From positions 1 through 32,797 of the forward strand of contig CALGZA010000089.1 of the NCBI GenBank assembly GCA_937934595.1: a stretch of 32,797 nt of DNA. Reading direction: 5' to 3'. The stretch's first letter is position 1. Each line of letters opens with the position of its first letter. This document shows positions 1-32,797 of the stretch, one piece after another. The position numbers and the translations under genes were made by a program. Source of the DNA: an uncultured Verrucomicrobiales bacterium (GTDB lineage: Bacteria > Verrucomicrobiota > Verrucomicrobiia > Verrucomicrobiales > Akkermansiaceae). The notes below the pieces were generated by a model. It saw only the letters and a list, made by a program, of their open reading frames with translations, did no database searches and was not told where the DNA came from.

Positions 1-473
1 TGATAGGCACACGAGTCATAGCACCAGTCAACCGACGATTTAAGTGGGGTTATCTTTTTGGAGCACTAGAAGTTGAGGGTGAAGTAAGTGAATTCCTTTA
101 TACCGACGGCTTAGGTAAAGAGTTTGATGCTGCGTTTATAAATCAAATAGCTCTGAGTCAGCCTGATAAAATTCATGTGATCATTGGAGATGGAGCAGGC
201 TTTCATCATAAACAAAATCAAGATAATGAGAAAGCTCTACCAAGTAATGTTAGAATCCTTACCTTTCCGCCTTATAGTCCTGAGCTTAATCCTATCGAGA
301 AGCTATGGGATGTAGTAAAAGATAGTATTTGCAATGTGAACTGGGAATCATTGGATCAATTGGAAGCTCAACTAACCAAAACACTCGAATCATTATGGAG
401 TAGAGCAAGAGGCTTCTCCTCATTATTCACAAACAGCTACCTCCGCACTGAACTAAACGCTACAAACAAATGA
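1..473 (+). CDS. IS630-family transposase, C-terminal part (open at window left edge)
   Basis: DDE transposase that would cut and rejoin the ends of an IS630/Tc1-mariner type element. The frame is open from base 3 with no start, so the gene begins outside the window. Visible family marks are YTDGLGKEF, the second-Asp region IIGDGAGFHHK, and the C-terminal block PPYSPELNPIEKLWDVVKD, which carries the third acidic residue (E of NPIE). The frame ends at TGA 471-473. GTG 177 could act as a start but falls inside the catalytic domain, so it is not the real one. The gene lies at the end of an element whose tip is near base 500. The family call is secure. Whether the whole gene is intact cannot be judged from here. 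Confidence 0.88.
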   Translation, partial: IGTRVIAPVNRRFKWGYLFGALEVEGEVSEFLYTDGLGKEFDAAFINQIALSQPDKIHVIIGDGAGFHHKQNQDNEKALPSNVRILTFPPYSPELNPIEKLWDVVKDSICNVNWESLDQLEAQLTKTLESLWSRARGFSSLFTNSYLRTELNATNK

Positions 474-505
474 CATAAGTCCCATTAGTTTTGCAGAATG
501 GTATT
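1..505 (+). mobile_element. IS630-type insertion sequence, right end
   Basis: Holds the transposase C-terminus plus about 30 noncoding bases ending in CAGAATGGTATTA. The tip AATGGTATTA is also the right tip of the MITE copies at 14015 and 30924, and their left tips begin TATACCATTT or TATGCCATTT, so the tips are terminal inverted repeats. A TA at the junction fits the TA target duplication known for IS630/Tc1-mariner elements. The exact last base is uncertain by 2-4 bases. The left end lies outside the window. Confidence 0.7.
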
Positions 506-548
506 AGTAGGTGTATTAGGCTTAGTTGTTTTTCGACGCAGAAGATAA
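501..548 (+). pseudogene. C-terminal sorting tail of a PEP-CTERM protein cut off by the IS
   Basis: Immediately after the IS tip one frame reads VLVGVLGLVVFRRRR followed by TAA (546-548). A short hydrophobic segment ending in an arginine cluster at the extreme C-terminus is the second half of a PEP-CTERM exosortase signal. A good terminator follows 38 bases later, as expected for a real gene end. The PEP motif and the rest of the protein would lie on the far side of the insertion, outside the window. Inference: the IS inserted a few codons before the end of an exported-protein gene and separated it from its sorting tail. A chance match in so short a peptide is possible. Confidence 0.55.
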
Positions 549-585
549 ACGTTTTTCTCAAATATATTAACAACAAGTGCTGTAA

Positions 586-620
586 ATGTGCTTCAAGTTT
601 TTGCTTGAAGCGCATTTTTT
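586..620 (+). terminator. Rho-independent terminator after the PEP-CTERM tail
   Basis: Twelve-base stem, arms 586-597 (ATGTGCTTCAAG) and 604-615 (CTTGAAGCGCAT) with one G-U pair, a 6-base loop, then a T run at 615-620. It lies on the + strand 38 bases after the TAA of the relic gene, supporting the view that a gene once ended there. Confidence 0.8.
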
Positions 621-685
621 AGTTTTTGCTTACAGCTTCTTCAAAGTTATTATGAATTCGAAGATGTATTAAAGAGTTTATTATT

Positions 686-800
686 ACAGCAACGCTGATG
701 TTTCGTGGCACATCAATCTAGTAATGTTTACTTCGTTATGAGTCAGTAGCATAGCTTATTATGCGCCTTTGTTCTTTCTTGCTGCTACATTCTATATATT
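686..800. repeat. Decayed relative of the local MITE
   Basis: The stretch keeps recognisable blocks of the three intact copies in the same order: ACGCTGAT, then TTTACTTCGTTATGAGTCAG, then AGCATAG, then CTTTCTTGCTGCTAC. These correspond to GAGCTGAT, TTAGCTTCGTTATT-GTCAG, AGCATAGTCC and the TTGC-TGCTAC region of the intact copies. Neither end is preserved. The hairpin GCATA...TATGC at its centre matches the ATAG-TCCA-CTAT hairpin of the others. The rest of the 305-base gap between 548 and purL holds only the terminator and AT-rich sequence. Confidence 0.5.
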
Positions 801-853
801 GATTTTCTATTCATTCATAGAAGTCGTTTATAGGGTGTAAGTTATAGTTGATT

Positions 854-3800
854 TTATAAGAAGTAACTTACTCCAGCTTTGAATAGTGGTTGGTGTTTGT
901 TACCTGGTAGGTTTTTTGCAACGTAGGATCCTCTTCTTTCGGAGTGGCCCATTTTTCCTAGGACTTTACCGCATGGGCTGGTGATGCCTTCGATGGCGAA
1001 GACTGAGCCATTGGGGTTGTGGGCGATGTCCATTGATGGGTTGCCAGCGAGGTCTGTGTATTGGGTGGCGATTTGGCCGTTAGCTGCTAGAGTTTTTACA
1101 TCTTCATCGGATGCTATGAATTTGCCTTCACCGTGAGAGAATGGGATGTTGTGCAAGTCTCCGACTTGGGTATCTGCGAGCCATGGTGAAATGGTGGAAG
1201 CGATGCGGGTGGTGGAGTAGCAGGCGATATGTCTGCCTATGTCATTGAATGTGAGTGTGGGGGTGCCGCTTTGAGGGTCTCTGATTTCGCCGTATGGGAC
1301 GAGTCCTGTTTTGATTAGGGCTTGGAAGCCGTTACAGATACCGAGGATGAGGCCGTCACGGTTCTTTATGAGGTCCATGACTGCGTCTGCGATGAGTGGG
1401 TTTCTGAGGACAGTGGCGATGAATTTACCTGAGCCGTCTGGCTCGTCGCCTGCGGAGAATCCACCTGGTATCATGAGTATTTGAGATTGGCGGATGTGCT
1501 GAGCTAGTTCTTTAAGTGATTCATCTACGTGGTCAGAGGTGAGGTTGCGGAAGACGCTTATGTGTGCGTCTGCGCCGGCCTGACTGAACATTTTAGCGGA
1601 GTCGTATTCTGAGTTTGTTCCTGGGAAGCAGGGGATGATGACTTTTGGTTTAGGGCAGGTGGTTGATGGTTTCCAGTTACTTGTCGATTTTTTGGTTTGG
1701 GGTTGTGCTGGGTGATTGAAGGTTTCTAGTTTTGAGTGTGCTACTTTGGTTTGAGTGGGGTATATGGGTTCTAGGGTACTTGACCAGGCTTTAAGGAGGG
1801 TTTCTATATTGAGTTTTTCGCCGTTGATATTTAGAATGCTGTCGTTGGTTGTGGAGCCAATGAGTTTTGCATTGAGGGAGGAGGGTGGTGAGTGGTTAGC
1901 TTTGACTTCGATGATCCAATTAAAGTAGCGTTCTTTGTAGAGGTCTTGGGTGGTTTCGATGTTGGCTCCGATATTGTTCCCGAATGCCATTTTTGATAGG
2001 CCTACGGCGATTCCTCCTTCAGCGAGTGAGTGGATGGCGTTTATTTTGCCTTCAGCATTTAATGCGTATATTATGGATGCGTAGGTTTTCAGGGTTTCGA
2101 AGTCTGGGCAGTGTTCTGAGTCACGTGGGGTGGTGACTAGGTAGAGTGTGCTGTTAGTTTCTTTGAATTCTGGGGAGACTGTAAGAGATGCTTTACCAGG
2201 TGCGACTGCGAAGGAGACGAGTGTGGGTGGGACGTCGATGTCATTGAATGTGCCTGACATGGAGTCTTTGCCGCCGATGGCTCCGAGGCGGAGTTCGTTC
2301 TGGGCTGTGAAGGCTCCGAGTAGAGCTGAGAAGGGTTTGCCCCATCGCGTGGGGTCAGTGCTTAGTTTTTCGAAGTATTCTTGGAGGGTTAGGCGGATGT
2401 CGTCAATATGTGCACCTGAAGCTACGATTCTGCATACTGATTCGGTGACGGCGTAGAGTGCGCCGTGGTATGGTGACCATGATGCTATGTTTGGGTTGAA
2501 GCCCCAGGCCATGTGTGAAGTGGTGTCGGTATTACCTTCTAGGAGAGGTATTTTTGCGACCATAGCGTCTACTGGGGTGAGCTGGTTTTTTCCTCCGAAT
2601 GGCTGGAGGACTGTGCCGGCTCCGACTGATGAGTCGAACATTTCACCGAGTCCTTTTTGGCTGGTGGAGTTTAAGTCAGAGAGTGCGGTGGTGAACTTAT
2701 CTATTGTGGTGCTTTGAGAGGCAACTGAGGGGATAGGTTGGTTGATTGGTGTGTTAGAGTGTGGGCTGGTTACTGTGACTGATGTTTCTAGTTGGACTCC
2801 GTTTGTGTCTAGGAATGCGCGTGAGAAGTTAACAATTTCTTTTCCTTTGTATGAGATGATGAGTCTGCCGTTGTCTGTGACGTCTGCGACGTGTGTGCAT
2901 TCGAGGTTTTCTTTATCACATTCTGTTTTGAAGTATTCGATGGTTGATGGGTCAACGCAGATAGCCATTCGTTCTTGTGATTCGGATATGGCGAGTTCTG
3001 TGCCATCGAGTCCGTCGTATTTTTTAGGGATGTCATCGAGTCTGATGTCTAGCGATGGAGCTATTTCGCCGATGGCTACGGAGACACCGCCTGCTCCGAA
3101 GTCGTTACAGACTTTGATTTTGGGTGCGAGTTCTGGGTTACGGAAGAGGCGTTGGACTTTTCTTTCTGTTGGTGCGTTTCCTTTTTGGACTTCAGCTGAG
3201 TTTTCTAGGGCTGTGTCAGTGTGTTCTTTTGATGAGCCGGTGGCTCCGCCTACGCCATCTCGTCCGGTGCGGCCACCTATGAGGAGGATGACGTCTCCTT
3301 TTGCGGGGCTGCCGCGGAAGACGTTTTTCTTGGGTGCAGCGGCGACTACGGCGCCAATTTCCATTCTTTTAGCGACGTAGTTAGGGTGGTAGACTTCTGA
3401 AACTTGGCCGGTGGCGAGTCCTATTTGGTTTCCGTATGATGAGTAACCGTTTGCTGCTCCTTTGCAGATGACTTGCTGAGGGAGTTTACCTTCTAGGGTG
3501 TCTGCGAATGGTGTGCGCGGGTCTGCTGCTCCGGTGACACGCATGGCTTGGAATACGTATGATCGTCCAGAGAGTGGGTCTCTGATGCATCCACCGAGGC
3601 ATGTTGCGGCGCCGCCGAAGGGTTCTATTTCGGTGGGGTGGTTATGGGTCTCATTTTTGAACATGAGGAGCCATTCTTGATCTTGGCCGTTTACGTCTAC
3701 TGGGATGACGATGGATGCTGCGTTGATTTCTTCTGAGATTTCTACGTTGTCTAGTTCACCTGTTTTACGTAGTTCTTTCATGCCGATGAGGGCGATGTCC

Positions 3801-4612
3801 ATGAGAGTTTCTGGGCGTGTGTTTATTTTATCGCCGTAGACTTCTGTTCTGGTTTCTTGGTATTTTATGTAGGCTTTTTTTATGACTTCTGTTCCTGCTG
3901 TGAATTCTACATTACTAATTTTAGTGGCGAATGTGGTGTGGCGGCAGTGGTCAGACCAGTAGGTGTCTAACATTTTTATTTCTGTGATGGAGGGGTTTCG
4001 ATTTTCTTCATCACGGAAGTAGTTTCTGGTGAATAGGAGGTCTTCTGGGCTCATTGCTAGGCCGAGTTCATTTCGTTTATCGCGGAGCTGGTCATCTGAG
4101 GCAGTGTTGAACCATTCTAGGATTTCGACATCTTTTGGCGGTGTGACATTGGGTTTCAGGGTAACGGGGATATCCATCGATGCTTCACGGGAGTCAACTG
4201 CGTTGATTGTGTATGATTTTATGGCTTTGATTTGTTCTGGGGAGAGGTCTCCTGAGAGGATGATGATTTTAGCAGTGGCTACGATTGGTTTAGTGTCCTG
4301 GGTAAGGATTTGGACGCATTGAGCGGCGGAGTCAGCGCGTTGGTCGTATTGGCCGGGGAGGTATTCTACGGCGAATAGGGTTTCATTTTCTGATGTGACT
4401 ATGTTATCTGAGCTTTTTGCTATTTGTGGTTCTGAGAGAATGAGATTGCTTGCTTGATTGAACTGTTCATCGCTGAGGCCGTCTAGGTCGTATCTCTGGA
4501 TGATACGAACCTTGTTAAGGCTGGATAGGTCTAAGTTTTCTTTTAGTTCATGGAGGAGAGTACGGGCTTCAGCGTTAAATTCTGGGTCTTTTTCGACGAA
4601 TAAGCGGTGCAT
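854..4612 (-). CDS. purL: Phosphoribosylformylglycinamidine synthase, single-chain PurL
   Basis: Converts FGAR, ATP and glutamine to FGAM in de novo purine synthesis, in the cytoplasm. The 1252-residue single chain carries all modules. An N-terminal PurS-like part is followed by two AIRS-like synthetase halves, with markers SDHCRHTTFAT, KNETHNHPTEIEPFGGAATC, GGRTGRDGVGGATGSS and IGGKDSMSGTF. A class I glutamine amidotransferase domain follows from about residue 1000: PCFPGTNSEYDS, GGFSAGDEPDGSGKF, nucleophile C1093 in GICNGFQ, then H1223 and E1225 in GHSERRG. This resembles the long-chain FGAM synthase form known from Clostridia and some other phyla rather than the split PurL/PurQ/PurS system. 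The start is ATG 4612. The unknown gene lies 64 bases upstream on the same strand, so co-transcription is possible. The gene opposes the inferred leading strand. Confidence 0.97.
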   Translation of the reverse strand: MHRLFVEKDPEFNAEARTLLHELKENLDLSSLNKVRIIQRYDLDGLSDEQFNQASNLILSEPQIAKSSDNIVTSENETLFAVEYLPGQYDQRADSAAQCVQILTQDTKPIVATAKIIILSGDLSPEQIKAIKSYTINAVDSREASMDIPVTLKPNVTPPKDVEILEWFNTASDDQLRDKRNELGLAMSPEDLLFTRNYFRDEENRNPSITEIKMLDTYWSDHCRHTTFATKISNVEFTAGTEVIKKAYIKYQETRTEVYGDKINTRPETLMDIALIGMKELRKTGELDNVEISEEINAASIVIPVDVNGQDQEWLLMFKNETHNHPTEIEPFGGAATCLGGCIRDPLSGRSYVFQAMRVTGAADPRTPFADTLEGKLPQQVICKGAANGYSSYGNQIGLATGQVSEVYHPNYVAKRMEIGAVVAAAPKKNVFRGSPAKGDVILLIGGRTGRDGVGGATGSSKEHTDTALENSAEVQKGNAPTERKVQRLFRNPELAPKIKVCNDFGAGGVSVAIGEIAPSLDIRLDDIPKKYDGLDGTELAISESQERMAICVDPSTIEYFKTECDKENLECTHVADVTDNGRLIISYKGKEIVNFSRAFLDTNGVQLETSVTVTSPHSNTPINQPIPSVASQSTTIDKFTTALSDLNSTSQKGLGEMFDSSVGAGTVLQPFGGKNQLTPVDAMVAKIPLLEGNTDTTSHMAWGFNPNIASWSPYHGALYAVTESVCRIVASGAHIDDIRLTLQEYFEKLSTDPTRWGKPFSALLGAFTAQNELRLGAIGGKDSMSGTFNDIDVPPTLVSFAVAPGKASLTVSPEFKETNSTLYLVTTPRDSEHCPDFETLKTYASIIYALNAEGKINAIHSLAEGGIAVGLSKMAFGNNIGANIETTQDLYKERYFNWIIEVKANHSPPSSLNAKLIGSTTNDSILNINGEKLNIETLLKAWSSTLEPIYPTQTKVAHSKLETFNHPAQPQTKKSTSNWKPSTTCPKPKVIIPCFPGTNSEYDSAKMFSQAGADAHISVFRNLTSDHVDESLKELAQHIRQSQILMIPGGFSAGDEPDGSGKFIATVLRNPLIADAVMDLIKNRDGLILGICNGFQALIKTGLVPYGEIRDPQSGTPTLTFNDIGRHIACYSTTRIASTISPWLADTQVGDLHNIPFSHGEGKFIASDEDVKTLAANGQIATQYTDLAGNPSMDIAHNPNGSVFAIEGITSPCGKVLGKMGHSERRGSYVAKNLPGNKHQPLFKAGVSYFL

Positions 4613-4676
4613 GGTGTTGGCTTCTGAGTTAGATTGATATGGATGAATTTGTTATGTAATAGATCAGCGCGATGGA

Positions 4677-5675
4677 TTATTTGCTGATGGGGTCTATGGG
4701 GGCGTTAGCTAGTGGTGTGAATTTGTCTTTTTTGGTATTTGAGGAGCCGGCTTCACTGATTTGGATGGTCCAGCGGTTTTCGTCTTGTTGTGTGTAGTAT
4801 TGGAAGTGTGCGAGTTTTTTGAATCCGCTGGTTCCTGAGATGGTGATTTTGTTGGTTCCTGTTTTAGTGAATTTGCCGTTTGAGAAAGCGAGTAGGAAGG
4901 GGTCTCCTTTTGGTCTGAGATTGTCTTGTAGTCCTTTTTCGTAGCTGTAAAAAACGCAACGGACAGCGCCAGACTTGGATTCTGGGCCTAGTGTGATGGT
5001 GGCTGAGGGAACAAGTAAGACACCGAACTGGGTGTTGTCATCTGCGGGTTCTGTCCACCAAGTTTCGATGGATTCGATGGTGGCGTGTGTTCCTGTGGCT
5101 GGCGTGTTGTCGTCGTGTTGTTTTGATGTGTCGAAATTATGTTGTTTTGATGCGTAGTGGACGAGGTAGCTGAGAACGCCGATGATAGCTATGTAGCATA
5201 TGATGGAAGCTATTTTTTCAATTATGGATTTGGGGTCTTTGGTGCGCGCTGGTGGGGTTTGCTCATTTTCCTGAATGCTTATGTCAGTGGGTGTTTTTGT
5301 TTGTGTTGTTGCTGGAGCTGTTGCTGCTATTGGGGCTAGGCTTGTTTTGTAAACATTTTTTGGAGTTGCTGCTTCTTCTTGAGGCTCGGTTGCGACGTTT
5401 TTTTGGAAGGTGTTGTTATTGAGTTCCGATTTTCTTTGGATGGGTTCAATGGTTATGGGTTTTGATTTTGTATTAGGTTCTGACTGGGTGGGGTCTTGAG
5501 GTGCGTGTGGATCTGTTAGTTGGTCGTGGTGAGTGTTTTCTGGATTAGTTGAGTTGGTATCTGGAGTTAGTGGTGTGCTGTCTAGGTTCCAGAAATTGGG
5601 GTCCTCGAAAATTTCATCGTTAGTTTTCGGGTTTTGTTGATTATTTAGGTCGTTAGGATCGGGTTGGTTTGACAT
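4677..5675 (-). CDS. Unknown single-pass membrane protein with low-complexity N-terminus
   Basis: Not recognised. Of 332 residues, about the first 150 are a low-complexity region rich in Asn, Thr, Pro, Gln and Asp, without obvious domains and probably cytoplasmic. One hydrophobic segment follows at about 151-172 (IASIICYIAIIGVLSYLVHYA). The C-terminal ~140 residues look folded and beta-rich (ETWWTEPADDNTQFGVLLVP, AVRCVFYSYEKGL, WTIQIS) and would be extracytoplasmic. There is no signal peptide. The Thr/Asn/Pro/Gln bias partly reflects the A/C-rich coding strand here, so composition should not be over-read. It precedes purL by 64 bases, but nothing in it suggests purine metabolism. Start ATG 5675. 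Confidence 0.7.
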   Translation of the reverse strand: MSNQPDPNDLNNQQNPKTNDEIFEDPNFWNLDSTPLTPDTNSTNPENTHHDQLTDPHAPQDPTQSEPNTKSKPITIEPIQRKSELNNNTFQKNVATEPQEEAATPKNVYKTSLAPIAATAPATTQTKTPTDISIQENEQTPPARTKDPKSIIEKIASIICYIAIIGVLSYLVHYASKQHNFDTSKQHDDNTPATGTHATIESIETWWTEPADDNTQFGVLLVPSATITLGPESKSGAVRCVFYSYEKGLQDNLRPKGDPFLLAFSNGKFTKTGTNKITISGTSGFKKLAHFQYYTQQDENRWTIQISEAGSSNTKKDKFTPLANAPIDPISK

Positions 5676-5749
5676 TTCTGAGTTTTGTTTGTGGCTGGTG
5701 ATCTTGTATCGTTGAAAAACGGATTTGGCTAGTGGGAAAAAGGTTGAAA

Positions 5750-5777
5750 TTAAGAGAATTTGCTAGATTTCTCTTAA
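5750..5777. promoter_or_regulatory. 9-10-9 inverted repeat in divergent promoter region
   Basis: Perfect arms TTAAGAGAA (5750-5758) and TTCTCTTAA (5769-5777) are separated by 10 bases, so their centres are 19 bases apart, about two helical turns. It sits between the divergent genes starting at 5675 (-) and 5846 (+). A GATAAT -10-like hexamer at 5795-5800 places the right arm over the -35 region for the + operon. A dimeric-repressor operator is the simplest reading. A transcript hairpin is the alternative. Confidence 0.4.
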
Positions 5778-5845
5778 AAACTAGTTGCTAATCTGATAAT
5801 CTTGGTCAATCAATTAGCCGTCCGACAATAAAACCGACAGAAATT

Positions 5846-6085
5846 ATGGCAGATAATGAAGATAAGAATCCGGAGAACGTAAAGGGAAGCTTTTATGTAG
5901 ATAGTCAGTGTATTGATTGTGATTTGTGCCGCGAGACAGCGCCTAATAATTTCACACGTGAGGATGATGAGGGTTATTCTTATTTGTTTAAGCAGCCTGA
6001 AAATGATGAAGAGCGTGAGCAGTGTGTGGAGGCTATGGAGGGCTGCCCGGTAGAGGCGATAGGTGATGATGGAGAGGATGGATAA
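5846..6085 (+). CDS. Single-cluster [4Fe-4S] ferredoxin
   Basis: Small acidic electron carrier of 79 residues. Cys22, Cys25 and Cys28 (CIDCDLC) plus Cys67 (GCPVEAIG) are the four cluster ligands, and Cys60 is placed to pair with a further Cys as in other Thermotoga/Desulfovibrio-like monocluster ferredoxins. There is only one cluster motif. The redox partner is not indicated. It is the first gene of a run with DUF721 and the HAD-FolB fusion. Its 3' end overlaps the DUF721 start, which suggests translational coupling. The ATG at 5846 has no clear Shine-Dalgarno. Confidence 0.9.
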   Translation: MADNEDKNPENVKGSFYVDSQCIDCDLCRETAPNNFTREDDEGYSYLFKQPENDEEREQCVEAMEGCPVEAIGDDGEDG

Positions 6086-6497
6086 GTCGTCTTCAGGGAG
6101 GTTCAATCATCGATCAAAAAAGGGTTCTGTGCCAGGTAACCGTTCTGTAGAATGGATGCGTGCTATGGTGCTAAGGCAGTGGAGGCATGGTGATCCGGTA
6201 AAGGATCCTGTTAGGAATATTCATCATGCTGGGTATTTTTTAGATAAGCTTCTGGAGGAAGTGGGTGCAAGTGGTAGCTTGGAGGAGAAACAGCTGCATG
6301 ATGCATGGGCTAAAGTGGCGGGTGATTTTATAGCGAATAATTCTAAGCCTGAGTCGTTGAAGAGGGGTGTTTTGGTATTACGAGTGGTTCAGCCTGCCTT
6401 GAGGTTTCAGCTTGAGCAGATGAAGGGTAAGTTGTTGCAGAATTTTAAGCGTGAGTTAGGTGAGGGTGTGATAAAGACTATTGTTTTAAAGGTATGA
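6063..6497 (+). CDS. DUF721 / DciA-like protein
   Basis: The 144-residue protein has the DUF721 core in its C-terminal half: LHDAWAKVAGDFIANNSKPESLKRGVLVLRVVQPALRFQLEQMKGKLLQNF. Proteins of this family include DciA, the bacterial replicative-helicase loader found where DnaC is absent, so a role in loading DnaB is plausible (established for the family, inferred here). The N-terminal ~45 residues are basic and probably disordered. Start choice is ambiguous: GTG 6063, ATG 6066, ATG 6069 and ATG 6078 are all in frame. AGAGG at 6052-6056 best serves 6063 or 6066. It overlaps the ferredoxin gene, and its TGA overlaps the next ATG (ATGA at 6494), so the three genes form a coupled operon. Confidence 0.82.
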   Translation: MMMERMDKSSSGRFNHRSKKGSVPGNRSVEWMRAMVLRQWRHGDPVKDPVRNIHHAGYFLDKLLEEVGASGSLEEKQLHDAWAKVAGDFIANNSKPESLKRGVLVLRVVQPALRFQLEQMKGKLLQNFKRELGEGVIKTIVLKV

Positions 6498-7477
6498 AAA
6501 ATCATTGGATATTTGATTGGTCTGGGACACTTGTTGATGACATGGGGTTGGTAGTATGTGCGACTAATTATGTATTTCGTCATTATGGTAGGCCAGAGAT
6601 GGATAGGGCAACGTTTCGCGGTGAGTTTTGTTTACCGTATGAGCATTTCTATGCGAAGCATTTGCCTGGGGTGGCTATGGATGAAGCTGAGGCACATTTT
6701 AGGCGTGGATTTGATATTTCGGAGGTGAAGGTTACGGTGCTGCCTTATGCTAGGGAGTTTTTAGACTATCTTAAATCAGGTGGATGTAAGCTTTATGTAT
6801 TAAGTAGCATGTGTGATAAAGCGTTTGCTGAGCAGGTGGTGGATCTGGGGATGGATCATTATTTTGAGGAGACTTATGCGGGGGTGTTAGACAAGCGAGA
6901 GGTGATAGGTGAGATGATGACTACTCATGGGATGGGGGTTAGGAATAGTGTTTTTGTAGGTGATATGACTCATGATGTTGATACGGCGCATCATGCAGGT
7001 ATTATGAGTGTGGGGGTGCTGACTGGTTATAATAGGGCTGCGGTTTTGGCTACTGCTGAGCCTAGTGTTATGGTAAGGGATCTTTCAGTGTTGGAGGGGA
7101 TGATGTGTTCGGAGGTGGGTTTTAAGGGGGATGTTTCTGATGTGGTTAAGATACGTGGTCTTGAATTACGAACTTTTATAGGTGTGCCTGATGAGGAGCG
7201 TGAGGAGGCGCAGATTTTGAAGGTGAATGTTGATATGATTCCTGATTGTGGTTTTTCGGAGCTAGCTGATGAGATGGAGGGGGGAGTGGATTATTATCAG
7301 GTTTCACTGAGGCTTAAAAGTGTGGCATTAGAGAGGCCACGGAAGCTGATAGAGACACTGGCTGAGGATCTGGCTGCAGTGGTTCTGGGTGAGTTTTCGG
7401 TTGCCAAGGTTAGGGTTGAGATAGAGAAATTTATTTTGGCTGATACTGATTTTGTGGGTGTTGAAATCTGGCGTTAA
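6494..7477 (+). CDS. HAD-family hydrolase fused to dihydroneopterin aldolase (FolB) domain
   Basis: 327 residues in two parts. Residues 1-205 form a HAD phosphatase-like domain: motif I FDWSGTLVDD (D8; the usual second Asp is S10), motif II VLSS (S104), motif III K134, motif IV GDMTHD (D157, D161). Residues 216-327 form a FolB-like domain: VKIRGLELRTFIGVPDEER (E235), VDYYQV (Y267), LIETLAE (E287) and K312 where FolB has its catalytic Lys, though the usual KP is KF. FolB cleaves dihydroneopterin to hydroxymethyl-dihydropterin in folate synthesis. The step just before it needs a phosphatase to remove phosphate from dihydroneopterin phosphate. The fusion therefore suggests one enzyme for both steps (inference). 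The S10 substitution, similar to the Ala of phosphonatases (DWAGT), weakens the case for an ordinary phosphatase. ATG overlaps the upstream stop. Confidence 0.8.
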   Translation: MKNHWIFDWSGTLVDDMGLVVCATNYVFRHYGRPEMDRATFRGEFCLPYEHFYAKHLPGVAMDEAEAHFRRGFDISEVKVTVLPYAREFLDYLKSGGCKLYVLSSMCDKAFAEQVVDLGMDHYFEETYAGVLDKREVIGEMMTTHGMGVRNSVFVGDMTHDVDTAHHAGIMSVGVLTGYNRAAVLATAEPSVMVRDLSVLEGMMCSEVGFKGDVSDVVKIRGLELRTFIGVPDEEREEAQILKVNVDMIPDCGFSELADEMEGGVDYYQVSLRLKSVALERPRKLIETLAEDLAAVVLGEFSVAKVRVEIEKFILADTDFVGVEIWR

Positions 7478-7530
7478 AGCTGATGGGTATTTTTCAGACG
7501 ATTTTTTTGTGTGTTTTTTTAGTGATCAAG

Positions 7531-7558
7531 TTGTGATTATGATTTTTTCTGTTATTAT
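7531..7558 (+). promoter_or_regulatory. Candidate clpB promoter, possibly giving a leaderless mRNA
   Basis: TTGTGA (7531-7536) and TATTAT (7553-7558) are 16 bases apart. The expected start of transcription, about 7 bases past the -10, coincides with the A of the clpB ATG at 7565. There is no Shine-Dalgarno before that ATG, which fits a leaderless transcript. No CIRCE element is seen. Confidence 0.4.
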
Positions 7559-7564
7559 GGGATT

Positions 7565-10156
7565 ATGAATAAAATGACAATTAAGCTTCAGGAAGCGATA
7601 CAAGAGGGGCAACAGTTAGCAATACGATCTGGGCATGCTGAGCTGAAGAGTACACATGTCATGTTGTCTCTTTTGCAGCAGGATGGTGGGGTGATGTCGC
7701 CAGTGTTAGAGAGCGCGGGGTTAGATCTTACTGAGTTGAAGGCGAGTGTTGCAAGTGCTTTGGCTGATTTACCAAGGTTAAGTGGTTCTGTGAGTGAGCC
7801 TCAGATGTCCTATGGGCTGAAATCTACGTTAGGTGAGGCTGAGAAGGCGCGAGGCGAGATGGGTGATGAATATTTGAGTGTAGAGCATTTTCTAATAGGT
7901 GCGCTGAGGGATGGAAGCCCTGCTGGGAAGCTTCTGGCTGGATCTGGATTAACGCAGGCTGGGTTAGAAGATGCACTCAAGAAGATAAGGGGTGGTCAGA
8001 AGGTGACAGATGAGGATCCGGAAGGTAAGTATCAGGCCTTGGAGAAGTATGGAGCTGATTTGACGGCGCGAGCGCGCAGTGGGAAGATAGACCCTGTAAT
8101 AGGGCGCGATGAGGAGATACGACGAGTGCTGCAGGTATTGAGCCGGCGGACTAAGAATAATCCGGTATTGATTGGCGAGCCTGGGACTGGGAAGACGGCT
8201 ATAGCAGAAGGTTTAGCTAGGCGTATAGTGAGTGGTGATGTTCCTGATTCGATGAAGGGAAAGCGACTTATATCATTGGATTTGGGAAGTATGATAGCAG
8301 GTGCGAAATACCGAGGTGAATTTGAGGATAGGTTGAAGGCCTTTTTGAAGGAGGTGACGGATAGTGATGGTGAGATTATATTATTTATTGATGAATTGCA
8401 TACTATTGTGGGAGCTGGAGCTAGTGAGGGTGCGGTGGATGCGTCTAATTTACTGAAGCCACAATTAGCAAGAGGTGAGCTTAGGACGATAGGGGCGACT
8501 ACGTTAAATGAGTATAAGAAATATATAGAAAAGGATGCTGCATTGGAGCGTCGGTTTCAACCGGTTAAGGTGGATGAGCCAAGTGTTGAAGATGCGATAG
8601 CGATACTTAGGGGTTTGAAGGAGCGTTATGAGGTTCATCATGGAGTTAGGATAAAGGATGGTGCGATTGTGGCGGCGGTGCAGCTGAGTGATCGTTATAT
8701 TTCTGATAGATTTTTACCGGATAAAGCTGTGGATTTGATGGATGAGTCGGCATCGAGGTTGAAGATTGAGTTGGATTCGATGCCTGCTGAGATTGATAAG
8801 TTTGAGCGGCAGTTGATGCAATTGGAGATGGAGCGTCAGGCCTTGGAGAAGGAGTCTGATGCAGCTAGTGGGAGGCGTTTAGAGAAGGTGACTGAGGAGA
8901 TGGAGAACTTGAAGGAGTCTGTATCTGGGATGATGGCTCAGTGGAAGAATGAGAAGGCGGTTATCGATGTGGTGCGTGAGGCGCAGGAGGAGATAGAGAG
9001 TTTACGGAATGAGGTGGACATGGCTCAAAGGAGTGGAGATTTGACACGAGCATCTGAGCTAACTTATGGTTCTATACCAGCGGCTGAGGAGGCTTTGATG
9101 AGTGCTCAGGAGAAGTTACAGAGGCTACAGGAGAGTGGTAGGATATTAAACGAAGAAGTGAGTGAGGAGGATATAGCGAGAGTAGTGTCGAGCTGGACAG
9201 GAATCCCGTTGAGCAGACTTCAGGAGGGTGAGCGAGCTAAGTTAGTAAAGATGGAGGGGCGTCTGGGTGAGCGTGTTGTTGGACAAGTGGAGGCGGTGGA
9301 GGCGGTATCTAATGCTGTGCGGCGTGCGCGAGCAGGTTTACAAGATGAGGATAGGCCGATAGGTTCATTTTTATTTTTGGGGCCTACTGGGGTAGGCAAG
9401 ACAGAGTTATCTAAGGCATTGGCTGAGTTTTTATTTGATGATGAGGGTGCTATGGTGCGGTTAGATATGTCTGAGTATATGGAGAAGCATAGTGTAGCGA
9501 GGTTGATAGGTGCTCCTCCAGGTTATGTGGGTTATGATGAGGGTGGGCAGCTTAGTGAGCATGTTAGACGGAAGCCTTATTCTGTGGTTTTGTTTGATGA
9601 GGTGGAGAAGGCGCATCCTGATGTTTTCAATGTGTTACTGCAGGTATTAGATGATGGACGGATTACTGATGGTCAGGGGCGCACTGTAGATTTTAGGAAT
9701 ACCGTGTTGGTGATGACCTCAAATATAGGTTCTCAATATATAATGGATGAGGCAAATGAGGAGCAACGGGAGGCTAAAGTCAGTGAGGCACTGAAGGGGC
9801 ATTTTAGGCCAGAATTTCTTAATAGGGTTGATGAGACTGTTATTTTTGACAGGTTAGGTAGGGAGGAGTTAGGACGGATTATAATGCTTCAGCTTGAGCG
9901 TGTGAGGATGAGGTTACTGAGTCAAGGGATAGGTATAGAGATGAGTGATGAGGTGGTGGATTATCTTTCAGAGAAGGGTTATGATCCGGTATATGGGGCT
10001 AGACCTCTGAAGCGAGCGATACAGAAGTATTTGTTAGATCCTCTGAGTATGGCGGTACTTGATGGATCATTTGGGGAGGGAGATTATGTGGTCGTAACCC
10101 TAGAGGAAGGTGTGTTGAAATTTGTCACTAAACTAAGTGAAGGCGTGGCAAATTAG
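7565..10156 (+). CDS. clpB: ClpB ATP-dependent disaggregase
   Basis: AAA+ chaperone that extracts polypeptides from aggregates together with DnaK. Full length at 863 residues. Clp N domain about 1-145. First AAA module has Walker A GEPGTGKT (204-211), Walker B ILFIDE (272-277), arginine pair R329/R330 (ERRF) and pore loop AGAKYRGEF. The coiled-coil middle domain, about 405-525, is rich in Glu, Met and Lys and marks ClpB rather than ClpA or ClpC. Second AAA module has GPTGVGKT (606-613), followed by [13 protein letters not shown] and [10 protein letters not shown]. There is no ClpP-binding IGF loop. It follows the HAD-FolB gene by 87 bases with its own candidate promoter. ATG 7565 is used; ATG 7574 is a second possibility. 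Confidence 0.97.
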
Positions 10157-10219
10157 GTTATGAGCTAAGTATGTTCTGCGTATTTGTAATGTTCTATATG
10201 GTGCGAATGGATGGGTGGA

Positions 10220-13096
10220 TTATTCCATTTTCAATCTATAGAACAGTTGTTTGTGGTTCAAGTTTACTGGGGCCTCGAAATAAGGTTTGTTAGAGTCTGA
10301 GTCTATTTTTTTAATACTATCTGGAACTTCAGCCCAGTTAATGAGGTCTGTTGAGAATTCAAGTATTGGATTTCTTTGGTTGGCGGATTCAGGGAATTCT
10401 GCGCGAATTTTATTGGTGATTTCATCAAAAGTGATGTTGTTTATACCGTCAGGGTTTATTACTTGGTTACTGAATACAGGGATGATGAGTTCATCAATAT
10501 TTCCGCTGTCTTGTCCTGTGGTTTGAATTTTAATGGTATTATTTAAACCTGCTAGGAGGTTGGTCTGAATTTCTATTATTTTCCAATTATTCCATGCTCC
10601 AGTGGGAGCAAATTCAATAGGCTGTTCGGCACCGTTAATGGATAGGCTTGCAGTTCTGTTGGTGGTGCTGCCGAGTGCGTAGCGGATTTTAATGGTTCTT
10701 GCTCCACCGTTGCCACCATCTATATTAGTCCATTCGATGCTACTGCCTGTTATGGCCATGTTTACGAAGCCTGTGCCGTTAAATCCAATGTGGTTGTTTT
10801 CAGTGGGAGAAGCCACGAGGCTAGCGTCCTCTGCTTGGAGAGTCTGGATAGGGCCTGATGTGATGGTTATGGTCTCGGTGTCTGATGCGCCTTGGTCATC
10901 AGTAACTTTTAAAGTGACGCGATGTATTCCTTGCTGGAATGAATGGCTTACTTGGGGGCCGTTTGCGGTGGTTCCGTCTCCAAAATTCCATTCATAAGAG
11001 GTGATAGTGGTGTTAGGGGTTGATGAGTTTCTGGCATCGAAGTTAACCGTTAAAGGTGGGATTCCAGATATGTGGGACGGTTCGATTACGGCTGTGGGTT
11101 TAGGAGTGGCAGGGGGGTAGAAGGAAGATTCGATTCCGTAATCGGCAAAGAACTCAACAGTATGGTAATCTGGGTAGACTACAGCGATGGGGTTAGGTAG
11201 GCCGTAAAGTCGGTGATCAGGGTTGAGTATTTCAACTGTTAGGTAGTAGGTAGTGGTGGGGTTTTTACGGATATCACCTGTGTAAATGTTCCAGCTTTGA
11301 GGTGGTGTATGGATGTTTGTTGTCCAGCGCAGTTGGAAATCATCTGGGTTTGTAAGTTGATTTACTTCTTTACCCAACTCGGCGAGGTATGCGCGTATTT
11401 TACTACGAGCGAACGTGATGTGGATGTGTGGTGCGAGTCCGTATCCGGACCATTGGTATGGTTTTACAAGATTTTTGACATGATCTTTTCCAAATCTGTC
11501 TATGAGTTGTTGTAGGTATAGGGAGTCAGGAGTTACGAGTATGCCGCTGGCTATGTGGTCTCTGGTGTCATTAGGGACTGAAGAGATTACCTTTTTGTAA
11601 AGTCCGCCGATCATCATGTTTCTTTGAATGGGGTCGGAGTCAGGTGTGCGGGGGCTTGCGACTGAGACGTCATTTACGGACGAGTTCCAGATGATAGAGT
11701 TTACGGATGCCCAACCGTGTCCAGATCCCATGTTGTGTCTTGAGCTAGCGAGGACTGAGCTTGTGTCTTGAGGGAGAGCTCTGCCCATTCTGTCAAATAG
11801 CATGCCTGTAGCCCAGCGTTGGTGTCCAGCTTCGCTTCCTGCGTTAGCCATTAAGATGTCAACAAATGCGTTTAGGCCGCCGCTGCCTGGGTCAGCTAGG
11901 AATGCGTGTCTGGTGTGTGGTCCAACTGAGCAAAGATCAACTAAGACCTGTGATGCTCTGAGTCCGATACCAACGCCGGAGAAATATTGTGTGCCCATGA
12001 AGCCTCTGTTTAAAATTTCTACATGCACTTTTCTGATTGTTCCTCTTCTACTCCAGGGCAAGATGTTTATACCGTTTGTCCATGGGTTGATGCAGTTGAT
12101 ATTTTCTATCCAGAAATCATTGACACCAGCCACGTAGATGGAAGTAGCCATATTGTTACGGATGAGCAGTCCGTCACTGCCGGTTTCATATTTAGAGATA
12201 CAAGTAAGATTAGAGATTCCTACATTGTTGATGGGGCCGCTTCTCCAGAATATATCTGGGTTCGGGTCATATGGAAGTATACCGATATAGCCACCGCCGT
12301 ATTTACTCTGGATAGCGTTCTCGATGGGGGCGTCAAGGAGAACGGTTTTTGTGCCGTCTGGGTTGTCAGTGATGCTTACGGCAGTTTTTTGGATAATACC
12401 TCTGGCTCCTGGTGTCCATGGGTTAGTGAGACTGTCCATTCCAGTATCAGCTAGCCACAAGTTATTTGTATTTAATCCCATTTCCACGGTGTCGCCTGGT
12501 TTTATAACAGTGCCGTTAGTAGAAGGGGTGTATGTTACTCTTAAGTCACCGAGTCTGGCCTCAGAGATGCTGCCTGAGTAGCTTGCTCTAGCGACAGCGG
12601 ATCTGGTGTAGAAAGAAAACATCTTGGAAGAACTTCCGTAGGCACCCATTAAGATGGTCTTGTCTTTTCCTGCGCCTCTTATAGATATTCCGCTATAGTA
12701 GACGGGGATATTACTCTGTATGTCATAGGTGCCGGCCTCAAGGTAGACTTCTCCTCTAAAGCCTTTGTCATTGAGGGGCATTGATCCGAGTTGTCCGATA
12801 GCCTGTGATATTAATACGTTGTCGTTATTTCCTGTGGGAGTTATGGTGATTCTATGTGGCATGTCTTCAGGTGTGGGCAGAGGAACGCCACCCCCTTTGT
12901 AACCTGCGTATGAGAAATCTAGAATACGGTCGCCGGCATTGTTTATGGGGCCGTAGGAAAGTTTGTCTCCACCGTCTTTGATATAAGGAGATACCTCTGG
13001 GGAGACTTCAACTGCTTGTGAGGTGAGGGTTACAAATAACGATAAAATTACTAAATAGCGTTGTGTCCAAGAAATAGCCATACGGCAAAATATCAT
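10220..13096 (-). CDS. Secreted right-handed beta-helix protein with PKD and carbohydrate-binding modules
   Basis: 958 residues. A signal peptide of about 1-28 (hydrophobic core YLVILSLFVTLTSQA) is followed by a pectate-lyase-like beta-helix from about 60 to 500: EVYLEAGTYDI, ISIRGAGKDKTIL, then repeated strands of the SGPINNVGISNLTCISKYETG type. A conserved-looking block follows at 393-470 (GPHTRHAFLADPGSGG, AGHQRWATGMLFDRM, MGSGHGWASVNS). A PKD domain lies at about 666-746 (EWNFGDGTT) and a CBM6/35-like module at about 752-872 (QAEDASL, HIGFNGTGFVNM). The C-terminal ~80 residues end FYRLKME. Probable role: binding and cleaving an extracellular polysaccharide. The substrate and lyase or hydrolase family cannot be named from sequence alone. 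ATG 13096 and in-frame ATG 13081 are both possible starts; neither has a Shine-Dalgarno. Confidence 0.85.
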   Translation of the reverse strand: MIFCRMAISWTQRYLVILSLFVTLTSQAVEVSPEVSPYIKDGGDKLSYGPINNAGDRILDFSYAGYKGGGVPLPTPEDMPHRITITPTGNNDNVLISQAIGQLGSMPLNDKGFRGEVYLEAGTYDIQSNIPVYYSGISIRGAGKDKTILMGAYGSSSKMFSFYTRSAVARASYSGSISEARLGDLRVTYTPSTNGTVIKPGDTVEMGLNTNNLWLADTGMDSLTNPWTPGARGIIQKTAVSITDNPDGTKTVLLDAPIENAIQSKYGGGYIGILPYDPNPDIFWRSGPINNVGISNLTCISKYETGSDGLLIRNNMATSIYVAGVNDFWIENINCINPWTNGINILPWSRRGTIRKVHVEILNRGFMGTQYFSGVGIGLRASQVLVDLCSVGPHTRHAFLADPGSGGLNAFVDILMANAGSEAGHQRWATGMLFDRMGRALPQDTSSVLASSRHNMGSGHGWASVNSIIWNSSVNDVSVASPRTPDSDPIQRNMMIGGLYKKVISSVPNDTRDHIASGILVTPDSLYLQQLIDRFGKDHVKNLVKPYQWSGYGLAPHIHITFARSKIRAYLAELGKEVNQLTNPDDFQLRWTTNIHTPPQSWNIYTGDIRKNPTTTYYLTVEILNPDHRLYGLPNPIAVVYPDYHTVEFFADYGIESSFYPPATPKPTAVIEPSHISGIPPLTVNFDARNSSTPNTTITSYEWNFGDGTTANGPQVSHSFQQGIHRVTLKVTDDQGASDTETITITSGPIQTLQAEDASLVASPTENNHIGFNGTGFVNMAITGSSIEWTNIDGGNGGARTIKIRYALGSTTNRTASLSINGAEQPIEFAPTGAWNNWKIIEIQTNLLAGLNNTIKIQTTGQDSGNIDELIIPVFSNQVINPDGINNITFDEITNKIRAEFPESANQRNPILEFSTDLINWAEVPDSIKKIDSDSNKPYFEAPVNLNHKQLFYRLKME

Positions 13097-13200
13097 TTTT
13101 CATAAATGCGTCAATTTTTTTGTAATAAATTTAAAGTGAGTGAGTTACTGTTTCATAGTTAACTGATGTTTCTATTTTGTGGTTACTAGTGTTAATTTAC

Positions 13201-14004
13201 TTAAGAAAGGTTGAGTAAGATGTTTTTTATACCATCTAGGGCGTTTAGCTTTATGGGGATTCCTGATGCGTCTACGTTAGTTTCTCTTGGGTTTACGCGG
13301 TAGTATTTTGCGTTTAGTATTATAGCGAGTTCTTGGGTTTTGAGACGAATACTAGGAATGGCAGTGCCTGCTCCTACTTCAATGATTAGCACTTTTTTGT
13401 TATTGGATTTTAGGCTGTTTATCCAGAGGTTCATTTTGTTTGATTGTTTGAGCGTTCTTTCTTCTTTCCATCCCCAATCATTAAACATCATTATGTTAGG
13501 GCGGGCAGGGGAGTTGCAGATTGGGCAGCGCGGGAGCTTCTTGATATCCGCTTTGAAAGTAAGGCTGTCGATTTCAATAGCTTGGGTAGGAGCTTTATAA
13601 ATACCTTGATGACACTCATTGATTAGGCACTGGAAGTGGTTAATGGATCCGTGTATTTCTAGAATACGGTCGTTGTTGAAGCCTGCTTTTTGAAAATGGC
13701 CGTCTACGTTTGAAGTGATAACTCCATATCCCTCGGGAAGTTGATTGCCGTATTCAAGAAGTAGATTAAATCCCTCATGAGGTGTGGTGTTTCTGTATAG
13801 ATTGAGTCTGTGGCCGTAGAATGCCCAAGCTAATTCAGGGTTATCGACAAAGGAGATGGGAGTTGCCATTTGCTCGAATGTGTAGCCTAGTTTTTGTATT
13901 GCTGGGTAGGCTTTCCAAAATCCTTCTGTACCGCGAAAGTCAGGCAGTCCGCTGTCTACTCCCATTCCGGCTCCTGCAGTAATAATTAATGCGTCAAAGT
14001 TCAT
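13201..14004 (-). CDS. SIR2-family NAD-dependent protein deacylase (sirtuin)
   Basis: 267 residues with the sirtuin fold. The NAD site is GAGMGVDSGLPDFRG (11-25). TSNVDGHF (97-104) stands where most sirtuins have TQNIDxLH, so the usual Gln is Ser98 while Asn99 and Asp101 remain. The catalytic His is H118 in EIHGS. A four-Cys zinc site is C126, C131, C160 and C163. RPNIMMFND (168-176) and VGAGTAIPSIR complete the pocket. It should remove acyl groups from lysines using NAD; the acyl preference is unknown. The start is ATG 14004, with no clear Shine-Dalgarno. A MITE begins only 10 bases upstream, so its native promoter is probably displaced or supplied by the element. No functional link to the neighbouring beta-helix gene is evident. 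Confidence 0.9.
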   Translation of the reverse strand: MNFDALIITAGAGMGVDSGLPDFRGTEGFWKAYPAIQKLGYTFEQMATPISFVDNPELAWAFYGHRLNLYRNTTPHEGFNLLLEYGNQLPEGYGVITSNVDGHFQKAGFNNDRILEIHGSINHFQCLINECHQGIYKAPTQAIEIDSLTFKADIKKLPRCPICNSPARPNIMMFNDWGWKEERTLKQSNKMNLWINSLKSNNKKVLIIEVGAGTAIPSIRLKTQELAIILNAKYYRVNPRETNVDASGIPIKLNALDGIKNILLNLS

Positions 14005-14014
14005 TGGTAGATGT

Positions 14015-14225
14015 TATGCCATTTTCACAGTTATTCTGGGCTGATAGTAATTTCAATATATTTGGAAACAGCAGCATAGCTGATTTTTTTGAAGTGCACA
14101 ACAATATCTCAAGATTAGCTTCGTTATTCGTCAGTTGTTTAGTCCACTATTCGCTTTCCTTTTGCCTTGCTACTTTTGCTATCTTGTTGTGCTATAAATC
14201 CATTCTAACAGTTCAAATGGTATTA
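14015..14225. mobile_element. MITE copy 1 (non-autonomous TA-flanked element)
   Basis: 211 bases, from TATGCCATTTTCACAGTTA to the right tip CAGTTCAAATGGTATTA. The ends are imperfect inverted repeats. The sequence is closely matched along its length by the copies at 18466 and 30924. Length and tip sequence match copy 3, and the right tip is shared with the IS630-type element at the window start. An open frame crosses it but is not conserved between copies, so no protein is expected. It fills most of the 350-base gap between the sirtuin and the DCC operon. Confidence 0.85.
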
Positions 14226-14307
14226 AATGTCTTGGGTGTCTCTGTGGAGTTTTTTTGTGGGCATTTACTGAATTTTTAAAAATCTCAAATTAATGTTGAC
14301 TGTATCG

Positions 14308-14335
14308 TATTTTCAGTATTTACTGAAAATATAAT
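14308..14335 (+). promoter_or_regulatory. Palindromic operator overlapping the promoter of the DCC-MBOAT operon
   Basis: Perfect 11-base arms, TATTTTCAGTA at 14308-14318 and its complement at 14321-14331, are separated by two bases. The right arm runs into a consensus -10, TATAAT, at 14330-14335. TTGACT at 14296-14301 is a possible alternative -35. Such a dyad over the -35 to -10 spacer is typical of a repressor site. The cognate regulator is not in the window. Confidence 0.5.
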
Positions 14336-14354
14336 TAATTAACGGAGTTTAAAA

Positions 14355-14777
14355 ATGGTTCAGTTAAATACGGAAGTAAAAAAGATAGAGGTTTTCTATG
14401 ATTCTCAATGTGGGATGTGTAGGGTTTTTATGGATTGGCTGGTGAAGCGCAAGAGAGCATGTGAGTTGTTGTGTATGGATTACCGGGGTAAGGAGGCTGG
14501 GGAGAGTTTTCCTGAATTGGCTGATTATAGGCCTGAGAAGGAGATGGTGGTAAGGGTTGATGGTGAGGTGGTGTATCAGGGCGCGGAGGGGTGGCTGTGG
14601 TGTTTGTGGGCGTGTGCGAGATATCGAGTGGTGGCAAAGCTGGTGAATAATAGGTTTTTGTTGCCAGTAACGAAGAAGTTATGCGGGACTATTTCTGGAA
14701 ACCGTATGCTGATCAGTAGGTTTTTGTTTAGGAAGAAGGATGGAGGAATGCGTTGTGAAGGAGGGTGTGGGAAATGA
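14355..14777 (+). CDS. DCC-family thiol-disulfide oxidoreductase-like protein (DUF393)
   Basis: 140 residues. The family motif YDSQCGMC lies near the N-terminus (about residues 15-22), with a CxxC at its end. Then come the usual hydrophobic ACARYRVVAKLVNNRFLLPVTKKL and a basic C-terminus with a further Cys pair (RCEGGCGK). DUF393/DCC proteins are small thioredoxin-like redox proteins whose partner is seldom known. First gene of a six-gene run, with a good Shine-Dalgarno (GGAG at 14344-14347, 7 bases before ATG). The TGA overlaps the next ATG (ATGA), so translation is coupled to the following membrane protein. Confidence 0.85.
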   Translation: MVQLNTEVKKIEVFYDSQCGMCRVFMDWLVKRKRACELLCMDYRGKEAGESFPELADYRPEKEMVVRVDGEVVYQGAEGWLWCLWACARYRVVAKLVNNRFLLPVTKKLCGTISGNRMLISRFLFRKKDGGMRCEGGCGK

Positions 14778-15175
14778 GTTTTCTGGATTTTTGTATATAT
14801 TGGGCGGCTTTTGTTTTAGGGATGATTATTTTGGCGAATTTTGTTGCTCCAGGTAAGCTTGGTTATGCGGATAATTTGGCTAGGGTGGAGCCCTTTTTTG
14901 GTGAGGTGTTTAGGGTTCACTGTGCTTATACGGTTTTGACTATGCTGGGGATGCTGCTGGTCTGTGTTTTTTATCATGATGAGGTGAAGAGCGGGGGTGG
15001 TATGGGACTTGGTTTTAATGTGTTTATGGCTGTTTTCTGGGGGAGCAGGGTGGTGGTGCAGGTGTTTTTTTATGATGTGGATATAAAAAAGAAGTATCCG
15101 GTTTATAATGTTATTTTTCTAACTGCTTTTTCATATTTGGCAGTTCTGTTCACTTATCTGGTTCTAATAAAATGA
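14774..15175 (+). CDS. Small four-helix membrane protein A (paralogue of the next gene)
   Basis: About 133 residues, nearly all membrane: four hydrophobic segments including IYWAAFVLGMIILANFVAP and VIFLTAFSYLAVLFTYLVLI. It shares layout and the block FWGSRVVVQVFFYD with FVWWFARIVIQFFYFD in the next gene, so the two are likely an old tandem duplication. Function unknown. ATG 14774 is chosen over GTG 14765 because it makes the standard ATGA overlap with the DCC stop. A heteromeric membrane complex with its paralogue is plausible but is inference. Confidence 0.75.
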   Translation: MSFLDFCIYWAAFVLGMIILANFVAPGKLGYADNLARVEPFFGEVFRVHCAYTVLTMLGMLLVCVFYHDEVKSGGGMGLGFNVFMAVFWGSRVVVQVFFYDVDIKKKYPVYNVIFLTAFSYLAVLFTYLVLIK

Positions 15176-15591
15176 ATGATTATTTATTATATGCTATTCA
15201 GTTGGCGGGTTTAGCTCAGCTGGTTTTGGTGGCGGGGAGTGTGGCTATTCCACGGTGTCTGGACTGGAGTGGTGGTTTGGCTGGGCTGATGCCTTTATTA
15301 CGGCAGATGTTCTGGACGTATGCGGTGTATATTTCTGTGATGCATTTGTTTTTCGGTGTGGTGAGTTTGTTTGCAGCTGAGGAGCTGTTAGGTGGTGGTT
15401 TTATTGATACGTTGCTGTGTGTGCTGATGTTTGTTTGGTGGTTTGCCCGGATTGTGATTCAGTTTTTTTATTTTGATAAGAGTGGGCTTCCGGAGACGCG
15501 TTTTAATCAATTGGCTGAGGTGGCGCTGGTTATGTTGTTTGGTTTTTTGTCAGTGGTTTATGGGTGGGCAGTATGGGGGAATATGATGTGA
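15172..15591 (+). CDS. Small four-helix membrane protein B (paralogue of the previous gene)
   Basis: 139 residues with four membrane segments: LLYAIQLAGLAQLVLVAGSVA, MFWTYAVYISVMHLFFGVVSLFA, LLCVLMFVWWFARIVIQFFYF and ALVMLFGFLSVVYGWAVW. The same topology and the motif R-I/V-V-I/V-Q-F/V-F-F-Y-x-D place it with the preceding protein. It lacks identifiable catalytic residues. ATG overlaps the upstream stop (ATGA at 15172), and its own TGA overlaps the next ATG (TGATG at 15589-15593), so it is coupled both ways. Confidence 0.75.
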   Translation: MNDYLLYAIQLAGLAQLVLVAGSVAIPRCLDWSGGLAGLMPLLRQMFWTYAVYISVMHLFFGVVSLFAAEELLGGGFIDTLLCVLMFVWWFARIVIQFFYFDKSGLPETRFNQLAEVALVMLFGFLSVVYGWAVWGNMM

Positions 15592-16496
15592 TGGCTGAGA
15601 TTTGGATAATATTTTTTGTGTTGGTAGTGGGGCAGCTTTTTATTGCGGGGATCTTGGGTGGTCGGCTGTCTCGGTTGGGATCTTGGATGATGATGTTGGT
15701 TTGTGTGGTGGTGATGCATTTGGTGTCTCTGGGGAGTCCAGCGTTATTGAGGATGGTTTGGATTTGCTCTGTGATGCTGGCGAGTATGAAGGTGGTAGTA
15801 TATAGGGAGTGGTGTGTTGGGCGTGGGTTGGCGTTGCCTTGGATGCGGTGGTGGATGTTTGCGGGGTTGTGGTTTGGTATGGATCCTGGTGCGTTTTTAC
15901 GGAGGCGGAAGGTGGAGTGGAGGAGCCATGCTATGGTGGGTAGTTTGTGTTTGGTAGGTGGTGTGGTATTGGTGTGGATTTGTTATTTGTTAGAGGTGGA
16001 TGTGGTGTTGGCTTTGTTTGTAAGTATGAGTTTGGCGTTTCATTTTGGGGTGTTGCGATTGATGACTGGGTTTTGGCGTATGATGGGGTATCCTGTTAGG
16101 GTGCTGTTTAGGAATCCTTTTAAGATGCGTGGGTTTAGAGATTTCTGGTCTAAGCGATGGAATCTGGCGTATTCAGAGATGGTGGCTAGGGCGGTGAAGA
16201 GGCCATTGACTCCTTTGCTGGGGGAGCGTGGGAGTGTGTTTGCAGGGTTTGTGGTGAGTGGGCTGTTGCATGAGTTGGCTATTACGGTTCCTGTTGGTGC
16301 TGGGTATGGGTGGCCGACGTTGTTTTTTGTGTTTCATGGTGTTTGTTGTTTAATGGAGCGGAGGAGTTCTGGTTTAATGGGGTTGGTGTGTGGGGTGGTT
16401 TTGGTTATGGGAGTTCCTGTTTTATTTGGTGAGGAGTTTGTGGATGAGGTTATTTTGCCGAGTCGGGATGTGATGGGGGTTTTCAATGAGAGATAG
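15591..16496 (+). CDS. MBOAT/wax-synthase-like membrane O-acyltransferase
   Basis: 301 residues from ATG 15591. Multi-pass membrane protein with the hallmark of the wax-synthase-type MBOAT group (MBOAT_2): FRNPFKMRGFRDFWSKRWN (about 174-192), followed by the conserved His in VSGLLHELAI (H227). The family moves an acyl chain from acyl-CoA or acyl-ACP to a hydroxyl, for example to make wax esters. The acceptor here is unknown. GTG 15564 is also in frame, but ATG 15591 forms a TGATG overlap with the upstream gene and is preferred. Very rich in Trp, Met, Val and Gly, in line with the G/T-rich coding strand. Six bases after its stop the first epimerase begins. Confidence 0.75.
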   Translation: MAEIWIIFFVLVVGQLFIAGILGGRLSRLGSWMMMLVCVVVMHLVSLGSPALLRMVWICSVMLASMKVVVYREWCVGRGLALPWMRWWMFAGLWFGMDPGAFLRRRKVEWRSHAMVGSLCLVGGVVLVWICYLLEVDVVLALFVSMSLAFHFGVLRLMTGFWRMMGYPVRVLFRNPFKMRGFRDFWSKRWNLAYSEMVARAVKRPLTPLLGERGSVFAGFVVSGLLHELAITVPVGAGYGWPTLFFVFHGVCCLMERRSSGLMGLVCGVVLVMGVPVLFGEEFVDEVILPSRDVMGVFNER

Positions 16497-16502
16497 AATA
16501 TT

Positions 16503-17423
16503 ATGAGTAAGAAAAAGAGTATGATGATAGCTGGAGCTAATGGGTTTATGGGTAGATTTATTAGTAGGTATTTTTTGGGGTTGGGCTGGGAGGTATTGGG
16601 GTTGGTGAGGCGGGATGAGGGGTTGGCAGATGGTGTTGAGTTTGTGGGGTGGGATGGTGAGACATTGGAGGCTGAGTGGGCGGAGAGGCTGGAGGGGGTG
16701 GATGTGTTGATTAATTTGGCGGGTAGGTCGGTGAATTGTCGTTATAGTGAGGAGCATAAGCGGCAGATTATAGATTCTAGGGTGAAGAGTACGCAGGTGC
16801 TGGGAGAAGCTGTGCTGGGGTGTTCTAGGCCGCCGCGGTTATGGATGAATGCTAGTACTGCGACGATTTATGCTGATGAGAGGGGGCGCGCTCATACTGA
16901 GAGTGCTGGGGTGATAGGGGATGGATTCAGTGTGGAGGTGGCACAGGCTTGGGAGGATGCGTTTGATGGAGCTGCTGTGAGTGATTCTGTAAGGAAGATT
17001 ACGCTGCGGACGAGCATAGTTATGGGCGAAGAGCGAGGGGCTGTTCTTGATGTTCTGAGTGGGTTGGCGAGACGATATCTGGGAGGCAAGATGGGTGATG
17101 GTGGGCAGAAGGTGAGCTGGATTGACAGTCATGATGTATGTCGGGTGGTGGCGTGGATGATAGAGAATGAGGATGCCAGAGGGGTTTATAATTTGGCCTC
17201 ACCGGAGGTGATGACGAATGCTGAAATGATGCGGCGAATACGTGAGAGGGTGGGGGTGAGTTATGGCCTGCCTGCGAGTGAGTGGATGCTTAAGTTGGGT
17301 GCGTTTTTTATGCGTACTGAGGTGGAGTTGATTTTGAAGAGCAGGTGGGTGTATCCTGAGAGGCTGTTAGATGAGGGGTTTATTTTTGAACGAGAAATAT
17401 TTAAATCTCGTGGAATATGTTAG
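16503..17423 (+). CDS. TIGR01777-family NAD(P)-dependent epimerase/SDR, copy 1
   Basis: 306 residues, extended short-chain dehydrogenase fold. Nucleotide site GANGFMGRF (G11, G14, G17); VDVLINLAGRSVNCRY, ASTATIYADERG and a TIGR01777-type C-terminal region (YNLASPEVMTN, LPASEWMLKLGAFFMRTEVELILKSRWVYPERL). Family members bind NAD(P) but few have a proven substrate. The YxxxK Lys of classical SDRs is not evident. It lies six bases after the MBOAT gene and 37 bases before its close paralogue, so acting on the product or substrate of the acyltransferase is reasonable inference. Confidence 0.88.
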   Translation: MSKKKSMMIAGANGFMGRFISRYFLGLGWEVLGLVRRDEGLADGVEFVGWDGETLEAEWAERLEGVDVLINLAGRSVNCRYSEEHKRQIIDSRVKSTQVLGEAVLGCSRPPRLWMNASTATIYADERGRAHTESAGVIGDGFSVEVAQAWEDAFDGAAVSDSVRKITLRTSIVMGEERGAVLDVLSGLARRYLGGKMGDGGQKVSWIDSHDVCRVVAWMIENEDARGVYNLASPEVMTNAEMMRRIRERVGVSYGLPASEWMLKLGAFFMRTEVELILKSRWVYPERLLDEGFIFEREIFKSRGIC

Positions 17424-17460
17424 ATTTTGGTGTAAATTAATAAAATAGAAAATGGAAATG

Positions 17461-18369
17461 ATGAGTGAGCAAAAAGAGAAGACGATGGTTATAGCGGGAG
17501 CTAATGGTTTTATAGGCAGGTATTTGAGCCGGCATTTTATGGGGTTGGGTTGGAAGGTATTGGGGTTGGTGAGGAGAGAGGCTGGGTTGGCTAAGGGAGT
17601 GGAGGCGGTGAAGTGGGATGGTGAGAGTCTTGATACGAAGTGGGTGGAGCGTCTTGAAGGTGCTGACGTGTTGATTAATCTAGTAGGCAGGACTATTAAT
17701 TGTAGGCATACTGAAGAGAATAAGCGGCAGATTTTAGATTCTAGGATTAATAGTACGCGGGTTTTAGGAGAGGCTGTGCAGGCCTGTAATAAGGCGCCTG
17801 AGTTATGGATCAATGCGAGTGCTTCGAGTATTTATAAGGAGACTCGAGATGAGAAGCAGACTGAAGAAAGGGGAGGTCTTGGAGAGGGTTTTTTGTCAGA
17901 GGTTGCTATTAAGTGGGAGGAAGAGTTTTTTGGAGCTGAGGTGGACGAAGGGGTAAGGAGGATAGCCTTGAGGATTTCTTTGGTGATGGCTGATGAGAAG
18001 GGGACAGTGCAGGATGTTTTAAGTGGGCTGGCTAGAAAGTATTTAGGTGGGACAGTTGGCGATGGTGGGCAGATGGTTAGCTGGATTGATATCCAGGATT
18101 TTTGTCGAGCTGTGGAGTGGATGATAGAGACTGAGACGGCAGCGGGGCCTTATAATATGGCAGCTCCGCAGGCACTGACTAATGAGGAGCTGATGAAGCG
18201 AGTGCGTGAGAAGGAGGGGGTTTGTTTTGGGTTGCCGACATTTTCATGGATGATGGAGATAGGTGCTGTTTTCATGCAGACTGAGGCTGAGCTGGTTTTG
18301 AAGAGTAGCTGGTTGTATCCTGAGAAATTATTGGCTGAAGGTTTTGTGTTTGAGCGGGAGGAGTTTTAG
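17461..18369 (+). CDS. TIGR01777-family NAD(P)-dependent epimerase/SDR, copy 2
   Basis: 302 residues from ATG 17461, the start that lines up with the first copy. ATG 17452 and ATG 17458 are also in frame. Same motifs: GANGFIGRY, DVLINLVGRTINCRH, ASASSIYKETRDEKQ, LPTFSWMMEIGAVFMQTEAELVLKS. It matches the preceding gene almost end to end, so it is a tandem duplicate that has since diverged. The two may have different substrates or form a heterodimer. It ends the operon. MITE copy 2 and a strong terminator lie downstream. Confidence 0.88.
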   Translation: MSEQKEKTMVIAGANGFIGRYLSRHFMGLGWKVLGLVRREAGLAKGVEAVKWDGESLDTKWVERLEGADVLINLVGRTINCRHTEENKRQILDSRINSTRVLGEAVQACNKAPELWINASASSIYKETRDEKQTEERGGLGEGFLSEVAIKWEEEFFGAEVDEGVRRIALRISLVMADEKGTVQDVLSGLARKYLGGTVGDGGQMVSWIDIQDFCRAVEWMIETETAAGPYNMAAPQALTNEELMKRVREKEGVCFGLPTFSWMMEIGAVFMQTEAELVLKSSWLYPEKLLAEGFVFEREEF

Positions 18370-18465
18370 GTTTTGATAGAAGTGTAACAAGAGATTTGAT
18401 CTGATATAGGGTTCTAATCAGACAATACATTTTAATGACGGCTATGTTTTCTTATGGCGCATGTT

Positions 18466-18663
18466 TAATACCATTTTCACAGTTATTCTGGGTTAATCGT
18501 AGTTTTAATATATTTGGAAACAGTAGCAGAGCTGATTTTTTGAAGTGTAAAACCATATATCAAGATTAGCTTCGTTATTTGTCAGTAGCATAGTCCACTA
18601 TACGTTTTCCTCTTGCCTTGCTACTCTTGCTACTCTTGCTATCTTGTTGTGCTATCAATTCAT
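18466..18663. mobile_element. MITE copy 2, right tip missing
   Basis: Begins TAATACCATTTTCACAGTTA, the most complete left tip of the three. It follows the other copies, with a short extra TACTCTTGC repeat, up to GCTATCAATTCAT. The last ~30 bases of the element are replaced by the sequence leading into the terminator at 18676. The 400-base gap between 18369 and rpsI holds this element and the terminator and no gene. Confidence 0.8.
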
Positions 18664-18675
18664 GATAGGAGTATA

Positions 18676-18710
18676 AAAAAATCCGTATCTTTTTGAGATA
18701 CGGATTTTTT
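18676..18710. terminator. Bidirectional terminator between the epimerase operon and rpsI
   Basis: Nine-base perfect stem, ATCCGTATC (18681-18689) and GATACGGAT (18697-18705), loop of seven. It is flanked by an A run and a T run, so it has a U tract on either strand. It can end both the rplM-rpsI transcript (-) and the convergent 14355-18369 operon (+). Confidence 0.88.
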
Positions 18711-18769
18711 GTAAATAGGAACCAGGTATTTTACTGGTAGTAAGAGGATAGAAACCTCTTGGAAGCGGA

Positions 18770-19168
18770 TTAACGCTTAGAGAACTGGAAGTTCTTACGT
18801 GCACCTGGCTGACCAGACTTCTTACGTTCCTTCATACGAGGGTCACGACGGAGAAGAAGAGCTGCCTTGAGTGTGGGGCGAAGCTCTGGGTTGATCTGGA
18901 TGAGTGCTCTTGAGATGGCAAGGCGGATAGCACCGACTTGTCCTGTTTGACCGCCACCTTTAGTGGAGATTCTCACGTCATATTTCTTGAGTAGTTCTGT
19001 GATAAGGAATGGCTCAAGGATGCCGTTCTGGTGTGAGAGCATAGGGAAATACTCTTCGAAGGGGCGCTTGTTGATTGTGATCTCGCCTGATCCTTCAGTT
19101 AGCCATGCGTGTGCTACGGCGTTTTTACGTCTGCCGGTAGCGTGTGGTGTAGTTGTAGCTTCGCTCAT
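18770..19168 (-). CDS. rpsI: Ribosomal protein S9
   Basis: Small-subunit protein whose C-terminal tail reaches the P-site tRNA. 132 residues. Family marks: TGRRKNAVAHAWL, ITINKRPFEEYF, VRISTKGGGQTGQVGAIRLAISRAL, and the tail RDPRMKERKKSGQPGARKNFQFSKR ending in the invariant KR. Second gene of the usual rplM-rpsI pair, 26 bases after rplM. No Shine-Dalgarno is visible at its ATG, in line with most genes here. Its codon choice is less G/T-skewed than its neighbours, as expected for a highly expressed gene. Confidence 0.98.
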   Translation of the reverse strand: MSEATTTPHATGRRKNAVAHAWLTEGSGEITINKRPFEEYFPMLSHQNGILEPFLITELLKKYDVRISTKGGGQTGQVGAIRLAISRALIQINPELRPTLKAALLLRRDPRMKERKKSGQPGARKNFQFSKR

Positions 19169-19194
19169 AATAAATGTTTGCTGTTGTTAAAAGA

Positions 19195-19626
19195 TTACTT
19201 AATCTCGAAAGCTTCTGGGTTTTGTGCTGCGTGAGGGTGCTCAGAACCGCAGTAAACACTGAGTTTCTTGACGATAGCATTACCTAGCTTGTTGTGAGGG
19301 ATCATACCGCGGACAGCTTTCTCAATGAGGAGTTCTGGCTTACGTCTACGTATGGTCTTAGGAGTTTCTACTTTTTGGTTACCTACGTATCCAGTGTAGC
19401 TGGTGTAAATTTTCTGTGTCTCTTTGTTACCTGATAGTACAACGCGTTCAGCGTTGATGATGACGACGTGGTCACCAGTGTCTACGTGAGGTGTGAAGAT
19501 GGGCTTATGCTTACCACGGAGTAAAACTGCAGCTTCGCGAGCTACCTGTCCGAGGATTTTATCTGATGCATCGATGACGTACCACTTACGCTCTACGTCT
19601 TGTGCTTTTGCGGAGAATGTTTTCAT
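19195..19626 (-). CDS. rplM: Ribosomal protein L13
   Basis: Large-subunit assembly protein. 143 residues from ATG 19626 (MKTFSAKAQDVERKWYVID). Marks: DASDKILGQVAREAAVLLRGKHKP, HVDTGDHVVIINAERVVLSG, and AVRGMIPHNKLGNAIVKKLSVY. The frame stays open upstream to 19749, but those 41 codons do not resemble L13 and overlap the candidate promoter, so the shorter start is used. Operon with rpsI, rplM first. Confidence 0.98.
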   Translation of the reverse strand: MKTFSAKAQDVERKWYVIDASDKILGQVAREAAVLLRGKHKPIFTPHVDTGDHVVIINAERVVLSGNKETQKIYTSYTGYVGNQKVETPKTIRRRKPELLIEKAVRGMIPHNKLGNAIVKKLSVYCGSEHPHAAQNPEAFEIK

Positions 19627-19720
19627 TATACTAAGTTTTTCTGGTTCCTGTAATTGTTCCCTTAAATCTGAGCCTCTTAGATATAGTCTTAAGTGGCTAA
19701 TATGAGGTGAAGGGGGGCGC

Positions 19721-19749
19721 AAGCTATGAAGCAGGTGGCTAACTGTCAA
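19721..19749 (-). promoter_or_regulatory. Candidate promoter of rplM-rpsI
   Basis: On the minus strand a consensus -35 TTGACA (19749-19744) is followed after 17 bases by TAGCTT (19726-19721). Transcription would begin near 19714, giving a leader of roughly 90 bases before the rplM ATG. The -35 is perfect and the -10 is poor. Confidence 0.45.
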
Positions 19750-19913
19750 TCGAAATCTGGGTTGAAATGTGAATTTCTCGACTTTTTTTAGTATGAAGTG
19801 GAAAAAATGTTTGGAAAACCTGCTATCTGGGTAAATTAAGTGTTGCGAATACGTCAGAAATAATGATTATACGAGCGTCTTCCAAAAAACTGGATAGACA
19901 CCATTAATCAAAC

Positions 19914-19919
19914 AAGGAG
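19914..19919 (+). promoter_or_regulatory. Strong Shine-Dalgarno before infA with no standard start codon
   Basis: AAGGAG is followed by TAATTATAGCG. No ATG, GTG or TTG lies at a usable distance; the frame offers ATT (19922) and ATA (19925). This site decides the proposed infA start, since most genes in the window lack such a sequence. Confidence 0.6.
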
Positions 19920-19924
19920 TAATT

Positions 19925-20254
19925 ATAGCGGGAAGACCAAAAAAAGGAGCTGGCGCGAGAAAACGCGCATCAGGAAGATCTAAGCCAGTAAGAAGAAAAG
20001 GCGGAGGACGTCCCTTCAAGAAGAAGGATGCGGACGATCGTGATGATAAGGCGGTGGAAATCGAGGGTATAGTGAAGGTTGTATTGGCTGGAACTATGTT
20101 TAAGGTTGAGTTACCGAGTGGTCATGAGGTTTTGGCGCATATTTCTGGTAAGATGAGAAAGCGGTTCATCCGGCTTGTGGTGGGTGATAGGGTGCGCATG
20201 GAAATGTCACCTTATGATACGACTAAGGCTAGGATTACTTTCCGGATAGGGTAG
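19925..20254 (+). CDS. infA: Translation initiation factor IF-1 with basic N-terminal extension and non-standard start
   Basis: IF-1 binds the ribosomal A site during initiation. The S1-like core is clear: [52 protein letters not shown]. The only standard start is GTG 20054, which would remove the residues normally before this core and has no properly spaced Shine-Dalgarno. The same frame is open upstream to TAG 19895-19897. It encodes a strongly basic stretch ([19 protein letters not shown], then [18 protein letters not shown]) beginning five bases after AAGGAG. I therefore place the start at ATA 19925 (109 residues); ATT 19922 is the alternative. A sequencing error in an ATG is also possible. 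The core identity is certain; the start is not. Confidence 0.8.
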
Positions 20255-20300
20255 GTGTAGTATGTCTGCTTATTTAAGCATGTATTGATTTAGTAGCGTC

Positions 20301-20651
20301 ATGGTTAGGGTATATGGTTATAGTGGCTGAGGTAATTGTCGTAAGGCTAACCGTTGGTTGGCTGATCGTGGGATTGAGTATGAGTCTATTCAGGTAAGGG
20401 ATCAGCCTCCGAGTGTGGCTGAGCTGGAGTTAGCTTATGCTAGTCTGGGACTGAAGAGGTTGTTTAATAGTTCTGGTATGGATTACCGGAGTCTGGGTAT
20501 GAAGGATGTATTGCCTACGTTGAGTGATGCTGAGGCTTTGGGGTTACTGAGTGAGAATGGTAATTTGGTAAAGCGTCCTTTGGTGGTGGGTGCTGATGGT
20601 GCTATGAATGGGTTTAAGGAGGCTGAGTGGGAGTCTTTTTTTGCAACTTAG
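20301..20651 (+). CDS. ArsC/Spx-family thiol reductase, probable selenoprotein (in-frame TGA at codon 10)
   Basis: Read from ATG 20301 through TGA 20328-20330, the frame gives 116 residues, the usual length of the ArsC/Spx/YffB family. The start reads VYGYSG-U-GNCRKANRWL, where the family has Y-x-x-C-x-x-C-R-K-A. The TGA replaces the first, catalytic Cys and leaves C13 as resolving Cys. The rest is typical: LFNSSGMDYRSLGMKD, LSDAEALGLLSENGNLVKRP, GFKEAEWESFF. A hairpin at 20346-20362 fits a bacterial SECIS. If TGA were a stop, translation would have to begin at TTG 20358 and would lose the active site. Function: redox reduction of arsenate or a disulfide (family-level inference). The gene lies 46 bases after infA and may be co-transcribed. 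No Shine-Dalgarno is seen. The alternative is a pseudogene with one nonsense change. TGA is a normal stop in other genes here. Confidence 0.72.
20346..20362 (+). promoter_or_regulatory. Candidate bacterial SECIS hairpin
   Basis: GCTAACC (20346-20352), loop GTT (20353-20355), GGTTGGC (20356-20362): seven pairs with one G-U, extendable by G45-T63. The loop starts with G and lies 22 bases after the TGA. From memory, bacterial SECIS models ask for a 4-16 bp upper stem, a loop of 3-14 bases with G among its first two, and 16-37 bases from UGA to the loop. All are met. Confidence 0.6.
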
Positions 20652-20660
20652 GTTGGTGTT

Positions 20661-20712
20661 TAGTTTTGTAGTTTTGTAGTTTTGGGGGTTTTGTAGTTTT
20701 GTAGTTTTTTTT
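20661..20712 (+). repeat. Short tandem repeat tract, GTTTTGTA type
   Basis: Repeats of GTTTTGTA with variation and two homopolymer stretches (GGGGG and a run of nine T), between the selenoprotein gene and the permease. Related in unit to the octamer tract at 32179. No coding potential. Confidence 0.7.
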
Positions 20713-20788
20713 TGTGTTGTGTTGTGGGTTGATTGAATTTGCTACTTTTTACTAGATGCTTTTGAGTTGTTAGGTTAGAACTGAGTCC

Positions 20789-22597
20789 ATGTCAGCAGAG
20801 CAGATTTTCTTAAGTATCCTAATCGTGGTGGTGTTTGCTGCGTTTGTGAAAGAGTGGGTTTCTGCTGAGTTGGTGGCGATAGGTGCATTGATGGGTTGTG
20901 TGTTTGCTGGGGTTTTGAGTATGGATGGTGGAGCGTCTAATAATGCGCTGAGTGTTTTTTCTAATCCGGCGCCGATTACGGTGGCGTGTATGTTTATACT
21001 GAGTGCTGCTTTGGAGCGCACGGGAGTGATTGATATGTTGGGGGTGTGGTTTGAGAAGTTGGTGGGGACGAGTCCTGTAAAGATGCTGGCGAGTTTGATA
21101 GTGATAGTGGCGTTGTTATCTGGGTTTGTGAATAATACGCCTGTTGTGGTGGTTTTCATGCCGATTGTTTTGGCGATATGCCGCAAGCAGGGTTATAAGG
21201 CATCTAAGTATCTGATTCCTTTGTCTTATGCTGCGATAGTGGGTGGTACGATGACTATTATTGGGACGTCGACTAATTTGATTGCTTCTGGGATAGCTTC
21301 TGAGAAGGGGATGGAGCCGTTTACGATGTTTGAGATTATGCCATTGGGTCTTATTTTTGTGGGTGTAACTTTTGTTTATTTGATGACGGTGGGGCAGAAA
21401 TTATTACCTGATAGGGTGACATTGGCTACTTTGATTGATAGTAGTGCGAGTAGGGAGTTTATAACTCATGCTTTTGTTAAGAGTGGCTCGCCTTTGATAG
21501 GTAAGGCTTATGCTGAGACTGAAATAGGGAAGCTTAAGAAGGTGAGGGTGCTGGAGGTGCTTAGGAATGGTGCGCGTGTGAGGGATCCATTGCCTGAGGT
21601 TATGTTTGAGGATGGTGATGAGATTGTTTTTAAGGGTAAGTTGGCGGCTGTGATGGGTGTCTCGAAGGCTGAGGGGATAGATGTGCGTGGGAATGAGAGG
21701 TTAGGGCTTGAGGAGATGCGGACTGAGTCAGCGGTGTTGATGGAGGGGATTTTAGGGCCCGATTCATCGCTTGCTGGTAAGAGCTTGAAGGAGTTGAATT
21801 TTAGGCAGCGGTTTGGGGTGTTGATATTGGCAGTTCATCGCAGAGGTAGGAACTTGCGGGAGAGGTTTGAGGATGAGAAGTTGGCTTTTGGTGATACGTT
21901 GTTGGTGCAGGGGCCTGCAGCGAAGATGCGGAGGTTGTTTGAGGAGAAGGATTTTATTAATTTGAGTGAGCCCAAGCATGTGGAGACTAGGAGTAATAAA
22001 TCACCGATAGCGATAGGAGCTATATTGTTGTTTATGCTGGTGGGTGCGTTAGGTGGGCCTATTGGATTTGAGGTTCCAGTGGTTCAGACGGCGTTGTTTT
22101 GTGCGATGTTGGTGATGTTTACTGGGTGTATTAATCCGCAGGAGGCTTATGAGGCGATAGAGTGGAAGGTGGTGTTTATGATATTTGGGATGTTGGGGGT
22201 GGGGCTTGCGATGAGTGAGTCTGGTTTAGCTCAGTTGATAGGGAGTAGTGTGGAGAGTTTTAAGGAGAATCCGCAGTTAGTGCTGTGTTTGGTGTATGTG
22301 GTGGCAGCGGTGATGACTGAGTTGATAAGTAATAATGCTGTGGCGGCTTTGTTGACTCCTATAGCGATATCTGTGGCATTGGGGATGGGTGTGGATGCAC
22401 GGCCGTTTGTGGTGGCTGTGATGTTTGGTTCTTCTGCTAGTTTTTCTACGCCAATTGGTTACCAGACGAATACGTTTGTGTATGGGGCTGGGGGTTATAA
22501 GTTTGGTGATTTCTTTAAGGCAGGTTTTCCGTTGGCAGTGCTGATGTGGTTGATAGCGAGTTATGTGATTCCTTTGATATGGCCGTTTGAGGTTTAG
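20789..22597 (+). CDS. SLC13/DASS-family permease with two RCK_C (TrkA-C) domains
   Basis: Inner-membrane anion symporter-like protein of 602 residues. The N-terminal membrane half has LLSGFVNNTPVVVVFMPIV and the substrate-loop motif GTSTNLIASG. Two soluble RCK_C-like domains follow at about 215-300 (SPLIGKAYAETEIGKLKKVRVLEVLRNG, FEDGDEIVFKG) and 315-395 (SSLAGKSLKELNFRQRFGVLILAVHRRG, FGDTLLVQG). The C-terminal membrane half carries a second signature (ELISNNAVAALLTPI, FSTPIGYQTNTFVYG). This arrangement is that of the sulfate- or dicarboxylate-type SLC13 proteins with internal TrkA-C domains. The substrate is probably sulfate or another small anion, not decidable here. The TAG stop overlaps the stop of the opposing DUF1501 gene by three bases. 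Confidence 0.92.
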   Translation: MSAEQIFLSILIVVVFAAFVKEWVSAELVAIGALMGCVFAGVLSMDGGASNNALSVFSNPAPITVACMFILSAALERTGVIDMLGVWFEKLVGTSPVKMLASLIVIVALLSGFVNNTPVVVVFMPIVLAICRKQGYKASKYLIPLSYAAIVGGTMTIIGTSTNLIASGIASEKGMEPFTMFEIMPLGLIFVGVTFVYLMTVGQKLLPDRVTLATLIDSSASREFITHAFVKSGSPLIGKAYAETEIGKLKKVRVLEVLRNGARVRDPLPEVMFEDGDEIVFKGKLAAVMGVSKAEGIDVRGNERLGLEEMRTESAVLMEGILGPDSSLAGKSLKELNFRQRFGVLILAVHRRGRNLRERFEDEKLAFGDTLLVQGPAAKMRRLFEEKDFINLSEPKHVETRSNKSPIAIGAILLFMLVGALGGPIGFEVPVVQTALFCAMLVMFTGCINPQEAYEAIEWKVVFMIFGMLGVGLAMSESGLAQLIGSSVESFKENPQLVLCLVYVVAAVMTELISNNAVAALLTPIAISVALGMGVDARPFVVAVMFGSSASFSTPIGYQTNTFVYGAGGYKFGDFFKAGFPLAVLMWLIASYVIPLIWPFEV

Positions 22598-23976
22598 GAG
22601 AGGATTTCTTTGACGACTCTGGCGGGTTCTACTCCGGTGAGTTTGAAGTCTAGGCCTTGGGTTTTGTATGTTAGGGCATCGTGCTGCATGCCAAGTAGGT
22701 GGAGCATGGTGGCGTGGAGGTCGTGCACGGAGACTGGGTCTTTGGCTACGCCGTATCCGAGTTCGTCAGTTTCTCCGTGTGTGATGCCGCCTTTGATGCC
22801 GCCGCCTGCGAGGAATATGGAGAATGCTTTGATGTGGTGGTCTCTTCCTGATCCTTGGGCCATGGGGGTGCGACCGAACTCGCCACCCCAGATGATGAGG
22901 GTTTCATCGAGCATGCCACGTTGTTTGAGGTCTGTGATGAGTGCTGATGTTCCTTGGTCAACGTGTTTGGCGGTGGCTGCGGTTCCTTTTTTGACTTGTC
23001 CGTGGTGGTCCCATCCTCTGTGGTATAGCTGAATGAAGCGGGTTCCTCGTTCTGCGAGTCTTCTGGCTAGAAGGCAGTTAGATGCGAAGCTGCCGTCACC
23101 TGGTTTACAGCCGTAGAGGTCTAGAGTTTGTTGTGTTTCGCCTTTGGTGTCCATGAGTTCTGGGATGGCTGTTTGCATTCTGAATGCGAGCTCGTATTGT
23201 TCGATTCTGGTGGCGATGTCTCTGTGTTCGGTTCGTTTTGCGTTGATTCCGTTGAGTTGGTTTACGGCGTCGATGACGTTTTTTTGTGATTGGTCTGAGA
23301 TTCCTGCTGGGTTTTGGACGTAGTGAACGGGAGAACCTGCGGATTGGAATTCGACTCCTTGGAGGTGACCTGGTAGGAAGCCGTTGCTCCATTGGCGAGA
23401 GGATATGGGTTGTCCTTGGCCTCCGCCTGCGCTGGTGAGGACGACGTATCCTGGTAGGTTTTGGCTTTCTGATCCGAGTCCGTAGAGTACCCATGAACCC
23501 ATGGATGGGCGTCCTGGGATGATGGATCCGGTGTTCATGAAGGTGTGTGCGGGATCGTGGTTGATCTGCTCAGTGTGCATGGAGCGGATGACGCAGATGT
23601 CATCAGCGTGTTTGGCTATGTGAGGGAAGATTTCTGAGATTTCTGTTTGGCTTTGTCCGTGTTTGTTGAATTTCCATTGTGGGCCCATGCATTTTAGTGC
23701 TCGACCTTGGAGCTGGGCGAGTTGTTGTCCTTTGGTGAAGGATGAGGGCATGTCTTGGCGGTGGAGTTTTTCGAGTTCTTTTTTGTAGTCGAAGCTTTCG
23801 AGGTGGGATGGACCTCCTGCCATGCAGAGGTGGATGACGCGTTTGATTTTGGGGTTGTAGTGTGGGAGTTTGTCTTTTGAGTCTGATGATTCTGCTGCGT
23901 AGAGGCGTGAGAGTGCGAGTGAGCCTATGCCGGCGAGTCCATGGTTGAGAAATGTTCGTCTGTTGATAGCGTTCAT
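22594..23976 (-). CDS. DUF1501 protein with Tat signal
   Basis: 460 residues. A twin-arginine export signal (NRRTFLNHGLAGIGSLALSRLYA, 5-27 approximately) precedes a sulfatase/phosphatase-like DUF1501 domain: KRVIHLCMAGGPSHLESFDYK, FNKHGQSQTEISEIFPHIAKHADD, GSWVLYGLGSESQNLPGYVVL, LIIWGGEFGRTPMAQGSGRDHH and DLHATMLHLLGMQHDALTY. The His and Asp residues in these blocks fit a metal-binding fold related to alkaline phosphatase. No substrate is established for the family. It is paired with the PSCyt1/DUF1553 gene, whose stop lies four bases upstream, the standard partnership in planctomycetes and verrucomicrobia. It is presumably exported folded to the periplasm. Confidence 0.92.
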   Translation of the reverse strand: MNAINRRTFLNHGLAGIGSLALSRLYAAESSDSKDKLPHYNPKIKRVIHLCMAGGPSHLESFDYKKELEKLHRQDMPSSFTKGQQLAQLQGRALKCMGPQWKFNKHGQSQTEISEIFPHIAKHADDICVIRSMHTEQINHDPAHTFMNTGSIIPGRPSMGSWVLYGLGSESQNLPGYVVLTSAGGGQGQPISSRQWSNGFLPGHLQGVEFQSAGSPVHYVQNPAGISDQSQKNVIDAVNQLNGINAKRTEHRDIATRIEQYELAFRMQTAIPELMDTKGETQQTLDLYGCKPGDGSFASNCLLARRLAERGTRFIQLYHRGWDHHGQVKKGTAATAKHVDQGTSALITDLKQRGMLDETLIIWGGEFGRTPMAQGSGRDHHIKAFSIFLAGGGIKGGITHGETDELGYGVAKDPVSVHDLHATMLHLLGMQHDALTYKTQGLDFKLTGVEPARVVKEILS

Positions 23977-23980
23977 GATC

Positions 23981-26900
23981 TTAGTAGCGTGTGATGGCTT
24001 CGTGAAGGTTAAGGATGGTTCTGGCTAGTGATGTAGCTGCGGCGAGTTGTGGAGTGGGGATTTCAGTAGGAGGAGGTGGTGGTGATGCTCCTACGCTGAT
24101 GAATTTCTGTGCAGCTCTGGGGTCGATGGTGAATCGTTTGAGTTCGTCTTGGTGGAGTTTTGTAAGGATGTTTAGTTCTTCTGTTGTGGGTTGTCTGCTG
24201 AGGCAGGTCATCATGGTGCGTTGGACGAGGTTATCGCTATTTTCTTTGAGTAGTTTAGTGGCGAGTGCTCTTGCAGCTTCTGTGAATGTGGGGTCGTTTA
24301 GAAGGGTGAGTGCTTGGAGGGGAGTGTTGGCGTCTGGTCTTTCCGTGGAGCATTCTTCTCGTGCTGGTGCGCCGAAGTTTTTGAGCATGGGGTGGAGGAA
24401 TGTGCGTTGCCAGTGCGTGTATATTCCTCGTCTGTATTGGTTTTCACCTGTGCTTTGTTTGTAGGTTCTTTTAGGGAAGTTGAGGTGGCGGTAGTATCCT
24501 TTTGGTTGGTATGGGAATACGCTACGGCCGCCTATTTTGGGGTTGAGGAGTCCTGATACAGCGAGTGCGTTGTCTCTGATGAGTTCTGCGGGTAGGCGGA
24601 GCTGGGTTTGTCTGGCTAGGAGGCGGTTGAATGGGTCTTGTTTGATGAATGTTCCGCCTGGTGTGCTGGTTTGTTGGTATGTTTTTGAGAGTACGATGGT
24701 GCGTATGAGTTGTTTGATGCTCCAGTTTTTTTTGGTGAATTCGATGGCGAGCCAGTCAAGGAGTTCTGGGTTACTTGGGTATTCTCCTTGGAGTCCGAAG
24801 TCGCCGATGCTGTTACTGAGGCCTGATCCGAAGAATTGGCTCCAGAGTTTGTTGACGAATACGCGGGCTGTGAGTGGGTTGTCTGGTGAGGCGATCCATT
24901 TAGCTAGGTCTAGGCGTGTGTCGCCGATTTTTTTTCCTTTGGTGAGGAATTCTGGTGGAGCTGGCTGGACGATGGGGCCGTCTTGGTTTGTCCAGTCTCC
25001 ACGTGGGAGTAGGCGCACGACTCTGCGTTTGGCTGAGATGGTTGTGGGGATGGTTCTGAATTTATGGTTGGAGTGGGATTTTTGGGTGATGAGTTGTTGG
25101 ATTTGTTTTTGTTGTGTTGTGGTGTGTGGTGTGTGTGTGAGGTGGTGTAGGGTGAGGGTGTTTTTGTTATCTGGGTTTGATTCTGCGTTTGGGGTGTCTA
25201 CTATTTTGGTGATATTTGGGGTGAGCTTGGAGCGCTCGGCGATGTTTTTTGTGGTGTTGATTCCGAAGCTGTCCCAGAATACGATGCCGTTGTGCTGGGT
25301 GAATGTGGCTTGGTGGATGTGTTCAGTGGGTTTTATTTGGAGTGTGGATGCTGGGATTTCGAGGCGTATCCATTTGCCTGTTTCTGGGAGATCACCTATT
25401 TTGTGGTATTGGATGCCCCCGGCTTTTTTTCCGTATTGGATGGTGCTTTGGCCCCAGTATGCTCGGCGAGTGATGGGTCCTCCGATGAGCTGGATCATGA
25501 TGGATGATGGTGGGTTCTTTGGGTCTAGGTATACCCATTTATAGATGGTGCTTTCGCTGTGGATGGAGATGGGGGAGTGGAGTCTGACGAAGTGTTGACC
25601 TGTTTCGTTTGCGGTTTGTTTACGCGCATGTGTTCCAGTGTGGACTGGTCCTTGCTCTGGTGTGATGGTTTCTAGTTTTACTGCGTTTTTGTTGGAGGAT
25701 ATTTTTGGTTGTTTTTCGAGTGTTTCGTCGATGAATGGGATGTCTTTGGCTGGTGAGGAGCTACGGAGGTCATTTAGCCAGTTGTTGATGTTGGTTTCGG
25801 TTTGTGGTGCGGCTATGAGGTGTTCTTTGATAAGGGTTTGGATTTGGGCTTCAATTTTTTTGTTTTTGGCGATGTTGTCTTGGTCTGGTACTTTGAGGTA
25901 GGGGCCGTATCTTTCTCTGTTGTTGACTTTGAGTAGGATGTTTGGTTTGAGGTATTTTTTGATGTCGTCTTGGTATTTTCCGTCACCTGTCCATGCTCCT
26001 TTTTCTAGGATGTCTGAGAAGTATGCGGCGAATGAGTAGAAGTCTTTCGCTGTGATGGGGTCGAACTTATGGTCATGGCATTCTGCGCAGGCCATTGTGG
26101 ATCCTAGGAATGATGCGGATGTGGTGCGTACTCGTTCGGCTTGGTATTTGGCGATGTATTCTTTGTCTTGTATTCCTCCTTCTTGAGACATTTGTCCGAG
26201 GCGGTTGTATGATGAGGCGATGCGTTGTGAGGTGGTAGGGTTTGGGAGTAGGTCGCCTGCGATTTGTTCGATGATGAATTGGTCATATGGGAGGTCTTTG
26301 TTGAAGGAGTTAATGACGTAGTCGCGGAAGAGTGATACTTCCGAGGATTGGTCACCGTGGTATCCAACTGAGTCTGCGTAGCGGACGGCGTCTAGCCATT
26401 TTACAGCCATTCTTTCACCGAAGTGAGGGGATGCGAGAAGTTTATCTGTGGCTGAAGCGACTGCTTGATGTGGGTCTGAGGCGTGAGCTTTTGTGAATGC
26501 GGTGACTTCTTCAGGTGTGGGTGGGAGGCCTGTGATGTCGAAGTGTAGTCTGCGTAGTAGGGTGCTGGGGTTAGTAGGATTAGCGAGGGTGAGGCCCTTG
26601 CGTTTGAGGTTTTTTGCGACTAGGGAGTCGATGGTGTCTTGATTTTTTCTTTTTGGTGCTTGGTATGCCCAGTGAGGCTCGTATTCGGCGCCTGCTTTGA
26701 TCCAGTCTGAGAGTAGTTGTTTTTCTTGGTTTGTTAGTTTTTTATGGCTTCTTGGGGGTGGCATGATCTTGGTTTGATCATGGGTGTATATGAGGTCAAT
26801 GAGTGGGCTTTTTTCTGGGTGACCTGGTATGATGGCTTTGCCTTTGATGGCTTCTTCTCTGATGTCTAGACGGAGTCCTTCTTCACGGGTTTCTGGGTCT

Positions 26901-27088
26901 GGTCCGTGACAGAAGAAGCATTTGTCTGAGAGGATGGGGCGGATGTCTCGGTTGTAGCTGATGTCTTCTTGTATAGATGGAGCGGTGTTTTTTTTAGGTT
27001 CTGGCTTGGCGCTGGTGAATTGTGGCAGGGCGAGGATAGAGACTGTTGCGATGGCCGAGAATGTGATGATTTTTGCAATTTTTTTCAT
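23981..27088 (-). CDS. PSCyt1-DUF1549-DUF1553 planctomycete-type cytochrome protein
   Basis: 1035 residues. Sec signal peptide (1-27, ending TSA). Cytochrome-like PSCyt1 domain with heme site CFFCH (57-61) in SDKCFFCHGPDPETREEGLRLD and a Met at 109 (KIMPP) as likely axial ligand. DUF1549 at about 150-355 (LLRRLHFDITGLPPTPEEV, WLDAVRYADSVGYHGD) contains a second CxxCH, MACAECHDHKFDP. A middle beta-rich region at about 470-620 resembles a concanavalin-like sheet (WVYLDPKNPPSSIMIQLI). DUF1553 covers the C-terminal third (KLWSQFFGSGL, FGLQGEYPSNPELLDWLA, ECSTERPDANTPLQAL). Such proteins are thought to act in periplasmic electron transfer or polysaccharide use; the role is unproven. Operon with the DUF1501 gene. 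A -10-like TATACT lies at 27130-27125. Confidence 0.93.
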   Translation of the reverse strand: MKKIAKIITFSAIATVSILALPQFTSAKPEPKKNTAPSIQEDISYNRDIRPILSDKCFFCHGPDPETREEGLRLDIREEAIKGKAIIPGHPEKSPLIDLIYTHDQTKIMPPPRSHKKLTNQEKQLLSDWIKAGAEYEPHWAYQAPKRKNQDTIDSLVAKNLKRKGLTLANPTNPSTLLRRLHFDITGLPPTPEEVTAFTKAHASDPHQAVASATDKLLASPHFGERMAVKWLDAVRYADSVGYHGDQSSEVSLFRDYVINSFNKDLPYDQFIIEQIAGDLLPNPTTSQRIASSYNRLGQMSQEGGIQDKEYIAKYQAERVRTTSASFLGSTMACAECHDHKFDPITAKDFYSFAAYFSDILEKGAWTGDGKYQDDIKKYLKPNILLKVNNRERYGPYLKVPDQDNIAKNKKIEAQIQTLIKEHLIAAPQTETNINNWLNDLRSSSPAKDIPFIDETLEKQPKISSNKNAVKLETITPEQGPVHTGTHARKQTANETGQHFVRLHSPISIHSESTIYKWVYLDPKNPPSSIMIQLIGGPITRRAYWGQSTIQYGKKAGGIQYHKIGDLPETGKWIRLEIPASTLQIKPTEHIHQATFTQHNGIVFWDSFGINTTKNIAERSKLTPNITKIVDTPNAESNPDNKNTLTLHHLTHTPHTTTQQKQIQQLITQKSHSNHKFRTIPTTISAKRRVVRLLPRGDWTNQDGPIVQPAPPEFLTKGKKIGDTRLDLAKWIASPDNPLTARVFVNKLWSQFFGSGLSNSIGDFGLQGEYPSNPELLDWLAIEFTKKNWSIKQLIRTIVLSKTYQQTSTPGGTFIKQDPFNRLLARQTQLRLPAELIRDNALAVSGLLNPKIGGRSVFPYQPKGYYRHLNFPKRTYKQSTGENQYRRGIYTHWQRTFLHPMLKNFGAPAREECSTERPDANTPLQALTLLNDPTFTEAARALATKLLKENSDNLVQRTMMTCLSRQPTTEELNILTKLHQDELKRFTIDPRAAQKFISVGASPPPPPTEIPTPQLAAATSLARTILNLHEAITRY

Positions 27089-27191
27089 GATGCGACAAGC
27101 TGTGAGCTCTTTGAGTGATACGTAAGTATAAATTAGTTCTTACATGTGGTTTTGTCCAAGTAAAATGTGATAAATGGTGGTTGAATTTTGG

Positions 27192-28031
27192 TTATATTTG
27201 TCCGCAGGCGAGGTTTTGGTTCATTTCGAGTGCTGGGTTTTCTTCTGAGGATTCACCGACGGTGACTGCAGGGACACCAGCGACTGTGGTGTGAGGGGCT
27301 ACGTTGTCTAGGACGACGCTGCCTGCGCCTATTTTAGCACCACGGCCAATTTCTACACGGCCTAGGATTTTAGCTCCAGCGCCGATGAGAACACCTGAGC
27401 GGATGATGGGGTGGCGGTTACCTTCTTGTTTACCTGTTCCTCCTAGTGTGACTTCGTGTAGAATGGATACGTAGTCTTCTACGATGGCGGTTTCTCCCAT
27501 GACGATGCTGGTGGCGTGGTCTAGAAGGATTCCGCAACCGACTTGTGCGGCTGGGTGGATGTCTACACCGAAGACTTCGCTGCTGATGCTTTGGAAGTAG
27601 AGGGCGAGTGATTTTCTGTTATTTTTCCAGAGGTGGTGAGAGATGCGGTAGGTGGTGATGGCGAGGAATCCTTTGAAGAAGAGCATGGGTTCTAGCAGGT
27701 TTTGGCATGCTGGATCACGTTCTACGATGGCTTGCATGTCTGCGGTGGCGCTGGATGCTATCTGAGCGTCAGCAGTGAAGATTTCTAGGAGGAGAGGCAT
27801 AAGCTCTTCTCTGCCCATGTCTTCTCTGGAGAGTTTACGAGCTAGGCGCGCGGCGAGTGCGGTGTTCATGCATTCTCGTTCGAGGATGACGTCTGAGAGG
27901 AGTGATAAGAGCTGCGGTTCTGATTTGGCGAGGTGTGTGGCTTGGAGTTTGATGGATATCCAGCTTTTTTCTAGGTCCACTTGTTTTTTATGACAGAGAT
28001 TGAAGCTATTAGGGTTAGAGTTATTGTCCAT
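27192..28031 (-). CDS. cysE: Serine O-acetyltransferase
   Basis: Makes O-acetylserine from serine and acetyl-CoA, the committed step to cysteine. Up to 279 residues. A helical N-terminal half (DPACQNLLEPMLFFKGFLAITTYRISHHLW) is followed by a left-handed beta-helix of hexapeptide repeats: FGVDIHPAAQVGCGILLDHATSIVMGETAIV, VSILHEVTLGGTGK, HPIIRSGVLIGAGAKILGRVEIGRGAKIGAGSVVL. H in LDHA and in LHEV are the catalytic-type His. ATG 28031 leaves only about 20 bases to the opposing regulator, so GTG 27980 (VDLEKSW) is a possible true start. The adjacent Rrf2 gene suggests cysteine-responsive control. Confidence 0.94.
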   Translation of the reverse strand: MDNNSNPNSFNLCHKKQVDLEKSWISIKLQATHLAKSEPQLLSLLSDVILERECMNTALAARLARKLSREDMGREELMPLLLEIFTADAQIASSATADMQAIVERDPACQNLLEPMLFFKGFLAITTYRISHHLWKNNRKSLALYFQSISSEVFGVDIHPAAQVGCGILLDHATSIVMGETAIVEDYVSILHEVTLGGTGKQEGNRHPIIRSGVLIGAGAKILGRVEIGRGAKIGAGSVVLDNVAPHTTVAGVPAVTVGESSEENPALEMNQNLACGQI

Positions 28032-28051
28032 GATGTGGTTGATTAGTGGAA

Positions 28052-28459
28052 GTGAAAATTTCCCAGAAATTAGAATATGCTTGTAGGGCGACTGTGCAGT
28101 TGGCGCGCAGTTCTGATAGCATACTTAGGTTAGAAGAGATAGCACAACGTGAGAAAGTGTCATCGAATTTTCTTGTTCAGATACTGAATGCGTTGCGATC
28201 CGCTGGAATTATTCAGAGCAAGCGAGGTAAGCATGGGGGGTATTTCATGGAGCGTAATCCTGAGGATATTAGTTTGTATGAAATTATTAAGGCTGTGAAT
28301 TCTGGGGTAGTGGCTGATGTGACAGTTAAGGATGGGGAGTCAGCTCAGTCGGTAGCTAGTTTGTGGATCAAGATTAGTAGTGAAATAGATGATTTGCTGA
28401 AGAAGACATCACTTCAGGATATGATGGGGAATGAGGATACTTACATGTATTATATTTAG
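28052..28459 (+). CDS. Rrf2-family transcriptional regulator
   Basis: About 135 residues. Winged helix-turn-helix of the Rrf2 type: KISQKLEYACRATVQLA, LEEIAQREKVSSNFLVQILNALRSAGIIQSKRGKHGGYFM, then EDISLYEIIKAVN. It lacks the three clustered Cys that bind an iron-sulfur cluster in IscR and NsrR, so it is closer in that respect to CymR, which controls cysteine genes through complex formation with the cysteine synthase. GTG 28052 gives the usual MKIS beginning; GTG 28046 is also in frame. It is divergent from cysE with 14-20 bases between starts, so each promoter must lie inside the other gene or a transcript must be leaderless. Confidence 0.88.
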   Translation: MKISQKLEYACRATVQLARSSDSILRLEEIAQREKVSSNFLVQILNALRSAGIIQSKRGKHGGYFMERNPEDISLYEIIKAVNSGVVADVTVKDGESAQSVASLWIKISSEIDDLLKKTSLQDMMGNEDTYMYYI

Positions 28460-28509
28460 TATAGAGAGGGGTAGGAGTATGCTATTTATCTTTGTAGTGC
28501 TGTTGGATG

Positions 28510-29154
28510 CTAATCTTCTGTGAGGGGGGTGGATTTTTCGATGTTGTTTAGTTCGTTTTGGATATTGATACGGGCTTGTTTTTCCCATTTGTTTTTGGCG
28601 TGGTTGGTGAGGTATATATTATCTCTTAGAAGGAATTTTTTGAGAACACGTGTGCGGCCTTCGGCGTAGTTTATGGTGCCTACCCAGCTGTATTCGTTGC
28701 GGATATTTTGGGAGTATTTGAGGTATTGCTCGGGTGTGGCTCCTAGTATTGAAAGGTCTATATCACACATGATCTGTTCTGCTTTGATTGCTGAGATGGC
28801 GTGATGTGCTGTGGATAGTATGAGTGCGTTACACTTTGATGTGAGTGGGTGGCCTCTGAGGTAGTATGAGGTGAGGGCTGCGCTGGACTCTTCGTTGTCA
28901 TTGCGTTCTGTTTCGTAGATGATGTCATGGAACCAGATGGCGAGCTCTATGATGTCTCTCTGGGTTCTGGAGGGAAGGGGAGTCCAGTGGTCTAATTTTA
29001 GAAGGCAGTCTTCGATGTGGGAGAGATTGTGGTAGTGGCGGTCTGGCTCGGAGTATAGTACGAGGAAGTTTTCCCAGAGGATGTGTGGGTTTGGGATGGT
29101 GGTTCTGGTGCTGAATTTAATCCAGCGTTCTTGTAGGTGAAGATAATCTGGCAT
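28510..29154 (-). CDS. HD-superfamily metal-dependent phosphohydrolase (COG4339-like)
   Basis: 214 residues. Pattern of the predicted HD hydrolase family: YSEPDRHYHNLSHIEDCL (first His), ELAIWFHDIIYETERNDNEESSA (the HD pair), ILSTAHHAI and the later CDIDLSILGATPEQYLKYSQNIRNEY (Asp). These His and Asp residues would bind a metal. The substrate is unknown. It follows thiS by 21 bases on the same strand, so it may be the distal gene of the thiH-thiS-HD run, though no thiamine role is known for it. Confidence 0.85.
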   Translation of the reverse strand: MPDYLHLQERWIKFSTRTTIPNPHILWENFLVLYSEPDRHYHNLSHIEDCLLKLDHWTPLPSRTQRDIIELAIWFHDIIYETERNDNEESSAALTSYYLRGHPLTSKCNALILSTAHHAISAIKAEQIMCDIDLSILGATPEQYLKYSQNIRNEYSWVGTINYAEGRTRVLKKFLLRDNIYLTNHAKNKWEKQARINIQNELNNIEKSTPLTED

Positions 29155-29175
29155 CTTTGATTTATGCTATCAGAT

Positions 29176-29391
29176 TTATCCTCCGGCTGCGATATTAATG
29201 ATTTCGATTTGGTCGTTTTCTTTGATGTGAGTGGATTTGTATTCTCTGGGGAAGATTGCTGATTTGTTGAGTTCAATGACGACTGGTTTACCGGCGAGTT
29301 CTAGTGTCTCGAGGAGGTGAATGAGAGATGGGTGGTTATGGTCTGTGGGTATGTTGAGTTCCTGTTTTTTGCCGTTGATTATGAGGTTCAT
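29176..29391 (-). CDS. thiS: Sulfur carrier protein ThiS
   Basis: 71-residue ubiquitin-like carrier, ending in the required Gly-Gly (IINIAAGG). Its C-terminus is adenylated and thiocarboxylated to supply sulfur for the thiazole ring of thiamine. Marks: MNLIINGKKQEL, VVIELNKSAIFPREY, IKENDQIEI. It lies 9 bases after thiH and is surely co-transcribed with it. Confidence 0.93.
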   Translation of the reverse strand: MNLIINGKKQELNIPTDHNHPSLIHLLETLELAGKPVVIELNKSAIFPREYKSTHIKENDQIEIINIAAGG

Positions 29392-29400
29392 CGCTCTTTT

Positions 29401-30540
29401 TTATTGGTTAAGTATGGCTTTATCCCAGTCTTTCCAGACGGGCTCGTATCCTTGGGTGTGGAGTAGATTTGCGATGCTGGCTGGGGATCTGGTATCGTCG
29501 ATAGTGAATTGTTCTGTTGCTTTTTGGCAGGGGGATCTGTCTGAATCTTGGATTTCTACGCGTTTTCCTTTGACGGTAAGGTGGAGGTCATTGTTTCCGG
29601 CGCCTGTGTATCCGCCGGGTTCGGTCTGTGAGCCGGCTGACATATGGGTGATGCCTAGGGGTATGAGTGAGTTTCTGAGTGATGCTGGTTCACGTGTGCT
29701 GAGGACGATGTTGACCTGGGGGAAGCAGATGCGAAATGCGAAGATGAGCTGGACGAGTGCTTTATCGTCTAGGAAGAGGTCTGGATTTGGGGTGTATTGG
29801 TAATTTCCTGCGTAGGGTCGCATGCGCGGGAAGGCGACTGAGAATGATGCTTTCCAGCAGTGTTTGTAGAGGTATTCTAGGTGTGCGGCGATGGCTGTGG
29901 CTTCTTGTCTCCAGGGTGCTAGTCCGAATAGTGCTCCGATGCCGATGCGACGGAATCCACCTGCGTAGGCACGTTCTGGGCATTCGAGTCGCCAGTCGAA
30001 ATTTTTCTTAGGGCCGGCTGTGTGGAGTTTTGCGTAGGCATCGCGGACGTATGTTTCTTGGTAGACGATGAGTCCTTCTGCTCCGTGGTTGACGAGTTCA
30101 CCGTATTGGTGGTCTTTCATGGGGCCGACTTCGATGGCGATGGTGGGGATGAATGATTTGATGGCATCGATGCATTGCTGGAGGTATCCTTCGGAGACGA
30201 ATTTGGGGTGTTCACCGGCGACGAGTAGGATGCTTCTGAAACCGAGGTTGTAGAGGTGGCGTGCTTCAGTGACGACTTGGTCGATGGTTAGGGTGGTTCT
30301 GAGAATGGGGTTGTCTCTGGAGAATCCGCAGTAGGAGCAGTTGTTGACGCATTCGTTAGATACGTAGAGTGGCGCGAATAGGCGCATTGTTTTGCCGAAG
30401 TTCTGCTGTGTGAGGATTTGGCTTTTTTTAGCCATTGCTTCTAGTTTTTGGTTATTTACTGGGGCAATGAGCTGTTCAAATTTCCTGAGTAGTGGAGATT
30501 TGTGATGGGATAGTTGGTTGAATGTATCTACGAATGACAT
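29401..30540 (-). CDS. thiH: 2-iminoacetate synthase ThiH (radical SAM)
   Basis: Cleaves tyrosine to dehydroglycine and p-cresol for thiazole synthesis under anaerobic-type chemistry. 379 residues. The radical-SAM cluster motif CxxxCxxC is C64, C68 and C71 in SNECVNNCSYCGFSRDN. Other marks are LLVAGEHPKFV, VEIGAL-type GIGALFGLAPWR, SVAFPRMRP, and SAGSQTEPGGY near the C-terminus. Use of ThiH rather than the oxygen-dependent glycine oxidase ThiO is notable for a probable marine aerobe or facultative organism. thiS follows; thiG is not nearby, so thiazole synthase must be encoded elsewhere. No TPP riboswitch sequence is visible upstream. Confidence 0.94.
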   Translation of the reverse strand: MSFVDTFNQLSHHKSPLLRKFEQLIAPVNNQKLEAMAKKSQILTQQNFGKTMRLFAPLYVSNECVNNCSYCGFSRDNPILRTTLTIDQVVTEARHLYNLGFRSILLVAGEHPKFVSEGYLQQCIDAIKSFIPTIAIEVGPMKDHQYGELVNHGAEGLIVYQETYVRDAYAKLHTAGPKKNFDWRLECPERAYAGGFRRIGIGALFGLAPWRQEATAIAAHLEYLYKHCWKASFSVAFPRMRPYAGNYQYTPNPDLFLDDKALVQLIFAFRICFPQVNIVLSTREPASLRNSLIPLGITHMSAGSQTEPGGYTGAGNNDLHLTVKGKRVEIQDSDRSPCQKATEQFTIDDTRSPASIANLLHTQGYEPVWKDWDKAILNQ

Positions 30541-30596
30541 GTTTTGTGTAGGTGATTCAATGGCCTATGAGTGAGAGATTGTCAATGTGGATGGTG

Positions 30597-30673
30597 GGAT
30601 TTAGAATTTAGAATTTAGAATTTAGAATTTGGAATTTGGAATTTGGAATTTGGGATTTGGGATTTGGGATTTT
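30597..30673. repeat. Heptamer tandem repeat, 11 units
   Basis: Eleven 7-base units: GGATTTA, GAATTTA three times, GAATTTG four times, GGATTTG twice and GGATTTT. The changes run in order from one end to the other, suggesting growth by slippage with successive point changes. Intergenic, upstream of thiH. The 590-base gap from 30541 to 31131 holds this tract, a second repeat and a MITE, and no convincing gene. Confidence 0.85.
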
Positions 30674-30810
30674 GTGTTCTGAGTTGTGGAGTTGTGATTC
30701 TATCTAGATCAGCTTGGTTAATTGTGTTAGTTTTGACACTTTTTTTGTCATTACATTATATGATGTTCAGGCAAACTAGGGTTAGAGTTATTAGCATAAG
30801 TGATTTATGT

Positions 30811-30850
30811 TGTTGTCTGATGTTGTCTGATGTTGTCTGATGTTGGGTGA
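30811..30850. repeat. Decamer tandem repeat, four units
   Basis: TGTTGTCTGA three times followed by the variant TGTTGGGTGA. Intergenic, between the heptamer tract and MITE copy 3. Confidence 0.75.
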
Positions 30851-30923
30851 ATGAGGCCCGTCATTAATCTAGTCCGTGTAGATGGTGGGAGGGTGGTGTT
30901 TTTCTATTTGGTGGTGGGTGTGT

Positions 30924-31134
30924 TATACCATTTTCCCAGTTATTCTGGGTTGATAGTAGTTTTAATACATTTGGGACTAGCAGCAGAGCTGATTTTTTTG
31001 AAGTGCACAACAATTTATCAAGATTAGCTACGTTATTAGTCAGTTGTATAGTCCACTATTCGCTTTCCTCTTGCTTTGCTCCTCTTGCTATCTTGTTGTG
31101 CTATCAATCCATTCTAACAGTTCAAATGGTATTA
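30924..31134. mobile_element. MITE copy 3, ending in the stop codon of the adjacent gene
   Basis: 211 bases, the same length as copy 1: from TATACCATTTTCCCAGTTA to CAGTTCAAATGGTATTA. Its last bases TTA (31132-31134) are, on the minus strand, the TAA stop of the oxidoreductase gene. A TA target duplication at TAA would restore the stop, so insertion there can be neutral. Confidence 0.85.
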
Positions 31135-32121
31135 TGTGTTTTGGATGACGATTTTGCCCATTGCTTTTCCGCTTTCCATGAGTGCGTGTGCTTGACCAGC
31201 TTGTTCAAGGGTGAATGGGGTTTCGTCGATGACTGGGGTGAGGGCGCCTGCTTCGGAGATTTTAGCGAGGTCTTGGAGGATTTGTGCGTGTGTTTCTCTT
31301 TTGAAGTTGTGGAGCATAGGGATGAGCATGAATACGACGTGGATTGATAGTCCTTTGAAGTGAGCGACTGTTAGGTCTAGTTCACACATTGAGACTGTGG
31401 TGACGACGTGGCCATTTAGGGCGGCGGCGTCGAATGATTTTGTCATGTTGGCTCCACCTACTGAGTCGTAAACGACGTCAAAGCCAGCTCCGTCGGTGTG
31501 TGTGGCGACGTAATCTTCTACGGGTGTTTCTTTGTAGTTAATTCCTGTGGCTCCGAGTTTCTCGATGAGTTCGATTTGTTTATCTCCACCTCCAGTTGCG
31601 TAGACGTCGGCACCGAAGTGGATGGCGAGTTGGAGTGCGATGTGTCCGACTCCTCCTGAGCCACCGTGGACGAGGACCTTCTGGCCTGGCTTGACTCCTG
31701 CTCTTGTGAGTCCTTCGTATGCGGTGATGGCAACTAGGGGGAGAGCTGCTGCTTCTTTTAGGGATAGGTTGGTTGGTTTGTTTGCGATGAGTTTGCTGTC
31801 AGCGACTATGTATTCTGCTAGTGAACCAGGTAGTTCTGCGAGTCCGCCGGCGCAGCCGTAGACTTCGTCTCCGATGGAGAAGTTGGTGACGCCTTCACCG
31901 AGGGCTTCGATGGTTCCTGCGAAGTCCATTCCTAGGATGGCTGGTGTGTCTGGTGATAGGGGTAGGTCTTTGCCCATGGTGCGGATCATGGTGTCCACGG
32001 TGTTCACGCTGGATGCGGCTATTTTGATTAGGACCTCACCTGATTTTGGGGTGGGTGTTTCGATGTCAGAGGCTTCGAAGATGGAGTCTTGACCGTATTG
32101 GTTGATTAGCATTGCTTTCAT
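31132..32121 (-). CDS. MDR-family NAD(P)H:quinone oxidoreductase-like protein
   Basis: 329 residues from ATG 32121 (MKAMLINQYG). The frame continues to 32160, but the extra 13 residues are not typical. GroES-like N-terminal domain (SGEVLIKIAASSVNTVDTMIR, GMDFAGTIEALGEGVTNFSIGDEVYG), then a Rossmann domain (PGQKVLVHGGSGGVGHIALQLAIHFGADVYATGG). The structural-zinc Cys set of alcohol dehydrogenases is missing, which points to the quinone-oxidoreductase/zeta-crystallin branch using NADPH. The substrate is unknown. The stop codon is shared with the tip of MITE copy 3. Confidence 0.9.
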   Translation of the reverse strand: MKAMLINQYGQDSIFEASDIETPTPKSGEVLIKIAASSVNTVDTMIRTMGKDLPLSPDTPAILGMDFAGTIEALGEGVTNFSIGDEVYGCAGGLAELPGSLAEYIVADSKLIANKPTNLSLKEAAALPLVAITAYEGLTRAGVKPGQKVLVHGGSGGVGHIALQLAIHFGADVYATGGGDKQIELIEKLGATGINYKETPVEDYVATHTDGAGFDVVYDSVGGANMTKSFDAAALNGHVVTTVSMCELDLTVAHFKGLSIHVVFMLIPMLHNFKRETHAQILQDLAKISEAGALTPVIDETPFTLEQAGQAHALMESGKAMGKIVIQNT

Positions 32122-32178
32122 AGATGGTGTATTTATTGCTTGGGTTGGTGGGTACGTCAAGTGTGGGGGTGGAAGAGT

Positions 32179-32290
32179 GAGTTGTGGAGTTGTGGGGTTG
32201 TGGAGTTTTGGAGTTTTGGAGTTTTGGAGTTTTGGGGTTGTGGAGTTTTGGGGTTGTGGAGTTTTGGGGTTGTGGGGTTGTGGGGTTGTT
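32179..32290 (+). repeat. Octamer tandem repeat, 14 units, G-run rich
   Basis: Fourteen 8-base units of the form GRGTTKTG (GAGTTGTG, GGGTTGTG and GAGTTTTG mixed), the last being GGGTTGTT. Five GGGG runs within about 60 bases in the right half could form a G-quadruplex on the + strand. The tract separates the MDR gene from hsdM and marks the point after which base composition changes. Confidence 0.88.
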
Positions 32291-32339
32291 TTGATTTTTT
32301 CTTGCAGAGATATGTGGAACTTGTAGCTTTATGTTATAT

Positions 32340-32345
32340 TATAAT
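32340..32345 (+). promoter_or_regulatory. -10 element close to the hsdM start
   Basis: Consensus TATAAT ends six bases before the hsdM ATG at 32352, so transcription from it would start at or next to the start codon. No convincing -35 and no Shine-Dalgarno. Confidence 0.35.
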
Positions 32346-32351
32346 TTTTTT

Positions 32352-32797
32352 ATGCCCGCCCGAAAAATAGCTAAGAAGAAAACTGCCCAGAAGGTTGCAA
32401 AAAACATATCCTTTGAGGAATCCCTCTGGGAAACCGCCACTAAGCTCCGGGGCTCCGTCGAGTCGTCCGAATACAAGCACGTCGTCCTCTCGCTGATCTT
32501 CCTCAAGTTCGTCTCCGACAAGTTCGAGGAGCGCCGTGCTGAGCTGATCGCCGAGGGCAAGGATGACTACCTCGACATGGTCGAGTTCTACACGATGCAG
32601 AATGTCTTCTACCTGCCGGAGACTTCCCGCTGGTCCTACATCCAGCAGCATGCCAAGCAGGGCGACATCGCGATCAAGATCGACTCCGCCCTCACCGCGG
32701 TGGAGAAGAGCAATGCCTCACTCAAGGGCGCGCTGCCGGACAACTACTTCTCCCGCCTAGGGCTGGATGGCAGCAAACTCTCCGCCCTCATCGATGC
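32352..32797 (+). CDS. hsdM: Type I restriction-modification methyltransferase subunit HsdM, N-terminal part (runs off window)
   Basis: 148 codons, with no stop before the window edge. After a lysine-rich start (MPARKIAKKKTAQKVAK) comes the HsdM N-terminal helical domain: FEESLWETATKLRGSVESSEYKH, VVLSLIFLKFVSDKFEERR, and later FYLPETSRWSYIQQHA, SALTAVEKSNASLKGALPDNYF. HsdM methylates adenine in the recognition site and pairs with HsdS and HsdR, which should lie to the right. The coding strand is C-rich with many NNC codons, unlike the G/T-rich genes to the left, which suggests recent acquisition. The SAM-binding and NPPY motifs would be beyond the edge. Confidence 0.92.
   Translation, partial: MPARKIAKKKTAQKVAKNISFEESLWETATKLRGSVESSEYKHVVLSLIFLKFVSDKFEERRAELIAEGKDDYLDMVEFYTMQNVFYLPETSRWSYIQQHAKQGDIAIKIDSALTAVEKSNASLKGALPDNYFSRLGLDGSKLSALID

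Follow-up and report, generated by a model that had tools for sequence, protein, structure and literature searches.

A very probable selenocysteine codon at the active site of an ArsC/Spx-like protein from a Rubritalea-type genus of Verrucomicrobiales

A putative ArsC/Spx-like gene of an uncultured Verrucomicrobiales bacterium (Akkermansiaceae; assembly GCA_937934595.1) is interrupted by one in-frame TGA, which raises the question of whether this codon marks a broken gene or is read as an amino acid. The stretch of DNA analyzed, hereafter called the window, has a length of 32,797 nucleotides and is one entire contig (CALGZA010000089.1) of a 123-contig genome of 3.15 Mb that is 95.9% complete. 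The stop codon inside the gene is very probably a signal for selenocysteine (Sec) at the active site, and the features on which this reading rests are listed in Table 1 together with the neighboring genes.

Table 1. Positions in the window of the putative selenoprotein gene, its functional sites, and its neighbors.
Feature	Position	Strand	Remarks
Upstream neighbor, IF-1 (infA)-like frame	19925..20254	+	IF-1 name assigned by eye from the translation; the ATA start is a guess
ArsC/Spx-like (TIGR01617) selenoprotein gene, putative	20301..20651	+	116 residues, ATG start, TAG stop; five orthologs with the same TGA
UGA codon for putative Sec10, the U of the UxxC active site	20328..20330	+	TGA in 6/6 Sec orthologs, Cys in the five other genus homologs
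Cys13 codon (TGT), likely resolving cysteine by inferred role	20337..20339	+	Column invariant in 31/31 aligned proteins (row L076 short at its 3' end)
bSECIS-like hairpin within the coding region	20345..20363	+	Arms 20345-20351 and 20357-20363; loop region 20352-20356, G at 20353
Downstream neighbor, CitMHS-type transporter with TrkA-C domains	20789..22597	+	Conserved neighbor

Translated with the TGA read as U, the frame contains this single TGA at residue 10, within the motif YGYSG-U-GNC-RKA. The protein sequence matched the Pfam ArsC family (3.2e-15) and, with the TGA read as Cys, scored 85.8 bits against the TIGR01617 model (curated cut-off 75.05), which makes it a member of that family. 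A preliminary description, prepared from the nucleotide sequence, had proposed an intact ArsC/Spx frame with one TGA at the first Cys of the CxxC motif, and both the translation and the two model matches agree with this. The same description had held that standard gene calling would leave a TTG-started fragment; in the list of open reading frames with ATG, GTG or TTG starts, the gene is represented only by such a fragment of 97 amino acids downstream of the TGA (20358-20651).

Homologs were identified at four taxonomic levels. In the genus of the source organism, which we infer to be Rubritalea or near Rubritalea, 11 of 12 genomes contained a homolog, and the alignment of these close homologs, proposed beforehand as a check, placed TGA at exactly codon 10 in six of them and Cys in the other five. 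The five TGA-containing orthologs besides the window gene were 72-81% identical to the window protein, had open frames and came from separate genomes; for four of the six Sec genes an identical coding sequence was also present in public contigs. A homolog was present in 77 of the 117 family genomes, and TGA was restricted to the same six. The window's copy was the only one with TGA in an even draw of genomes from the order (homolog in 130 of 189) and in one from the phylum (124 of 387), since the matches included, besides the window's genome, a single genus member (G143) in the former draw and none in the latter. All aligned homologs without TGA had Cys at position 10, and among the matches listed from the four levels the internal stops elsewhere amounted to one, a TAA. 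As expected of a selenoprotein, UGA replaces a conserved redox Cys, and the UGA and the frame downstream of it are kept together in 6 of the 11 genus homologs.

Substitutions after the TGA were calculated for the 15 pairs of the six Sec genes. The proportion of synonymous differences (pS) was 0.53-0.83 and that of nonsynonymous differences (pN) 0.09-0.24; dN/dS was 0.05-0.17 in ten pairs, with dS beyond estimate in the other five. The segment downstream of the TGA evolves as translated sequence under purifying selection. A lone TGA in an otherwise normal frame has the look of a single nonsense mutation, and a recent pseudogene with a chance TGA, or a sequencing error in the assembly, would also agree with a TGA unique to the window's copy among the order and phylum genomes with a homolog. 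Both accounts are, however, contradicted by six separate genomes that share the TGA, in which the sequence after it is under purifying selection and contains no other internal stop. Random further stops and lost coding constraint, which the preliminary description had named as signs against a selenoprotein, did not occur in the relatives, where the frames are open and dN/dS is low. The TGA common to six species effectively refutes the pseudogene and the sequencing error, to which we assign practically no probability.

To be made, a bacterial selenoprotein requires SelA, SelB, SelD and tRNA-Sec, and the window's genome contains all four. SelA (510 bits), SelB (301 bits) and SelD (375 bits) scored above their cut-offs, and the search for tRNA-Sec, which covered the window's genome only, returned a tRNA with 57.1 bits (gathering score 47) and the anticodon UCA. 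A genome lacking the Sec machinery, the other outcome foreseen as contrary to the proposal, was thus not what the search for selA, selB, selC and selD returned, and the presence of this machinery also argues against a pseudogene. The SelD gene of the window's genome (L048, G000:C6:15481-16407) itself has an in-frame TGA in the motif CGG-U-ASK; one in-frame TGA in the same motif was found in 11 of the 11 genus genomes with a SelD over the cut-off, the twelfth having a weak SelD match only. SelD of the window's genome and of the ten others is a TGA-containing selenoprotein and serves as a positive control.

SelA was matched in 11 of 12 genus genomes and in 55 of 117 family genomes (54 over the cut-off), and 9 of the 12 genus genomes had a SelB above the cut-off. 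Among the six genomes with the TGA-containing gene, SelD was found in all six, SelA in five and SelB over the cut-off in five, with SelA, SelB and SelD together in four. No SelA match was obtained in G578 (83% complete) and no SelB above the cut-off in G585 (58% complete), both of which carry the TGA-containing gene; these are the two least complete of the six genomes, and we put the two gaps down to missing sequence.

If TGA stood for an ordinary amino acid such as Trp throughout the organism, as in a changed genetic code, the frame would likewise be read through, and TGA does serve as the terminal stop in just 3 of the 20 window frames checked. These three putative frames nevertheless end at TGA where, in a tightly packed series of frames, they overlap the start that follows. 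Moreover, the aligned homologs without TGA have Cys at position 10, and the window's genome has both SelB and a tRNA-Sec with the anticodon UCA. Given this tRNA and the frames ending at TGA, reassignment of the codon is most unlikely.

A hairpin following the TGA had been reported in the preliminary description, and folding of the region confirmed it at the position given in Table 1, where its loop begins 22 nt downstream of the UGA. The minimum-energy fold in the window has 8 pairs and the loop GUU, while the five other Sec orthologs have at the same place a 7-pair stem and the 5-nt loop AGUUG. According to PMC13188914, a bacterial SECIS (bSECIS) has a loop of 3-9 nt, a stem of 4-16 bp, a G in the first two loop positions, a distance of 16-37 nt from the UGA and an energy of at most -7.5 kcal/mol. 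The window hairpin lies within these limits; its energy was -13.9 kcal/mol for 51 nt (z -2.15), and 7 of 200 shuffled sequences were equally stable.

For comparisons across many sites we used a simplified in-house version of these bSECIS criteria, hereafter the simple bSECIS test. It was passed by 6 of 6 Sec orthologs, by 1 of 5 genus Cys homologs and by 11 of 52 other Verrucomicrobiota Cys homologs. Across 20 window frames, 658 of 8300 codon positions passed as well, so that the hairpin by itself is weak evidence, and its energy, in view of this base rate and of the equally stable shuffles, serves as supporting evidence and not as proof.

The codons that encode the hairpin were more informative. 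In the window, codons +6 to +11 are GCT AAC CGT TGG TTG GCT; the five other species with the Sec gene have GCT AAC AGT TGG TTA GCT. Among the Sec genes, third-position change was 0.07 in the hairpin codons vs 0.54 further on, and codons +6 to +11 had the lowest third-position change of 95 six-codon segments (0.056 vs a median of 0.533). When five columns were drawn at random from codon +12 onward, 7 of 100000 draws gave a value as low; this sampling takes no account of how the six species are related. At the same codons the third positions of the five genus Cys homologs changed at 0.66 vs 0.75 in the codons after, and those of 14 family Cys homologs, a picked subset, at 0.67 vs 0.66. The residues after the active site are mostly AxKWL in the Cys forms and AN[SR]WLA in the Sec forms, a shift of the kind expected if an RNA hairpin constrains the protein. 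Within the stem two changes were seen, both one-sided and both still paired (U-A to U-G and G-U to A-U). No compensatory double changes occurred among the six Sec genes, in which 5 of 7 pairs are invariant and the pair counts equal those of shuffles; covariation therefore speaks neither for nor against the stem, and the case for an RNA element is carried by the frozen third positions together with the position and the shape of the hairpin. Judged from this comparison of sequences, the hairpin behaves as a bacterial SECIS.

The proposal of a genuine UxxC selenoprotein is supported by the Sec machinery, the TGA kept in relatives, the constrained frame and the SECIS-like hairpin with its frozen third positions. 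Translation may proceed as follows: UGA codon 10 would be decoded as Sec by tRNA-Sec(UCA) carried on SelB, and the hairpin, 22 nt downstream of the UGA, would recruit SelB. The parts of this decoding system exist and are conserved, and they probably act together. In the finished protein, to judge from the chemistry of the family, the selenolate of Sec10 would attack an oxidized substrate, Cys13 would resolve the resulting bond, and thioredoxin or glutaredoxin would then reset the active site. We give a probability of about 0.96 to the reading in which UGA is read as Sec by means of tRNA-Sec, SelB and the hairpin, having most likely arisen locally from a Cys codon in a Rubritalea-type ancestor.

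The local origin was addressed with a phylogenetic tree of 73 proteins in which the Sec residue was masked. The tree comprised the six Sec and five Cys proteins of the genus and two hand-picked sets, namely 40 of the 52 other Verrucomicrobiota Cys homologs, which are the best-scoring loci of the order and phylum draws and form a selection of the homologs there, and 22 of the 59 putative Sec forms from elsewhere described below; its Cys homologs were all of Verrucomicrobiota. The six Sec genes formed one clade (100/98), with the Cys homolog L199 as its nearest neighbor (96/87) followed by the Cys homolog L004 (91/86). This clade was nested in a Verrucomicrobiota clade (100/99), outside of which the 22 TGA forms from other phyla were placed. 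The position of the Sec clade inside Verrucomicrobiota Cys homologs makes a local change from Cys to Sec likely and its simplest account: a Cys codon would have become UGA in an ancestor that was already equipped with the Sec machinery and gave rise to six Rubritalea-type species, and the coding sequence just downstream of the new UGA would have been reshaped into a SECIS. L199 (positions 1501-1848, genome G563), the Cys homolog that is sister to the Sec clade, has a SECIS-like hairpin after its Cys codon. This hairpin may be a precursor that eased the change from Cys to Sec, or a relic of lost Sec; relic hairpins after a change from Sec to Cys are described in PMC1794560. With this hairpin in L199, the change may have run either way, as a gain of Sec at the base of the Sec clade or as its loss in L199.

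The genomic context of the gene, compared within a distance of 1.5 kb, agreed with the tree. Both the infA-like gene and the transporter were found next to 5 of 5 other Sec genes and 4 of 5 genus Cys genes, the fifth (L201) having the infA-like gene only. In the rest of the family both neighbors were present at 2 of 3 Cys genes, and the third (L009) had neither. The infA-like gene is a conserved neighbor and stands outside the Sec mechanism. Its frame has a strong, conserved ribosome-binding site, AAGGAG, and no ATG, GTG or TTG nearby. In the region 19914-19935 (+), AAGGAGTAATTATAGC is identical across the six Sec-bearing genomes, so that the infA-like gene possibly has an AUA or AUU start and a basic N-terminal extension.

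Selenoproteins of the ArsC type have been described before. The literature consulted comprised PMC13188914, PMC9312934, PMC1088965, PMC2398784, PMC1794560 and PMC5029168. The Global Ocean Sampling (GOS) survey has an 'Arsenate reductase 2' (cd03032) of the UxxC type with a table count of 42, which we take as the number of sequences, and like the window protein it is an ArsC-family protein with Sec first in UxxC. An arsenate reductase-like UxxC selenoprotein also appears in a 2022 review, with the GOS paper as source, and in a 2026 review, under NF041106. The 'Arsenate reductase' of the Sargasso Sea selenoproteome (COG1393, 14 sequences) shares with the window protein the ArsC type and Sec in the redox motif, but has UxxS where the window protein has UxxC. 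NF041106, the ArsC family (seleno)protein model, was rejected as a family label, as the window protein was not listed by it at E-values up to 1 and the close relative L148 scored 19.8 bits vs the cut-off of 85. The Cys forms of TIGR01617 (arsC_related), for example 3gkx of Bacteroides fragilis, have the same family and fold but carry Cys where the window protein has the putative Sec.

When GTDB contigs were scanned for the ArsC motif with TGA, at least 119 stretches matched, and those listed comprised 63 full ArsC-like frames, 5 short ones and 51 without a match at 1e-3. The 63 full-length frames belonged to six phyla, 53 of them to Bacillota; four duplicated genus genomes with identical coding sequence, which leaves at least 59 ArsC/Spx-like frames, from Bacillota and a few further phyla, whose TGA stands at the codon that carries it in the window gene. 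Those listed were 23-44% identical to the window protein, the 22 of 59 placed in the tree fell outside the Verrucomicrobiota clade, and 43 of 59 passed the simple bSECIS test. The listed frames are L109, L160, L161, L187, L076 and 54 others, with Vagococcus, Enterococcus and Salisediminibacterium among the named sources. Since Sec-containing ArsC-like UxxC proteins are already catalogued, the window gene adds a member to a known kind of selenoprotein. The string "Verrucomicrobi" had no occurrence in the available main text of the selenoprotein papers checked for it, no paper combining Rubritalea and selenoprotein was found in the open literature searched, and Spx combined with selenocysteine and selenoprotein returned, by titles and the beginnings of abstracts, only papers on selenium in plants.

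The function of the protein was approached through its predicted structure, calculated with Cys at position 10 (mean pLDDT 96.8). Its fold matched that of 3gkx, an ArsC-related protein with 40% identity (Z 18.5 and rmsd 1.6 over 114 residues), and also those of Spx (Z up to 16.9) and E. coli ArsC (Z up to 13.2); 3gkx, 2m46 and 3fz4, the closest solved relatives, are named ArsC-related or putative arsenate reductase. The protein scored 40.8 bits with the TIGR00014 arsenate reductase (glutaredoxin) model (cut-off 106.05) and 36.4 bits with the NF002459 Spx regulator model (cut-off 123), and by these scores would belong to neither the TIGR00014 arsenate reductases nor the Spx models. A thiol or selenol reductase is, from family and fold assignment, the most likely role, and that of a redox-sensing regulator is possible. 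If UGA encodes Sec in a true glutaredoxin-dependent arsenate reductase, membership in the ArsC Pfam family and the match to E. coli ArsC (1s3d, Z 13.2) would follow, and the adjoining CitMHS-type transporter weakly resembles ArsB models, with scores far short of the cut-offs; with TIGR00014 so far from its cut-off, and with no arsenic genes recognized among the 9 other window frames scanned, we consider this quite improbable.

The product could instead be an Spx/MgsR-like redox-sensing regulator that binds RNA polymerase, with Sec in place of Cys, rather than a reductase. It exceeds the cut-off of TIGR01617, which is named the Spx/MgsR family RNA polymerase-binding regulatory protein, and its fold matches that of B. 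subtilis Spx with the C-terminal domain of polymerase alpha (3gfk, Z 16.7, rmsd 1.7 over 113 residues). The TIGR01617 name, however, spans proteins of untested function, the Spx models are far under their cut-offs (36.4 vs 123, 30.5 vs 152 and 24.5 vs 159) and the closest solved relatives carry names from the arsenate reductase side, so that a regulator is unlikely while keeping a small share of the probability. Slightly less likely again is the more specific proposal of a selenium redox switch on transcription, in which a Sec-containing Spx/MgsR-like polymerase binder would have arisen through a change from Cys to Sec and the building of a SECIS traceable species by species.

The locus is of interest in two respects. 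A gene caller without Sec models would reduce the selenoprotein gene to the 97-residue fragment. Of greater use is the setting: six Sec and five Cys homologs occur in one genus, with neighbors common to the Sec and most of the Cys forms and with SelA in 11 of 12 members, and these genes provide a compact natural series for studying the conversion of a Cys codon to Sec and the installation of a SECIS inside a coding sequence.
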